Source of the DNA: Fervidobacterium gondwanense DSM 13020 | GTDB taxonomy: Bacteria > Thermotogota > Thermotogae > Thermotogales > Fervidobacteriaceae | Assembly: GCF_900143265.1 (NCBI RefSeq) | Contig: NZ_FRDJ01000003.1 | Span: 62,001 to 126,000 of the forward strand | Direction: 5' to 3' | DNA: 64,000 nt | Shown: one piece after another, positions 1 through 64,000 of the stretch | Numbering within the stretch: the stretch's first letter is position 1 | Layout: each line of letters begins with the position of its first letter | The notes under the pieces: generated by a model | The model's database searches: none | Seen by the model: only the letters and a program-made list of their open reading frames with translations | Told to the model about the DNA's origin: nothing | Program-made: the position numbers and the translations under genes

Positions 1-733
1 CGATAACGAGCTTGAAATTGAATTCTTTTGCTATTCTAACGGCAGTTGCGATGTCTTGAGCGCGATGAGCATGAATTCGAGCAGGTATTTCACCTTTCAA
101 AACAAGCTCTCCAACTTCCATTTTTGGATCTCTATCAAGGAATACGCCGTCTTTTTCAATAGCTCGTCTTTTCTTTTCCATGTAATCTTGCACTTTCATA
201 AAGTAATTTCTCATAACTGCGGCTATTCCAAGCCTTGTGGATGGCATCTTTTTCATCTCGCCGTAGACACGTTTTGGATTTTCTCCAGTTGCCATCTTTA
301 AGCCGGCTGGAGCTTTAAGTATACAGTAATCAACTATATTTGATTTGAATTTCAAAATAGCTCCTTGTCCACCAATTACATTTGCACTTCCAGGGACAAT
401 CATGACCGTAGTAAATCCACCATTTAAAGCATGTTTGATTGCAATATCGTATGGATTGAAAGCATCTATTGCTCGTACATCTGGAGTTACTGGATCCGTC
501 ATTTCGTTTCCATCTTGCATGGATCCTACAGCTTCTTCGTAAAGGCCGATATGAGAGTGAGCATCGATAAAGCCAGGAAGGACGTACTTACCTGTGGCAT
601 CAATAATCTCCGCATCTTCGCATTCCAAATGCTTGGCAACTTGAGATATCTTACCGTTTTCGATCAAAATATCCCCAACGAAAGTACCATTTGTTACGCT
701 TACTATTGTTCCGTTCTTAATCAGTTTTTTCAT
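1..733 (-). CDS. Amidohydrolase (imidazolonepropionase-like), C-terminus cut by window edge
   Basis: The N-terminal part, about 244 residues, of a metal-dependent amidohydrolase. A small N-terminal beta domain is followed by PGFIDAHSHIG, whose HxH is the usual first metal-binding motif, and later by an HAHRAQD segment typical of the imidazolonepropionase-related amidohydrolases. Such enzymes hydrolyse cyclic amides or dipeptide-like substrates; the substrate here cannot be told. The ATG at 733-731 follows a strong ribosome site, GGGGGTG. The gene runs off the left edge, so the later metal ligands are not visible. A promoter for it is seen at 769-797. Confidence 0.85.
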   Translation of the reverse strand, partial: MKKLIKNGTIVSVTNGTFVGDILIENGKISQVAKHLECEDAEIIDATGKYVLPGFIDAHSHIGLYEEAVGSMQDGNEMTDPVTPDVRAIDAFNPYDIAIKHALNGGFTTVMIVPGSANVIGGQGAILKFKSNIVDYCILKAPAGLKMATGENPKRVYGEMKKMPSTRLGIAAVMRNYFMKVQDYMEKKRRAIEKDGVFLDRDPKMEVGELVLKGEIPARIHAHRAQDIATAVRIAKEFNFKLVI

Positions 734-768
734 ATTTACACCCCCTGAGCTTTGGTATAGCTATAAAA

Positions 769-797
769 ATTATACCATAGACGATTCGGAAAGCGAA
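769..797 (-). promoter_or_regulatory. Putative promoter of the amidohydrolase gene
   Basis: On the minus strand a perfect TATAAT (774-769) sits 17 bases from TTCGCT (797-792), a weak -35. It lies 36 bases upstream of the start codon. Confidence 0.5.
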
Positions 798-911
798 CTA
801 AAATTATTAAGTTTTTTGAAAATTTAACACTGTTACATGAGCCAAATTCGCGTTTTTGTGGTAAAATACATATTAGAATTAGAAAATTTGATAAGAAAGG
901 TTGAGGGGCTG

Positions 912-3875
912 ATGAGATGGGAATTAAGAGAAGTTGATGAGTATTTGGTGGACCAGCTGGCAAAGGAGCTGGATGTTAGTCGTTTAGTTGCAAGACTCTT
1001 GGTTTTGCGAAATGTAAAGACCGTTGAAGAAGCAAGGAATTTCTTGTATCCGGCAAGAAATGTTTTAAGATCTCCCTTTCTGTTTAAGGATATGGAGAAA
1101 GCCGTGGAAATACTCCTCAAAGCAAGGGACAATGGGGAAAAGGTTGTTGTCCATGGTGATTACGATGTTGATGGAATAACCGGAACAGCGGTCCTTTATA
1201 CGTTCCTTTCAGAGAACGGATGGGATGTTGAGTATTACATTCCAAAACGTGTTGATGACGGATATGGAATACAAACACAGTTTGTGCAGGAGAGTTTTGA
1301 AAAAGGCGTGGACGTTCTGCTAACAGTAGACTGCGGTATTACAGCTTTTGAGGCAATAGAAAAGGCGAAAGAACTTGGCATGAAAGTTGTTGTTACGGAT
1401 CACCACCAACCTAAGGAAATCCTTCCAAAGGCTGATGCGATTGTTAATCCGAAAAGGCAAGACGAAACATACCCATTCAAAGAATTCGCGGGCGTTGGGG
1501 TTGCCTATAAGCTTGTATCAGCTCTTGCTGAGAGGCTCAATGTACACCACTCTGTCGTTGACAATCTCCTTGATTTAGTTGCGTTAGGAACAGTTGCAGA
1601 TATGGTAGAACTTGTAGATGAAAATCGGTACATTGTTAAAGAGGGCTTGAAGAGATTAAACACTACGGAGAAGCTCGGGATCATAAGACTTGTTCAGAAA
1701 CTTGGTATCTCTGCCATAAATTCGCGTGACATCGGTTATAGGATTGCTCCTAAATTAAATGCTGCCGGACGACTTGATTCTCCGGACGATGCTTTTAAAT
1801 TGATAATCACAAAAGATGAAGCAAGTGCAGCAGAACTTGCAGAGTTGTTGTTGGGTTACAATACAACAAGACAAAGCATAGAAGCGAAGATATACAACGA
1901 AGCTGTTCAGATGATAGAAGAGAATAGATTAAATTCGCTGCCGATAATTGTGGCGTATGGGTACGGTTGGCATCTGGGAGTAATAGGAATAGTAGCGACG
2001 CGGCTTGTGCATTTATATAATAAACCTGTTATGGTTATCTCGATCGAGGATGGAATGGCGCGTGGTTCTGCGCGGAGCGTTCAAGGTGTAAACATAATAG
2101 AGCTTTTAGAAAAGTTCAGGGACATATTTGAAGACTTTGGCGGTCACACGATGGCGCTTGGTTTCAGTTTGAAGGAAGAAAATATCCCAAAATTATTGGA
2201 AGCAATTAGGAATAACATAAGTGAGGATGATGTTCGCGTTGAACCAATCGTGCTTGTTGACGAGAAGATATCCGTAGATGAGATAAATGATGAAATAATC
2301 AAGGCTATTGAATTGCTTGAACCTTATGGACACGGAAATCCGGAACCAGTTTTTCTCATTCAAGGCAGTAGCGTGGAGAGGTTTAAAGTTTTTGGTGAAT
2401 CCGGATATAATGCAAGAATTACTCTTAGAGGTAATGCAAAATCCATAGAGGGTGTTGGGTTTGGTTTAAAAATCCCTTCAAATGATTTTTACGGAGTACA
2501 GCCACAGTTCTTAAAGATGGATGTTGTTGCTAACATAAGACTTAGCGAGAATGGTGCTCAGCTAAATGTTTTGGATTTAAAGATGTACCATGTAAGTGAC
2601 GATGACTACACGGATAGAACATTCCTTCACTCGTTCTTGTCAAACTGGAGAAATCAGAAGGAAGAAGATTACGATCATCAAAGAGTTGAAGATGATATTT
2701 ACCAGAGGCTTCCGAAAGTTTCTGAACTTGCCGAATTAAAACGTCCTGTTCTATTAAGATTCAGACTTCCTTACAGAAATGCTTTTTTGTTTGGTTTAAT
2801 GAAAAAAGGCAGAACTCTCATCATTAACCCCTCAAGTACGGAAGCCATGCATATCTATGAAAGTTTACAGCGCCACAACATTCAGGGGTTAGTACTCGCC
2901 AATTCAGTCAACAGAGTAGCGGGACGTCACGTAGTAACAAATGCAGTGTATGCTGATTTCCTTGTTAATCCGAGTGAGTTCGATTATGTAGTCTTGAATG
3001 AGATTCAATTTTTAAAACACTTTGATGAAAATTTATACGATAGAATATTGAGAAAATTTGGCTCTGAGGCATTCTTCATAACTCTTTACACGTTCGATAC
3101 GAATCTTCCAGAATATGAGGTTGAAGGGAAGGTAGACTTCTCAATAGAAGATAAACGTAACCAACCCAAAGCTTTAAACAATACGGCGTCGTTCTTAGTT
3201 TACCTCTTTTCCTCTCACAGTTCCGTTGAGACGTTTTTCAACAATTACATTAAAAAAGTTCCTGCGCGCGACACGGTGTTTTATTCATCTCAGCTTGCAC
3301 CGTTCCAAAGACTTATAATTTCAAGTTTGGTGAAAAGGAAAAAGGTAAAAAGACTTGTTTCATCCACAAATAACGACGTTCTGCCTTCGCTATTTGGAAG
3401 AGCTGAGGTAAGACTCTTTGATTTCCCATACACATTTAGCGAAATAATCGACTCGGTAAGCGGAGATGCAAACGTACTTTTGCAGCTCAATTACTCTTCT
3501 CAGGATGTTTCGAGGAAATATGAGACTTTGAAAAAGTTGTTCCCATCAAAAGAGGAGTTGAAAAGTGCAATAGAAGAATTGAATGTGTATCTGCCTATGA
3601 AAACAGAAGAGTTTGAGTTGTTCGTTAGCAATCACAACATTCCAAAGGGTGTAATCAAGAGTTCCTATAAAGATTTGGGAGGATTCAAAAACGACATCGT
3701 ATCTGCTGTTGATTTTAATCCGGATAAGATCTTAAGAGTGCGGGAAAGACATATCGAACTCAATTATTTCGAAAAATATACTCTCCAAATTGAATCATTA
3801 ACGGTCAAGGAAATGTACAAGTTGATTGATGAGAGATACCTTTACGATTCGGAATTGATCTTAGAAGGGTTGTAA
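912..3875 (+). CDS. recJ: Single-stranded-DNA-specific exonuclease RecJ, long form
   Basis: RecJ degrades single-stranded DNA 5' to 3' in recombination and repair. The DHH phosphoesterase core is complete: GDYDVDG at about residues 82-88, TVDCGIT, TDHH near 162-165, VALGTVAD, PKLNAAGRLD, and the DHHA1 signature GGHTMALGF, followed by an OB-like region. The protein is about 987 residues against about 577 in E. coli; the last 400 or so residues form an extension without motifs I recognise. The frame is open from 837, but the ATG at 912 is preferred because GAGGGG precedes it and it aligns with the family N-terminus. It is followed after 4 bases by the RuvX-like gene, suggesting cotranscription. 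Confidence 0.93.
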   Translation: MRWELREVDEYLVDQLAKELDVSRLVARLLVLRNVKTVEEARNFLYPARNVLRSPFLFKDMEKAVEILLKARDNGEKVVVHGDYDVDGITGTAVLYTFLSENGWDVEYYIPKRVDDGYGIQTQFVQESFEKGVDVLLTVDCGITAFEAIEKAKELGMKVVVTDHHQPKEILPKADAIVNPKRQDETYPFKEFAGVGVAYKLVSALAERLNVHHSVVDNLLDLVALGTVADMVELVDENRYIVKEGLKRLNTTEKLGIIRLVQKLGISAINSRDIGYRIAPKLNAAGRLDSPDDAFKLIITKDEASAAELAELLLGYNTTRQSIEAKIYNEAVQMIEENRLNSLPIIVAYGYGWHLGVIGIVATRLVHLYNKPVMVISIEDGMARGSARSVQGVNIIELLEKFRDIFEDFGGHTMALGFSLKEENIPKLLEAIRNNISEDDVRVEPIVLVDEKISVDEINDEIIKAIELLEPYGHGNPEPVFLIQGSSVERFKVFGESGYNARITLRGNAKSIEGVGFGLKIPSNDFYGVQPQFLKMDVVANIRLSENGAQLNVLDLKMYHVSDDDYTDRTFLHSFLSNWRNQKEEDYDHQRVEDDIYQRLPKVSELAELKRPVLLRFRLPYRNAFLFGLMKKGRTLIINPSSTEAMHIYESLQRHNIQGLVLANSVNRVAGRHVVTNAVYADFLVNPSEFDYVVLNEIQFLKHFDENLYDRILRKFGSEAFFITLYTFDTNLPEYEVEGKVDFSIEDKRNQPKALNNTASFLVYLFSSHSSVETFFNNYIKKVPARDTVFYSSQLAPFQRLIISSLVKRKKVKRLVSSTNNDVLPSLFGRAEVRLFDFPYTFSEIIDSVSGDANVLLQLNYSSQDVSRKYETLKKLFPSKEELKSAIEELNVYLPMKTEEFELFVSNHNIPKGVIKSSYKDLGGFKNDIVSAVDFNPDKILRVRERHIELNYFEKYTLQIESLTVKEMYKLIDERYLYDSELILEGL

Positions 3876-3879
3876 AAAT

Positions 3880-4536
3880 ATGAGCGTATTAGCTATAGAT
3901 TTTGGCAAAAGTAAATGTGGTTATGCGATCGGCACGCTTTTTGTATCAGAAAGCGGAACTGTGAGGACATCTGAGATAATCGAAAAGACAAAACGCTTCG
4001 AAAAAATAGCCGTAGGATTGCCACTTTCGATGAGCGGGAATTATTCAACGCAGACGTTTGAGGCAATAAAATTTGCTTTAAAATTGAAAAAGATGGGTAA
4101 GAGCGTTTTCTTTATCGACGAACGGATGACTACAAAAATGGCAAAAACATTCAGTAAGACCGATGATGACAGATTTAGTGCCGAGCAGCTGCTCTTAGAA
4201 TACTTGAATAATCCTTCAAATTCGATAGAATTTAAGCTCTCAAGATTAGAATTGGAAGAAGAAATAAGTTGCCAAACAGTGTTGTTTATAGAAGTGCCTT
4301 TTAATGATAGAATTACTTTTGAAAATGCGTTGGTTTACTCAAAAGACCCATACATAGCTTACACGCACTTCGAAACGGGAAGTTTTGTGTATAGAGTCTG
4401 GAAAGACTTAAACGATAAAATCAAAACACTTGAAAAAAAGCCAGACTTGGTTATAATTAATAAGGATTGTAGACAACTATTATCTAATTTAGAATTTAGC
4501 TCCGATGTTCTACTTGTTGATGTAAAATACGAGTAG
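3880..4536 (+). CDS. ruvX: RuvX/YqgF-type Holliday-junction resolvase-like protein with C-terminal extension
   Basis: An RNase H-fold nuclease of the YqgF/RuvX family, linked to pre-16S rRNA processing and Holliday-junction resolution. Visible motifs are AIDFGKSKCG near residues 5-14 (family DxGxKRIG), VGLPLSMSG, and IDERMTT with the conserved Asp-Glu. Family members are usually about 140 residues; this one has 218, with about 80 extra C-terminal residues of no recognised domain. It lies 4 bases after recJ and its stop codon is only 9 bases from the tRNA gene. The canonical KRIG is replaced by KCG, so it is a divergent member. Confidence 0.75.
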   Translation: MSVLAIDFGKSKCGYAIGTLFVSESGTVRTSEIIEKTKRFEKIAVGLPLSMSGNYSTQTFEAIKFALKLKKMGKSVFFIDERMTTKMAKTFSKTDDDRFSAEQLLLEYLNNPSNSIEFKLSRLELEEEISCQTVLFIEVPFNDRITFENALVYSKDPYIAYTHFETGSFVYRVWKDLNDKIKTLEKKPDLVIINKDCRQLLSNLEFSSDVLLVDVKYE

Positions 4537-4545
4537 ATGGTTGAT

Positions 4546-4622
4546 GTGCTCGTAGCTCAATTGGATAGAGCGTCGGACTCCGGATCCGAAGATTGCGGGT
4601 TCAAGTCCCGCCGAGCACGCCA
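4546..4622 (+). tRNA. tRNA-Arg (anticodon CCG)
   Basis: A 77-base cloverleaf. The acceptor stem GTGCTCG pairs with CGAGCAC, the D stem is GCTC/GAGC, the anticodon stem TCGGA/TCCGA carries loop CTCCGGA with anticodon CCG (reads CGG), and the T stem is GCGGG/CCCGC with TTCAAGT in the loop. The 3' CCA is encoded. Confidence 0.97.
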
Positions 4623-4686
4623 GGATGCCTCTTATTTCTGCAATTCAGATGTTCAACATAAATTTATCTTAGAGGGGGAATATGTC

Positions 4687-5772
4687 ATGAGCTATAGTCT
4701 TCAGGTTGTGAAGGAAAGGGTTTTTGAAAAGGACATAGATGCTATATTGATTCTTAATGTCGAAAGTTCCAATGCTGTAACAACAAGATATCTATCAGGA
4801 TTCACGGGGAGCTTTTCTGCGCTTCTAATTACACCCAAGAGGCATATCATAGTTACCGATTCAAGATATTGGACCCAAGTGAAGCAAGAGAGTACATTTG
4901 AATTGGTAAAATACATCCCACCGAAGAGTTTTCTTGATACTGTTTGTGAACTGGTATCCAACATGGAACTAAGGAAATTAGCTATAGAGAAGGATAGAAT
5001 CTCAGTAACTCATTTTGAATCACTGAAGGAAAAGCTTCCAAACTGCGAATTCGAAGATATTTCGAGCCTTTTATTGGAAATTAGGTCAATAAAGACAGAA
5101 GAAGAGGTAAAGCTTGTAAAGTCGGCCGTTGAAATTGCCCAAGAAGCATTTAAGAAGATGCTTGAAATTGCTAAGGCTGGCATGAAGGAGAAAGAGCTTG
5201 CTGCCTACATGGAGTATCAAATTAAGCTCTTAGGGGCAGATGATGTAGCTTTTGATACGATAATAGCATCTGGTTACAGAGGAGCATTGCCACATGGTAA
5301 GGCATCTGAAAAAGAAATTGCTAAAGGTGAACCAATCGTAGTTGATTGGGGAGCAAGATATAGGGGATATAACAGTGATTTGACAAGAGTCTTCTGCATT
5401 GGAGAACCAAACGATAGAGTTAAGGAAGTATATAAGATAGTTTACGATGCGCAACAAAAAGCACTTGAGTCGATTAAAGCAGGGATCACGGGTAAAGAAG
5501 TTGACAGCATCGCAAGGAATCATATTTCTGAATGTGGTTACGGAGAATACTTCGGGCATGGGCTTGGACACGGGCTCGGATTGGAAGTACATGAAAACCC
5601 AGGACTTAGCTATAGATGGGATAAACCACTTATAGATGGACAGATAGTAACAGTTGAACCAGGAATCTATTTGGAAGGGGAATTTGGTATAAGAATTGAA
5701 GAAGACGTTGTCGTTAGAGAAAATGGCTGCGAGATTTTGACAACACTCTCAAGGGAAATTTTTGTTGTATAA
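4687..5772 (+). CDS. M24-family Xaa-Pro aminopeptidase/dipeptidase
   Basis: A cytoplasmic metallopeptidase that cleaves bonds involving proline, about 361 residues. An N-terminal creatinase-like domain is followed by the pita-bread catalytic domain. Metal ligands are visible: two Asp in VVDWGARYRGYNSDLTR, His in FGHGLGHGLG, Glu in VEPGIYLEGEF and Glu in RIEEDV. The start is the ATG at 4687 after AGAGGGGG; the frame is open further upstream only because it reads through the tRNA gene. It matches Thermotogales PepQ-type enzymes and would finish peptide breakdown in an organism that ferments amino acids. The ATP synthase operon begins 13 bases after the stop. Confidence 0.9.
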   Translation: MSYSLQVVKERVFEKDIDAILILNVESSNAVTTRYLSGFTGSFSALLITPKRHIIVTDSRYWTQVKQESTFELVKYIPPKSFLDTVCELVSNMELRKLAIEKDRISVTHFESLKEKLPNCEFEDISSLLLEIRSIKTEEEVKLVKSAVEIAQEAFKKMLEIAKAGMKEKELAAYMEYQIKLLGADDVAFDTIIASGYRGALPHGKASEKEIAKGEPIVVDWGARYRGYNSDLTRVFCIGEPNDRVKEVYKIVYDAQQKALESIKAGITGKEVDSIARNHISECGYGEYFGHGLGHGLGLEVHENPGLSYRWDKPLIDGQIVTVEPGIYLEGEFGIRIEEDVVVRENGCEILTTLSREIFVV

Positions 5773-5785
5773 TTAGGTATAAAAT

Positions 5786-6046
5786 ATGAAAAAAGATCCG
5801 GAAAAACAAAATATTGGTAAAGAACTGGCACAACTGAATTTAATATCTACTTTGGGATTTACGATAATCTCAAATGTCATAGTTGGATATGTGATTGGTG
5901 CTTTTTTGGACAGATTATTCAATTTGGAAAAGATCTTAACCGTAACATTTTTAATTATTGGGACAATATCAGGCGTCTATAACGGAATCAAGTTTGTCAT
6001 GAAGGCGGGCGGATATGATAAAATTGATAAAGACAAAGATAGATGA
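5786..6046 (+). CDS. AtpZ/AtpI-like small membrane protein
   Basis: An 86-residue protein with two predicted membrane helices (about residues 20-42 and 48-70) separated by the short DRLFNLEK loop. This layout fits the AtpZ family (putative F0F1-associated protein or cation channel) found at the start of ATP synthase operons. It overlaps the next gene by 32 bases. Its role in c-ring assembly or Mg2+ supply is suggested for the family, not shown here. Confidence 0.7.
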   Translation: MKKDPEKQNIGKELAQLNLISTLGFTIISNVIVGYVIGAFLDRLFNLEKILTVTFLIIGTISGVYNGIKFVMKAGGYDKIDKDKDR

Positions 6047-6404
6047 TAGTTATCTATTTTTGCTCAGATTGATAGTCTACATAACCCTTTTTGCTTTTGC
6101 AGAATTCACTTTCGCAATGCTTTTTGGATACAAGGTTGTGGCTATTGGAATTTTGATAGGTACGGCAGGAATGGTTTTGGGCCTTTTTTCATTGCTAAAG
6201 GGTAAGAAGCGGATTGTCAGTCTGGCGGATGGTAAAATTGTTCTTGAGCTTGGTTATTTTATAAGGTATTTGCTTTACACTTCACTCTTTTTGTTTTCGG
6301 CAATTGCTTTTGGTAGTCCGCTTCAAGGGATTTTGGGAGTCTTTGTAGGATTGCTTAATGCTAAGATTGTTGCATTTCTCTTTGCATGGAGGTGGCTTAA
6401 ATGA
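6015..6404 (+). CDS. atpI: ATP synthase subunit I-like membrane protein
   Basis: A 129-residue hydrophobic protein with four predicted membrane helices, directly before atpB and overlapping it by 4 bases. Position and helix count match AtpI, which helps assemble the c ring. The sequence is poorly conserved, so the call rests largely on context. The start at 6015 lies inside the preceding gene, which suggests translational coupling. Confidence 0.65.
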   Translation: MIKLIKTKIDDSYLFLLRLIVYITLFAFAEFTFAMLFGYKVVAIGILIGTAGMVLGLFSLLKGKKRIVSLADGKIVLELGYFIRYLLYTSLFLFSAIAFGSPLQGILGVFVGLLNAKIVAFLFAWRWLK

Positions 6405-7270
6405 CTAAGCGGAAGATGAGCAAGAAAGCCAAAATACAGTTAATAGTCTTTCTGATAGTTTACACGGTCATAGGTATTATAAATGCAAGAACGATGACCG
6501 CATCTCCGAAAGAGGCTTTATCTAATGTTACAAACAGGTGGGTTGTGCAATTCGGTCCAGAGAATGTTTGGTATTACAGAATCAACCCAGCTACGGTAAT
6601 AATGTCGCTGGTTGTAATAACTATCTTAGTTGCTTTCGCAAGATCAGTTTATAAGGAGTTTTCAATTATTCCTGGAAGAAAACAGGCTTTTGCTGAATCG
6701 TTGCTGGAATTCATGTATGATATGGTCCAAAGCAGTATCCCAAACGAGAAATACGCAAGGACTGTATTCAAAATCTCTATGACGTTGTTCCTCTATATTG
6801 CTCTTTCTAACTTAATCGGTGGTTTTGTTCCTGGAATATCACCAAATGTTTCAATCCTAGCTGACGGAACGCGCAGTGTTAAGTTTGTGTTTTTTAACGA
6901 TACTTGGCCTGCACCTACAGGTGATTTGAATACGAACGTTACATATGCAGTTATGGTCTTCATAATGAGCCAGTACTTTGCAATAAAAACAAAAGGGGTA
7001 AAAGGTTGGTTAAAAGGATTTCTTGAGCCAATCGCGTTCATGCTGCCAATGAATATCGTTGGAGAACTTGCAAAGCCTCTCTCTCATTCAATGCGTTTGT
7101 TTGGTAACATAACAGGTGGTGGGATACTTGTTCTGGTGGTTAGCTACTTTTTGAAGTACATGTTCCTTCCGCCATTCTTATGGGGTTACTTTGGAATCTT
7201 CTCAGGATTGATTCAAGCGTTTGTGTTCTCAACACTTGCCGTTGCCTATATGGCATCACAGATAGAGTAA
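6401..7270 (+). CDS. atpB: F-type ATP synthase subunit a
   Basis: Membrane subunit a of the F0 sector, which forms the ion half-channels against the c ring. It is 289 residues with five or six membrane helices. The signature SMRLFGNITGG holds the essential Arg, followed near the end by a helix ending in FSTLAVAYMASQIE. There is a 4-base overlap with the atpI-like gene and 48 bases to atpE. Confidence 0.95.
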   Translation: MTKRKMSKKAKIQLIVFLIVYTVIGIINARTMTASPKEALSNVTNRWVVQFGPENVWYYRINPATVIMSLVVITILVAFARSVYKEFSIIPGRKQAFAESLLEFMYDMVQSSIPNEKYARTVFKISMTLFLYIALSNLIGGFVPGISPNVSILADGTRSVKFVFFNDTWPAPTGDLNTNVTYAVMVFIMSQYFAIKTKGVKGWLKGFLEPIAFMLPMNIVGELAKPLSHSMRLFGNITGGGILVLVVSYFLKYMFLPPFLWGYFGIFSGLIQAFVFSTLAVAYMASQIE

Positions 7271-7279
7271 TTCAGTTAG

Positions 7280-7576
<297 letters not shown>

Positions 7577-7586
7577 GGCGATCCGT

Positions 7587-8072
7587 ATGGATCTTTTTGA
7601 AATCAATTTGACAGCTGTTGTTCAGCTGTTGAGTTTTCTCTTTCTTTTGTGGGCACTTAACAAGCTTTTGTACAAACCTTTTTTCTCTATGATGGATAAG
7701 CGAAGAGAAAAGGTCGAAGGAGAACTTGCAGAGGCTGAAAAATTGAGAAGACAAGCTGATGAAATGAGAATTCAGGCTGAAAAAGAGCTAAAAGATGTAA
7801 GACAAAAGGCTGAGCAAATTATATCGAACGCCGAAAGGGAAGCTGAAAGGATAGTTGAAGAAGCAAAGTTGAAGGCACAGCAGGAAGCTGAGAAAATCAT
7901 ATCAAATGCTCAAGCAGAAATAGAGAGGCAAAAACAAGAGGTTCTTGCTCAGGTACAAGGAATGGCCACAGAGCTTGCTGTGAGCCTGGCTCTGAAAGTA
8001 CTAAAAGACGCTGTTGATGAAAAAGCTAAGAGAGAGTATCTTATGAAGATAATAAAGGAGCATGAAAAATGA
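7587..8072 (+). CDS. atpF: F-type ATP synthase subunit b
   Basis: Peripheral-stalk subunit, 161 residues. One N-terminal membrane helix (about residues 8-27) is followed by PFFSMMDKRREKV and a long charged coiled coil rich in Ala, Glu and Lys, as expected for b. It overlaps atpH by 4 bases. Confidence 0.93.
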   Translation: MDLFEINLTAVVQLLSFLFLLWALNKLLYKPFFSMMDKRREKVEGELAEAEKLRRQADEMRIQAEKELKDVRQKAEQIISNAEREAERIVEEAKLKAQQEAEKIISNAQAEIERQKQEVLAQVQGMATELAVSLALKVLKDAVDEKAKREYLMKIIKEHEK

Positions 8073-8614
8073 TGTATTCATCTATAGCAAGTAAATACGC
8101 ACTTGCTCTTTATAACGTTTCCAAGATTAATCAAAAAACAGATGAATACAAAGAAAGATTGAATGTTTTTGTGAACATCTATAACGAGCTTTCGGTTTTT
8201 TTGAACAATCAAGCTATCAAGCCAGTTAAACGTTCACAGTTAGTATGCGACATAATGTCTGAGCTTGGATTCAAACCAGACGAAGTTTTTGGTAGGTTTG
8301 TTTATCTGCTCATATCAAATAAGAGGATGAAGTACATCAAGCAGATCGCAACCTTGTTTGATTACGCGATACTTGAAGAAAACGGTTTGGTTCCTGTTGA
8401 AGTCATATCAGCGACAGATTTGAATGATGAAGAAAAATCAGCGCTTACTGAGTTTGTTAGAAAATATACTTCTAAAACACCAGTTTTCAGCGTCAAAGTC
8501 GACGAAGGAATTATTGCTGGTGTAGTTGTCGAATTTTACGGCAAGAGGTACGATGCAAGTATTAAAGGTAGACTTGAAAAATTAGCCCGTGATGTGTTAA
8601 GAAGAGAGGGGTGA
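8069..8614 (+). CDS. atpH: F-type ATP synthase subunit delta
   Basis: Subunit delta (OSCP) joins the peripheral stalk to the F1 head, 181 residues. The N-terminal helical bundle begins with [14 protein letters not shown], a typical AtpH start, and the C-terminal part has [26 protein letters not shown]-type conservation ending at [10 protein letters not shown]. Two adjacent ATG codons (8069 and 8072) could serve as the start. Confidence 0.92.
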
Positions 8615-8618
8615 TACC

Positions 8619-10142
8619 TTGAGATTAAACCCTGGCGAAATAGTAAGGGTACTTGAAAGTAAAATTGCCGAGTACCAAGAAGAGTTAAGATTGGAAGATG
8701 TTGGAAAGGTAATACAAGTTGGAGACGGAATTGCGAGAGTCTACGGTCTCAACAACGTCATGGCGAACGAAATGGTCGAGTTCGTTGAGACTGGAACGCG
8801 TGGTTTGGCATTCAATTTAGAAGAAGACAACGTAGGTATAATCATACTCGGAGATTATAAAGAAATAAAGGAAGGACATACTGTAAGACGACTGAACAGA
8901 ATCATGGAAGTCCCTGTTGGAGAAGGACTCCTCGGCCGCGTCGTAAATCCACTTGGAGAACCAATTGATGGTCTTGGACCGATTGAATATAAGGAGACAA
9001 GACCTGTCGAATTCAAAGCCCCTGGTGTTATATACAGAAAACCAGTCGATACCCCTCTGCAAACAGGTTTGAAAGTCATCGACTCACTTATCCCAATTGG
9101 ACGTGGACAAAGGGAACTGATAATCGGTGATAGACAGACTGGAAAAACGGCAATAGCAGTTGATACAATAATCAATCAAAAAGGCAAAGGTGTATATTGT
9201 ATATACGTTGCAATTGGTCAAAAAGCATCCGCAGTTGCAAGGATAGTTGAAAAGCTCAAACAAACTGGCGCTATGGATTACACAACAGTGGTTGTTGCAT
9301 CTTCATCTGATCCTGCCACTCTCCAGTATCTTGCACCATATGCAGGTTGTGCAATGGGTGAATACTTCATGTTCACCGGCAGAGACGCGCTCGTTATTTA
9401 CGATGACTTGTCGAAACATGCGGTTGCGTACAGACAGATATCGTTGCTCCTCAGAAGACCACCAGGAAGGGAAGCTTATCCAGGTGACGTTTTCTACTTG
9501 CACTCAAGGCTCTTGGAACGCGCAGCAAGGCTAAACGATAATTACGGGGGCGGTTCTTTAACCGCACTTCCGATAATTGAAACTCAAGCAAATGACATAT
9601 CTGCGTATATCCCAACGAACGTTATATCAATAACAGACGGTCAGATATACCTTGAACCGAGTCTGTTCTACGCTGGTCAAAGGCCTGCGGTAAACATAGG
9701 TCTTTCGGTGTCTCGTGTCGGTGGTGCTGCACAGATAAAGGCGATGAAACAAGTTGCAGGTTCGTTGAAGCTTGATTTGGCGCAGTACAGGGAACTTGAA
9801 ACGTTTGCACAATTTGCAACAGAATTGGACCCAGCAACTCAGGCACAGATTACAAGAGGCCAAAGACTTATGGAACTCATGAAACAACCGCAGCACAGCC
9901 CAATGGAAGTAGAAGAACAGGTGGTTGTACTCTTTGCAGGTGTCAACGGATACTTAGATGATATTCCAGCATCTTCAGTAAGACCCTTTGAAGACGGTTT
10001 ACTGAAATTTATGAAGGAGCGATATAGTGATTTATTAGAAGAAATCAGAACTAAAAGGCAAATAACAAAGGAAACTGAAGAAAAACTACACACAGTTGTG
10101 AAGGAGTACAAGCAAGAGTTCGTAAAAATGTACGGGAAGTGA
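8619..10142 (+). CDS. atpA: F-type ATP synthase subunit alpha
   Basis: Non-catalytic nucleotide-binding subunit of F1, 507 residues, the usual length. Walker A is GDRQTGKT at residues 170-177, and the signature [14 protein letters not shown] is present. The start is a TTG at 8619, 4 bases after the atpH stop and preceded by GAGAGGGG. Confidence 0.97.
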
Positions 10143-10148
10143 TGTTAA

Positions 10149-10976
10149 ATGAGTCGAGGTAAATTGTTACAGATCAAAAGAAAAATAACAGCAACCCAGT
10201 CGCTGAAAAAAATCACTAAAGCAATGGAAATGGTTTCAACCGCTCAAATAAAGAAGGTTGAAAAAAGATTGCGAATGGCAAGAGAGTTTCTTGCTGAAAC
10301 GAGCAGGATGGTATCTCAAGTTCACTTTGATGTGAAGCACCCATTCGTCACAGGTAATGGCAAAAGTGCTCTTATCGTAATTGGAACAGATATGGGGCTT
10401 TGTGGCTCGTTTCCAACAGAGATAGTCAAGAGAGCGCAAACTCTTGATAAGAAAGAGAATTTTGATTTTATCTATGTGGTTGGCGCAAAGATAACACCAG
10501 TGTTCAAAAATAATCCGAAAGTAGTTAGAATATACGAGCATGAGTACGATACACCAACTTTCGATTTCACTAAAACGGTTATCAACGACGTATTGTCAAA
10601 CAACGTAGCGAACGTTAAGGTAGTGTATGGAAAATTCAAGAGTAAACTCGCTCAGCTTCCTGATGTTTACACACTGACACCAATTAAATTGGAAGAAGGG
10701 CAGCCTAAAGGCGATAGGTATGAATTCGAACCCATTGAGGAAGCTTTCCAAAGGCACCTTTTGGAGTTTTACGCCTCAAGTGTTTTGTTCTCACTTGCTT
10801 TTGAAACGAAGATAAGTGAACTGTACGCAAGGCAAAATGCTATGAGAAATGCTACTGAAAATGCGGAAGAAGTTGTAAGACTGCTGACAGTAGATTACAA
10901 CAAAGTCAGACAAGCATCGATTACACAAGAGCTCATAGAGATTGTGACGGGTGCCGATGCTTTGAAAGAAGAGTAA
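10149..10976 (+). CDS. atpG: F-type ATP synthase subunit gamma
   Basis: Central rotor shaft of F1, 275 residues. The N-terminal helix has QIKRKITATQSLKKITKAM and the C-terminal helix has ARQNAMRNATENAEE, both typical of gamma. It lies 6 bases after atpA. Confidence 0.96.
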   Translation: MSRGKLLQIKRKITATQSLKKITKAMEMVSTAQIKKVEKRLRMAREFLAETSRMVSQVHFDVKHPFVTGNGKSALIVIGTDMGLCGSFPTEIVKRAQTLDKKENFDFIYVVGAKITPVFKNNPKVVRIYEHEYDTPTFDFTKTVINDVLSNNVANVKVVYGKFKSKLAQLPDVYTLTPIKLEEGQPKGDRYEFEPIEEAFQRHLLEFYASSVLFSLAFETKISELYARQNAMRNATENAEEVVRLLTVDYNKVRQASITQELIEIVTGADALKEE

Positions 10977-10986
10977 CGTTTTCTAA

Positions 10987-12426
<1,440 letters not shown>

Positions 12427-12458
12427 TTAGTTTCGAACAGTCGGGAGTGAATTGAGAT

Positions 12459-12761
12459 ATGAAAATCAAAATAGTTACTCCGTACAAGATAGTAGAATTC
12501 AGTAATGCAAAGTTAATAGTATTCAAAACAGTCGAAGGTGAAATGGGTGTTCTCGACAAGAGGGCACCCATTATTGCTAAGCTTGCAGTTTCTGATGTGA
12601 GAATAAAGACAGAAAATGCAGAGGAAACCTTCAAAGTCATAGGCGGTTTTATGCATTGTGATGGCAACGACAATGTAGTCATACTAACAGAAGACGTAGG
12701 AAGACCGGAAGACTTCGACCCTCACAAAATTGCTGGGAAAACCGAATTCCAAGAATCTTAG
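12459..12761 (+). CDS. atpC: F-type ATP synthase subunit epsilon, short form
   Basis: Regulatory and central-stalk subunit. Only the N-terminal beta-sandwich is recognisable (FKTVEGEMGVL, then a GGF near residue 67). The protein stops at 100 residues, soon after the beta domain, so the usual C-terminal helical hairpin (about 45 residues) that inhibits ATP hydrolysis appears to be absent or reduced to a remnant. It is the last gene of the operon. Confidence 0.9.
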   Translation: MKIKIVTPYKIVEFSNAKLIVFKTVEGEMGVLDKRAPIIAKLAVSDVRIKTENAEETFKVIGGFMHCDGNDNVVILTEDVGRPEDFDPHKIAGKTEFQES

Positions 12762-12800
12762 CGACTGATAAGAGCAATGAATATGGTGGGGTGAAAAGAT

Positions 12801-13637
12801 TTGAAAAGTGCGATAGTAATTGATAGTACGACAAAATTGAGAAAGAATTTTTCTTCTGATGTAGATATATACACAGTTCCTGTTAGAGTGTTTATAGACG
12901 ATGAAGAGTTCCAAGATTCAGACGGACTTACCCAAAAGATATTGGAAAGCATTAAAGAAGATAAGAAAGTAGAGACATCGTTACCGCGAATAGACTATAT
13001 AGAAGAACTATTTGAAAAACTACACAAGGAATATGATATAGTTTATGTCCTTTCAGTATCTTCACTTTTGAGTGGTACGTACAATTTACTGTGCACAATA
13101 GCGAACAAATACGAGAATATCATAGTCTTCGACTCGAAAACGGTAAGTATTCAGAACACTTATGTTTTAGAACGTATGATTAAGGATATTTCAAATGGTA
13201 AAATTTTGGAAGAAGATGATATAATATCATATAGAGATGAATCGCTATTCCTAATATCTGTTTTCGACATAACAAGATTACACAAGAGTGGTCGAATAGG
13301 TAAAGTCGTGTCTCTAATAGGAAAAATAATGCACGTCAAACCAGTTCTAACAATTGCACGAAGTGGCGAAGTGCAACTGGTACAGAAGGCTGTAAGTTCT
13401 AAGAAGATTTCTGAGATACTGAGAGAGCGCGTTGAGGCGTTTGTTGAAAAACAGAAAAATCTGGGCAGTAGTTCATTTGTAATATACGGAGCTGTCGGAA
13501 GAGATGAGTATAAAGATTATGTATATGATATTGCTAAGAACTATGATTTAAAACCACAATTTCTTGATATCGGACCGGCGGTTATGACACATGTGGGAAC
13601 GGAAGGATTCGGATTGGTGATTGGTGTTTGGGAGTAG
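12801..13637 (+). CDS. DegV-family fatty-acid-binding protein (copy 1)
   Basis: DegV/FakB proteins bind a fatty acid, often to present it to a kinase for phospholipid synthesis. This 278-residue protein has the family start AIVIDSTTKL, the T(S)LP segment, SSLLSGTYN, the RLHKSGRIGK element and the C-terminal IGPAVMTHVG. It starts with TTG at 12801 after GGGGTGA. A second DegV gene follows at once; no FakA-type kinase is visible in the window. Confidence 0.9.
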   Translation: MKSAIVIDSTTKLRKNFSSDVDIYTVPVRVFIDDEEFQDSDGLTQKILESIKEDKKVETSLPRIDYIEELFEKLHKEYDIVYVLSVSSLLSGTYNLLCTIANKYENIIVFDSKTVSIQNTYVLERMIKDISNGKILEEDDIISYRDESLFLISVFDITRLHKSGRIGKVVSLIGKIMHVKPVLTIARSGEVQLVQKAVSSKKISEILRERVEAFVEKQKNLGSSSFVIYGAVGRDEYKDYVYDIAKNYDLKPQFLDIGPAVMTHVGTEGFGLVIGVWE

Positions 13638-13655
13638 TATTTGGGAGATGAAAAT

Positions 13656-14483
13656 ATGAAGAAAATTTACATTTTTGATAGTTCCGTGGATTTTCAGAAA
13701 GATATTGATTTTGGTGTTCCTACGGATGTTTTACCGTTGAGAGTATACGTTGACGATAAAGAATACATCGACAAGGTTACGATAACAGATGAAGAATTTT
13801 ACAAGTATTGCCTTAGTGGAGCTAAAGTCACAACATCGCAGCCTAAACAAGAAATGATTAAGGAAAAGCTTACAAAATACTCTAAGGAATTTGATGAAGT
13901 TTACGTTGTAACAATATCACAAAAACTCAGCGGAACATATGATACTGTTCAGTCGATTATAGAAAATGAGAAGCTTAAAAATGTCACTCTGATAGATTCT
14001 AAAAGTGGAAGTGTGAAAACGACGTACGTGTTGTACAGAGTTATTGGTGCGGCGGAAAATGGCGTCAAGGTCACGCAAGAACTTGCCGATGAGTTTGTCA
14101 GAGACAGTTTGTTAGTTTTCACAGTTTCTTCTTTAGAATACCTCGAACGTGGAGGAAGGATTGGCAAAGCGAAAGCATTGCTCGGTAAATTATTGAGAAT
14201 AAAGCCAATTCTTTCAACCGATGAAGAAGGATATACAATTTCACTCGGAATGGAAAGGACACACGAGGGATGCATATCTAAGATGAAGCAGTTGGCCGAG
14301 GAATTTGCGAGAAAAGTTTCAAATCCAATCGTGATGGGTGGGTATGGAGTTTCAGAAATGAAGACTTACCTCGACAAACTTTTGCAAGGTTTTAATGTGC
14401 ATTCGGTAGCCAGAATTGGTCCTGCAATATCGGCTCATGTAGGACCTGAAGTCTTCGGTCTTGTTGTTGGAAGGGGGTTTTGA
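13656..14483 (+). CDS. DegV-family fatty-acid-binding protein (copy 2)
   Basis: A second, diverged DegV protein of 275 residues. Visible motifs are VTTSQPK, QKLSGTYDTVQ, EYLERGGRIGKAKA and IGPAISAHVGPE. The ATG at 13656 follows GGGAGATGA and gives the usual N-terminus KKIYIFDSS; an upstream in-frame TTG at 13641 has no good ribosome site. The tandem pair suggests different fatty-acid specificity, which is inference. Confidence 0.9.
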   Translation: MKKIYIFDSSVDFQKDIDFGVPTDVLPLRVYVDDKEYIDKVTITDEEFYKYCLSGAKVTTSQPKQEMIKEKLTKYSKEFDEVYVVTISQKLSGTYDTVQSIIENEKLKNVTLIDSKSGSVKTTYVLYRVIGAAENGVKVTQELADEFVRDSLLVFTVSSLEYLERGGRIGKAKALLGKLLRIKPILSTDEEGYTISLGMERTHEGCISKMKQLAEEFARKVSNPIVMGGYGVSEMKTYLDKLLQGFNVHSVARIGPAISAHVGPEVFGLVVGRGF

Positions 14484-14486
14484 TAG

Positions 14487-14969
14487 ATGATAAAGGATTA
14501 TCTAAACAGCATTATTGAAGAAAAGTCATCGAAAGATTTCATAGTCTTTTCGTCGGTTCTTTTTTCGATTGGTTTTATCATGTCGATAATTTCAAACGCA
14601 TTTTTCTTCATCGACCATCCTGTCGTCAGGGCGTTTATCGGGATTGCTAACACCGTATTCTTCATTGGTGTGGTTGGTGTAGGAATTGTAATTTCAAAGT
14701 GGTTTAGAAATACAGATGATAAGTTGTACGCACTTTCAAATTTATATCTTACTTTCACAATAATTTTTGCATTTCTTGCTTACTTTATCCCGTTTTTATT
14801 TCTCATAACTACTGCTCTGATTTTTGCACTTATACTTACGGCAAGGAAGTTTGTTTTGGAAGAAAGCGAATTGTTCGTCGGAAAAACCTTGTCTTATTTC
14901 CTCATCACTTTGTCATTCTACACGATGGAGCTTGTGACAGAGCTAAACGAACAAATCACTCGGAGGTGA
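14487..14969 (+). CDS. Small integral membrane protein of unknown function
   Basis: 160 residues, four predicted membrane helices and short loops; I recognise no domain. It starts 3 bases after the second DegV gene and ends 4 bases before hpf, so it is almost certainly in the same operon. The N-terminal 20 residues are cytoplasmic-looking and charged. Function unknown. Confidence 0.75.
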   Translation: MIKDYLNSIIEEKSSKDFIVFSSVLFSIGFIMSIISNAFFFIDHPVVRAFIGIANTVFFIGVVGVGIVISKWFRNTDDKLYALSNLYLTFTIIFAFLAYFIPFLFLITTALIFALILTARKFVLEESELFVGKTLSYFLITLSFYTMELVTELNEQITRR

Positions 14970-14973
14970 TTGT

Positions 14974-15528
14974 ATGGAAGTCAGAACATTTGCACGCGGT
15001 TTTGAGTTATCAGACGCTATTGAAAGCTACTTAAACGAGCGATTGGACAAAGTAAAGAGAGCTTTGGGATATCTTGGGAACAAGGAAAGTACAAATATCG
15101 AGGCGAGGTTTGACAAGGACGGTCCCTATTATACGTTAAGATTGCTTACCCACATCAATGGTAAAGATGTTGTGGTGCAGGAAAAAGCGAATGACATTTA
15201 CGGCGTGATTGATAACGCGTGCGACAGTTTTGACAAGGCTGTTAGAAAAGAGCGAGAACTTTACAAATCGTATCATAAATCAAATGTGAAGGGCACGATT
15301 GAAGCAATGGCTGAAGAACTTGCACCAAGGTATGAAATAGAAGACGAAGAAGATAAGATTGAAAACGTAAGAAGAATTTACTTGGCTCACGTTAGCTTGG
15401 AAGAAGCAATTGCCCAAATGGACGTTATGGGCCACCAGTTCTTTGTGTTCAGAAACGTCGATACCGGTGAAATTAACCTAATTTACAAAAGGGACGGAAA
15501 ATACGGACTCATTGAATTTGAAGAATAA
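14974..15528 (+). CDS. hpf: Ribosome hibernation promoting factor, long form
   Basis: The protein binds the 30S subunit and promotes inactive 100S dimers in stationary phase. At 184 residues it is the long form, with an N-terminal YfiA/RaiA domain (about 1-105), a linker, and the C-terminal dimerisation domain (about 130-184) with FVFRNVDTGEINLIYKR. It follows a GGAGGTGA ribosome site and a strong terminator lies 33 bases downstream. Confidence 0.93.
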   Translation: MEVRTFARGFELSDAIESYLNERLDKVKRALGYLGNKESTNIEARFDKDGPYYTLRLLTHINGKDVVVQEKANDIYGVIDNACDSFDKAVRKERELYKSYHKSNVKGTIEAMAEELAPRYEIEDEEDKIENVRRIYLAHVSLEEAIAQMDVMGHQFFVFRNVDTGEINLIYKRDGKYGLIEFEE

Positions 15529-15561
15529 AATCCGAAAAATTAATAGAATGCCATAAATAAA

Positions 15562-15590
15562 CAAGTGCCCGCAAGGGCACTTGCTTTTTT
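15562..15590 (+). terminator. Rho-independent terminator after hpf
   Basis: CAAGTGCCC-GCAA-GGGCACTTG, a 9-bp stem with a GNRA-type loop, followed by CTTTTTT. Confidence 0.93.
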
Positions 15591-15606
15591 GAAGTCTTTG
15601 TACTCC

Positions 15607-15657
15607 TTGACACAAGGAAAGAGAAGCTGTAGAATTTAATTGTGAAAGAAATCACGA
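15607..15657 (+). promoter_or_regulatory. Promoter with Rex-type operator for the sensor-hydrogenase operon
   Basis: TTGACA (15607-15612) and TAGAAT (15630-15635) are 17 bases apart. Four bases further on is TTGTGA-AAGAAA-TCACGA (15640-15657), one base from the Rex consensus TTGTGA-N6-TCACAA. The operator overlaps the expected transcription start, so binding would repress. The same layout occurs upstream of hydCBA-rex at 22666. Confidence 0.8.
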
Positions 15658-15702
15658 AAAATATTTCCACTGAGTAATTAACATACAGGGTAGGTGTGGG
15701 AC

Positions 15703-15978
15703 ATGATAGAGGATAACTCTTCAAGAATTATAGTTCAAATATGTCTTGGAAGTTCTTGTCATTTGAAAGGTGCTTACAGAATCGTTGAAACACTTAAAAG
15801 CAGATTAGGGGATGTAGTTGATTTAAGAGGTTCCCTTTGCATGGGAAGATGTGCTGAAGGGATAAACATAAAGGCTGGAGAAGAGCTTATCCCAAATGTT
15901 TCAGAGAATAATCTGGAGAGCGTTATTGAGTGCATAATAAGAAGAGCAGGTGTTCATGATGCAACTGACTGTAAGTAA
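15703..15978 (+). CDS. Thioredoxin-fold [2Fe-2S] ferredoxin (HydC C-domain-like)
   Basis: A 91-residue protein that matches the C-terminal half of NuoE/HydC. The four cluster cysteines follow the family pattern: CLGSSC, then about 38 residues later CMGRC. Such proteins pass single electrons to hydrogenase-type partners. It overlaps the sensor hydrogenase by about 20 bases and is transcribed from the promoter at 15607. The ATG at 15703 is preferred over an in-frame GTG at 15694. As I recall, Thermotoga maritima has a similar gene near its hyd genes. Confidence 0.85.
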   Translation: MIEDNSSRIIVQICLGSSCHLKGAYRIVETLKSRLGDVVDLRGSLCMGRCAEGINIKAGEELIPNVSENNLESVIECIIRRAGVHDATDCK

Positions 15979-17623
15979 GTATATACTTTCTGACAAAGCA
16001 AATTGTCAGTACTGCTATAAATGCTTGAGAAATTGCCCAGTAAAATCCATAAGTTTTAAGAACAATGAATCTCTTGTTATAGAAGAGGAATGTGTTCTTT
16101 GCGGAACATGTGTCCTTACTTGTCCTCAGAGTGCGAAAACATACAGAAAAGATTCTGACAAAATGATTCAGCTTTTTGGAAAACCTTTTGTACTTTCGAT
16201 TGCTCCGTCATTTTACGCACACTTTGAAGAACCACTTAAAATTCTTTCTTTATTGAGATCCTTAGGGGCAGTTTATATTTCAGAAACGGCAGTAGGAGCT
16301 GAATACGTTACAAATGAATACTTAAAGCTTTTTCAGAAAAGAACGGGACCTGCGATAACAACATCCTGCCCTGTTGTTGTTTCACTTATTGAAAAGCACT
16401 ACCCAGAACTAAAAGATTACCTTCTTGAACTAAAATCACCCGCTCTTGCGCACTACGAATTCCTTAATCACATGTTCGGTTCTATTCCGAAAATTTTTAT
16501 AAGTCCTTGTATCGCAAAAAAAGAGGAGCTTGATGGAAAATTCGACGTTGTGCTAACATTTGAGGAACTCGAAGGAATAATTGAAAAACAGGGACTTAAA
16601 GAAAAAGTTTCAACACTGAAGGAAACTTTCCCCGATGCACCGTATCCGAGAAGAACGAGAATCTACCCAGAATCCGGAGGAATAATCCGTTCAGCAAGTT
16701 TCGAAGGTAAGCATGATAGTCAGTCTTACATACTTGAGGGCATAAATAACATTATTGAATTTTTGAATACATTGCAGTCTTTGGAGGAAAAAGTGTTGAT
16801 TGAGGCATCTGCTTGTGTCGGTGGTTGTATAAATGGTCCTGCAATGAGAAAGGATGATAATATTTTACAGCGTAGATTAAGGATGAGAAAAATAATTTCG
16901 CAGCTTGATAAACTTGAAGGTAAAAGAATAGATACGGATAGCATACCCCTTCAGATTCACAGGACATTCAAAGACAGGAAAGTTAGATATAACGTGCCAG
17001 ATCATCTTATCTCAAAAATACTGGAAGAAATGGGAAAGACTGATCCTGTTAAAGAGCTTAATTGTACAGGATGTGGTTATGAAACATGCAGAGAAAAAGC
17101 AAGGGCAGTAGCCATTGGCAAGGCTGAAAAGGAGATGTGTTTTGAATACCTTGTTGAAAAAGTCTCTTCTTTCAGCAACCTCGTAGTCGAAGAGACGCCG
17201 AATGCAATAATAATATATCAGGATTCAGATGTGCTTTATCTAAATAACTCTGCCAAGTCCCTCTTCTCAGACTATTCAAATGAATTGATAATAGATATAT
17301 GCAGCAAATTCAAAGCTGATTCAAGTAGAATACACGAACTTTATGTAAAATCTCGAAAAGTATATCTTTATCCCAAAGTCTTTGACCTACCAAACAACGG
17401 TGGTACCGTTGTGTTACTCGTAGATATGACTGAGATGATGGTTCAGAAAGAAAAGATGAACGAAATGAGGAAGAAAACTATACAAAAGATTGAGGAAGTC
17501 TTGAATGACCAAATGAAATTAGCTCAGGATATAGCGAGTCTATTAGGTGAATCAATTGCTGAAACGAAATCACACTTTTCAGAATTCAAGAGATTCTTGG
17601 GGGACGAAAATGTTGACATGTGA
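15959..17623 (+). CDS. Sensory [FeFe]-hydrogenase (HydS-like) with PAS domain
   Basis: A probable H2 or redox sensor built on a hydrogenase. Two N-terminal [4Fe-4S] motifs (CQYCYKCLRNC and CVLCGTCVLTC) precede an H-cluster domain whose ligands are kept: TTSC (Cys137), SPCIAKKEE, and ACVGGC. An extra Fe-S motif CTGCGYETC follows, then a PAS-like region and a short C-terminal helix. Catalytic hydrogenases have TSCCP; here Ser136 replaces the proton-shuttle cysteine, as expected for a slow sensory enzyme of group C. ATG codons at 15956 and 15959 and a GTG at 15950 are possible starts. The gene overlaps the phosphatase by 14 bases, pointing to a coupled sensor-output pair. Confidence 0.88.
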   Translation: MQLTVSKYILSDKANCQYCYKCLRNCPVKSISFKNNESLVIEEECVLCGTCVLTCPQSAKTYRKDSDKMIQLFGKPFVLSIAPSFYAHFEEPLKILSLLRSLGAVYISETAVGAEYVTNEYLKLFQKRTGPAITTSCPVVVSLIEKHYPELKDYLLELKSPALAHYEFLNHMFGSIPKIFISPCIAKKEELDGKFDVVLTFEELEGIIEKQGLKEKVSTLKETFPDAPYPRRTRIYPESGGIIRSASFEGKHDSQSYILEGINNIIEFLNTLQSLEEKVLIEASACVGGCINGPAMRKDDNILQRRLRMRKIISQLDKLEGKRIDTDSIPLQIHRTFKDRKVRYNVPDHLISKILEEMGKTDPVKELNCTGCGYETCREKARAVAIGKAEKEMCFEYLVEKVSSFSNLVVEETPNAIIIYQDSDVLYLNNSAKSLFSDYSNELIIDICSKFKADSSRIHELYVKSRKVYLYPKVFDLPNNGGTVVLLVDMTEMMVQKEKMNEMRKKTIQKIEEVLNDQMKLAQDIASLLGESIAETKSHFSEFKRFLGDENVDM

Positions 17624-18749
17624 GATATATTACGCACAGAAGAACAAGCGTGGTGAAGAAGTCTGCGGAGACACGGTTAAATACAAGAAAAGCGAAGATA
17701 AGACAGTCATTAGCGTCTCAGATGGGCTAGGAAGTGGAATTAAAGCAAGTATTCTTTCTACTCTAACTGCTTCCATGGCGACTACCATGGTGTTGAATGA
17801 AGTTCCTATATCAGAAGTGTTCAATTCAATCATCTCGACGCTACCAACTTGTAAAGAACGCGGAATAAGTTACGCAACCCTCGCAACTTGCTCAGTTAAT
17901 CACCACACAGGAGAGACTCATATCTTTGAATACGACTGTCCTGTAGTATTAGTTTATCGTAAAGGCATGCCTATAGAAATTAAGAAGTACCAGTACGAAA
18001 TTCAAGGCCGGAAAGTATATGAGACAAACTTTTTAGCTAAACCTGGTGATATCATTTTCCTTATGACAGATGGAATTACTCAAGCAGGCATGGGGACGAA
18101 AAGATTTCCATTTGGCTTTGGTATTGAAAACGTTGTCAAAGAACTTAACAATCTTCTTCTGAATAAAGTTGATCTGAAAAGCATAGTTAGCCACCTCGTG
18201 CACTTAGCTGATGCACTTGACACCGGGACAAGAGGTGATGATGCAACAGCTTGTGCGATAAGAGTCAGGGAAAGAAGAAATTTAACAATAATGGTAGGAC
18301 CACCAGAAAGGAAAGAGTACGACGAACTTGTAGTTGAGAAACTCATCAAGTCGGAGGGAAAGAAAGTTGTCTGTGGTGGAACAACGAGCCAGATAGTTGA
18401 AAAAGTGCTCGGCAAAAGCGTGGAGATTGATTTTTCGAGCATATCTGAATATTCTCCACCGATAGGATACATGGAGGGAATAGATCTAGTGACAGAGGGT
18501 ATAATTACCCTCTCACAAGTTTTCAGATACTATGAAAATCAAGATTCAACACTTGGTGTTGGTGCACAGAAGCTTATAGATTTATTTGAAGAATCAGATG
18601 TCATAACCTTCCTCGTTGGAAGGGCAATTAATCCTGCCCACCAAAACCCACTATTCTCCCACGACATATCCCTCAAATTCAGGCTCATCCACGACATCTC
18701 CAACATACTCGAAAAGCGTGGAAAGATCGTGAAAGTGGAGTATTATTGA
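17610..18749 (+). CDS. SpoIIE/PP2C-family protein phosphatase with extra C-terminal domain
   Basis: A 379-residue serine/threonine phosphatase. The PP2C metal motifs are VSDGLGSG (Asp38), LMTDGITQAG and RGDDATACA at about residue 210. About 160 further residues form a separate domain, beginning near LTIMVGPPERKEYDEL, that I do not recognise. The start is the ATG at 17610, after TTGGGGGAC and inside the end of the sensor hydrogenase gene. This pairing suggests the hydrogenase state controls dephosphorylation of an unknown partner; no matching kinase is in the window. Confidence 0.87.
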   Translation: MLTCEIYYAQKNKRGEEVCGDTVKYKKSEDKTVISVSDGLGSGIKASILSTLTASMATTMVLNEVPISEVFNSIISTLPTCKERGISYATLATCSVNHHTGETHIFEYDCPVVLVYRKGMPIEIKKYQYEIQGRKVYETNFLAKPGDIIFLMTDGITQAGMGTKRFPFGFGIENVVKELNNLLLNKVDLKSIVSHLVHLADALDTGTRGDDATACAIRVRERRNLTIMVGPPERKEYDELVVEKLIKSEGKKVVCGGTTSQIVEKVLGKSVEIDFSSISEYSPPIGYMEGIDLVTEGIITLSQVFRYYENQDSTLGVGAQKLIDLFEESDVITFLVGRAINPAHQNPLFSHDISLKFRLIHDISNILEKRGKIVKVEYY

Positions 18750-18893
18750 TCTATTTTATATAACACTTTCCTATCACTTCACACAACTTTTTGAGAACTT
18801 CACGACAAAAATTCTGCCTGTTACGAAAAATGTATATTTCTTCTCGAACAAGGTGTTACAATAGCATCAGAAATCGTATTGGAGGTGATTCGA

Positions 18894-19490
18894 ATGGCAT
18901 TGCGCTTGCGTGAAATAATTGCGTTGTCTTTGCTTGGTGTCTTCTTGTTTGTAATTGCGGTACCCCAGAATGAGTTTGTTATAAATGAATACACGGAGTC
19001 AAGAAGTGTTGAAAGAGTTGAAGTTCTAACGCCCAAAGTGTTGATATCAGCAGCGACACTCAAAATCACTCTTTCACCAGACGATGACAAGTTAGTCTAT
19101 TCCGATTCATATACCCCGAGTCTCAGTGTATCTCAAGATATAACACGAATAAGTGGTATCACAAACTCTGTTATACTTGGGACAAAGAATATTGAGCATC
19201 TGCAGATCTCAACGGCAGTGGTTAGTGTGTTAGGAGTAATGAATCTAAAAAGCCTTGAAATATCTTCTGCAACCTGTGAGATAAATAAAATAATTATTAA
19301 AAATGGTTGTGATATAACTATCTCCGCAGCTGTCTTGAATGGAGAAATATATGTGGACAAATTGCAACAGTATGAAAATGTGTCGTTAGAGATAAACAGC
19401 ACAACCGCAGACGTCACTGTATATGTAAAGAGTGGCGATGAAGGTAAGATAAAGTTGAACAATCCAAAGGTGAAGATAAGAAATTGGTGA
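18894..19490 (+). CDS. Exported protein with DUF4097-like beta repeat
   Basis: A 198-residue protein with a charged start and one hydrophobic segment (about residues 7-24) acting as signal or anchor. The rest is a succession of short beta strands with repeated ISAAT, ISTAVV, ISSATCEI, ISAAVLN and INSTTADV, resembling the DUF4097/putative-adhesin beta-solenoid. The ATG at 18894 follows a near-perfect GGAGGTGAT; an upstream TTG overlaps that site. Function unknown. It heads a group that ends with a two-component system. Confidence 0.7.
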   Translation: MALRLREIIALSLLGVFLFVIAVPQNEFVINEYTESRSVERVEVLTPKVLISAATLKITLSPDDDKLVYSDSYTPSLSVSQDITRISGITNSVILGTKNIEHLQISTAVVSVLGVMNLKSLEISSATCEINKIIIKNGCDITISAAVLNGEIYVDKLQQYENVSLEINSTTADVTVYVKSGDEGKIKLNNPKVKIRNW

Positions 19491-19541
19491 ACGAGATAAT
19501 GTGAAATCTTCTTTCCATAAATCTTTTGGGAGGTGAAGGGT

Positions 19542-20213
19542 ATGAAGAAAGGTATAAACGTTTTGCTGGCAGTTTTACTGATATGCGTGTCTTTGAACGT
19601 CTTCGGTTTCGAATTCGGTGGTGGTGGACCGTTCGTGATGTTCATCCCTGGAGGAACTTTCTTCAATCTTAAAAACATCAACGTTCCCGTACTCGATTTT
19701 CCAAACTTTGAAGATGGTATAATAGCTCTTGGAGGATTTGGTTATGGAGGGGTTCCTGGTCTCTCATACGGTGGCGGTTTTGGATTCAGTGGTGAAAAAG
19801 AAGTAACGAAAGATGGGAATAAATACAAGCTCGTCGTTTCAAGTGGCTTCGGCGGAATGCTGAGAAATTTGTCCTTTGGAAGTGTATCTTTGCAAGCAGG
19901 CGCACATTTTGGTGGTATTGATATCGAACTTGGAAGGAAGGTAAATGAGAATAACACGAGTATCGGAAATCTTGAAGGTGGTACTTTGGAAGGTTACTTG
20001 TTTGCCAACATAAGTTATCTCGCAGTTGCATTTGAACTGTCTTTGGGTATAAAGGTTACAAACTTCATGGAACTCAGAGCGGGAGCTCTTGGAATCGCGG
20101 GTTACTCGTACGATGGTTGGTTAGTGAATAACAAGCCGCTTACAGGATTAAGTGATGAAAACAAATTTTTGCTTATGTACACTATCTACGGAGGAGTAGG
20201 TTTTGGATTCTAA
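19542..20213 (+). CDS. Glycine-rich exported protein, possible surface beta-barrel
   Basis: A 223-residue protein with a clear signal peptide (hydrophobic core about 6-21, ending NVFGFEF). The mature part is rich in Gly with alternating hydrophobic residues (GFGYGG, GGGFGFSG) and ends in GGVGFGF, a terminal Phe as in outer-membrane barrels. No named family recognised. GGGAGGTG precedes the ATG at 19542. It overlaps the next gene by 11 bases. Confidence 0.7.
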   Translation: MKKGINVLLAVLLICVSLNVFGFEFGGGGPFVMFIPGGTFFNLKNINVPVLDFPNFEDGIIALGGFGYGGVPGLSYGGGFGFSGEKEVTKDGNKYKLVVSSGFGGMLRNLSFGSVSLQAGAHFGGIDIELGRKVNENNTSIGNLEGGTLEGYLFANISYLAVAFELSLGIKVTNFMELRAGALGIAGYSYDGWLVNNKPLTGLSDENKFLLMYTIYGGVGFGF

Positions 20214-20715
20214 GAAGGACTTTAGAATTGTAATTATTCTCTTGATTCTTTTTTCGACATTCATATTTTCCAGAAGCGGTGATTTAGACTCTGCCAAAGA
20301 AGGTGCGCTTATGCTTCAAAAAAGCATGAGCGTGCCGTTTCCTGTCAACATCCTTTATTTCTACATAGGTAGTCTACAACTCAATAATGCGGTTTCGGCT
20401 TCACCTTACAATGTGAGGATTAGATACGTGCGAATGGAGGCATTTTTCGAGTTTGTTGACAACAACAAAATGGCACAAGATGTTGTCTTAGAAGATGGAG
20501 AGTTCATAGTTATAATAGGCGATAAAAAGACACTTGAAGCACAAGAGATACTTAAAGTCTATTACATGCTCACGTATACCTTGCTTTTGAAAAAGGATAT
20601 CGTTAAAGGAATTTATTATTACAAAAAACTAAAAGAGCTTCAAAATTCCAATAATTACGTAGATAAGTTAAAAGAGCGTTTTCCAAATTTCAAGACCGCC
20701 AATACTGCCTATTAA
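20203..20715 (+). CDS. Exported or membrane-anchored protein of unknown function
   Basis: A 170-residue protein with an N-terminal hydrophobic segment (about residues 8-23, IVIILLILFSTFIFS) and a helical soluble part with TPR-like spacing near its end. It starts with a TTG at 20203 inside the preceding gene, with GGAGGAG 8 bases upstream, so it is translationally coupled. It is directly followed by a sensor kinase and may supply its signal; that is inference. Confidence 0.65.
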   Translation: MDSKKDFRIVIILLILFSTFIFSRSGDLDSAKEGALMLQKSMSVPFPVNILYFYIGSLQLNNAVSASPYNVRIRYVRMEAFFEFVDNNKMAQDVVLEDGEFIVIIGDKKTLEAQEILKVYYMLTYTLLLKKDIVKGIYYYKKLKELQNSNNYVDKLKERFPNFKTANTAY

Positions 20716-20725
20716 GGTGAAGAAT

Positions 20726-21718
20726 ATGGAAGAAAAATACAAATTCAAAGAGAAGATGGATAATACAGGTAAAGAGATAATCGTAGTTGAGATAACGACA
20801 TTCGTGTTGTACATCATCTTCCTTTTTGCAACAAGGCTCAAGGATTTCATAACCCCTTTGGTTTTTTCATTAACTCTTGTAAACATAACATATTTTCTCT
20901 TCAGAAATTTCAAACGCCTAAACAGAGCAAAATCAAGAGTAAAATATATATTTGACCTTTTGAACTGCCTTTATTCTATATTCTTAGGTTTCAGTATTTC
21001 CGAAATTGTCTTGAAGGTTATAGCTTTTAAATCCAATAAATTGGATATGAACGATATATATACGATACTTATAACAATATTCTCTGTACTTGTATCAAAC
21101 TATGTCTCTGGCCTACAAGAAAAGCTCCAGAGAGCTGAACTGGAAAGAAAAATCCAGCAGATGAATTTTGAACTTATAAGTTCTAAATTCAACCCACACT
21201 TTGTATTCAACACTTTCAACTTCTTAGCCGAAACAACACGCGGAAATCCAGAAAGGGCAGAAGAGATGATAATAAAGATTTCGGATTATTACAGAGAGGT
21301 TTTAAAATTCAAAGACAGATGGACAGTTAAAGAAGAGCTCGAGTTTATCTCAAAGTATCTGGAAATTCAGAAGGAACTCCTTTCACATATTCCGATAGAG
21401 TATGAAATAGATTATGATTTAAACACTGCAGATTATTTAATACCCACAGGCATCACTCAACCAATTGTAGAGAATGCAATTAAGTACGGCATAAAGAAAA
21501 ATAACGGTGGAATAATATCAATAAACGTGATGTTAGAAGATGGACTTTGTATTGAGATTAAAAATTCAAAATCCGCTTTCGATGAGGTATGCATTAAGAA
21601 ATTTGGCACGGGTTTAACAATAGTTTCAAAGTTGCTGGAATTTGTTAGTGGGAAGCTGGAATTCTTGACAGAAGAAAATTTGACCATTTTCCGTCTATAC
21701 ATTCCAACAACTTCTTAA
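20726..21718 (+). CDS. LytS/YehU-type sensor histidine kinase
   Basis: A 330-residue membrane kinase. Three or four membrane helices lie within residues 18-130, then a coiled coil, then the His_kinase domain of the LytS family with KFNPHFVFN (His158), the N box PIVENAIKYG and the G box FGTGL. The ATG at 20726 is preferred over a GTG at 20717, since AAGGTGA covers the latter. It pairs with the LytTR regulator 31 bases downstream. The preceding exported proteins make envelope sensing plausible. Confidence 0.9.
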   Translation: MEEKYKFKEKMDNTGKEIIVVEITTFVLYIIFLFATRLKDFITPLVFSLTLVNITYFLFRNFKRLNRAKSRVKYIFDLLNCLYSIFLGFSISEIVLKVIAFKSNKLDMNDIYTILITIFSVLVSNYVSGLQEKLQRAELERKIQQMNFELISSKFNPHFVFNTFNFLAETTRGNPERAEEMIIKISDYYREVLKFKDRWTVKEELEFISKYLEIQKELLSHIPIEYEIDYDLNTADYLIPTGITQPIVENAIKYGIKKNNGGIISINVMLEDGLCIEIKNSKSAFDEVCIKKFGTGLTIVSKLLEFVSGKLEFLTEENLTIFRLYIPTTS

Positions 21719-21749
21719 AGCGGAGATGTGTTAATGAGAGGTGTTTAAG

Positions 21750-22472
21750 ATGATTACTTGCGGTATCGTAGATGATGACCCTGTCGCTATCGAAAGAGTG
21801 GAAAGACTCATTGGAGAAATAGATAGCGCTTTTCAGATAGTTTTCAAAGCGACCGACTGCAGTGAATTTGTAAAATGTGCAAACCTATACAAACCAGACG
21901 TGCTTTTTCTTGATATTAACATATCGGAAGACACTATCTTTGGACATCTGGAAAGGCTGAATTACGAACCGCACATTGTTTTCATCACTGCATACGACGA
22001 ATATCTTTTAAAAGCCTTTGAAGAAGGGGCAATTGATTATATTCTAAAACCTATTTCAAAAGAACGACTATCGAAAACGATTGATCGAATCAAAAGGTTG
22101 GGCTTGAATAGACGACCAAATGAATACTATGTCAGGCAAATATTAAAGCTGCCAGTAAAACAAGGCGAAAGTATAATACTTGTCGATTTGAAAGATATAA
22201 TCTACTTGGAAGCTGATGATAAGACAATAAAGATATTCACCGAAGGTGAAACGTACGAGACATCTACACCACTATACACACTTGAACAAAAGCTACCAGC
22301 AGATAAATTTGTACGCATCCACAAAAGCTACATAGTTTCCGTGGAGCATATTGTGGAAGTGAAAAAATGGTTCCAGAATTCATATATTATAGTCCTCTCA
22401 GACAATACTGAACTGAAACTTTCAAGAAATTATCAAGAGGAAGTTTTTAAAAGGCTTGGACTTAAGAACTGA
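21750..22472 (+). CDS. LytTR-family response regulator
   Basis: A 240-residue regulator. The receiver domain has the acidic pair DDD at residues 8-10, phospho-acceptor Asp55 in LFLDIN, and Lys in LKPISKE. The C-terminal LytTR DNA-binding domain includes IYLEADDKTIKIF and FVRIHKSYIVS. The ATG at 21750 follows GAGAGGTG. Targets are unknown; its own upstream genes are candidates. Confidence 0.92.
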   Translation: MITCGIVDDDPVAIERVERLIGEIDSAFQIVFKATDCSEFVKCANLYKPDVLFLDINISEDTIFGHLERLNYEPHIVFITAYDEYLLKAFEEGAIDYILKPISKERLSKTIDRIKRLGLNRRPNEYYVRQILKLPVKQGESIILVDLKDIIYLEADDKTIKIFTEGETYETSTPLYTLEQKLPADKFVRIHKSYIVSVEHIVEVKKWFQNSYIIVLSDNTELKLSRNYQEEVFKRLGLKN

Positions 22473-22638
22473 TATTTTTATCCACCTTGCTTTATCGGTT
22501 TGTATTTTCACAAAAAGCAGGAATTACCCCCCTCTTACTTGTGCTAACTACCTTCTCAAGAGTTATCGTATACCCCATTCTTCTATGCATAACATTGTAA
22601 AAACTTCTGTCAAATAATACCACTATTCTTAACATTTC
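22473..22638. other. Intergenic stretch with no clear feature
   Basis: Between the response-regulator stop and the hyd promoter I see no gene, RNA or strong hairpin. The only element of note is just downstream: an isolated ATTCGTGA at 22639-22646, an exact copy of the Rex half-site found at 22695. Confidence 0.5.
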
Positions 22639-22665
22639 ATTCGTGAAAAATTTCTAAAATACCCA

Positions 22666-22717
22666 TTGACAAGTCTAAAAATATGATTTATCATATTCGT
22701 GAAAACTATCACGAATA
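22666..22717 (+). promoter_or_regulatory. Promoter with palindromic Rex-type operator for hydCBA-rex
   Basis: TTGACA (22666-22671) and TATCAT (22689-22694) are 17 bases apart. Overlapping the -10 edge and the expected start is a perfect inverted repeat with 9-base arms, TATTCGTGA-AAACTA-TCACGAATA (22694-22717). Its core TCGTGA-N6-TCACGA has the spacing and symmetry of Rex sites. The rex gene is the last gene of the operon, suggesting NADH-responsive autoregulation. Confidence 0.82.
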
Positions 22718-22718
22718 A

Positions 22719-23261
<543 letters not shown>

Positions 23262-23262
23262 G

Positions 23263-25164
23263 ATGTCAACAGTCGTTATCAATGAGCCAATAATAAAGAG
23301 TCCCGAGGAACTCGTTCAGTATATATCAAAGCTTAAGGAAAAGAGGGAGAAGAAACTCCAGCAACCGTCAGTTTACGTTTGTGTCGGTACCGGTTGTACA
23401 GCAAGCGGTTCAAGAAAGGTCTACGCAAAATTCGTCGAAGTTATTAAGTCCAAAGGATTAGACTTTAAAGTTGAGACGATAGATGACGACGAACCAGTAA
23501 AGAAGACAGGATGCTGTGGACTTTGTTCGCTCGGTCCACTTGTAAAGATAATGCCAAGCGGTATTACATACAGCCACGTTACAGTTGACGATGTCGAGGA
23601 GATAGTTGAAAAGACGCTTGTCAAAGGCGAGGCAATCGATAGATTACTTTTGACAGACCCAATCACTGACAGGAAAGTTGAAAGGCTTGAAGATGCAACG
23701 TTCTTTAAGAACCAGACGTTCTACATAATGGACGCGATTGGTACAAGTGAATGTGAGAGCATCGAAGATTACATGGCGCGCGGTGGATATCTCTCGCTCG
23801 CAAAGGTTCTCTCCGGAATGGATAGGGAAGAGATAATTAAGATGGTTAAAGCATCGGGCCTGCGTGGTCGTGGCGGTGGTGGGTTCCCAACAGGTCTCAA
23901 GTGGGAAGCTGCATACAAGAGTCAAGGCGATATCAAATACGTCGTCTGTAATGCGGACGAAGGAGACCCAGGAGCGTTCATGAACAGAACACTCCTCGAA
24001 AGAGACCCACATTCTGTTCTCGAAGGAATGGTAATCGCAGCTTACACAATCGGAGCTAAGAAAGGTTACGCATACATCAGAGCCGAGTACCCAATCGCTG
24101 TTGAGATGTTCAACAAGGCAATAGAAGATGCAAGAAGATACGGACTGCTCGGTGAAAATATACTCGGTACAGACTTCTCATTCGAACTTTACGTAAAAGA
24201 AGGTGCTGGAGCGTTCGTCTGTGGTGAAGAGACAGCACTCCTTGCATCAATAGAGGGTAAACGTGGCGTTCCGAGACCAAGACCACCATTCCCAGCACAG
24301 TCAGGACTTTGGGGCAAACCAACACTCATCAATAACGTTGAATCTTACGCAAATGTTCCAAAGATAATAAAAGATGGTGTGGAGAACTACAGAAGCCGCG
24401 GTGTTGAGAACTCACCAGGAACGAAGATGTTCTCGGTGACAGGTCCTCTCAAATTGACAGGTATCATCGAAATACAATTCGGTACGACGTTGAGATATAT
24501 CCTTGAGAATATCTGCGGTGGAACGTCAAATGGTCAGAAGATTAAGGCTATCCAGATAGGTGGACCATCTGGTGCGTGTTTGCCTGAAGAACTCTTTGAC
24601 CTTCCACTCGATTACGATTCTCTAAAATCTGTCGGTGCAATGGTCGGTTCAGGTGGTATCGTCGCAATTACGGAAGACAGATGTATGGTCGAAGTGGCAA
24701 GGTTCTTCCTCGACTTCACAAAGAGAGAGTCGTGTGGTAAATGTGTCCCATGTAGAGAAGGAACGATGCAGGCTTACAACATACTCGAAAAATTCACTCA
24801 AGGCAAGGCAACATACCAAGACTTAGAAAATCTTGAGTACCTTGCAGAAGTGATAAAGACGGCATCATTGTGTGGACTTGGAAAAACGGCACCGAATCCA
24901 ATTATAAGTACACTGAAATACTTCAGACCTGAGTACATAGAACACATCGAAGGAAAATGTCCAAGTGGCATGTGTACGGCGTTCAAGAAGTACGTGATTA
25001 TACCAGAAAAGTGTAAGAGCTGTAGCTTGTGTGCAAGAAGCTGTCCAAATGGTGCAATAAGTGGAGAAAGAGGAAAGCCGTACGTAATCGACCAGGAAAA
25101 GTGTATTAAATGCGGTTTGTGTGTAACGAAATGTAAGTTCGGCGCTATCGAGCTCGTTGGTTAA
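23263..25164 (+). CDS. hydB: [FeFe]-hydrogenase subunit beta, NuoF-like diaphorase
   Basis: The flavin and NAD(H)-binding subunit, 633 residues. In order: thioredoxin-like [2Fe-2S] domain (CVGTGC, then CCGLC), the FMN/NADH domain with GRGGGGFPTGLKWE, a SLBB segment, the NuoF [4Fe-4S] motif ESCGKCVPCREGT with a distal SLCGLG, and two C-terminal [4Fe-4S] motifs (CKSCSLCARSC, CIKCGLCVTKC). This layout is that of the T. maritima bifurcating enzyme. A strong AAGGAGG precedes the start. Confidence 0.96.
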   Translation: MSTVVINEPIIKSPEELVQYISKLKEKREKKLQQPSVYVCVGTGCTASGSRKVYAKFVEVIKSKGLDFKVETIDDDEPVKKTGCCGLCSLGPLVKIMPSGITYSHVTVDDVEEIVEKTLVKGEAIDRLLLTDPITDRKVERLEDATFFKNQTFYIMDAIGTSECESIEDYMARGGYLSLAKVLSGMDREEIIKMVKASGLRGRGGGGFPTGLKWEAAYKSQGDIKYVVCNADEGDPGAFMNRTLLERDPHSVLEGMVIAAYTIGAKKGYAYIRAEYPIAVEMFNKAIEDARRYGLLGENILGTDFSFELYVKEGAGAFVCGEETALLASIEGKRGVPRPRPPFPAQSGLWGKPTLINNVESYANVPKIIKDGVENYRSRGVENSPGTKMFSVTGPLKLTGIIEIQFGTTLRYILENICGGTSNGQKIKAIQIGGPSGACLPEELFDLPLDYDSLKSVGAMVGSGGIVAITEDRCMVEVARFFLDFTKRESCGKCVPCREGTMQAYNILEKFTQGKATYQDLENLEYLAEVIKTASLCGLGKTAPNPIISTLKYFRPEYIEHIEGKCPSGMCTAFKKYVIIPEKCKSCSLCARSCPNGAISGERGKPYVIDQEKCIKCGLCVTKCKFGAIELVG

Positions 25165-25195
25165 TTGTCAGCGAAGAGCGTTTTCGGGAGGGTGA

Positions 25196-27842
<2,647 letters not shown>

Positions 27843-27861
27843 ATATGAAAAATATAAATGA

Positions 27862-27879
27862 GCGTGACGTGTATCACGC
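27862..27879. repeat. Perfect inverted repeat after rex, Rex-operator-like
   Basis: GCGTGA-CGTGTA-TCACGC, two 6-base arms with a 6-base spacer. The symmetry and spacing equal those of the Rex sites, but no promoter follows it. It may be a hairpin of the transcript end or a decoy site. Another short inverted repeat (GTGAGG/CCTCAC) follows at 27888-27904. Confidence 0.45.
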
Positions 27880-27924
27880 ATAAATAGTGAGGACAGACCT
27901 CACAACGGCCACCACACCTTCCCA

Positions 27925-27954
27925 CCCCGGTCTCACCACCGGGGGATTTTTTTA
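27925..27954 (+). terminator. Terminator of the hydCBA-rex operon
   Basis: CCCCGGT and ACCGGGG are separated by six bases and followed by GATTTTTTTA. Confidence 0.85.
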
Positions 27955-27987
27955 TTATCAAAAACCCCGGCTTTGTCAGCCGGGGTT
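27955..27987 (-). terminator. Terminator of pyrBI
   Basis: On the minus strand AACCCCGGCT pairs with AGCCGGGGTT and is followed by TTTGATAATAAAAA-type sequence. It lies about 20 bases after the pyrBI stop. Confidence 0.75.
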
Positions 27988-28006
27988 CAGTTATAGAACA
28001 TTAAGT

Positions 28007-29575
28007 TTAAATCTTCCAAATTTCGTGGTATTCGTGCGGTGTTTCGCAGTATTCACACACGAACTTTCCATCTACCTGTATGAAAGATGCCATTACGTTT
28101 TCGCCATGTGCAGGATTTGTGATACAATTTTCGTTCTTACACCTGATTTCTTCAAAACCGTAAATGCGCGGTGGCATCTTTATTCTGTATTTTTCGATGA
28201 CTCGAGAATTCTTAACAATGTTCACAGTTGTATTTGGCGATATCGCCGATAGCTTCTTAATCTCTTTGAATGATAAATACCTGTCTGGCAAGCTTATGTA
28301 ACCTTTGTAATTTCCATCGGCGGATTTGAAAATGCCATCTGCACTGTCGACGTCGTAAAGCCTCAGAATTTTTCTAATCTTAATTATTGTATTATATATC
28401 TCTTCCTGTGTCTTTCCCTTTGCCACATGGTCTATAACCGTTCCGTTCTCTATCGGTTTTATACCCCTCTTGCCTTCCTTCGATACGCCTTTTGTTCCAT
28501 CAACTATCGGAGCCGGAATAATGAAATCTTCATCTTTTTCTTCTTGCATTCTTCCTGTTTCAAACGGTACTTCAAGCGCACCACCTAACATCGACAACAA
28601 CACTACACGCACGTAGTAACCATTTATCGCCTGTTCTTCCCAACCGTTCAACGAAAGCGTGTCGAGGAATGTAGGTATTTCAGGATTGAACTTCGGACGT
28701 GGGAGTGGGTGATAGAATTTGGTCCCCTCATGAACTTTCTCGAGCATGTCTTTTCTAAAAGTAACAGCCTTTCTCAAAATCTTTTCCTTTTCGAGTATGT
28801 CTTCACCCATTCGTTCAAGCTGTAATCTTGTGAAGTACCAGATATTAGCAGGATTACCATTCGACAGATACTCGTCTATTGAGTAGAACTGCCTCACTTC
28901 AAAACCATTTCGCTTCATCTTTTGTACATATCCTTCAGGCATCTGCAACTCAGGAGGGGCAATCAAGTCGACTTCAACGTTTTTGAAGACTTTTAACCCA
29001 TCTGCTTTTGAATGTACCGTTCTTCCGTGGAGCAAGTCACCTACGAGTGCTATTCTTATGTGCGAATTGTCGAAATTGTTGTGCTCAAGGAAGGTAAATT
29101 CATCGAGGAGTTCCTGGGTTGGGTGTTCGTGTTTTCCATCTCCGCCGTTTATGAAAGCAGGTCTCATTATTCCATGCCTATCGGCGAACTCACCAACTTT
29201 TTGCTCGAGCAACCGAACCACACCTTCAAGCCTTGTTCTCAAAACGAAAATCGAATACTCGCTGTAACCTGTTAACATATTGAACGTATCTACATAACTT
29301 TCTTGCTTATTAAATGAGGAGTGCTCTGAATCGAAGATGTTTACCTTTGCAGTTTTGTGGAATTTAGCAGCGTTTATGAAGGATTCTTTCGTTCTGGTGG
29401 AAGGTTCTACGAAGACGATGTAAATGCCGGTATCTCTCTTAATCTGAAATTCACTCACATCTTCTCCACGTTTCAGTTTTTCCTTCAGCCTCTTAGTAGA
29501 TTGGTACAAAAAGAGTTGCTCATCGACAGAAAAATCGTTGATAACTGCCAGCGTCCGGCTTAAAAAGTTTCCCAT
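28007..29575 (-). CDS. pyrB: Aspartate carbamoyltransferase, catalytic-regulatory fusion
   Basis: The enzyme makes carbamoyl-aspartate, the committed step of pyrimidine synthesis. The first 340 or so residues are the catalytic PyrB part, with the carbamoyl-phosphate motif EPSTRTKESF, HEHPTQELLDEF, and HPLPR. The last 150 or so are a PyrI regulatory domain with the zinc site CKNENC and CEYC. The fusion of both chains in one 522-residue protein is known from Thermotogales. Effector control by nucleotides is expected but not shown. It has its own promoter and ends at a terminator facing hydCBA-rex. Confidence 0.94.
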   Translation of the reverse strand: MGNFLSRTLAVINDFSVDEQLFLYQSTKRLKEKLKRGEDVSEFQIKRDTGIYIVFVEPSTRTKESFINAAKFHKTAKVNIFDSEHSSFNKQESYVDTFNMLTGYSEYSIFVLRTRLEGVVRLLEQKVGEFADRHGIMRPAFINGGDGKHEHPTQELLDEFTFLEHNNFDNSHIRIALVGDLLHGRTVHSKADGLKVFKNVEVDLIAPPELQMPEGYVQKMKRNGFEVRQFYSIDEYLSNGNPANIWYFTRLQLERMGEDILEKEKILRKAVTFRKDMLEKVHEGTKFYHPLPRPKFNPEIPTFLDTLSLNGWEEQAINGYYVRVVLLSMLGGALEVPFETGRMQEEKDEDFIIPAPIVDGTKGVSKEGKRGIKPIENGTVIDHVAKGKTQEEIYNTIIKIRKILRLYDVDSADGIFKSADGNYKGYISLPDRYLSFKEIKKLSAISPNTTVNIVKNSRVIEKYRIKMPPRIYGFEEIRCKNENCITNPAHGENVMASFIQVDGKFVCEYCETPHEYHEIWKI

Positions 29576-29621
29576 ATACTTATCACTCCCCCCACGTTCT
29601 TTACGCTGTTTTTTGTTTAAC

Positions 29622-29639
29622 AGTCGGTCTTACCCGACT
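29622..29639 (-). promoter_or_regulatory. Hairpin in the pyrBI leader
   Basis: AGTCGG-N6-CCGACT is a perfect 6-bp stem between promoter and start codon. On the minus strand, in the sense of pyrBI, it is not followed by a T tract, so it is not a terminator there. It might be a protein-binding or pausing hairpin. Function uncertain. Confidence 0.35.
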
Positions 29640-29655
29640 TTTTATATCTCGGTAT

Positions 29656-29683
29656 ATTATACACCAACTTTCCAAAGATTCAA
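29656..29683 (-). promoter_or_regulatory. Putative promoter of pyrBI
   Basis: On the minus strand TTGAAT (29683-29678) and a perfect TATAAT (29661-29656) are 16 bases apart, about 80 bases before the start codon. Confidence 0.65.
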
Positions 29684-29709
29684 CAACGAAGATACGACGT
29701 TCCGCATAT

Positions 29710-29738
29710 GGAAAACTAAAAGAATAGATGTTATAATC
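29710..29738 (+). promoter_or_regulatory. Putative promoter of the GH13 gene
   Basis: A perfect TATAAT at 29733-29738, with a weak TGGAAA -35 17 bases upstream. It lies 46 bases before the start codon. Confidence 0.5.
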
Positions 29739-29783
29739 TTGATTAGCAATAGATTTCCAAAATTTATGGAGGGAGATGCAAAC

Positions 29784-31229
29784 ATGAGAATCGAAAATTC
29801 GAAGAACTCATATCCAATACCAACATGGGTACACGAAAGTGTCATTTATCAAATCTTTCCTGACAGATTTGCGATAGGTAAAGGCAAAAGCGTGAAAGAC
29901 AAGGAAAAACTTTACGCATCAAGGTGTGGAAAGATAGTCGATTGGAATGTTCCGCCGGTAAGGAAGGAAAAAGCCAGCCACGTAATGGAATTCTACGGTG
30001 GGGATTTGTGGGGTATTGCTGAAAAGCTTGATTACTTAAAAGATTTAGGTGTCAACGCCATATACACAAACCCAATTTTTCTTTCCCCGACGAACCACAA
30101 ATACGATGCGATTGATTACTTGAAAATAGACCCGCAATTTGGTGGCGAAAAAGCCTTCAAATATTATGTAAAAAAAGCAAAAGAAGAGAATTTCAGGCTG
30201 ATATTGGATGGCGTGTTCAACCACCTCAGCATCGAAAATCCGTGGTTCAAAAAGGCATTGAAAGGCGACAGGAAGCACATAAGTAAATTTGCCATACATG
30301 AAAATGGTCACAGAGCGTGGAACGCTTTCAAATCACTTCCCGAATGGCACCTCGAGGAAGTCGAAGTGATGGAGTACATTCTCTCAGTTGTAAAACACTA
30401 TCTACACCAGGGAGTAGATGGCTGGAGATTAGACGTTGGCTACGACCTTGGATATGTCAACAACGCGTTGATAACACAAACAGCAAAAAGCATTTCGATG
30501 GAAAAATACGTTGTTACAGAGACATGGAACTATCCATCAGATTGGGGGATGGTGGATGGAATAATGAACTACCATTTCAGAAACAGTGTCATCGCTTACC
30601 TTAAAAATGAATTCGACAACTTAGCCGATGCGCTCCAGCAGGCATACAACGATACGACAAATATCCACGGTTGCTGGAATATGCTCGACAGCCACGATAC
30701 AGAAAGGATCGCAACGGTTATTCCAGATAAGCAATTGAGGAAACTCGGTATTGTGCTGCAATTTACTTATCCCGGAGTTCCTGTTGTCTATTACGGAACA
30801 GAGATAGGCATGGAAGGTGGAAACGACCCAGAGTGCAGGGCAACGATGCGTTGGAACGAAGATGAGTGGGATAAAGAATTGAGAGAATTCTACAAAAAAC
30901 TCATAAATATACGAAAGACTGAAACAGCACTCAAAGTTGGAACATTTGAAGTGCTCAAAAAAGAACCGTTGGTGTTCTACAGAAGAACAGCACATGTTTT
31001 TGATAGTGTAATCGTTGCTGTGAACAAGTCCGAGACGAAGCAAGTTACAATATCGATTCCAGATGGCAGAATTCTTGCCGGAACGTGTTTCACAGATCTT
31101 TTCACGGGCGAAGAGTTCTGGGTAACGGGTGGAATCATGAGATTTGAAGTGCCATCTAAAGGTTTCAGAATTCTCAAGATGACTAACAGGACAAGGAATG
31201 GGTACAACCAGTACAAGAGAATTTACTAA
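29784..31229 (+). CDS. GH13 cyclomaltodextrinase/maltogenic-amylase-like glycosidase
   Basis: An intracellular alpha-glucan hydrolase of the alpha-amylase family, 481 residues with no signal peptide. Catalytic residues are seen as Asp217 in GWRLDVGYD, Glu246 in VTETWNY and Asp305 in LDSHDTER. It lacks the N-terminal domain of typical neopullulanases, like the T. maritima cyclomaltodextrinase AglB of similar length. Substrates are probably maltodextrins or cyclodextrins. The frame stays open upstream to 29538, but GGAGGGAG before 29784 fixes the start. The methyltransferase gene follows 22 bases on. Confidence 0.88.
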   Translation: MRIENSKNSYPIPTWVHESVIYQIFPDRFAIGKGKSVKDKEKLYASRCGKIVDWNVPPVRKEKASHVMEFYGGDLWGIAEKLDYLKDLGVNAIYTNPIFLSPTNHKYDAIDYLKIDPQFGGEKAFKYYVKKAKEENFRLILDGVFNHLSIENPWFKKALKGDRKHISKFAIHENGHRAWNAFKSLPEWHLEEVEVMEYILSVVKHYLHQGVDGWRLDVGYDLGYVNNALITQTAKSISMEKYVVTETWNYPSDWGMVDGIMNYHFRNSVIAYLKNEFDNLADALQQAYNDTTNIHGCWNMLDSHDTERIATVIPDKQLRKLGIVLQFTYPGVPVVYYGTEIGMEGGNDPECRATMRWNEDEWDKELREFYKKLINIRKTETALKVGTFEVLKKEPLVFYRRTAHVFDSVIVAVNKSETKQVTISIPDGRILAGTCFTDLFTGEEFWVTGGIMRFEVPSKGFRILKMTNRTRNGYNQYKRIY

Positions 31230-31251
31230 GAACCGAGGAGGAATTATCTGC

Positions 31252-32010
31252 TTGAAAAGATTTTCGTGTTCAAGTGAATACTACAATTCAATCGCTAAAG
31301 TGTACGACTCAATGTACGAGGATGAGTATTGGCAAGTTGCAAGAAAACAAATAGAAATGGCTATACTGAAATACAAACCGCAACTTGATGGTGCAAAAAT
31401 CCTGGACGTTGGTGCTGGGACCGGCTACTGGTCCTTTTGGGCTTTGCAAAGAGGAGCACAAGTTACACTCGTTGAACCTGCAGAAAATATGCTCAAGATT
31501 GCGAAGGAGAAGATTGCACAAGTGGGACTGCTGGAAAAAGCAAGGTTTATAAACTCGACAGCTGAGCAGATGGATGAATATATAGATGAACAATTTGACG
31601 TCATTTTTGCGTTGGGCGATGTGCTGAGTTACGTGAGTGATTTGGACAAAGTTCTTTCCGTTCTTTCCAAAATATCATCACCAAATGCGCTTATGTTTGC
31701 AACGGTTGATAATTATTATTCGTACTTGAAAGACGTAATAATCCATGGTACGTGGGAGGATTACAGAACACTCGAAAGGAAGAAGAGACTACCGATCGGT
31801 TCGGAACACGGTGTGTTTGAAGCGAGGTGTTTTACAGCAGAGGAGATAAAACTCTTAGTGAAACAGCACAGCTTCCAGGCAATAGAGATAGAAGCTTTGG
31901 CTGCTTTTGATAAGGTAGAAAAAGCACTTAGATATGGAAAATACCTGGTAAATGAACTGGAACATTTGTTTATTATACTAAGAAATAGCAAAGGCAATTG
32001 CTCTACATAA
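31252..32010 (+). CDS. Class I SAM-dependent methyltransferase
   Basis: 252 residues with a Rossmann-type methyltransferase core: motif I ILDVGAGTGYWS, then VEPAENML (acidic end of strand 2), and FDVIFALGDVLSYV. The substrate is unknown. The TTG start at 31252 follows GAGGAGG, spaced 10 bases; the frame is open to 31198 inside the GH13 gene. A bidirectional terminator follows. Confidence 0.8.
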   Translation: MKRFSCSSEYYNSIAKVYDSMYEDEYWQVARKQIEMAILKYKPQLDGAKILDVGAGTGYWSFWALQRGAQVTLVEPAENMLKIAKEKIAQVGLLEKARFINSTAEQMDEYIDEQFDVIFALGDVLSYVSDLDKVLSVLSKISSPNALMFATVDNYYSYLKDVIIHGTWEDYRTLERKKRLPIGSEHGVFEARCFTAEEIKLLVKQHSFQAIEIEALAAFDKVEKALRYGKYLVNELEHLFIILRNSKGNCST

Positions 32011-32019
32011 TCTAGATCA

Positions 32020-32050
32020 AAAGGGCATCCTCTTCGGATGCCCTTTGTTT
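32020..32050. terminator. Bidirectional terminator between methyltransferase and aspA
   Basis: AAAGGGCATCC-TCTTC-GGATGCCCTTT, an 11-bp stem, followed by TGTTTTCTT on the plus strand and preceded by A-rich sequence that serves the minus strand. Confidence 0.88.
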
Positions 32051-32056
32051 TCTTAT

Positions 32057-33451
32057 TCACACATACCCAAGCCCTGTCATCTTTTCGATTTGGAGTTTTT
32101 TCATTAGTTCTTCTTTTGAAATGCCTTCTTTTTCTGCAAGTATTTCAATGGCTTTCGATATATCGTACCCAGCTTTCCTTATCACTTCCGAAACCGTTTC
32201 GTACCCAAAGTAATTTATCAATGGCGTAAGGTTTGATGTCGACTTTTCAAGGTTTTCTTTGCATTTTTCGTCGTTTACATCCAAGAGTTTGATATATTCT
32301 GCAAGTGCATTACATGAGTTTATGAGTAATCGCATCGATTTAAGCGTGAAGTGTACAATTACCGGTGCGAATTGGTTGAGTTGTAGGTTTCCTTGTGCAC
32401 ATGCATGAGAAACTATCTCGTCATGACCAAACACGGTAAGTGCATTCTGCATGACGTATTCAGGAACGATAGGATTTACTTTTCCAGGCATTATGCTGCT
32501 GCCAACCTGAACGGCTGGCAGTTTGAATTCTCCAATCGCTGTGTTTGGACCGCTGCCGAGCAGGCGTATGTCGTTTGCAATTTTGTAGAGATTCACAGCG
32601 AGAGATTTTAGCAGTCCATGGACTTCGGTGAATGTATCGAGGTTTTGGGTTGCATCTATCAGGTTTTCAGACTTTGCAATTTTCACATTCGCAATCTGCC
32701 TGAGCACTTCGACTATCCTGAGTATGTACTCTTTCGGTGCGCCTACACCTGTTCCTATCGCTGTACCGCCAAGGTTGACACTCCTTATTCTTTCTTCAAC
32801 CTTGTTGAGTCTCCACCTGTCTCGAGCAAGTGCGTCAGCCCACGCACCGAATTGTTGTCCTACCATTATTGGGACTGCGTCCATCAACTGCGTCCTTCCA
32901 ATCGTTCGTACGTTGTAGTACTCTTTCTCCTTTGTTTGTATCATTTCCTGAAGTCTTATAACCCCATCGACAACTTCGCGAAGCCGTACAATCACTGCCA
33001 TCTTCCCGGCTGTTACGAATGTGTCATTTGTCGATTGGTGGAGGTTAACGTGATTGTATGGGTCAACTCTGTATTCGCCTTTCTTTCCTCCAAGCATTTC
33101 CGTTGCACGGTTTGCGATGACTTCGTTGATGTTGAGATTCACAGAAGTACCCGCTCCGCCGCACAGTGGGTCGACAACAATCCATTTTTTCAATTCTTCC
33201 CACTCGTCGCATGCCTTTATTATCGCTTCAGAAATGCTCTTGTCGAGCCTTCCGAGTTCAGCGTTGAGCAATGCTGTGGCTTTCTTTATCATGAAGTAAG
33301 ACCATATGAATTTTTCATCGAAAATCTCACCTGTTGGTGGAAACAATTTCAGAGCTCTTACAGTAGCTATGCCATAATATGCATCTTCCAGTATCTGCTC
33401 TTTTCCAAGGTAATCTTCTTCTATTCTGTATCTTTTCTCTACATTTTCCAT
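32057..33451 (-). CDS. aspA: Aspartate ammonia-lyase
   Basis: The enzyme converts aspartate to fumarate and ammonia. It is 464 residues of the aspartase/fumarase superfamily. Visible are GGAGTSVNLNINEVIANRA, HQSTNDTF, and the signature loop GSSIMPGKVNPIVPE; the IVPE ending is aspartase-like, whereas class II fumarases have TQCE. It lies 6 bases after hydF on the same strand, so it is probably in the ABC-hydF operon. A role in amino-acid catabolism fits the peptide-fermenting context. Confidence 0.88.
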   Translation of the reverse strand: MENVEKRYRIEEDYLGKEQILEDAYYGIATVRALKLFPPTGEIFDEKFIWSYFMIKKATALLNAELGRLDKSISEAIIKACDEWEELKKWIVVDPLCGGAGTSVNLNINEVIANRATEMLGGKKGEYRVDPYNHVNLHQSTNDTFVTAGKMAVIVRLREVVDGVIRLQEMIQTKEKEYYNVRTIGRTQLMDAVPIMVGQQFGAWADALARDRWRLNKVEERIRSVNLGGTAIGTGVGAPKEYILRIVEVLRQIANVKIAKSENLIDATQNLDTFTEVHGLLKSLAVNLYKIANDIRLLGSGPNTAIGEFKLPAVQVGSSIMPGKVNPIVPEYVMQNALTVFGHDEIVSHACAQGNLQLNQFAPVIVHFTLKSMRLLINSCNALAEYIKLLDVNDEKCKENLEKSTSNLTPLINYFGYETVSEVIRKAGYDISKAIEILAEKEGISKEELMKKLQIEKMTGLGYV

Positions 33452-33457
33452 GTCTAA

Positions 33458-34681
33458 CTACCTCTTTGCAACAGATATCTTGAGTGGCTCAAGTGCCCGT
33501 TCAAGCACGCCGTGCATGTAGGAAATGACTATTCCGTAATTTGTCATCGGGATGCCGAGGCGCTTGAACATCCTCACCCTTCTCATCATTTGGTTCCTTG
33601 TATTCACGCAACCACCGCAGTGTATGACGAGCTTTGCATCCGCTACTTCTTCGTATTCAGGCATGTCTACTCCAGCCCACACTTTGAAATTTATATTTGC
33701 TCCTGTATGATTGACAAGCCACCTCGGAATCTTTACACGACCTATGTCTTCTGTTAACGGTCTATGCGTACATCCTTCCATTATTATCACTGTATCGCCA
33801 TCTTTTAGTTTTTCTATCTCGTACACGCTTTCTACAAAGTACCGTATGTCGCCTCTGTAATTTGCTTCGAGTATTGAGAACGTTGTCAGTGCTACATCAC
33901 TTGGAACGTCGGACGCAACTTTCATGACCGCCTGTGAGTCGGTTATGACAAGCTTCGGTGGTTCGTTCAGTTTTTCAAGTGTGTATCTCAGCTCTCTTTC
34001 CTTAGCAACAATTGCGACCGCTTCTCTGTCAAGGATTTCTCTTATGGCATGGACTTGCGGCATTATTAGCCTTCCTTTTGGCGCACCGAGGTCTATCGGG
34101 ACGACTAAGACCACCAAATCGCCCGCGTCGACGAATTCCGGAATGAACGGCAGTTCATCGTCGCTTGGTATAATTTCGTTCAGTGTCTTGCCTATATTTT
34201 CAAAACCTGATTTCCTCACAGAACTTACTACAAATACTCTCGTAGAGAATTCTCTTTCATATGCTCGAGCTATTTCTTCTGCTTTTTTGTCCAGTAAATC
34301 GGCTTTATTTACCGCAACGATAAATGGAATTTCGAGCTCTTTGAAAATTTCTGTGATTCTTTTTTCGTATTCACCTGGGAAATTGTCTGTCACAAGTATT
34401 CCAGCATCAGCTTTGTAGAAAGCTTTGATTGCTTTCTGAACCCTCTTTTCGCCAAGTTCACCAACATCGTCAAGCCCGGGAGTGTCTATGAGCGTAACTG
34501 GCCCAAGAGGATGTAATTCCATAGCTTTATAAACAGGGTCTGTCGTTGTCCCGGGCACGTCACTCACTATCGATATCTCTTGTCCAGTTAAAGCGTTCAT
34601 GAAAGAAGATTTTCCAACGTTTCTTCGTCCGACTATCGAGATGTATTTTCTAAATCCACCACTTGGTAACAATCTTAACAC
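33458..34681 (-). CDS. hydF: [FeFe]-hydrogenase maturation GTPase HydF
   Basis: HydF is the scaffold on which the [2Fe] subcluster is assembled before transfer to the hydrogenase. It is 407 residues: a GTPase domain with GRRNVGKS (18-25), PGTTTDP, DTPG and NKAD, a dimerisation domain, and the cluster-binding domain with Cys304 in EGCTHRP, and His354, Cys355 and Cys358 in HCGGC. It lies between the ABC transporter genes and aspA in one minus-strand operon, apart from hydE and hydG. Confidence 0.95.
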
Positions 34682-34694
34682 CTCACAAATTCAG

Positions 34695-35612
34695 CTATTT
34701 TGTGTAGAAGAACTTTTCATCTGGCACCTTTGGCATGCCTTCGGGATACAATTCATTCAGTTTTCTCAAGTACGATAAAACCTCGTCTTTACAATCAGCC
34801 GCACTTACGTAGTTGTACTGGCTTCTCTGGAGCGAAGTTTTGAGCACATTTGCTGGCATTCCGAGTTGTGCACTCGTAATTTCGACTGCTCTGTCGATAT
34901 TTTTGTACGCCCACGACAAGCTTTCTTTAAACGATTTTTCGAAAAGTCTTACGGTTTGCGGATAGTCAACGAGCTTTCCAGTAACGAAGATACCAGTGAT
35001 TGGAATTCCGTATTTCAATCCTGATGCCTTGTTCCACTCATCTTGTAGGTCAAGTATTATCTTTCCTTTCGACAATGTCATCGTAACGAACGGCTCTGGA
35101 ATCGCGGCGATTTTGATTTTTCCACTGTTGAATAAAGACACTATTTCTTGTGGCTGTGCGTAAGCAAACGTAACATCTTTGTCTGGTTCAAGACCGTTCT
35201 TGACGAGTAAGTATCTCATAACTATGTCTGCTGTCTGTCCTCTACCGTGTGCTGTGTAGATTTTCTCACCTTTGAAGCTCTGAAAGCCTTTGAACTCAAA
35301 GTCTGGAGAGGCAACGACATAGAAGAGCCTCCAGCTGTAAACTCCAACGAGCCTTACGTCTACACCTTTGTTGTACAGTGTTGCGCCAAACGTAACTGGA
35401 AGTGCTGCAAAGTTGACTTTTTTCGAGACTATATATGCCGTGGCTTCGTCCATTGTCTTCCAAAGTTTAATATCAAGCGCAATGTCAGTTTTCACTTCTT
35501 TGTTCAGAAGTCCTGCAACCGGGAAGATAGTAGGTCCGAATGGATTGATAAGCGTAACACCAAAACCGAATATCACCGAGAATAATAGAATAATGCTCAC
35601 AAACTTCTTCAT
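34695..35612 (-). CDS. ABC transporter substrate-binding protein, NMT1/SsuA type
   Basis: A 305-residue exported binding protein. The signal peptide spans about residues 1-20 (hydrophobic core VSIILLFSVIFGFG). The mature part has the features of the NMT1/THI5-SsuA class (FAALPVTFGATLYNKG, PEPFVT), whose members bind thiamine precursors, sulfonates or similar small anions. The ligand here is unknown. The ATG at 35612 follows GAGGAGGT and overlaps the ATPase stop (ATGA). It is followed 13 bases on by hydF. Confidence 0.83.
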   Translation of the reverse strand: MKKFVSIILLFSVIFGFGVTLINPFGPTIFPVAGLLNKEVKTDIALDIKLWKTMDEATAYIVSKKVNFAALPVTFGATLYNKGVDVRLVGVYSWRLFYVVASPDFEFKGFQSFKGEKIYTAHGRGQTADIVMRYLLVKNGLEPDKDVTFAYAQPQEIVSLFNSGKIKIAAIPEPFVTMTLSKGKIILDLQDEWNKASGLKYGIPITGIFVTGKLVDYPQTVRLFEKSFKESLSWAYKNIDRAVEITSAQLGMPANVLKTSLQRSQYNYVSAADCKDEVLSYLRKLNELYPEGMPKVPDEKFFYTK

Positions 35613-36346
35613 ACACTCCACCTCCTCATGATTTTAGAGAGAATTTCAGATTCCGCACTAAGAAACTCGGAATTCGATATATCTTTTGGTATCCTTGAAA
35701 CATCTATCGTCTCCAAAATTCTGCTGGGTTTATCGCTGAGCAAGTATATCTTATCAGAAAGTAATAAAGCCTCCCTCACATCGTGAGTCACGACGACCAT
35801 GGAAAAGCAGGCTTCTTTTCTTTTCTGAATGATGTCAGAGATTATGGATATCTTCAAATGTACATCCAAGGATGCAAATGGTTCGTCGAGCAACAAGAGC
35901 TGTGGATTTACAAGCAATGCTCTTGCCAGATTAACCCTTTGCCTCATTCCACCACTCAATTTTGAAGGCATGTAGTTTGCAAAATCATCTATTCTAAGCG
36001 ATTCTAAAATCTGGTGTATCTTTTCTTCGTCCTCCACAACGAATTTAAGGTTTTCTAAAACGTTCTTCCAAGGTATTAAGCGCGGTTCTTGAAAAACATA
36101 TCCTATTCGTTCAGCGTACAGTTCGACTTTTCCTTGAAAATCGTGAACCAACCCTGCCATTATACGAATCAAAGTAGTCTTTCCACAACCTGATGGTCCG
36201 AGGAGTGCGATAGATTCACCTTCTAACAATTCAAACGATATATCACTTATCACTTTCAGTGGTCCGAAATGCTTTGATAAATTCTCGATCTTCAACAGGA
36301 TTTTATTCTTTATGCTACATACTTGCTCCACTATACCAGCTCCCAA
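35609..36346 (-). CDS. ABC transporter ATP-binding protein
   Basis: A 245-residue ATPase of the nitrate/sulfonate/taurine (SsuB/TauB) type. Walker A is GPSGCGKT, the Q loop is YVFQEPRLIPW, the signature is LSGGMRQR, Walker B is LLLLDEPF, and the switch is THDVREA. It overlaps the permease by 16 bases and the binding protein by 4. Confidence 0.93.
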   Translation of the reverse strand: MGAGIVEQVCSIKNKILLKIENLSKHFGPLKVISDISFELLEGESIALLGPSGCGKTTLIRIMAGLVHDFQGKVELYAERIGYVFQEPRLIPWKNVLENLKFVVEDEEKIHQILESLRIDDFANYMPSKLSGGMRQRVNLARALLVNPQLLLLDEPFASLDVHLKISIISDIIQKRKEACFSMVVVTHDVREALLLSDKIYLLSDKPSRILETIDVSRIPKDISNSEFLSAESEILSKIMRRWSV

Positions 36347-37077
36347 TTTTTGAGTGCATTTTTGATAAACCTATTAACGAAATTCTCCACTGTAAGTCCT
36401 ATTATTATGATAATTGCAGTGTACGCGTATACTTTCTCAACGCTGACAGATTGCCTTGCCCAAGCTATCAACACGCCGATACCATTATCTCCGCACATGT
36501 ATTCGGATACGACGACAACTTTCCAAACGTTTCCAAAGATAACTTGTATAGCACTTAAAAACTGAGGTAAGATGGAGCCTAAGTAAATATCTTTTACAAC
36601 CTTTTTTCTACTGACCTTGTAAACTCTTGCCATTTCTAACAATTTCCTGTCAGTTGTCTGTATTCCAACAGCAGTCGAGAGAATAGCATGAGGTAGCAAA
36701 GATAGAATGCTTACGACAACCGGACCAGTCCATCCAATGCCCCAGATGAACATCACCAAAGCAAGCCACGTGATTATGGGTATCGCTTGGACAACCAAAA
36801 TTAGAGGTCTAAACATGTTGCACAATGTCTCATTTAGCCCAATTATGAAGCCTATGAATACACCCACTGTTACGGTTGAAATCAACACCACAATGACTTT
36901 GAGAAGCGTTGAACCCAAAGAGTCAAGAACTCCCAATCTCATCAATTCCAAAGCCATCGTTTTAAGTACCAAGGGCGGTCTTGGAAGTATAAGGTCAGAA
37001 TTGATTATGTAGGATAAAAGCCACCATGTGAAAAAGATTACAAACAAGCCGAAAACGTACTTCAAAAATGTTCGCAT
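36331..37077 (-). CDS. ABC transporter permease, SsuC/TauC type
   Basis: A 248-residue membrane protein with about six helices and the inner-membrane signature near AVGIQTTDRKLLEMARVY, followed by LPQFLSAIQVIFGNVWKVVVVSE. It is the first gene of the permease-ATPase-binding protein-hydF-aspA operon. Its promoter must lie in 37078-37209, back to back with the promoter of the TM1266-type gene; I cannot place it with confidence. Confidence 0.9.
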   Translation of the reverse strand: MRTFLKYVFGLFVIFFTWWLLSYIINSDLILPRPPLVLKTMALELMRLGVLDSLGSTLLKVIVVLISTVTVGVFIGFIIGLNETLCNMFRPLILVVQAIPIITWLALVMFIWGIGWTGPVVVSILSLLPHAILSTAVGIQTTDRKLLEMARVYKVSRKKVVKDIYLGSILPQFLSAIQVIFGNVWKVVVVSEYMCGDNGIGVLIAWARQSVSVEKVYAYTAIIIIIGLTVENFVNRFIKNALKNWELV

Positions 37078-37147
37078 TTTAATTCACCTGCTTCATTTTT
37101 TGTCGAAACTTAGCTATACACAATACAATTTTTTCAAAGTGAAACTT

Positions 37148-37177
37148 TTGACAAAGTATACCTGCTTTTGATATAAT
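37148..37177 (+). promoter_or_regulatory. Promoter of the TM1266-type gene
   Basis: TTGACA (37148-37153) and TATAAT (37172-37177), both perfect, are 18 bases apart and end 32 bases before the start codon. Confidence 0.8.
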
Positions 37178-37209
37178 AATGATACCACAAAACAAAGGGG
37201 GTGTAGTGC

Positions 37210-37479
37210 ATGGCAAAAGATATCACTGTAAGAACTGTTATGGCTATTCTTGTTGACAAGAGAGAACAAGCTGCCGTAGAAGTTCAGAAGTTGCTCACAG
37301 AGTACGGCTGCTACATCAAAACGCGTCTTGGACTCCATGAAGGTGCAGGCCAATACTGCTCGCCAGTTGGGCTTATAATCCTTGAACTTGTTGACGATGA
37401 AACAAAACACGAAGAGCTCTGCCAAAAACTCAACGGTATTGATGGTGTGACTGCTAAGTACATGAAGTTAGAAATATAA
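37210..37479 (+). CDS. TM1266-family iron-only hydrogenase system regulator (copy 1)
   Basis: An 89-residue protein of the TM1266/putative iron-only hydrogenase system regulator family, which has an ACT-like, NikR-C-terminal fold. Typical are the start of strand 1 (RTVMAILVDKREQAA), the LGLHEGAGQY stretch and the end GIDGVTAKYMKLEI. GGGGGTGTAG precedes the ATG. It points away from the ABC-hydF operon and towards hydE. Family members travel with hydE/F/G; their mechanism is unknown. Confidence 0.85.
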   Translation: MAKDITVRTVMAILVDKREQAAVEVQKLLTEYGCYIKTRLGLHEGAGQYCSPVGLIILELVDDETKHEELCQKLNGIDGVTAKYMKLEI

Positions 37480-37500
37480 ATCACGTACACAAACAATCAT

Positions 37501-37527
37501 AAGGCGGTGATATTCACCGCCTTTTTT
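37501..37527. terminator. Bidirectional terminator between the TM1266-type gene and hydE
   Basis: AAGGCGGTGA-TAT-TCACCGCCTT, a 10-bp stem followed by TTTTA. The hydE stop lies at its far edge, so it probably serves both strands. Confidence 0.88.
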
Positions 37528-38554
37528 ATACAAAGATTTCATCAATTCTCTTCCTGCTTCCGAATCCTTCGCCAACAGTTAAGCCCACACTTTTTATCAT
37601 CGCCTTAGTGCATTCAACGCAAGCTGTGTCTTTTTCAAATAAACATATTTTTCCCGGATACAACGAGTAATTCGGTCTGTACGGATTTGGCGTCAAGTTT
37701 GGCATTATTACATTCGCACCGTACTTGAGTCCGTATTGGCGACCGTAGGGATTTATAGAGCCAAGCGCTGTTGTAGCTGGTATGTTAGCTGTTGGGACTA
37801 CTATACGAGCGAGTGCAACCATTCTCAGTGTTGTTTTCAAATCTCCTCCATTTGCATCTTTGAGCGGTGTGTCGGGATTCGGTATGTATGGTCCTATCCC
37901 TATCATGTCAGCGTCGATTTCTTTCAAGAACGCCAAATCCAAAGCCAAGTCGTAAGGTGTCTGACCAGGTAATCCAACCATGAAGCCTGCGCCAGTTTCG
38001 TAACCAAGTCTTTTTATCTCGTACAAGTGCGCTTTTCTGTTCTCGAACGTGTCACCGGGATGCAATTTTGCGTACAGCTCCGGTGAAGCTGTTTCGTGGC
38101 GCATCAGGTACCTATCAGCACCGAGTTCTTTCCAAATTCTGTATTCTTCAAATGTTCGTTCACCGATGCTGAGTGTTATTGCAACATCAAGTTCTTTGAT
38201 TTGTTTGATGATATCGCACATCATTTCTGTTGTGTAATATGGATCCTCGCCGGATTGCAGTACTACTGTTTTAATTCCCATCTGGGCTATCAACTTAGCG
38301 CGTGCAACAATCTCTTCGACGCTCATTCTGTATCTCGTTAAGTTCTTATTTTCAGCTCTCAAACCGCAATATAGACAGTGTTGAGAGCAGTAATTCGAAA
38401 ATTCTATGATTGCTCTCAAATACACTTCATCACCAACATATTTCCTTCTAATTTCATCTGCAGTCCTGAATATCTCTTCATCGTATTCATCTGTGCTAAT
38501 TATATGCGTCAAATAATCCAAATCAACATTCTGAATCTTCTTTACATCCAACAT
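37526..38554 (-). CDS. hydE: [FeFe]-hydrogenase H-cluster radical SAM maturase HydE
   Basis: A radical-SAM enzyme in the assembly of the [2Fe] subcluster. It is 342 residues, with the cluster motif Cys56-x3-Cys60-x2-Cys63 (CSQHCLYC) followed by a complete TIM barrel. The ATG at 38554 is chosen because GAGGTGA overlaps the earlier GTG at 38563. It is the last gene of a minus-strand run: hydrogenase, TM1266-type protein, hydG, small unknown, hydE. Confidence 0.95.
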   Translation of the reverse strand: MLDVKKIQNVDLDYLTHIISTDEYDEEIFRTADEIRRKYVGDEVYLRAIIEFSNYCSQHCLYCGLRAENKNLTRYRMSVEEIVARAKLIAQMGIKTVVLQSGEDPYYTTEMMCDIIKQIKELDVAITLSIGERTFEEYRIWKELGADRYLMRHETASPELYAKLHPGDTFENRKAHLYEIKRLGYETGAGFMVGLPGQTPYDLALDLAFLKEIDADMIGIGPYIPNPDTPLKDANGGDLKTTLRMVALARIVVPTANIPATTALGSINPYGRQYGLKYGANVIMPNLTPNPYRPNYSLYPGKICLFEKDTACVECTKAMIKSVGLTVGEGFGSRKRIDEIFV

Positions 38555-38574
38555 ATGCTTCACCTCAACGATTT

Positions 38575-38853
38575 TTATTCCTTCAAGTCACTTGATTCGC
38601 TCGGTTCTCTCATTTCCTTTACTCTCTCAATTATCTCTCTAATCAAAACGTATTCATCTTCATCTATTTCCCTCTCAGCGAACATTAGGTACTTTTCATC
38701 CTCATACACGATGAAGCTTTCAGTGTACCGCTCATCTCCAGCTCGGGCTATGCAGGACAAACGTCTGCCTATTTTTTCACATATCCATATTTTTGTATTG
38801 AGCATTGCTGCGTATTGTATTAACATGGAGCTTAACTTCTCAAAATCTGACAT
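38575..38853 (-). CDS. Small unknown protein between hydG and hydE
   Basis: A 92-residue soluble protein that I do not recognise. It starts with MSDFEKLSSMLIQYA, has two mid-protein beta stretches (KIWICEKIG, ERYTESFIVYED) containing two Cys, and ends in a charged helix. The start at 38853 overlaps the end of hydG by 14 bases, and hydE begins 20 bases later, so it is transcribed with both. This makes a role in H-cluster assembly or its regulation plausible; nothing in the sequence proves it. Confidence 0.7.
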   Translation of the reverse strand: MSDFEKLSSMLIQYAAMLNTKIWICEKIGRRLSCIARAGDERYTESFIVYEDEKYLMFAEREIDEDEYVLIREIIERVKEMREPSESSDLKE

Positions 38854-40249
38854 CTCTCTCACCACGGTCGATTCTCTCAAGATACTTCTCAACCATTTCT
38901 CTGCTATTTACTCTTTCCATTTCTTTTCGTATCAATTCATTACCAATTCTCTTGGTTTCTTCCGAGGCATAGTCGTTGAGGTATTCTCTGAGCGTGAACA
39001 GAGCATTTGGCGTGCAGAATCTTTTTACGAAGCCCGGTATTGCAAATTCCATGAAGTGCTCTCCTGTTCTTCCCATTCTGTAACATGCTGTACAGAAAGA
39101 TGGTATATAGCCTTCTTTGAGCAGATCCTGAATAACTTCCTCAAGAGTTCTGTTATCGCCGAGTATAAATTGGCTCTTGCGTATCTTTTCTGGGTCATCT
39201 TGCGAATACGAACCTATTCCTATGCTTGAACCGCCATCGATTTGCGAAACGCCCATTTTTAAAACTTCTTTTCTCAGTTCAGCCGGTTCGCGAGCTGTAA
39301 GAATCATTCCTGTGTATGGTACTGCAAGTCGTATTATAGCAACCAATTTTTTAAAATCTTCGTCGCTGACCTTGTAAGGTGGATGGTATGATATTTCACT
39401 TCCGACAGCAGGTTCTATTCTTGGGAATGATATCGTGTGAGGACCAACGCCGAACCTTTCTTCAAGATGAATTGTATGGTATATCAATCCCATCACTTCG
39501 TACTTCCAGTTGAACAGTCCAAAGAGTGCACCGATGCCTACATCATCTATTCCTGCAAGCATTGCTCTGTCAAGGCCATAAAGCCTCCAAGCGTAGTTGG
39601 ATTTTGGACCTCTTGGGTGCAACTGTCTATATGTTGGCTGATGATAAGTTTCCTGGAATATCTGGAACGTTCCAATTCCAGCATCTTTAATGATCTTGTA
39701 TCCTTCCACAGTCTGTGGTGCTGCGTTAACGTTCACTCTTCTGATCTCACCATTTCCGATTTTCGTGTCGTATATTATGCGTATCGTCTCGGCTATGAAC
39801 TCGGGGCTGTACCTTGGATGTTCGCCGTAAACTACTATCAAGCGCTTGTGTCCTTTTGAGACAAGAGCTTCAACTTCCTTTCTAAGCTCGGAAAATTCGA
39901 GAGTTTTCCTGTACACTTCTGTGTTTGAACTTCTGAATCCGCAGTACACACAGTCGTTGATACAGTCATTTCCTATATAAAGAGGTGCAAAGAGCACTAT
40001 TCTATTCCCGTAAATTCTCTCTTTAAGCGTTCTGGCAGCGTGGAATATTTCTTCTAAGAGTTCAGGTTCTTCAACATTCAATAGCGTTGCGACTTCTTCA
40101 GGTTCTAATCTGTTTTTGTTTAATGATTTTTCCAAAATTTCCATTACGCGCGATCTATCCGGGTTCTTTGTCTGTTCAAGAAGCTCCCATATTTCAGCCT
40201 CTGGAATAAATGTCTTTTCGGTATCGATTTCTTTTGTAAAGACATACAT
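38840..40249 (-). CDS. hydG: [FeFe]-hydrogenase H-cluster radical SAM maturase HydG
   Basis: HydG splits tyrosine to give the CO and CN ligands of the H-cluster. It is 469 residues: the radical-SAM motif Cys96-x3-Cys100-x2-Cys103 (CINDCVYC), the ThiH-like barrel, and the C-terminal auxiliary cluster motif Cys386-x2-Cys389-x22-Cys412 (CTACYRMGRTGEHFME). It follows the second TM1266-type gene by 26 bases and overlaps the small unknown gene. Confidence 0.96.
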   Translation of the reverse strand: MYVFTKEIDTEKTFIPEAEIWELLEQTKNPDRSRVMEILEKSLNKNRLEPEEVATLLNVEEPELLEEIFHAARTLKERIYGNRIVLFAPLYIGNDCINDCVYCGFRSSNTEVYRKTLEFSELRKEVEALVSKGHKRLIVVYGEHPRYSPEFIAETIRIIYDTKIGNGEIRRVNVNAAPQTVEGYKIIKDAGIGTFQIFQETYHQPTYRQLHPRGPKSNYAWRLYGLDRAMLAGIDDVGIGALFGLFNWKYEVMGLIYHTIHLEERFGVGPHTISFPRIEPAVGSEISYHPPYKVSDEDFKKLVAIIRLAVPYTGMILTAREPAELRKEVLKMGVSQIDGGSSIGIGSYSQDDPEKIRKSQFILGDNRTLEEVIQDLLKEGYIPSFCTACYRMGRTGEHFMEFAIPGFVKRFCTPNALFTLREYLNDYASEETKRIGNELIRKEMERVNSREMVEKYLERIDRGERDVRF

Positions 40250-40275
40250 CTTAAATCACCTCCGTATATTCTCTT

Positions 40276-40530
40276 TTAAACTGCTATGCTTTTAACCTTT
40301 ACTCCCTTAACATTCCCAAGTTTTCCAGTAAATGCACCAAGGTTATCGTTCGTTGTCTTTACGATAAGAAACACTATTGCTATGTTTTCATCTGGCACAG
40401 GATATCCGACTCTCAGTTTTATTATCTCAGCATATTGGTGGAGCAATTCATTTACTTTTGAGTACGCATTTTCCCTGTCGTGAACGATGATATCGACCGT
40501 GTAATATCTTTCTTCTGCTTTTCCTTCCAC
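40276..40530 (-). CDS. TM1266-family hydrogenase system protein (copy 2)
   Basis: An 84-residue protein with the same ACT-like pattern as the gene at 37210 (strand YYTVDIIVHDRENAYSKV, mid-strand LRVGYPVPDENIAIVFLIV, end GNVKGVKVKSIAV), but clearly diverged. It lies 15 bases after the monomeric hydrogenase gene and 26 before hydG. Two different family members near one hydEG set suggests they are not redundant. Confidence 0.78.
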   Translation of the reverse strand: MEGKAEERYYTVDIIVHDRENAYSKVNELLHQYAEIIKLRVGYPVPDENIAIVFLIVKTTNDNLGAFTGKLGNVKGVKVKSIAV

Positions 40531-40545
40531 TCGGGAAACCTCCTT

Positions 40546-42297
40546 TTAGTCAGCTGTTTTGGATTTTTGCTTTTTTCTCTCTTCTTTCGTTCTGTTTGTA
40601 TAGTGTGTATGCAGATAGTGATGTGCGATATGTCCGTTCGGTTCTCCGACAAACTCTTCGTAGAGCTGTATTATTTCCGGGTTTTCATGTGAACGCCTAA
40701 TGACACTCATTTCGTCGATACTGTATATTGCTTTAGCGCGTTTCTTGACTATATCTGGATCCAAACTCTTAGGCTGGCCTCCACCACCTATACATCCTCC
40801 GAGACAAGCCATAACCTCTACAAAGTCGTAATGTTTCTTTCCTTCCTTTATTTCTTTCAGCAATTTCTTTGCGTTCCCTGTTCCGTTGACGATAGCGACT
40901 CTAACCTTTCTCGTCTTGAAATCGACCTCCGCTTCCCTGATTCCCTCCAAGCCTCTCACTTCGTTGAAAACCAACCTCGGAAGTTTTTCGCCTGTCAACT
41001 TTTCGTACGCGGTCCTCAGCGCAGCCTCCATAACACCACCTGTGACACCGAATATAGCACCTGCACCGGACGAAGCTCCGAGTGGGCTGTCGTGCTTTTC
41101 TTCTGGCAGGTTCACGAATGGAATGTTTTTGAATTTCAGCATCTTGGCAAACTCACGGGTGGTTATCACGTAGTCCGTTACCTTTATCCCATCTACCACG
41201 TGTTGTGCCCTTTCAATTTCGTCCTTCTTTGCTGTGCAAGGCATAACTGCTACCATAACTATATCCTCAGGTTTTACGTTAATCTTTTTTGCAAAATACT
41301 CACGAGTACTGCTCATAATCTGCATGGGGGATTTTGTAGTTGATAGATTGGGTATAAATTCTGGGAACTCCTTCTCAACCATATTTACCCAACCGGGGCA
41401 GCAGCTTGTAAACATTGGCAATGTACCGCCATTTTTGAGTCTTCCAATAAGTTCGTGTGCCTCTTCCATTATTGTCAAGTCAGCACCGAAATTTGTGTCA
41501 AATACATAATCAAATCCAAGCTTTCTAAGTGCTGCTACCATCTTTCCGGTGCTTACAGTGCCGGGTTCCATACCGAATTCTTCACCAATTGCCACACGAA
41601 CAGAAGGCGCTGTTTGAGCGATGAAAACTTTTCCATTCTTATTTTCAAGCATCTTAATTAGCTTCTTCCACGTAGGAGTTTCGTATATCGCACCTACAGG
41701 ACATAGATATGCACACTGTCCGCAGCTAATACAATTCGTCTCGTAGACTGGAACACCAAATTCAGTCTCTGGAATCGTCTCGTATCCACGTTCAATCATC
41801 GAATAAATGTTCATACCCTGTATTTCACTACATACACGCACGCATCGTTGGCACTTGATACATTTCTTCAGATCGCGATTTATCGAAGGACTGCTTGTAT
41901 CGATATATTTTGGAAAACTCACAGGTGTACCGAAAATCGGCTGGATGTCATAGTAGTGAATGAGGTTCTGAAGTTCACATTTCCCGTCTGCTTCGCAGTA
42001 CATACACTCATGCGGATGGTTTGCCATTATCAAATTCAAATTGAATCTCACCGCTTGCTCTACTCTTTCAGTGTTTGTCCAAATCTTCATTCCGTCAGAG
42101 ACCTTTGTTGTACATGCTGGTTGGAGTGTCTTTGCACCTTCAATTTCAACGACGCATATACGACAAGCTCCGATAGGCTCAAGTTCTGGATGATGACATA
42201 GAGTTGGTATTTTATATCCAAACTGTGCAGCAGCTTCTAAAACAGTCTTATTTTCATCAACTTCGTAAGGTTTGTTGTTAATATATATCTTTACCAC
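40546..42297 (-). CDS. Monomeric [FeFe]-hydrogenase, CpI-like (copy B, attenuator-controlled)
   Basis: A 583-residue catalytic hydrogenase with the domain order of Clostridium pasteurianum CpI: ferredoxin-like [2Fe-2S] domain (CHHPELEPIGACRICVV), His-Cys cluster HPHECMYCEADGKC, two [4Fe-4S] motifs (CIKCQRCVRVC, CISCGQCAYLC), and the H-domain with TSCCPGW, MPCTAKKDE and [14 protein letters not shown]. There is no C-terminal thioredoxin domain, so it probably accepts electrons from ferredoxin. The GTG at 42297 after GGGAGGTGG gives the same N-terminus as its tandem copy; the open frame further up is in the leader. Its 5' leader carries a terminator-antiterminator (42345-42540). Confidence 0.93.
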   Translation of the reverse strand: MVKIYINNKPYEVDENKTVLEAAAQFGYKIPTLCHHPELEPIGACRICVVEIEGAKTLQPACTTKVSDGMKIWTNTERVEQAVRFNLNLIMANHPHECMYCEADGKCELQNLIHYYDIQPIFGTPVSFPKYIDTSSPSINRDLKKCIKCQRCVRVCSEIQGMNIYSMIERGYETIPETEFGVPVYETNCISCGQCAYLCPVGAIYETPTWKKLIKMLENKNGKVFIAQTAPSVRVAIGEEFGMEPGTVSTGKMVAALRKLGFDYVFDTNFGADLTIMEEAHELIGRLKNGGTLPMFTSCCPGWVNMVEKEFPEFIPNLSTTKSPMQIMSSTREYFAKKINVKPEDIVMVAVMPCTAKKDEIERAQHVVDGIKVTDYVITTREFAKMLKFKNIPFVNLPEEKHDSPLGASSGAGAIFGVTGGVMEAALRTAYEKLTGEKLPRLVFNEVRGLEGIREAEVDFKTRKVRVAIVNGTGNAKKLLKEIKEGKKHYDFVEVMACLGGCIGGGGQPKSLDPDIVKKRAKAIYSIDEMSVIRRSHENPEIIQLYEEFVGEPNGHIAHHYLHTHYTNRTKEERKKQKSKTAD

Positions 42298-42344
42298 AGC
42301 CACCACCTCCCAATTTCCTCCTAGTTTTCGCAAAATAAACAAAA

Positions 42345-42376
42345 ATCCCTCTCTCCTTTTCCAAGGAAAGAGGGAT
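42345..42376 (-). terminator. Conditional terminator inside the hydrogenase B leader
   Basis: In transcript sense, ATCCCTCTTTCCTT pairs with AAGGAGAGAGGGAT over 14 positions (one G-U) with a four-base loop, followed by TTTTTGTTTATTTTG. It lies only about 50 bases before the ribosome site of the gene, so it must be conditional. Confidence 0.85.
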
Positions 42377-42540
42377 AGTATTCAATGTAAAGACAAAATC
42401 TAAAAAGGCAAAGTTGAAGCTCTAAGAAGGAATAGCCTAATTAGATGTACTTTCCACAACTTTATCAATCCCTCTTTCCTTGGTGTCAGATCGCATCCTC
42501 CACCTCAGAAAGCGCAAATAAGCGAAATTATTCACATGTC
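42377..42540 (-). promoter_or_regulatory. Structured 5' leader of hydrogenase B, candidate riboswitch or attenuator
   Basis: The 16-base segment CCAAGGAAAGAGGGAT (transcript sense, 42483-42468) is exactly complementary to the terminator's first arm and 4 loop bases (42376-42361). Pairing of the two would prevent the terminator. Between them are 91 bases holding a 7-bp helix AAAGTTG/CAACTTT around a branched loop. Upstream is a purine-rich part (GAGGTGGAGGATGCGA). It matches no riboswitch class I know; lysine and SAM-I leaders share a short purine stretch only. Confidence 0.72.
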
Positions 42541-42546
42541 AATTGT

Positions 42547-42576
42547 ATTATACCATATTCGGTTTTAAAATTGCAA
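42547..42576 (-). promoter_or_regulatory. Promoter of hydrogenase B
   Basis: On the minus strand TTGCAA (42576-42571) and TATAAT (42552-42547) are 18 bases apart. Transcription should start near 42540, giving a leader of about 240 bases. Confidence 0.75.
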
Positions 42577-42664
42577 ATTCATGAAGACCGGATTTGGTTG
42601 AATTTAGTCCAAAACTGAAAAATATCTGCTCTTTTTGTGAGTTTTTTCACTTCTTGCTCTTTCA

Positions 42665-42696
42665 TACAAAAAAGTGCCCCTGAGTTAGGGGCACTT
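42665..42696 (-). terminator. Terminator of hydrogenase A
   Basis: AAGTGCCCC and GGGGCACTT flank a seven-base loop; on the minus strand the stem is followed by TTTTGTATG. It separates the tandem hydrogenase genes into two transcripts. Confidence 0.88.
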
Positions 42697-42710
42697 AGAA
42701 TGTTTATCTA

Positions 42711-44471
42711 TTAATTAACACTTTCAGTTTGCTTTGCGGCTTTTCTGACAGCTTTTGACCTGTTAGTGTAATGCGTGTGCAACAAGTGGTGAGCGATGTG
42801 GCTATTTGGTTTTTCAAGGAAGTCTTCGTAAAGTTTTATGATATCCGGGTTCTCGTGAGACCTTCTTAACACGCTTAGTTCGTCGATGCTGTAGATAGCG
42901 CTTGCTCTCTTCTTGAGTATATCTGGATCGAGGTTCTTTGGCTGTCCACCGCCACCGATACAACCGCCGTAACATGCCATGATTTCGACAAAGTCGTAGT
43001 ATCTTTTTCCTTCTTTCATTTCTTTAAGCAACTTCTTGACATTTGCCATTCCGTGCGCTATAGCTACTCTCAACTTTTTACCTTTAATATCGATCTCGGC
43101 TTCCCTAACACCGTCCAAACCTCTGACGCTGTCGAAGACAAGTTTTGGCAACTTTTCGCCTGTTATCACTTCGTACGCTGTTCTCAGTGCGGCCTCCATA
43201 ACACCACCGGTTACACCGAAGAGCGCAGCAGCACCTGTTGATGTTCCAAGTGGGTTATCGTATTCTTCTTCTGGCAAATTCACAAATGGTATTCCCTTGA
43301 GCTTGACAAGTTTACCGAGTTCACGGGTTGTGATAACGTAATCTGTTACCTTTATGCCATCTACGAGTTGTTGCGGTCTGGTAATTTCATCCTTTTTAGC
43401 TGTACACGGCATTACCGAGACCATAACGATATCTTCTGGTTTCACACCTATCTTCTGTGCGAAGTACGTCTTTACAATGCTGCTCATCATCTGCTGTGGT
43501 GATTTTGCTGTTGACAAGTTCTCCGTAAGTTCGGGCCATTCTTTTTCCATTTCGTTTACCCAACCTGGGCAGCAGCTTGTGAACATTGGGAATTTGCCAC
43601 TATTTTGCAGCCTGTGGATTAGTTCGTAACCTTCTTCCATAATCGTCAAGTCAGCAGCGAAGTTCGTATCAAATACGTAGTCGAATCCGAGTCTTCTGAG
43701 TGCTGCAACCATCTTTCCTGTGCTCACAGTTCCCGGTTCCATGCCAAACTCTTCACCGATTGCAACCCTGACTGATGGAGCTGTTTGTGCCACATATACT
43801 TTGCCCGGCTCTTTGCTGTTCAACATCTTAAGCACTTTTTTCCAATCTGGCGCTTCGTAGATAGCTCCGACAGGACACAGGTATGCACACTGTCCACAGC
43901 TTATACAATTCGTTTCGTAAACGGGTACTCCGAATTCTGTTTCTGGTAGTGATTCGTATCCACGCTCAATCATGGAGTAGATGTTCATTCCCTGAATTTC
44001 ACTACACACACGGACACATCTTTGGCATTTGATACATTTTGAGAGCTCCCTGTTTATTGACGGACTGCTGACATCTATTTCTTTATCAAGATCAACATTT
44101 ACACCAAATATTGGTTGAATGTCATAAATGTGTACGAGTTTCTGGAGTTCACATCTACCATCAGCTTCACAGTACATACACTCGTGTGGATGGTTTGCCA
44201 TGATGAGCGAGAGGTTGAACTTGACTGCACTCTCCACTCTTTCGGTGTTTGTCTTTATTTTCATCCCATCTGCAACTTTTGTGGTACACGCTGGCTGAAG
44301 CGTTCTTGCACCTTCGATTTCAACAACGCAGATTCTACAGGCTCCGATTGGTTCGAGTTCAGGGTGATGACAGAGTGTAGGAATCTTGTATCCAAGCTCT
44401 GCTGCAGCTTCAAGGACTGTTTTGTTTTCTTGCACTTCGTAAGGCTTGTCGTTGATATAAATCGTTACCAT
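42711..44471 (-). CDS. Monomeric [FeFe]-hydrogenase, CpI-like (copy A)
   Basis: A 586-residue tandem paralogue of the gene at 40546, alike over the whole length (well over 70 percent by eye). It has the same cluster motifs: CHHPELEPIGAC, HPHECMYCEADGRC, CIKCQRCVRVC, CISCGQCAYLC, TSCCPGW, MPCTAKKDE and [14 protein letters not shown]. The C-terminal HTHYTNRS segment is shared too. It has its own promoter (44520-44548) and a short plain leader, unlike copy B. Probably a ferredoxin-dependent H2-evolving enzyme. Confidence 0.94.
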   Translation of the reverse strand: MVTIYINDKPYEVQENKTVLEAAAELGYKIPTLCHHPELEPIGACRICVVEIEGARTLQPACTTKVADGMKIKTNTERVESAVKFNLSLIMANHPHECMYCEADGRCELQKLVHIYDIQPIFGVNVDLDKEIDVSSPSINRELSKCIKCQRCVRVCSEIQGMNIYSMIERGYESLPETEFGVPVYETNCISCGQCAYLCPVGAIYEAPDWKKVLKMLNSKEPGKVYVAQTAPSVRVAIGEEFGMEPGTVSTGKMVAALRRLGFDYVFDTNFAADLTIMEEGYELIHRLQNSGKFPMFTSCCPGWVNEMEKEWPELTENLSTAKSPQQMMSSIVKTYFAQKIGVKPEDIVMVSVMPCTAKKDEITRPQQLVDGIKVTDYVITTRELGKLVKLKGIPFVNLPEEEYDNPLGTSTGAAALFGVTGGVMEAALRTAYEVITGEKLPKLVFDSVRGLDGVREAEIDIKGKKLRVAIAHGMANVKKLLKEMKEGKRYYDFVEIMACYGGCIGGGGQPKNLDPDILKKRASAIYSIDELSVLRRSHENPDIIKLYEDFLEKPNSHIAHHLLHTHYTNRSKAVRKAAKQTESVN

Positions 44472-44519
44472 CGGCCACCCACCTCCAAATTTGATAGAAA
44501 AGTCAAATTATTCAAAATT

Positions 44520-44548
44520 ATTCTATCACAAAACTAAAAATTTCACAA
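44520..44548 (-). promoter_or_regulatory. Putative promoter of hydrogenase A
   Basis: On the minus strand TTGTGA (44548-44543) and TAGAAT (44525-44520) are 17 bases apart, about 50 bases before the start. TTGTGA also equals one Rex half-site, but no second arm is present. Confidence 0.55.
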
Positions 44549-44690
44549 GTTATAAATGAAAAGATTTTAGAAGAAAAGCATAAATAATGTTGATTTTCTT
44601 TCAAAATCACCTTGATATAAATAAAATTAAGCAAGTGAATTTTTCTTTAGATAATCCTTTTTTTCACGAACTTAATACATGCTCAACATA

Positions 44691-45536
44691 TTAGAATTTT
44701 GTTGTGAAACTCAAGTAATAATCAGTTGTTATAAATGGGATGCTTATTCTTGGATCATCTGGGTTCGCGTAGTACAGAGCACTGAAATAATTGTATATGT
44801 AGTCAGTGAAAGAGTAACCTTGAATAAACCTGAGAGGACTATCAGCTCCATGCAATATTAGACGATAACCTAATTCTAAGCCTGAGTACCTGTCATAGTA
44901 CCAAATGAAACCGGCTCTTGCTGTGGCATATAGGGATTTTTGGCGAGCTTCGTTCACAATCGATTCCCAGTCATCCGGTGTATTAGCCGATTGCCATACG
45001 TTTATAAGCATACCGCCTTCTATTGTCGAGAAAATTTCTATATTTTCCGTTGCCAATATTCCGGCACTTAGAAACCCACGTCCTACAAGGACTGTTACAT
45101 ACTCTGAACCTGGGTTAAACACGGAAACCAATCCCGTTTGAACAAAAGGCCTTACTACAACAGGACTTATGAAGAAATTTGAATGTAGATGCGTCATGTT
45201 TAGAAGTATATACATTTGATAGTTTGGATCAATGCTCTCACCTAAGTACGCCTTGTTGATAAAAAACGGGTCCCACAAATATGTTTCGTTGTTTATTACG
45301 ATCCAATTAGTTGGATAGTACCTTAACTTTAGATTGAACGCACCAATTACGTCGAATAGAGGTTGTGTTGATATTTCAGAGTTTCCAAAAGAAAAACCTA
45401 TAGAAGTGAACTCTACAAATAAACCTTGAGGATGCTGAGGAACAATACTTAATACAAAGTTTTCAGATGTAGATGTCGAAGTGAAAGATAATGTTGTTAA
45501 AACAATCATCAAAGTTATAACGAAAATCTTTTTCAT
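44691..45536 (-). CDS. Putative outer-membrane beta-barrel protein
   Basis: A 281-residue exported protein with a clear signal peptide (KKIFVITLMIVLTTLSFTS). The mature part consists of alternating aromatic and polar beta strands (LKLRYYPTNW, GLELGYRLIL, TTDYYLSFTTKF) and ends in Phe, as outer-membrane barrels do. It is probably part of the Thermotogales toga. I know no named family. AAGGAGGTGG precedes the ATG. Confidence 0.75.
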   Translation of the reverse strand: MKKIFVITLMIVLTTLSFTSTSTSENFVLSIVPQHPQGLFVEFTSIGFSFGNSEISTQPLFDVIGAFNLKLRYYPTNWIVINNETYLWDPFFINKAYLGESIDPNYQMYILLNMTHLHSNFFISPVVVRPFVQTGLVSVFNPGSEYVTVLVGRGFLSAGILATENIEIFSTIEGGMLINVWQSANTPDDWESIVNEARQKSLYATARAGFIWYYDRYSGLELGYRLILHGADSPLRFIQGYSFTDYIYNYFSALYYANPDDPRISIPFITTDYYLSFTTKF

Positions 45537-45568
45537 ATTGCCACCTCCTTTGTGGGCATTATAGCGCT

Positions 45569-45596
45569 ATTATATCACCGAACTCTTCTATTACAA
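45569..45596 (-). promoter_or_regulatory. Putative promoter of the outer-membrane protein gene
   Basis: On the minus strand TTGTAA (45596-45591) and TATAAT (45574-45569) are 16 bases apart. A second TATAAT lies a few bases closer to the gene. Confidence 0.6.
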
Positions 45597-45614
45597 AATA
45601 AGGGAGCATGATTG

Positions 45615-45623
45615 TGGTATAAT
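45615..45623 (+). promoter_or_regulatory. Putative extended -10 promoter of the HAD gene
   Basis: TGGTATAAT, an extended -10 element, 44 bases before the GTG start; no good -35 is seen. Confidence 0.45.
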
Positions 45624-45666
45624 TAGATTGCAAAAGTTTAAATTTCTTACGTAGGGAGGGTTATAA

Positions 45667-46518
45667 GTGAACAATTCATCGAAAATTGAGCAGTTCAGCT
45701 ACTTCGAAATATCTGAAAATGCTAAGGAAAGAATAGGAAAATGCCAATTGTTTATCTTGGATATAGACGGAACATTTTATATAAGCGGTAAACTATTTGA
45801 TGGTTCAAAAAGATTCTACGAAGCGATAAAGCGTCAGTCCAGAAAGATGGTTTTTCTAACAAATAACTCTAACAGAACTTTGGAAAGCTATGTCGAGGAA
45901 TTCAAGGATATGGGAATCGAGATATCCAAAGAGCAGATTGTGACTGCTGGCGTAGCGACAGCTCAGTACCTTTACGATGAATTCGGAAGCAAAAAAGTGT
46001 ACGTGGTTGGAACTGAAGATATAAAGCTCGAATTTCAAAACGCTGGACACCAAGTAGTAGAAGATAATCCGGAAATTGTCGTTGTCACGTTTGATAAAAC
46101 CCTTACATACGAGAAATTGAAGAAAGCGACACAGTTCATTTCCAAGGGTGCTCTTTTCGTAGTAACAAACCCAGATTTAAACTGCCCATCTGACGAAGGA
46201 CCTCTTCCAGATGCCGGAGCTATAGCCTCTTTGATAAGAAAAGCTTCAGGAATGTATCCAAACATTGTTTTCGGTAAGCCTGAACCTAAGTTGATAGAGA
46301 TGGTTATGAAGCACAACAACGTTACAAAAGAAGAAACCTGTATGGTTGGAGACAGGCTTTACACAGATATACTCGCCGGACTGCAGGCAGGAACATTGAC
46401 ATGCCTTGTTTTAACTGGCGAGGCAACGTTAGAACAAGCTGAGAAAAACCCAATAAAACCACATTTGGTTGCAAAGGATATTGGAACGTTAGCTGATATA
46501 ATCAACGGTGTTATATAA
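45667..46518 (+). CDS. HAD-superfamily phosphatase, NagD/p-nitrophenylphosphatase type
   Basis: A 283-residue hydrolase of HAD subclass IIA. Motif I is FILDIDGTFYI, motif II FLTNNSNRT, the conserved Lys lies in FGKPEPKL, and the last motif is MVGDRLYTDI. Substrates are small phosphate esters, unspecified. It starts with GTG at 45667 after GGGAGGG. Transcribed towards the sigma-factor gene 22 bases away. Confidence 0.87.
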   Translation: MNNSSKIEQFSYFEISENAKERIGKCQLFILDIDGTFYISGKLFDGSKRFYEAIKRQSRKMVFLTNNSNRTLESYVEEFKDMGIEISKEQIVTAGVATAQYLYDEFGSKKVYVVGTEDIKLEFQNAGHQVVEDNPEIVVVTFDKTLTYEKLKKATQFISKGALFVVTNPDLNCPSDEGPLPDAGAIASLIRKASGMYPNIVFGKPEPKLIEMVMKHNNVTKEETCMVGDRLYTDILAGLQAGTLTCLVLTGEATLEQAEKNPIKPHLVAKDIGTLADIINGVI

Positions 46519-46540
46519 ACTTTAGCAGAAGGTATCAGTG

Positions 46541-47164
46541 ATGATAAAGTACGCCCTTAGAAGTAAACCTACAGAAAAACTTGTTGAACTCGCTCAAAGT
46601 GGATTGAGTGAAGCTATAGACTTGTTAATAGAAAAGTTTTATCCTATGGTCGTGAGGATAGCCTCACAGTTTTATGCACCTTGGGCGGAGTTCGACGATA
46701 TAGTTCAAAACGGACTCATAGGGCTGATTAAGGCGATATTTTACTTTGAACCTGGAAAGAGTTCTTTTTCTACCTTTGCTTGGAGAAGTATAGAGTCGGA
46801 GATAAAAACGTTCATAACTTACCAGAACAGGAAGAAAAATAAGATGCTCTCCGATTCAACAAGCATGGATTCGGTATTCGACGATGTTGACGACGAGCAG
46901 ATAGATTACTTTGTTGCCGATACTGCGGCAAGCACCAACGTTGTGAGGAACACTATTTTAAGCGTTGTACACGAAGAGATTTTGGAAGCTTTGAATGAAG
47001 ACGAAACTAAAATATTCGAGCTTTGGCTCGATGGTTATAGCTATAAAGAAATCGAAGAAGCGGTTGGCGTGAATTTTAAGAAGGTAGATAATACTATCCA
47101 AAAGGTTAAGAGGATTGTCAGAAGTAGGTTGAGTGCTTCGATAATGCCCTTCTTGGAAGGTTAG
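46541..47164 (+). CDS. Sigma-70-family RNA polymerase sigma factor, SigH-like
   Basis: A 207-residue short sigma factor. Region 2 is seen in LIEKFYPMVVRIASQFY through FDDIVQNGLIGLIKAI and FEPGKSSFSTFAWRSIES; region 4 is the C-terminal helix-turn-helix, with LWLDGYSYKEIEEAVGV. It resembles the SigH/SigF group and lacks regions 1 and 3. An alternative GTG at 46538 is directly adjacent. Its regulon is not evident; no anti-sigma factor is next to it. Confidence 0.85.
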   Translation: MIKYALRSKPTEKLVELAQSGLSEAIDLLIEKFYPMVVRIASQFYAPWAEFDDIVQNGLIGLIKAIFYFEPGKSSFSTFAWRSIESEIKTFITYQNRKKNKMLSDSTSMDSVFDDVDDEQIDYFVADTAASTNVVRNTILSVVHEEILEALNEDETKIFELWLDGYSYKEIEEAVGVNFKKVDNTIQKVKRIVRSRLSASIMPFLEG

Positions 47165-47194
47165 AAACTTGAATTCTGAAAGGAGAATAATTGA

Positions 47195-47659
47195 ATGGCA
47201 AAGTGTATGCGATACGCCCAATCGGTGGCTGATATAGATTTTGATAAACTTCTTAATGAAGGAAAAAGGGTTTTTCTTTTTGACTTCGACAATACAATAA
47301 ACATCTGGCGTTCTGAACATGTTCCGGAGGACATAGTTAAAATTTTTGAATATTTGAAATCGAAAGGTGCTTCTATTTACATTGTCTCTAATGGTAGGAG
47401 ACGCAATCTTGATTATGATGTTCCTGTAATATGGCGTGCTTTGAAACCTCTAACGTTCAAGACAAAAGCCATTCTTGGGAAAGAACTTAAAGACAGGAGT
47501 AAGGTCGTTGTGATTGGGGATCAGATATTCACAGACGTACTTTTTGGAAAATTCTTAGGCGTTTGTGTTGTTAAAGTTGAGCCATTAGATAAGTCAAGAG
47601 AGTTCTTTGGAACAAAGATTTTGAGGTTTTTCGAAAAAGTTCTCAAAAAGCTCTTGTGA
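47195..47659 (+). CDS. YqeG-family HAD phosphatase
   Basis: A 154-residue HAD protein of the YqeG (subfamily IIIA) type. Motif I is FLFDFDNTIN, motif II IVSNGRRR, and the last motif VIGDQIFTDVLFG. YqeG relatives are phosphatidylglycerophosphatases or of unknown substrate. A GGAG ribosome site precedes the ATG. It is in a run with the sigma factor and the following dehydrogenase. Confidence 0.83.
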   Translation: MAKCMRYAQSVADIDFDKLLNEGKRVFLFDFDNTINIWRSEHVPEDIVKIFEYLKSKGASIYIVSNGRRRNLDYDVPVIWRALKPLTFKTKAILGKELKDRSKVVVIGDQIFTDVLFGKFLGVCVVKVEPLDKSREFFGTKILRFFEKVLKKLL

Positions 47660-47674
47660 AGAGAGGCGATGTAT

Positions 47675-48679
47675 ATGAAGAAAATCAAACTTGGAATAGT
47701 TGGTTGTGGAATTGCGGCAAGGGAACTTCACCTTCCAGCTCTTGTTGATTTGAAGGATAAATTCGAAATTTCAGCAGTTACAAGTAGAAGGAAGGAAAGT
47801 GCGGAAGAATTCGCTCAAATGATTAAAACCCAGCTTGGATACACACCTGAGATCTTCAATTCTTACGAAGCAATGTTAGATTCGAAAAGCGTAGACGCTG
47901 TAGACTTAACTCTCCCAATTGAACTAAATGTGCCTTTTATCAAGAAGAGCATCGAAAAAGGATTTCATGTAATATGCGAAAAACCAATCTCAACAGATGT
48001 GGAAACAGGTAAAGAAATCATCGAACTTTCGACAAAGACGGACAGGGTAATATACATCGCTGAAAATTACCGCCATGATTTTAGATTCAACAAGATAAGA
48101 AACATAGTTGATGAAAATGTTATAGGTAAACCTGTCTTTGTCATCTGGCATCTATGGATAGGCATGGATAAGTCGAACAAATACGCTAAAACTGCATGGA
48201 GACAAAACCCTAAGCACATAGGTGGATTTCTATCAGACGGCGGAGTTCACCATATCGCGGCATTAAGGGTGATCTTTGGAGACATTGCGTGGGTGAGTGG
48301 AACGGTAAAGCGTGTCTCGGACTATCTTGGTGACGATGATTCACTTTCGGCAGTTTTCGAATTCAAAAACGGTGTAATTGGAAATTACACCATTTCGTAC
48401 GCACTCAGTGGTCGCCAGTACTTTGAGATAGTCGGTACTAATGGCAGAATATACATGGACGAGTCGAAGATTAGAATAGTGGGGGAGCATGGAGCTGAAA
48501 TCCAAATTCCAGAAGAGAATACCTTTAAAAACGAATTTCTCGATTTCTACGAAGTACTAACTCAAGGTAAACCAAATGTTCTTGGACATCCAGTGGAAGC
48601 TTTGAAAGATCTTGCATTTTTTGAAGCAGCGATACGCTCAAGAGGCATGAGAATAGAAGTTGATTCTTTGATGAAATAA
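47675..48679 (+). CDS. Gfo/Idh/MocA-family oxidoreductase
   Basis: A 334-residue NAD(P)-dependent sugar or polyol dehydrogenase-like protein. The Rossmann motif is GIVGCGIAARE, and the family signature EKPIS contains the catalytic Lys. The C-terminal alpha/beta domain has GGFLSDGGVHHIAALR. The substrate cannot be told. ATG codons at 47669 and 47675 are both possible; spacing to AGAGG favours the second. Confidence 0.87.
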   Translation: MKKIKLGIVGCGIAARELHLPALVDLKDKFEISAVTSRRKESAEEFAQMIKTQLGYTPEIFNSYEAMLDSKSVDAVDLTLPIELNVPFIKKSIEKGFHVICEKPISTDVETGKEIIELSTKTDRVIYIAENYRHDFRFNKIRNIVDENVIGKPVFVIWHLWIGMDKSNKYAKTAWRQNPKHIGGFLSDGGVHHIAALRVIFGDIAWVSGTVKRVSDYLGDDDSLSAVFEFKNGVIGNYTISYALSGRQYFEIVGTNGRIYMDESKIRIVGEHGAEIQIPEENTFKNEFLDFYEVLTQGKPNVLGHPVEALKDLAFFEAAIRSRGMRIEVDSLMK

Positions 48680-48686
48680 AGAGCTT

Positions 48687-48941
48687 ATGGACAAACTTTA
48701 TATATCTTTGATTGATAAAGAAGCACTATTAACTCCACATGTTTACGAAAGAATGCTCGAACGAGGGATAACACTTGAAGAACTTGTTGAAATGCTTGAA
48801 TCGAAAGATTCAATGGCTGTTATGCAGAAGAATTTTCGAATTAAGGTGACAAATGGTAACATCTCGGCGATTCTGCAACTTTCTGGCAGTGTTTTGTACA
48901 TAATAACTGTCTTTCGTGAAAATAAAAAGAAAGCACATTAG
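48687..48941 (+). CDS. DUF4258-like small protein
   Basis: An 84-residue protein. HVYERMLERGITLEELVEMLE followed by beta strands ending LYIITVFRENKK follows the DUF4258 pattern, a small RelE-like fold sometimes found in toxins. No antitoxin partner is beside it, so a toxin role is not claimed. It starts 7 bases after the dehydrogenase. Confidence 0.65.
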   Translation: MDKLYISLIDKEALLTPHVYERMLERGITLEELVEMLESKDSMAVMQKNFRIKVTNGNISAILQLSGSVLYIITVFRENKKKAH

Positions 48942-48970
48942 CCCCTCTACATGAGGGGTTATTATTTTTG
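48941..48970 (+). terminator. Terminator after the DUF4258-like gene
   Basis: CCCCTC and GAGGGG with flanking pairs form an 8-bp stem around a five-base loop, followed by ATTATTTTTG. Confidence 0.85.
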
Positions 48971-49048
48971 TACTTTGAACGAAAACTTTATTGAAAATGT
49001 CTAATGGAGTGACTGTAAGTTTCTTGTGTAACTCACGGGGGTGTTAAT

Positions 49049-51523
49049 GTGAAAAAGCGTATTTCTGTTCTCATGCTTATGATTATCCTGATTGCAACCA
49101 CGTCCTGTGTGCTATTTCAAGATAGGCAGAATCCTACCGTAAGTCTCTCAGTAAGTTACATTGTTGATATACCGAACGTCAAAGTTGCTGTAACTGTGCA
49201 GTTCTCAGACAACGATATTGTAGACAGGATAGAACTGTACGATGGTGCAAACCTTGTAGAATCAAGAACTGTCCGTAAAAAGTCTGGAACTGTGGTATTT
49301 TACCTTCCGGACGTTCCTGTACAGGAAGGAAATATTAAGAATTTTGAATTTACAGCCAAGGCTTATGATAAGTCTGGCAATGTCACTCAATCTGGCAAGG
49401 GCGAGTTAACTTTGGATTTTAACCAGCCAAAGGTGACCATTAAAAACGACTACGTGGGCAATTACGTCGAAGTAGAAGTACAAAAAGGTCCAAAACTCAA
49501 TAAAATAGAAGTTTTTTCAAACAACGAGAAAGTTGGGGAGAAAGGAACAGAAATATCTGAAGGAATAGAGAGAGTGCCGGTATCTATTACCGATGATAGC
49601 ACGGAGATTCTTGTGAAAGCTGTAAGTGAGTTCGGCATAGTCGGACAAACATCGAAGAATATCATCGTCGATAAAATTCCTCCACAAGCAATGATATTGA
49701 CAAATATAACTGGTCCGTACGTTTCAGGTACAGTAAATATCAATATCGAGGCAACTGACCAAGTTGGCATTAGCAAGGTTGAATATTATCTTGATTCAAC
49801 GAAGTTGGGTGAAAAGACTTCAGCGCCGTATTCATATTCGATTGACACGACAAGATATTCAGATGGAAGGTATACGTTTAAGGTGATAGCTTACGACTTA
49901 GCAGGAAACACAGCTGAAGCAAATATGCAGCTCGTGTTTGAGAATAACCAGCCAGGCGTGGAATTTATCTCACCGAAAGATGGAGCATATCTATCAGGAA
50001 ACGCAAACATCGAAGTTTCGGCAAGTGATGGAAACGGCATTCAGAAAGTTGAACTTTACCTTAATACAACAAAAATCAACGAAATGACAGCAAGTCCCTA
50101 CAGATACACACTTAACACTAAGAACTACCCAGATGGTCAGTACACACTAAGAGCAGTTGCTTACGATACTTTCGGCAAATCAAAGGAAAAGAGTATCCAG
50201 ATACGTATAGATAATACATTTCCAACGGTGAATATTACAAAACCAATGAATGGTGAAGTGGTCGTAGGCTTTGTGAATGTCGAAGTTAACGCGAGTGACA
50301 ACAACAAAGTGGACAAAGTTGAGCTCTATCTGGGTTTCATCAAGGTTGGAGAAAAGAAAGAGCATCCGTACACGTTTGTCGTTGATACAAGGTATTATTC
50401 AGGCTCTTACACGTTAAGAGCAATAGCGTACGATTTGGCAAATAATGAGGCTGAAAAGAGTATATCACTCAATATCAGAAGACCTGTAGAAGGGGATATA
50501 GTATGGAAATTCAAATCGAACGATAGTGTTGTAACGTGTCCCGCTATAGATTCTTACAGAAATACGATATATTTTGGCAGTGGTGACGGATATTTATACG
50601 CTGTAGGATTGAATAACGAATTCAAATGGAAGTTCAAAACGAACGCTAGGATTCAATCATCACCGGCGATAGATACTGATGGAACGATATACGTTGGTAG
50701 TGATGATGGATATCTTTATGCAATAAACCCCGATGGAACTCCAAAATGGAGTATCTCAACTGGGAATATAGTTAAAGTATCCCCTGCGATTGATTCTTCG
50801 CATGTGTATGTTGCAAACATCAGTGGGAAAGTGATGGCTATAGATAAATTTTCACCGTCGAGAATAAAATGGATTTTTTATGCCACGGGAAATATATATT
50901 CCTCCCCAGCTGTTGATTATTGGACTGTGTACATCGGTAGCGATGATGGGTACCTTTACGCAATTGACAAATTCTCGGGTTCTTTGAAGTGGAAATACAA
51001 GACAAATGGAGCTGTCCGTTCATCACCAGCGATTGGATACGACGGTACTGTGTACGTAGGTAGCGACGATGGTTGTTTATACGCAATAACGTCAGACGGG
51101 AGACTGAGATGGCAATTTCGGTCAGACGACTGGATAAGGTCGTCTCCGGTGATAGGTTCTGACGGCACAGTTTACATCGGAAGCGATGATGGATATCTAT
51201 ACGCCATTGGTAGAGATGGCGTTGTAAAGTGGGGATTTAAGACAAACAGCTATGTGAGATCAACGCCACTCTTAGCTTCTTGGAGTACGATATACGTTGC
51301 AAGCGATGATGGATATTTGTACGCTCTTGACGCGAATGGAAATAAGAAATGGAAATCATACATAGGTGGTAATCCTTCATCGCTGACCATTGATAACGAT
51401 GGGATAATATACGTGGGAACAAGTGATGGATATCTAAAAGGTGTCTACACGTTATCTTCTGGCTTAGCTTGGAGCGACTGGCCCAAATTCAAAAAGGATT
51501 TGAAAAACACAGGATATAAATAA
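49049..51523 (+). CDS. Surface lipoprotein with Ig-like repeats and PQQ-type beta-propeller
   Basis: An 824-residue exported protein. The signal peptide ends in a lipobox-like TTSC (Cys20). Residues about 25-480 hold bacterial Ig-like units; three share the pattern VELYL...IGE/NE...YPY..., then DGxYTLRAVAYD. Residues about 485-815 hold about eight beta-propeller blades with the repeat DGTIYVGSDDGYLYAI, as in PQQ/YncE-like domains. It ends WPKFKKDLKNTGYK, a common ending of such propellers. It probably sits on the outer surface and binds sugars or proteins. The GTG start at 49049 follows GGGGGTG. Confidence 0.85.
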   Translation: MKKRISVLMLMIILIATTSCVLFQDRQNPTVSLSVSYIVDIPNVKVAVTVQFSDNDIVDRIELYDGANLVESRTVRKKSGTVVFYLPDVPVQEGNIKNFEFTAKAYDKSGNVTQSGKGELTLDFNQPKVTIKNDYVGNYVEVEVQKGPKLNKIEVFSNNEKVGEKGTEISEGIERVPVSITDDSTEILVKAVSEFGIVGQTSKNIIVDKIPPQAMILTNITGPYVSGTVNINIEATDQVGISKVEYYLDSTKLGEKTSAPYSYSIDTTRYSDGRYTFKVIAYDLAGNTAEANMQLVFENNQPGVEFISPKDGAYLSGNANIEVSASDGNGIQKVELYLNTTKINEMTASPYRYTLNTKNYPDGQYTLRAVAYDTFGKSKEKSIQIRIDNTFPTVNITKPMNGEVVVGFVNVEVNASDNNKVDKVELYLGFIKVGEKKEHPYTFVVDTRYYSGSYTLRAIAYDLANNEAEKSISLNIRRPVEGDIVWKFKSNDSVVTCPAIDSYRNTIYFGSGDGYLYAVGLNNEFKWKFKTNARIQSSPAIDTDGTIYVGSDDGYLYAINPDGTPKWSISTGNIVKVSPAIDSSHVYVANISGKVMAIDKFSPSRIKWIFYATGNIYSSPAVDYWTVYIGSDDGYLYAIDKFSGSLKWKYKTNGAVRSSPAIGYDGTVYVGSDDGCLYAITSDGRLRWQFRSDDWIRSSPVIGSDGTVYIGSDDGYLYAIGRDGVVKWGFKTNSYVRSTPLLASWSTIYVASDDGYLYALDANGNKKWKSYIGGNPSSLTIDNDGIIYVGTSDGYLKGVYTLSSGLAWSDWPKFKKDLKNTGYK

Positions 51524-51525
51524 GA

Positions 51526-51558
51526 ACAAGCAGGCTTTTGTGCCTGCTTGTCTTTTTT
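51526..51558. terminator. Terminator shared by the lipoprotein gene and the convergent peroxiredoxin gene
   Basis: ACAAGCAGGC-TTTTGT-GCCTGCTTGT, a 10-bp stem followed by CTTTTTT; A-rich sequence on the other side may serve the minus strand. Confidence 0.9.
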
Positions 51559-51565
51559 AATTGTT

Positions 51566-52543
51566 TCAGATGATTTTGCAAACTTCTTCAATTGGTTTCC
51601 GCATCCTATCGCCCAATTCTACCGCTGTGTGCTTTTCATTTAGAATGTCTATATTCCCCCAGTAGCCAACGGCGATGAGTGTTATAACAATTCCATTAAT
51701 ACCAAATAGCTCCTTTACTTTAATTGGGTCGTATCCTGCAACAGGATGTGCGATAAGTCCCATCTGTGTTGCTTGAGTTAACAAGAACCCTACGGCCGTT
51801 CCCGTGTCAAACAACGAATAGTTCCTTCTATCGCTGAGCTGACAGCCGAGTTCGTCGTCAGTATATACTATTATCATGACTGGTGCGTGTTTCATCCAGT
51901 AATTTCCTTCAGAGAGCGCAGTATGTAGCTTTTCGAGGTTCTCCTGACTCTTTACGACGATAAATCTCCATGGTTGCTTATTCATGCAAGATGGTGCGAG
52001 GTGTGCAGCTCTAATCAATTTTTCAATCTTTTCGTCATCTACAGGGTCGGGTCTTACACCTCTAAGTGCCCTGCGTAGCAATATACTATCGTTAATTTCA
52101 TTATCTTCTTGTATAATTTTCCTGTATTCCTCGAGTACCTCCTCCGCATGCCCATTCACACTAACTTTCAGCCATTCTTTTCTTATCCTGCCCCATGGAT
52201 CGACTATGAACGTTGAGCGAATCAATTTTCCGTCTTTCGCCGCACCGAATTGTTCAGCCACAGTTTTTTCAGGATCAGAAAGTAGCTTAACTTTTAATCC
52301 CTTCTTTGATTTAAAACTCGATATTGCGTTGCAACTGTCAGGTGATATACCAACCACGTTTCCGTTGAATTCATCTATTAGTTTTGTGAAGTCCAAACCT
52401 TCCATAGTACAACCCGGCGTGTTCGCTTTTGGGTAGAAATAGACAACTGAGTACTTGCCAAGCAAGTTCTTCCACGAAAAATCGTTTCCGTCCTCATCTT
52501 TGAGTGTAAATTGAGGGATTAATCTGTACCTCGACTCTATCAT
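51566..52543 (-). CDS. Peroxiredoxin (Bcp)-nitroreductase fusion protein
   Basis: A 325-residue fusion. Residues about 1-150 are an AhpC/Bcp peroxiredoxin with the peroxidatic Cys in [11 protein letters not shown]. Residues about 155-325 are an FMN nitroreductase ([11 protein letters not shown], then [14 protein letters not shown], and VAVGYWG). The fusion is known from Thermotoga (the BCP-NTR protein). It may couple flavin-based NAD(P)H oxidation to peroxide removal. It overlaps the oxidoreductase beta subunit gene by 4 bases and closes that operon, so it may protect the oxygen-sensitive enzymes. Confidence 0.9.
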
Positions 52544-53370
52544 ACCTCTAACCCCCTCAATGCAACTGGTGTCTTATCATTTTTGTAGGGCGCGAGCTGT
52601 TCTTCAAAGACTGGTTTGTTTGGATTCTTGTATATGACTCCAAGAGCGAGCTTTGAGGTATCCGTTGCTATTCTAAAAGCGTGTTCCCTATCGGTTGGGT
52701 CATAACTGTCAGGCAGCAAGTATGTGTTCTCTCTGTACCACTGATATGTGTTGACTTTGTTGAACGTGACACAGGGCTGGAGTATGTCTATAAGGGCATA
52801 GCCTTTGTGCTTTATAGCCATTTTGATGAGCTCAACGGTAAGCTGGAAATTTCCAGAAAAACTCCTTGCAACGAAAGAAGCATCCAACGCGACAGCTACA
52901 GCGATTGGATTAAATGGGTCTACGTAAACTCCGTCGAATTGCAGTGTAGTCACTTGTCCACGGGCTGTTGTCGGTGACGCTTGCCCTTTTGTCAAACCAT
53001 ATATCTGGTTGTCGTGAACTATATTCGTTATGTCAGGGTTCTTTCGTATCGTATGAATAAAATGGTTTCCTCCTTCTCCGTATGTACATCCATCACCACT
53101 TTCGGCGATGACTACAAGATTAGGGTTGACCATCTTAATCGCAACTGCGGCAGGTAAAGACCTACCATGCAGTCCATTGAACATGTTCGCCTTTACATAC
53201 TGCGGCATCTTCGCAGCTTGGCCAATTCCAGAGACCAGTACAACTTGAGTTGGGTCAAGTTCCAGCTGTGCCAGGGCAGTTTTCAATTCGTTTATAATAC
53301 CAAAATTTCCACAACCTGGACACCAGGCTATATCAGCATCTGGAATATCGTATATCTTTGGTTCGAACAT
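52540..53370 (-). CDS. 2-oxoacid:ferredoxin oxidoreductase, beta subunit (KorB-like)
   Basis: The thiamine-pyrophosphate subunit, 276 residues. CPGCGNFG lies near the N-terminus, and the TPP motif starts [11 protein letters not shown] and ends near [10 protein letters not shown]. With the alpha-gamma subunit next to it, it oxidises a 2-oxoacid to acyl-CoA and reduces ferredoxin. The usual C-terminal length matches 2-oxoglutarate-type enzymes, but substrate range cannot be read. The ATG at 53370 follows AAGGAGG. Confidence 0.9.
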
Positions 53371-53371
53371 A

Positions 53372-55051
53372 TTACTCAACCTCCTTGGAGAGTGTTTCAA
53401 CAAGTTCTTCTACAGAAAATGCAAATCCATCGTATTTCAGTATCCTGTTACTCGTGTCTATTCCAAAAGTGAGTTTAACCAAGTCTGCAAACTGACCAGT
53501 CGCATTCTGCTCAACGAATATTACTTTCTTGGCTTTTCTCAAATACTCTTCTGCGATTCTTGGTACAGGATAGACTTGTGAAAAATGTAAGAGTGCAACT
53601 TTTTCATTTCCCATCTTTTCGAGCGCTTCGCGAATTATCAACTGAGTTGAGCCCCATGCGACGATAAGGTAATCATAATTCTCATTTCCGAACAACTTCG
53701 GTGGTACGGCATCTTCCAACAACTTTTTGCCTTTCTTCAACCTCTTCTCAACCATTGTTTTTCTGACCTTAGCGCTCTCGGTTATGTGTCCGTATTCATC
53801 GTGTTCATCGCTGTCGACCCTTACTAATCCTTTACCGTAACCCGGAATACTTCTTGGAGAGATTCCATCTTCGGTTAGAAGGTAGCGTTTGTAATTCTCA
53901 TCACTCTTCACTACGTAGCGTTCTATCTTTACTTCTGGCATTTCCTCCACATTGTAGAACGAATCGAGGAAGTATTCATCGGTGAGAATAAAGACTGGAA
54001 CTTGATATTTATCCGCGATATTGAACGCTTTTGCACTAAGTTCATATGCTTCGCACAAGTTGCCAGGAGCGTAGATGACTCTTGGAAAGTCTCCATGCCC
54101 TGAGTAAAGCACCAGATTCAAATCTCCCTGTTCAGTCCTTGTCGGTAATCCAGTAGCTGGACCAGGTCTCTGACCAAGATGGACAACGATAGGAGTCTCT
54201 ATCATTCCTGATAAACTTATCGCTTCTGTCATAAGTGCGAAACCACCGCCAGATGTTGAGACCATAGCTCTTGCACCTGCATACCAAGCTGCGATAGCCA
54301 TGTTTGCCGCAGCAATTTCGTCTTCAGCTTGGTCAACCAATATACCGTACTGGTTTGACAATCTTGAAAGTTCGGTGAATACCGTAGTGGCAGGCGACAT
54401 CGGGTATGAAGAGATGAAGTTACAACCACCTGCGATGGCACCCTTAGCCACTGCTTCTGAACCGTTCAAGAGATACTGTTTCTTAACCTTTTCGTTTGGC
54501 GTTATCTCGAATTTCAAACCAAGTGACTTACCAATTTCGTAACCTTTAAGCGCTGCGTTGACATTACCTTTCACAACTTCTTCATTTTTCTTTGAGAAAT
54601 AGGCGCTGATATTCTTCACCAAAGCATCCTCGCTGGCGTTAATTATCCCTGCCAAGACGCCGATGGCGACAGAATTCTCGTAAATCTTATTCCCAAAACT
54701 CTCAGCTATCTCTTCGAACATGAGCGGTATCGAGTTCTTCTCTTTTTCCACATATCGCCCCTCTCCGATGATAATCGTCTCTTCTGTAATCCTTTCTCTC
54801 AGTCTTTCAATTGCATTATCGTTAAGTGGAACAAGTACGTCGATTCTGTTCACAAAAGCCTTTACAGGTTGTGATGCTATCCGGATTTCAGTTGAGTTGT
54901 TTCCGCCTCTTACTCTCGACATGTACTCTTTTGTAGCGAATACATGAAAGCCAGAGTCTTTAGCAACTCGTGTCAATATGTGCTCGACAGCTTGAATTCC
55001 CTGACCAGCCGCACCGCTCAGTACGATTGATATCTCATTTCTCTTTTCCAT
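53372..55051 (-). CDS. 2-oxoacid:ferredoxin oxidoreductase, fused gamma-alpha subunit (KorA-like)
   Basis: A 559-residue chain. Residues about 1-180 are the gamma domain ([16 protein letters not shown]) and the rest the alpha domain ([35 protein letters not shown]). It partners the beta subunit that starts one base after its stop. There is no ferredoxin domain in either chain. It starts 2 bases after iorB. Confidence 0.92.
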
Positions 55052-55053
55052 AC

Positions 55054-55626
55054 TTACATCGCCTCCAATATACTTTCAAAGACTTTCTTGTTTGATTCAA
55101 AAACTTTTTCATTCATCAGATCCTCCATAGCTTTTAAATAGTGTTCGGTTTTGACATTCGGTATCAAATTATTCTTAGCTACGACTGCCAGTAATGATAT
55201 GTTTTGCATCCGTACATCCGGCAAATTGTACTTAGCTCTGAAGAGTTTAATATTCCGTTCTCTTGCGACGATTTCTAATTCTTCATTTTTCAATTCTCCT
55301 TCTCTTCCCAGTCTGACAGGTAATGGTTGCCACGATGTATCATAATAGACCAACGTACCACCGTCTTTTAGGTAATTCATAGCTCTACCTGCCTCATGCC
55401 TTTCAAGTGCTAAGACTAAATCAACATCACCTGACATCGTCAGTGGAGAATTAACGTCTCCGATTCCTATATGCGAAGACACGACACCACCTCTCTGAGC
55501 AAGTCCGTGTGTGTCAACCCCTATGCAATTTTGCCCGCTGTAATCTATTGCACGTATGAGCACTTCGCTGAGAAGTCCTATTCCCTGCCCGCCGACACCG
55601 ATGAGATAAATATCGAATTTTCTCAT
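55054..55626 (-). CDS. iorB: Indolepyruvate ferredoxin oxidoreductase, beta subunit
   Basis: A 190-residue protein of the 2-oxoacid oxidoreductase gamma type, with GVGGQGIGLLSEVL at the start and THGLAQRGGVVSSHIGIG. It pairs with IorA, overlapping it by 4 bases. Confidence 0.92.
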   Translation of the reverse strand: MRKFDIYLIGVGGQGIGLLSEVLIRAIDYSGQNCIGVDTHGLAQRGGVVSSHIGIGDVNSPLTMSGDVDLVLALERHEAGRAMNYLKDGGTLVYYDTSWQPLPVRLGREGELKNEELEIVARERNIKLFRAKYNLPDVRMQNISLLAVVAKNNLIPNVKTEHYLKAMEDLMNEKVFESNKKVFESILEAM

Positions 55627-57476
55627 TTTGTATCACCACCAACTTCAAATTTCTCGAGTTCAAGCGCACCAGAAGGACAGACTGGAATACACGAACCATC
55701 ACCAATACACAAGTCTTCGTGTACGAAAATACTCCCGTCATCTGCAATTTGGAACGATGGACATGCGAATTTGGAGATACAAACTCTTGCAAGAGTACAA
55801 GCATTTGTAACCTTCATTTGCGGTACCTTGACAATACCCTTCCGTCTTCTTTCCCTTGTGAATTTCAACATACACGGGTGCTTTGCTATGACGACGTTGA
55901 ACTCCGGCGTTGATAGCGCTGTCTTCAAAATCTCTTCAAGTTTGTCTTGTTGGTAAGTATCAACTTCCCATATGTGTTTTACACCAATTGCTTCTAAGAT
56001 GTTCCTAATTTTCATTGCCTTTCCTGGATGGTCTTGGTGACCGGTCATGGCTGTTGTACCGTTTTCCATAACAACGAGTGTAAAGTTATGCTTATTGAAT
56101 ACAGCATTTATGATTCCAGGAATTCCTGCATGGAAGAATGTGGAATCGCCAAGGAAAGCCACGATTTTTCTCTCAGTGTTGAACAAACTCAAACCCGAAG
56201 CAGTACCAGTTGAGTGCCCCATCGAAAGTAGCACTTGTCCGACGTTGTATGGTTCTAAGAATCCCAACGTGTGACAACCGATATCTGCAACCGACATGTC
56301 ATGCTCGCGGAGGATTTTAGAAAGCACGTAAAAGACAGGTCTATGACCACAACCTGGACAGAGTTGTGGTGGTCTTGAAATAGCACGGACTTTGTGTTCA
56401 GGAGATTTTATCTCTCTCACCAGCTCAGGCATGAATTTGCGCATTACGTTTGCTACCTTTTCCGGTGTGTATTCGCCAATCAAATCTTCCATATCCTGTT
56501 TTCCGACAATCTTCACGTTTATACCTTCCTCAAATGCGATTGCCTTAACTTTTTCCTCGATGAAATCATCGAGCTCTTCAAGTATTTTGATCACCTTATG
56601 TGACCTAAGAAACTTTACGATTGCCTTTCGTGGGAATGGATATACCATTCCGAGCCTCAATATGTCAACTTTGTTTTTATTATCACCGAGTACATCGAGC
56701 AGTGAAAGGTAAGGTAACCCTGCGGTTATAATTCCAATCTCGCTACCGTTGTTTAAAATGTACGCGTACTTTTCGGAAACTTCTTCCCACTTCCTCAATT
56801 TTTCCAGTGCACGCCTCTTCATAACTGGTACGTTTTGCCCTATTGGGATGTACGGTCCAAGATTTTTGGGGTCAAACCTATGAGGTGTTAATTCGGTTTG
56901 TTTGTAAATTCCAAATTTGACTTTTTGCTTGAAATGGGCTGTGTGGGTTGTAAGGCGGAGGATTACAGGAGACTTGAATTCTCTTGCGTATTTAACCGCT
57001 TCGATGAACATGCTATAAACTTCTTGAGCGTCTTTTGGTTCAAACAAAGGTGTATATGAAAGTCTTGCGTAATGTCTGTTATCTTGCTCGTTTTGAGAAC
57101 TATTCGCACCCGGGTCATCGCCTATAACCACAACCATACCGCCAGGTATCTCCATCATGCTTAGCTGCACAAACGAATCAGCTACAACATTCATACCTAC
57201 GCTTTTGAAAAAGACACACGATGTGTATCCATTCACCGCCGCACCGAAGGCGACCTCAAGGGCTACCTTTTCATTCGTGGAAAATTCGAAATAAAGCGGG
57301 GACTTTTCTTTTGGAAGTAGATTAATCGTTTCGGCTATCTCAGGTGTTGGCGAACCAGGGTACGATGTAACTACTCTAACGCCACTTTCAATCATTGCTC
57401 GCACTATCGCTGTGTTGCCAATAACAATCTCTGAAAAAGGCTCTTCTTGGAGTAATAATTGACCCAAGTTTTTCAT
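55623..57476 (-). CDS. iorA: Indolepyruvate ferredoxin oxidoreductase, alpha subunit
   Basis: A 617-residue TPP enzyme that oxidises arylpyruvates from aromatic amino acids to aryl-acyl-CoA with ferredoxin reduction. It has the alpha domain (TSYPGSPTPE), the TPP domain (CPGCGHRP, then GDSTFFHAG) and a C-terminal Fe-S part with CIGDGSCIPVC. The second Fe-S motif upstream (CTLARVC, CPSF) is irregular. The ATG at 57476 follows AGGGGTGG; a GTG at 57497 lies upstream. First gene of the iorA-iorB-korA-korB-bcp operon. Confidence 0.92.
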   Translation of the reverse strand: MKNLGQLLLQEEPFSEIVIGNTAIVRAMIESGVRVVTSYPGSPTPEIAETINLLPKEKSPLYFEFSTNEKVALEVAFGAAVNGYTSCVFFKSVGMNVVADSFVQLSMMEIPGGMVVVIGDDPGANSSQNEQDNRHYARLSYTPLFEPKDAQEVYSMFIEAVKYAREFKSPVILRLTTHTAHFKQKVKFGIYKQTELTPHRFDPKNLGPYIPIGQNVPVMKRRALEKLRKWEEVSEKYAYILNNGSEIGIITAGLPYLSLLDVLGDNKNKVDILRLGMVYPFPRKAIVKFLRSHKVIKILEELDDFIEEKVKAIAFEEGINVKIVGKQDMEDLIGEYTPEKVANVMRKFMPELVREIKSPEHKVRAISRPPQLCPGCGHRPVFYVLSKILREHDMSVADIGCHTLGFLEPYNVGQVLLSMGHSTGTASGLSLFNTERKIVAFLGDSTFFHAGIPGIINAVFNKHNFTLVVMENGTTAMTGHQDHPGKAMKIRNILEAIGVKHIWEVDTYQQDKLEEILKTALSTPEFNVVIAKHPCMLKFTRERRRKGIVKVPQMKVTNACTLARVCISKFACPSFQIADDGSIFVHEDLCIGDGSCIPVCPSGALELEKFEVGGDTK

Positions 57477-57542
57477 ACAACCACCCCTTATCTTCACTTT
57501 CTGATAGAAAGAGTCCGAATATAACTAAATTAGGTGTAACTT

Positions 57543-57572
57543 ATTATATCATAAAAAGATAGACTTTGTCTA
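57543..57572 (-). promoter_or_regulatory. Promoter of the ior-kor operon
   Basis: On the minus strand TAGACA (57572-57567) and TATAAT (57548-57543) are 18 bases apart, about 67 bases before iorA. The adjoining 57573-57695 is AT-rich with no other feature seen. Confidence 0.7.
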
Positions 57573-57695
57573 CATATAAATTTTATATCGTTTTTTGAGA
57601 AATAGTGAATATAGTATACAGAAGATTTAAGATGAAATTTAAAAAAACAGTTATTTAAATCTTTATAATTTTCAAAATTCGACTATTAGCAAGTA

Positions 57696-57724
57696 TTGAA
57701 AGTTTCATCAAGTCACCATATGAT
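57696..57724 (+). promoter_or_regulatory. Promoter of the riboswitch-SucCD operon
   Basis: TTGAAA (57696-57701) and TATGAT (57719-57724) are 17 bases apart, starting transcription about 30 bases before the riboswitch helix P1. Confidence 0.6.
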
Positions 57725-57761
57725 ATTAGTGAAAAATCATACTGAATCTAAATATCCCCTA

Positions 57762-57926
57762 CCTTAGAGGTGCGAAAGCTTAAAAGGGAACACCGGTGCG
57801 AATCCGGGACGGTCGGGCCACCGTGAGTGGGGACGAAACCTGCACAATGCCACTGGCTAATTCTCAAAAGGCTGGGAAGGCGCAGGGAGTAGGATGATCC
57901 GCAAGTCGGGAGACCTGCCTTTAAGG
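57762..57926 (+). promoter_or_regulatory. Cobalamin riboswitch
   Basis: The aptamer shows the family core: GGGAACACCGGTGCGAATCC, then GCCACTGG, GGGAAGGCGC, a GATGATCCGCAAGTC segment and GGAGACCTGCC. The closing helix P1 is CCTTAGAGG/CCTTTAAGG, nine pairs. It is followed directly by a terminator, so B12 binding should stop transcription. Confidence 0.93.
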
Positions 57927-57934
57927 GATGGGCG

Positions 57935-57970
57935 CCCCAAAAACCACAGATTTTTGGGGTATTTTTCTTT
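57935..57970 (+). terminator. Terminator of the cobalamin riboswitch
   Basis: CCCCAAAAA-CCACAGA-TTTTTGGGG followed by TATTTTTCTTT; it lies just before the ribosome site of the SucC-like gene. Confidence 0.88.
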
Positions 57971-57995
57971 GAAAATTTTAAGGGGAGGCGAGAGT

Positions 57996-59048
57996 ATGAA
58001 AGTGCAAGAGTACGTTGCGAAGGACATTTTGAGAGCCGAAGGAGTGAGAGTTCCGAAAAGTATTCTGATTCTTAGAAATTCAGACTTACAAGACTATGTA
58101 GAAGCACTAAAAAAATTAGGATTTCCTCAGGTGGCTAAAGCTCAAGTTCTTGTAGGCGGAAGGATGAAGGCTGGAGGAGTGCTTGTTTCAAAAACCATTG
58201 AACAGGCAATAAGTAATGTGAGTAAGATTATGGACAGCGAAATAAAAGGTGAAATTCCGGAAGGGGTTCTCGTTGAAGAATTTGTTCCACACGAAAGTGA
58301 ACACTATATTTCGATAACGATAGATAGAAGTCTAAGAGACATCGTTTTTGTATATTCGAGTCATGGAGGAATAGATATCGAAGAGTTTACGAAGACTCAT
58401 CCAGAAGAAGTTGTAAAAACAAACAGAGTAAACGATTTACCACTTGAAGTAAGAGCTTTTGCAAGAAGACTTTATGACATATTCGTTAAGTACGACCTGA
58501 CACTGCTTGAAATAAATCCGTTCGTTGAATCTAATGGTTATTACTACGCACTTGATGCTGTTTTCCACGTGGACGACAGCGCGCTCTACCGTCAGTGGTG
58601 GGCGGGAGAGTCTTCCGTGGAAGATTCTTTCGTGGTACTCGGCGGTGACGTTGGTGTCATCGGTTGTGGAGCAGGTATCGTCATGGCCACAATAGATGCA
58701 CTCACTGAACACGGGTTCAAGCCAGCGAATTTCTGCGATATCGGCGGTGGTGCAACGGCTGATACACTTTACAGTGCGTTGACAAAGGTGCAAAAGATAA
58801 CAAACAAGGCTGTACTGAACATATTCGGTGGAATAACCGACTGTCTTGAAATTGCAAAAGGAGTTACCGAATTCAAAAGTAAAAATCCGAGTTTTGAGAT
58901 ATACATAAGACTTTCGGGAAACAACGAAGTAATAGCTAAAAAGTTGTTAGAAGAGAGTGGAATCGTATCAACCAATGACATGAAGGAACTTATTGAATCT
59001 GTAGATAGGAGAGTTAAAGGAGTGAGAAGAGATGTTGTTCGCGAATGA
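57996..59048 (+). CDS. SucC-like acyl-CoA synthetase beta subunit (ADP-forming)
   Basis: A 350-residue ATP-grasp subunit of the succinyl-CoA synthetase family. Typical are the N-terminal MKVQEYVAKDILRAEGVRVP, VAKAQVLVGGRMKAGGV, LLEINPFV, and the CoA-ligase segment DIGGGAT with GGITDCLEIAKG. It is shorter than E. coli SucC (388). Because the neighbouring operon makes acyl-CoA from 2-oxoacids, it may be a general ADP-forming acyl-CoA synthetase that recovers ATP; the substrate is not proven. The ATG at 57996 after AGGGGAGGCG is the start; the frame open from 57894 lies in the riboswitch. Confidence 0.85.
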   Translation: MKVQEYVAKDILRAEGVRVPKSILILRNSDLQDYVEALKKLGFPQVAKAQVLVGGRMKAGGVLVSKTIEQAISNVSKIMDSEIKGEIPEGVLVEEFVPHESEHYISITIDRSLRDIVFVYSSHGGIDIEEFTKTHPEEVVKTNRVNDLPLEVRAFARRLYDIFVKYDLTLLEINPFVESNGYYYALDAVFHVDDSALYRQWWAGESSVEDSFVVLGGDVGVIGCGAGIVMATIDALTEHGFKPANFCDIGGGATADTLYSALTKVQKITNKAVLNIFGGITDCLEIAKGVTEFKSKNPSFEIYIRLSGNNEVIAKKLLEESGIVSTNDMKELIESVDRRVKGVRRDVVRE

Positions 59049-59889
59049 GAGAGTTTGTGTATATGGAGCTACTGGAAAATACGGTAGTTATCATCTCAAA
59101 AGAATGCTCGAGTACGGTACAAATGTTGTCTGTGGCGTGAGTAAAAATAGGATAGTGAAATCGATAGAAAACATTCCAGTTGTAGTATCACTCGAAGATT
59201 ACGTTTCCAAATTGGGACCAGTAGATACAGCTATTCTTTTCGTGCCTGCACCAAGTGTCTTGGAGGCGTTTCAAGATGCTGCTTCGAACGGTGTAAAGAA
59301 CTGCGTGATTATAACCGAGCATGTTCCAGTACATGACACATTGAAAGTTTTAAAACTTGCGAAGTACCAAGGTATAAATGTTATAGGTCCGAACTGTCCG
59401 GGGGTTATACACCCATTAGAAAAAGTGAAAGTCGGAATAATGCCAGAAAGGTATTTCAAACCCGGTAAGGTGGCGATTATCTCAAGAAGTGGAACGTTGA
59501 TGTATGAGACAGCAAAATACCTGAGTGATGGTATTGGAGTAGCGGTTGGATTAGGACTTGGCGGAGATCCAGTGGTTGGTACAAATGTCTCAGAGGCGTT
59601 TGATACTGTAAAGAAATTGGGGTATGATAAAGTCTTAGTGATAGGCGAAATCGGTGGTGAAGATGAGATAAGTGGTATTAAACACGCTCTTAAGATAGGT
59701 TTTCTTCCGAAAGACATAGTTGCTTTCTTTGCAGGGAGGCATGCACCGGAAGGAAAGAAAATGGGGCACGCAGGTGCTATTGTTGAAGGAGAAAAAGGAA
59801 AAGTACAGTATAAGGAATCAATACTGAATGAGATGGGAATAAGGGTGGTGAAATTTCCGTGGGAAGTAGGAAACGCTTGGCTGAACTAA
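59032..59889 (+). CDS. SucD-like acyl-CoA synthetase alpha subunit
   Basis: A 285-residue CoA-binding subunit. The CoA domain has VYGATGKYGSYH, and the second has GPNCPGVIHP, SRSGTLMYE and GLGLGGDP. The phosphohistidine is His246 in MGHAGAI, the same number as in E. coli SucD. It overlaps the SucC-like gene by 17 bases, so the pair is coupled. Confidence 0.87.
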   Translation: MLFANERVCVYGATGKYGSYHLKRMLEYGTNVVCGVSKNRIVKSIENIPVVVSLEDYVSKLGPVDTAILFVPAPSVLEAFQDAASNGVKNCVIITEHVPVHDTLKVLKLAKYQGINVIGPNCPGVIHPLEKVKVGIMPERYFKPGKVAIISRSGTLMYETAKYLSDGIGVAVGLGLGGDPVVGTNVSEAFDTVKKLGYDKVLVIGEIGGEDEISGIKHALKIGFLPKDIVAFFAGRHAPEGKKMGHAGAIVEGEKGKVQYKESILNEMGIRVVKFPWEVGNAWLN

Positions 59890-60722
59890 CAAGAGAGTAC
59901 GTTTTATCATCGCTCGGAGTATTTCTCACAGCGCTTGGCTTGGTAATATTCTTGATTCCCAATAATATAGCAGCTGGTGGTGCTTCAGGCTTAGCGATAG
60001 TTCTGAACAAATTCTTGCCAATATCGGTTGGTATATGGATGTACATAATAAACGCTACGCTATTTTTGACCGCATTTTTGATAATAGGTTTTGACTTCAG
60101 TTTCAAAACGATATACTGTACATTTTTGCTGAATTTTTTCATAGATTTATTTGACAGGGTTATTCCAATGTACAAGTATCATGGTAGCGACATGATCTTG
60201 GCTGTCTTCTTTGGCGATATACTAACAGCCGTTGGTATGGCTATCGCCTTCTCACAGAACGCATCTACAGGTGGTACAGACATTATAGCCAAGATTCTTA
60301 ATAAATTCTTTGGAGCGCCTTTTGGTATGTCTATACTCTTTCTCGACTTTGCCATAGGTCTTTCAGCAGGACTGGCTTACAACATAGATACTGGTTTATA
60401 CTCTATTCTTGCCATTATCGTCAATGGAACAACAATTGACTTTGTTATGAAAGGTCTCGAACTATCAACGAACCTGTGGGTTGTTTCAGAAAAAGCAGAC
60501 GATATTAAAAGATTTGTGCTGAACGAGCTTGAAAGAGGTGTTACAGTCTTTGAGGCAAGGGGAGGATACACAAATCAATCTAAGAATGTTCTAATGATAG
60601 TTATAAAAAGGCGCGAGTTACACGAACTTACAACTGCAATTCGAACAATCGACCCGAAGGCGTTTTTCTTCGTCAACGAAGCCCGGCAAGTGTATGGTGA
60701 GGGTTTCAAAGAACTCGTGTAA
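59859..60722 (+). CDS. YitT-family membrane protein with DUF2179 domain
   Basis: A 287-residue protein. Five or six membrane helices (about 13-200) include FLIPNNIAAGGASGLA and FSQNASTGGTDIIAK, both YitT hallmarks. The C-terminal DUF2179 domain (about 205-287) has GVTVFEARGGYTNQSKNVLMIVI. Function is unknown for the family. It starts with GTG inside the end of the SucD-like gene, so it also falls under the cobalamin riboswitch. Confidence 0.85.
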   Translation: MGSRKRLAELTREYVLSSLGVFLTALGLVIFLIPNNIAAGGASGLAIVLNKFLPISVGIWMYIINATLFLTAFLIIGFDFSFKTIYCTFLLNFFIDLFDRVIPMYKYHGSDMILAVFFGDILTAVGMAIAFSQNASTGGTDIIAKILNKFFGAPFGMSILFLDFAIGLSAGLAYNIDTGLYSILAIIVNGTTIDFVMKGLELSTNLWVVSEKADDIKRFVLNELERGVTVFEARGGYTNQSKNVLMIVIKRRELHELTTAIRTIDPKAFFFVNEARQVYGEGFKELV

Positions 60723-60780
60723 GTAGTTTATCAATCCAGCATCCCTTCCCAAATCTCGACATTATTGTTACTTTCTTTTC

Positions 60781-60813
60781 CCTCTGACACAAGACGTGTC
60801 AGAGGATTTTTTT
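60781..60813 (+). terminator. Terminator after the YitT gene
   Basis: CCTCTGACAC-AAGAC-GTGTCAGAGG, a 10-bp stem, followed by ATTTTTTT. Confidence 0.93.
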
Positions 60814-60822
60814 GAAAAACTA

Positions 60823-60853
60823 TTGACATAATAGGGTACTTGTGTGATATAAT
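60823..60853 (+). promoter_or_regulatory. Promoter of the asd-dap operon
   Basis: TTGACA (60823-60828) and an extended -10, TGATATAAT (TATAAT at 60848-60853), are 19 bases apart. The spacing is long, but the TG compensates. Confidence 0.7.
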
Positions 60854-60894
60854 ACAAGCAAAGTAAAGCATACGAAAGAAAGGAAGAGAAAGTC

Positions 60895-61029
60895 GTGTTA
60901 TACGTTCGAAATTTTTTGATAAACATTGTTGAAAACGAAAATATGAGCATAATTGACAACAAGATGAATAAGAAAGCTAAACGCAGCTGCCCGCTTACTG
61001 GTGGTCAGCTTGCGTTTGGCATGGAATAA
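60895..61029 (+). CDS. Lysine-rich leader peptide of the asd-dap operon
   Basis: A 44-residue open frame starting with GTG at 60895, eight bases after AGGAAG. An internal in-frame ATG lies at 60943. Residues near 23-29 read KMNKKAK, four Lys codons in seven (AAG at 60961, AAG 60970, AAA 60973, AAA 60979). The last Lys codon directly touches the first arm of the attenuator. No homology to a protein family is expected; its sequence and position are those of a leader peptide whose translation speed reports lysyl-tRNA. Confidence 0.65.
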   Translation: MLYVRNFLINIVENENMSIIDNKMNKKAKRSCPLTGGQLAFGME

Positions 61030-61067
61030 AAACGCAGGCGATTAAATAGAAACCACCATAGGCGGGC
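60982..61067 (+). promoter_or_regulatory. Attenuator helices (pause and antiterminator) before asd
   Basis: Segment 1:2 is CGCAGCTG (60982-60989) with CAGCTTGCG (61006-61014). The antiterminator pairs GCCCGC (60989-60994) and GGTGGT (61000-61005) with GCGGGC (61062-61067) and ACCACC (61052-61057). The last shares bases with the terminator, so the two exclude each other. Confidence 0.72.
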
Positions 61068-61099
61068 TACAGTAAAAAACTGTAGCCCGCTTTAATTTT
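61062..61099 (+). terminator. Conditional terminator before asd
   Basis: GCGGGCTACAG-TAAAAAA-CTGTAGCCCGC, an 11-bp stem, followed by TTTAATTTTA. It lies 39 bases before asd and between promoter and gene. Confidence 0.9.
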
Positions 61100-61137
61100 A
61101 TAATACCATCAAATTTTGATAGAAGGAGGGTGTTTTT

Positions 61138-62157
61138 ATGGGATTAAGAGTAGGCGTTGTTGGAGCAACCGGTGCGGTAGGAAGGAATATGGTCGAGGTA
61201 CTTGAGAGTAGTGGTGTTGATATTTCAGAATTCAGGCTCTTTGCTTCGGAAAGGTCAGCAGGTCAAGAAATTCCATTCCGAGGTACAACAGTTCGTGTAG
61301 AAGTATTAACGGAAGAAGCGATGAGAGAAGGTTTTGATTACTTGCTTTTCTCAGCTGGTGCCGATGTTTCAAGACGATATGCACCAATTGCAGCCGAGGT
61401 AGGTACAACCGTTATTGATAATTCCTCCGCTTTCAGGATGGTGTCAGAAATTCCATTGGTTGTGCCAGAAGTCAATGGAAAGTTACTTAAGGGGTATTCG
61501 GGAATAATAGCAAACCCAAATTGTTCCACAATCCAAATGGTGTTGGCATTGTACAGGGTGCACGATAGGTATCAGCTACACGAGATATTCGTCTCGACTT
61601 ATCAGGCAGTATCTGGCGCCGGTTACAAGGCAGTACGTGAGTACGAAAATCAGCTCAACGGAGAGAATACACATAACGTATTTCCAAGACAGATTGCACA
61701 TAATGTAATTCCCTTGATAGGTGATTTGAGAGATGACATCTCCCAAGAAGAATGGAAGATGATAAATGAAACAAGGAAGATTTTAAATTCAAATTCAATT
61801 TCTGTCTTTCCAACAACTGTTAGAGTTCCAGTTCGAATAGGACATTCCGAGAGTGTTATTGCTCGCACACTATTCCCTATTATGAGCAAAGATGACCTCA
61901 TAGAAACGATTGCCTCTGGTGAAGATGTTATTGTCCACGATGATATAATCACCCCTCTTGAAATTGCCGGCGACGATTACACACATGTCAGCAGAATAAG
62001 ACTATTTGACGCACACACTTTTGGGATGTGGGTTGTTGCGGACAATTTGAGAGTCGGTGCGGCGACGAACGCTGTCAGAATATTGAAATTACATTATCAA
62101 TTGAATTCGAAGACTACTGAGAATGCGGGAGCTGTCGAACGTGTTGAAAGTATATAA
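61138..62157 (+). CDS. asd: Aspartate-semialdehyde dehydrogenase
   Basis: The enzyme reduces aspartyl phosphate to the semialdehyde, the branch point of lysine/diaminopimelate and threonine/methionine synthesis. It is 339 residues with the NADP motif GATGAVGRNM (9-18) and the catalytic Cys129 in ANPNCSTIQ. AGAAGGAGGGTG precedes the ATG. It overlaps dapF by 17 bases. Confidence 0.96.
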   Translation: MGLRVGVVGATGAVGRNMVEVLESSGVDISEFRLFASERSAGQEIPFRGTTVRVEVLTEEAMREGFDYLLFSAGADVSRRYAPIAAEVGTTVIDNSSAFRMVSEIPLVVPEVNGKLLKGYSGIIANPNCSTIQMVLALYRVHDRYQLHEIFVSTYQAVSGAGYKAVREYENQLNGENTHNVFPRQIAHNVIPLIGDLRDDISQEEWKMINETRKILNSNSISVFPTTVRVPVRIGHSESVIARTLFPIMSKDDLIETIASGEDVIVHDDIITPLEIAGDDYTHVSRIRLFDAHTFGMWVVADNLRVGAATNAVRILKLHYQLNSKTTENAGAVERVESI

Positions 62158-62878
62158 GTACACAGCAACAGGAAATAGTTTTGTGATTGTGGATGCTACA
62201 CAAATAAATCTAAACGACTTACAGAAAGAGGAAATAGTACTTGAAGTTGTTGAAGATAGAGACGGTGTTATTTTTGTCGAAAAGGCTGATGAATCATATT
62301 TTATGGACTACTTCAACAGAGACGGCAAGCGTGCATCGTTCTGTGGGAACGGTTCAAGAGCTTTTTTGAAGTTTCTGATGGAACACTTTGGTTTAAGTGG
62401 GAAGGTATCGATTAGGACGAACGCTGGCTTGTTAGTTGGAAGAGCAGACGCTGAGATATCGGTCCAAATGCCAAAGCCAGTTTTCGAAAAGATGCTCTTG
62501 CCAGAAGAACTCGCTGGATTTGAAGGAGCTTTTATAACGGTTGGAGTACCGCACGTTGTTTTGAATGTCGGGGCAGATATATGGGATTTTGACATGGGAA
62601 TTGCACAAGAATTAAGACACAAGTTCAACGCAAATGTGAACGTGTTCAATGTTTTAGATAGCAAGTTGTTTGAGGTTAGAACGTTCGAAAGGGGTGTTGA
62701 GCGAGAGACTTTATCCTGTGGCTCGGGAACGACTGCAACGGGTTATTTCATCAAGTACTACTTAAACAAGGATACTTTGATACCCGATAAGCTGGTGGCT
62801 AAAACAAAGGGAGGAATTTTAACTCTATCATTCGAAAGTGATGGTATCTACTTAGGAGGGGGTGTTGTAAATGAGTAA
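62141..62878 (+). CDS. dapF: Diaminopimelate epimerase
   Basis: Converts LL- to meso-diaminopimelate. It is 245 residues with the two catalytic cysteines Cys68 (FCGNGSRA) and Cys193 (LSCGSGTTA). The GTG at 62141 after GGGAG gives the family N-terminus LKVYKYTATGNSF; an ATG at 62123 is further up in asd. The asd and dapA genes overlap it on both sides. Confidence 0.93.
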   Translation: MLKVYKYTATGNSFVIVDATQINLNDLQKEEIVLEVVEDRDGVIFVEKADESYFMDYFNRDGKRASFCGNGSRAFLKFLMEHFGLSGKVSIRTNAGLLVGRADAEISVQMPKPVFEKMLLPEELAGFEGAFITVGVPHVVLNVGADIWDFDMGIAQELRHKFNANVNVFNVLDSKLFEVRTFERGVERETLSCGSGTTATGYFIKYYLNKDTLIPDKLVAKTKGGILTLSFESDGIYLGGGVVNE

Positions 62879-63761
62879 GATGTTTGAAGGCGTTGGAACT
62901 GCTATAGTAACTCCATTTAAAAACGGTGAAGTTGATTACGAGGCTTACAGAAACTTAGTTAGGTGGCAAGTTGAAAGCGGAGTAAAGGCAATAATCGTTG
63001 CAGGAACCACAGGCGAAGGGGCGACTTTGACTATCGAAGAGAGGGAGCGATTGATTCAGATAACTAAGGAAATCTGCGAAGGTAAAGCACAGGTAATTGT
63101 TGGAACAGGAACGAACGATACGCATAAATCTTTGGAATTATCGCTGAGTGCGGAAAAAAACGGTGCAGATGCGGTACTCATAGTCACTCCGTATTACAAC
63201 AAACCAACTCAAGAAGGACTGTATGCTCACTATAAGTACTTATCCGAAAGAATAACTCTGCCAATAATAATCTACAACGTACCTTCAAGAACTGGAGTAA
63301 ACATCGCACCAGAAACCGTTGCAAGGCTTGCGGCGGAGTGCAGGAATGTAAAGGCAATAAAAGAAGCCAATCTGGATATTACTCAGGCTGATGAGATATA
63401 CAGGCTAACTAAAAACCTTGATTTCTACATATACTCAGGTAACGATGATAGAGCATTCCACATGATATGCGCCGGTGCAAAGGGCGTTATTTCTGTTGCA
63501 TCGAACGTTGTGCCAAAGGAAATGGTTGAAATGGTTGAAGCTTTATTCAGAGGAGAATTACAGAACGCTCTGAATTTGCATGTTAGATTGATTCCACTCT
63601 TCAAAGTCCTGTTCATAGAAACAAACCCGATGCCAGTTAAGGGAGCGCTTCATATCATGGAAAGAATCCAAAACGAATTCAGACTCCCTCTCGTGCCACC
63701 GAAAGAATCAACTATGGAAAAGCTTAGAGCAGCTCTGAGAGAACTGGGAGTGATATCATGA
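62871..63761 (+). CDS. dapA: 4-hydroxy-tetrahydrodipicolinate synthase
   Basis: Condenses pyruvate with aspartate semialdehyde. It is 296 residues; Lys164 (KAIKEAN) forms the Schiff base, Tyr135 lies in [10 protein letters not shown], and TTGEGAT (46-52) is present. It overlaps dapF by 8 bases and dapB by 4. Confidence 0.96.
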
Positions 63762-64000
63762 TCGGTCTAAAATACGGCATCGTTGGTTTCCGCGGAAAGA
63801 TGGGAAGGGAGATTTTCGAGTATTTTTCAACGTTTGGCGATGAGTGTGTGCTTAAGAAGGATGTTGATTCATTCGAGCAAACAGACACACCGCAGGTGAT
63901 AATAGACTTTTCCTCTCCAAGCGCTTTGGAAGAGACTGTAAAACTTTGCAGAGAACACAAGATTGCTCTTGTACTTGGGACAACAGCTTTGGAAGAAAGG
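63758..64000 (+). CDS. dapB: 4-hydroxy-tetrahydrodipicolinate reductase, N-terminal part
   Basis: The first 81 residues of DapB, cut by the window end. The nucleotide motif is [13 protein letters not shown], and [15 protein letters not shown] and LVLGTTAL are family segments. The usual GxxGxMG reads GFRGKMG. It starts at the ATG overlapping the dapA stop (ATGA). Confidence 0.92.

Follow-up and report, generated by a model that had tools for sequence, protein, structure and literature searches.

Genes and leader at the locus

The window (the whole stretch of 64,000 nucleotides of Fervidobacterium gondwanense DSM 13020 that was analysed) carries on its minus strand the operon hydA-tm1266-hydG-orf-hydE, which is served by a single leader. 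The first gene, hydA (40546–42342 as the longest reading frame, with TTG at 42342), encodes an [FeFe]-hydrogenase of group A6, and its true start probably lies downstream of the leader terminator, near 42300. It is followed by a tm1266 homologue (40276–40530) for an 84-aa ACT-like protein of the family named 'iron-only hydrogenase system putative regulator' (TIGR03959, 103.3 bits, above the curated cut-off of 60.8; PDB 2nzc, E 2.9e-28), which is a candidate binder of the RNA hairpin described below. The genes for the radical-SAM H-cluster maturases HydG (38840–40249, TIGR03955) and HydE (37526–38563, TIGR03956) flank a small ORF (38575–38892) to which the reading-frame list and profile search assigned no family. 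Another hydA copy lies in tandem upstream (42711–44471, minus strand), set apart from the operon by a strong intrinsic terminator between the two genes (42672–42696, minus strand). Group A6 hydrogenases are usually multi-subunit enzymes; since the two HydA copies both fall, by score, into this NADH-dependent group, the label 'monomeric' given in the initial annotation is doubtful. The window also holds a second ACT-like paralogue, of the CPF_0552 family (113 bits; 37210–37479, plus strand), which is convergent with hydE and recurs as a weak TM1266-like second match in most Thermotogota genomes, and a cobalamin riboswitch (106 bits; 57751–57936, plus strand).

Upstream of the operon, a sigma-70-like promoter (42547–42576, minus strand) combines a −35 element TTGCAA, an 18-nt spacer and an extended −10 element TATAAT preceded by TG, with 10 of 12 consensus positions; from its end at 42547 we infer a transcript start near 42540. 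A palindrome-like sequence, ACATGTGAATAnTTTCnC (42526–42545, minus strand), sits at this start and is conserved in most copies of the Fervidobacterium group. It partially resembles the Rex consensus TTGTGAANNNNTTCACAA (PMC6391272), yet gave no match within 3 mismatches. A Rex operator was rejected as the whole explanation of the locus, the best Rex-like site near the promoter having 3 mismatches and being no better than chance.

Three segments of the leader (all minus strand) can pair in two mutually exclusive ways upstream of hydA, as first read from the sequence and now confirmed pair by pair. Segment 1 (CCAAGGAAAGAGGGAU, 42468–42483), the 5′ arm of the antiterminator, forms 16 consecutive Watson–Crick pairs with segment 2 (AUCCCUCUUUCCUUGG), that is, 42483–42468 with 42376–42361. 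Alternatively, segment 2 pairs with segment 3 (AAGGAGAGAGGGAU, 42345–42358) in a terminator of 14 pairs (42376–42363 with 42358–42345) with a 4-nt loop and a following T run, which the terminator scan also found. The leader fold was more stable than 200 of 200 dinucleotide shuffles, with z = −3.9 for the full leader and −4.6 for a leader ended before the terminator arm. Among relatives, segment 1 was complementary to a downstream segment 2 beyond 200 of 200 shuffles at 54 of 67 loci, with a mean z of −4.7. Terminators were found at 51 of the 67, a count that misses several loci because T runs overlapping the start codon are cut off by the scan. Since relatives keep the arrangement and this complementarity exceeds that of shuffles, the three-segment arrangement is real and beyond chance. 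Lack of conservation of the arms in relatives had been named as an observation that would speak against a switch, and the opposite was found.

The 91 nt between the antiterminator arms (42377–42467, minus strand) had been regarded as room for a ligand-binding domain. This spacer spans about 6 to about 100 nt among relatives and is therefore not the sensor; neither its length nor its sequence is conserved, so that an aptamer in this insert was rejected. The conserved part of the leader is found at 42512–42474 instead.

A conserved sensor hairpin

A DNA search in the family located a block of strong conservation in the leader at 42512–42471, outside the inter-arm region. It contains a hairpin of 39 nt (42474–42512, minus strand), CUUUCU-GA-GGUG-GA-GGAU-GCG-AUCU-GA-CACC-AA-GGAAAG, whose 3′ strand is part of segment 1, and which we regard as sensor and anti-antiterminator on the basis of covariation, distribution and symmetry. 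In aligned copies the lower half consists of the stem CUUUCU/GGAAAG, a 2x2 internal loop GA/AA and the 4-bp stem GGUG/CACC, while in the upper half another 2x2 loop, (A or G)A/GA, leads to a stem that a G-U pair closes. Compensatory (double) changes occurred at 7 of 15 pairs in a plain MAFFT alignment of 13 sequences, and at 9 of 15 pairs in an alignment of 70 distinct sequences, the counts of which lean towards the structure because it was fitted to the structure of the model. In the larger alignment 93.8% of cells pair; shuffles reach 84.4% and slid controls no more than 63%, and the covariation score was equalled by none of 500 shuffles. The internal loops are nearly invariant and flanked by covarying stems. 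The core is pseudo-palindromic with two-fold symmetry, reading CUGA-NNNN-RAGG on strand 1 and, in most copies, also on strand 2.

The hairpin is a conserved, structured sensor with compensatory changes, as looked for in a riboswitch, but neither hairpin nor leader matched any Rfam 15 family at or above its curated gathering score in the window, in 10 Thermotogota loci or in 19 other loci. The objection that the leader might belong to a known class therefore falls. The original description of a terminator/antiterminator layout typical of a riboswitch or protein-controlled attenuator, with no assignable core, was right in that the switch is real and fits no Rfam class, and wrong about the position of the sensor. 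That this RNA exists as a cis-regulatory element is practically certain, and its class appears to be new.

Regulatory platforms and predicted folding

Most loci use the terminator platform. At 8 loci, which come from a different family in the same class, no attenuator is present; here the RAGGA of the hairpin is itself the Shine–Dalgarno sequence (SD), located inside the 3′ strand 6–16 nt before the start codon. A third platform occurs outside Thermotogota in G138, where both segment 1 and the SD are possible pairing partners of segment 2. Since hairpin formation permits the terminator or buries the SD, the closed hairpin should, judging from this anatomy, represent the OFF state in all three platforms.

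Sequence and energy checks of the leader and its relatives found three mutually exclusive hairpins, as in PyrR-like attenuators. As long as the transcript in the window lacks segment 3, the antiterminator is predicted to be favoured over the hairpin (−56.1 versus −44.4 kcal/mol), whereas the full transcript appears poised at 37 °C (hairpin plus terminator −63.1, antiterminator −58.4 kcal/mol) and nearly balanced at 65 °C (−22.3 versus −22.2), all of these being model values at the edge of their range.

Distribution and genomic partners

Model R1 gave 78 matches in 62 of 103 Thermotogota genomes, 75 of them directly upstream of maturation genes or of a hydA leading that operon (tm1266-hydG-hydE, hydF, hydG, hydE or hydA). 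Several genomes have two copies, one at the tm1266 or hydG operon and one at an unlinked hydF. Three weak R1 matches (G036:C78, G096:C75 and G088:C50) had no detected hyd gene downstream; G036:C78 follows a hydA, and no hyd gene was found downstream of it in the stretch. Weak matches of model R2 in G102, G069 and G070 were located inside unrelated coding genes and were discarded. The source genome has one R1 match in total, and its upstream hydA paralogue lacks the hairpin, in agreement with the early observation that the tandem copy has no switch. It does not follow that the switch is private to one hydrogenase, as had been suggested. A second hydA stands between hairpin and tm1266 in G000, G002 and G004, where it leads the operon, while in G001, G003 and G005 the hairpin directly precedes tm1266 and only the upstream hydA is present. 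Since the second hydA intervenes in the former genomes only, the switch is that of the maturation operon. No hydA intervenes in most relatives, whose hairpin stands before tm1266-hydG-hydE or hydF.

HydG was detected in 70 Thermotogota genomes and TM1266, above cut-off, in 67; all 62 genomes with the R1 motif have both. With model R2 the hairpin was found in 64 of 65 genomes that have HydG and TM1266, and in none of the 5 that have HydG without TM1266 (Fisher p 5e-7, uncorrected for descent), a contrast that rests on one genus, g34, and probably on one loss. Model R2 also recovered the hairpin upstream of HydG in G038 and G101, and neither model did so in G023, which has both proteins. All five genomes without TM1266 (G066–G070) belong to g34 and keep hydG with neither tm1266 nor hairpin, the region upstream of hydG in G066 included, while the sister species G071 has both; this genus offers a natural test of the partnership. 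TM1266 co-occurs with the hairpin and is encoded beside it at most loci. In G027–G030 it is located apart from the hairpin, and action in trans would therefore be needed there. In these genomes (L091, L092, L095, L100) the hairpin with its SD is followed by a mini-ORF, then by a stem resembling a terminator and a box similar to TTGTGAAAATTATAAC, and finally by hydG; perhaps this arrangement is the relic of a tm1266 that has moved.

Model R2, trained on Thermotogota only, also matched outside this phylum, upstream of TM1266 in G138 and G220. For 28 mostly non-Thermotogota TM1266 loci, 9 of 15 R2 matches (E <= 10) fell within 350 nt upstream of the gene on the same strand (p 3e-10). All 7 matches in the phylum of G220 lie directly upstream of TM1266. 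The phylum of G147 gave matches in 9 of 82 genomes, all among the 20 that have TM1266 (p 6e-7, likewise uncorrected for descent), and with filters off the hairpin appeared about 25–40 nt upstream of the TM1266 match at 13 of 20 TM1266 genes; at 9 of these 13 loci the flanking sequence retrieved, in some cases a short one, gave no HydG match. One match in this phylum, G853:C78 (L375), lies beside neither TM1266 nor any hyd gene and was set aside. In the phylum of G266 the element upstream of TM1266 is weak or unrecognisable with these models; the ten best matches in 40 TM1266 loci all share the strand of TM1266 and lie no further than about 110 nt before it, although several are short and partial. 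The loci of this phylum (L327–L366) show a recurrent CUGAUCCAGAGG at the tm1266 Shine–Dalgarno sequence, which reuses the CUGA/AGG module; the switch probably persists there in a diverged form. Relatives of the hairpin precede iron-hydrogenase assembly genes across several phyla, most constantly tm1266, even where no hydG is adjacent.

Proposed control by TM1266

With fair confidence, we favour attenuation under protein control: by binding the hairpin, the ACT-like TM1266 would repress the operon that encodes it as well as other maturation genes. Co-occurrence and gene neighbourhood point, with the same fair degree of confidence, to TM1266 as the direct binder, and the two-fold symmetry of the hairpin core suits a symmetric protein. 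To our knowledge, ACT-like proteins are not established RNA binders. 

The proposed mechanism is a three-state attenuator. The 39-nt hairpin would form first, while RNA polymerase is moving away from the promoter. Unless something holds it closed, it would be invaded by segment 2, which would pair with segment 1, and the resulting antiterminator would block the terminator so that the hydA-tm1266-hydG-hydE operon is read. If a factor keeps the hairpin closed, segments 2 and 3 would be free to pair and transcription would stop before hydA. This factor is most likely TM1266, which as a symmetric oligomer could occupy the two CUGA/RAGG internal-loop modules and which a ligand bound to its ACT-like domain may gate. 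The outcome would be a negative feedback on the operon of TM1266 itself and on unlinked maturation genes with the same hairpin (hydF).

A riboswitch for a small molecule or metal ion is the strongest alternative, though unlikely by comparison. The hairpin with its two GA/AA internal loops would then be the aptamer that shuts off the maturation genes, with iron, a HydG or HydE product, SAM-derived compounds or a redox cofactor as candidate ligands, and tm1266 would be merely one of the regulated genes. The genetic logic is the same, both usual platforms (terminator and SD burial) are present, the loops are nearly invariant between covarying stems, and the hairpin stands upstream of unlinked genes of one pathway. 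However, it follows tm1266 rather than the maturases, as at the loci with no HydG detected in the flank, and is missing from HydG genomes that lack TM1266; a symmetric rod of 39 nt is also small and plain for an aptamer and matches no Rfam class. We rank binding by TM1266 above a riboswitch because the constant neighbour is TM1266 and not the maturases. The same pattern makes it improbable that another protein, be it HydF, HydG, HydE or an unlinked RNA-binding protein, reports the maturation status by binding the hairpin. Such a protein would fit a regulon made up of the H-cluster assembly pathway and the presence of HydG in every motif-bearing Thermotogota genome, but not the absence of the hairpin where HydG occurs without TM1266, nor the constancy of TM1266 as the neighbour outside Thermotogota.

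Two further explanations fare worse still. A 19-codon ORF (42496–42437, MRSDTKERGIDKVVESTSN) with an SD-like GAGGTGGAGG covers arm 1 in the window, and the position of a ribosome on it might decide between the folds. Such leader-peptide attenuation is largely refuted and very improbable, since the ORF is not conserved: closely related genomes have the switch but not the ATG (e.g. GGTGAAGGAGCGAATTGCTCTGACACC in G002 and G004), and the SD-like sequence belongs to the hairpin core as its conserved strand. A plain intrinsic terminator, constitutive and preceded by a chance repeat, could account for segments 1 and 3 being near-copies, as from a duplication, but it is refuted by the conservation of arrangement and complementarity at >50 loci despite changed sequences and by the covariation of the hairpin, and can be dismissed almost entirely.

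Relation to known systems and significance

In PyrR-controlled attenuation the binding protein is encoded in the regulated operon, and its hairpin, antiterminator and terminator exclude each other. The pyr attenuators of Bacillus and relatives (RF00515), with their protein-binding anti-antiterminator, are alike in this layout. Unlike them, the window leader belongs to another pathway, reaches at best 19.8 bits against a gathering score of 54, shows no PyrR-type binding loop, and has an 84-aa ACT-like protein as candidate binder. Leaders of ribosomal-protein genes (such as L10 and L20) also place an RNA structure directly before the gene of the presumed binder and act by SD burial or attenuation, but the genes behind our hairpin are hydrogenase maturases, and we know of no rRNA site that it mimics. 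Transcriptional OFF riboswitches and orphan candidates share the sensor overlapping an antiterminator arm and the lineage-dependent terminator and SD platforms; the hairpin differs from them in following tm1266 more closely than the pathway genes, in its very small size and symmetry, and in its absence from Rfam 15.

The literature searched gave neither a mode of action nor an RNA target for TM1266, and described no RNA element at the genes for hyd maturation. TM1266 together with hydrogenase appeared in one genome note, and riboswitch together with maturase names in a genome paper only. Under CO2, the TM1266 homologue of T. neapolitana was up 6.0-fold, HydG 6.4-fold and HydE 7.5-fold, compared to 1.3-fold for HydF and 1.8-fold for the hydrogenase alpha subunit (PMC7039931), which shows the operon to be regulated. 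Hydrogenase is unmentioned in the main text of three large surveys for noncoding RNA (PMC8632094, PMC11109978, PMC6429828).

It is poorly understood how bacteria adjust their supply of H-cluster assembly enzymes to the demand for hydrogenase. With the hairpin, the 'putative regulator' TM1266 gains a specific candidate RNA target and a predicted OFF switch. In our judgement there is an even chance that TM1266 founds a new family of regulators that have an ACT-like fold and bind RNA. It would sense a metabolite or metal of maturation, bind the two-fold symmetric hairpin and, in several bacterial phyla, govern the assembly of [FeFe]-hydrogenase through attenuation or burial of the SD. If the proposed control by TM1266 is right, an apparently new class of cis-regulatory RNA would be added, a widespread protein family would gain a function, and there would be a handle on biohydrogen production.
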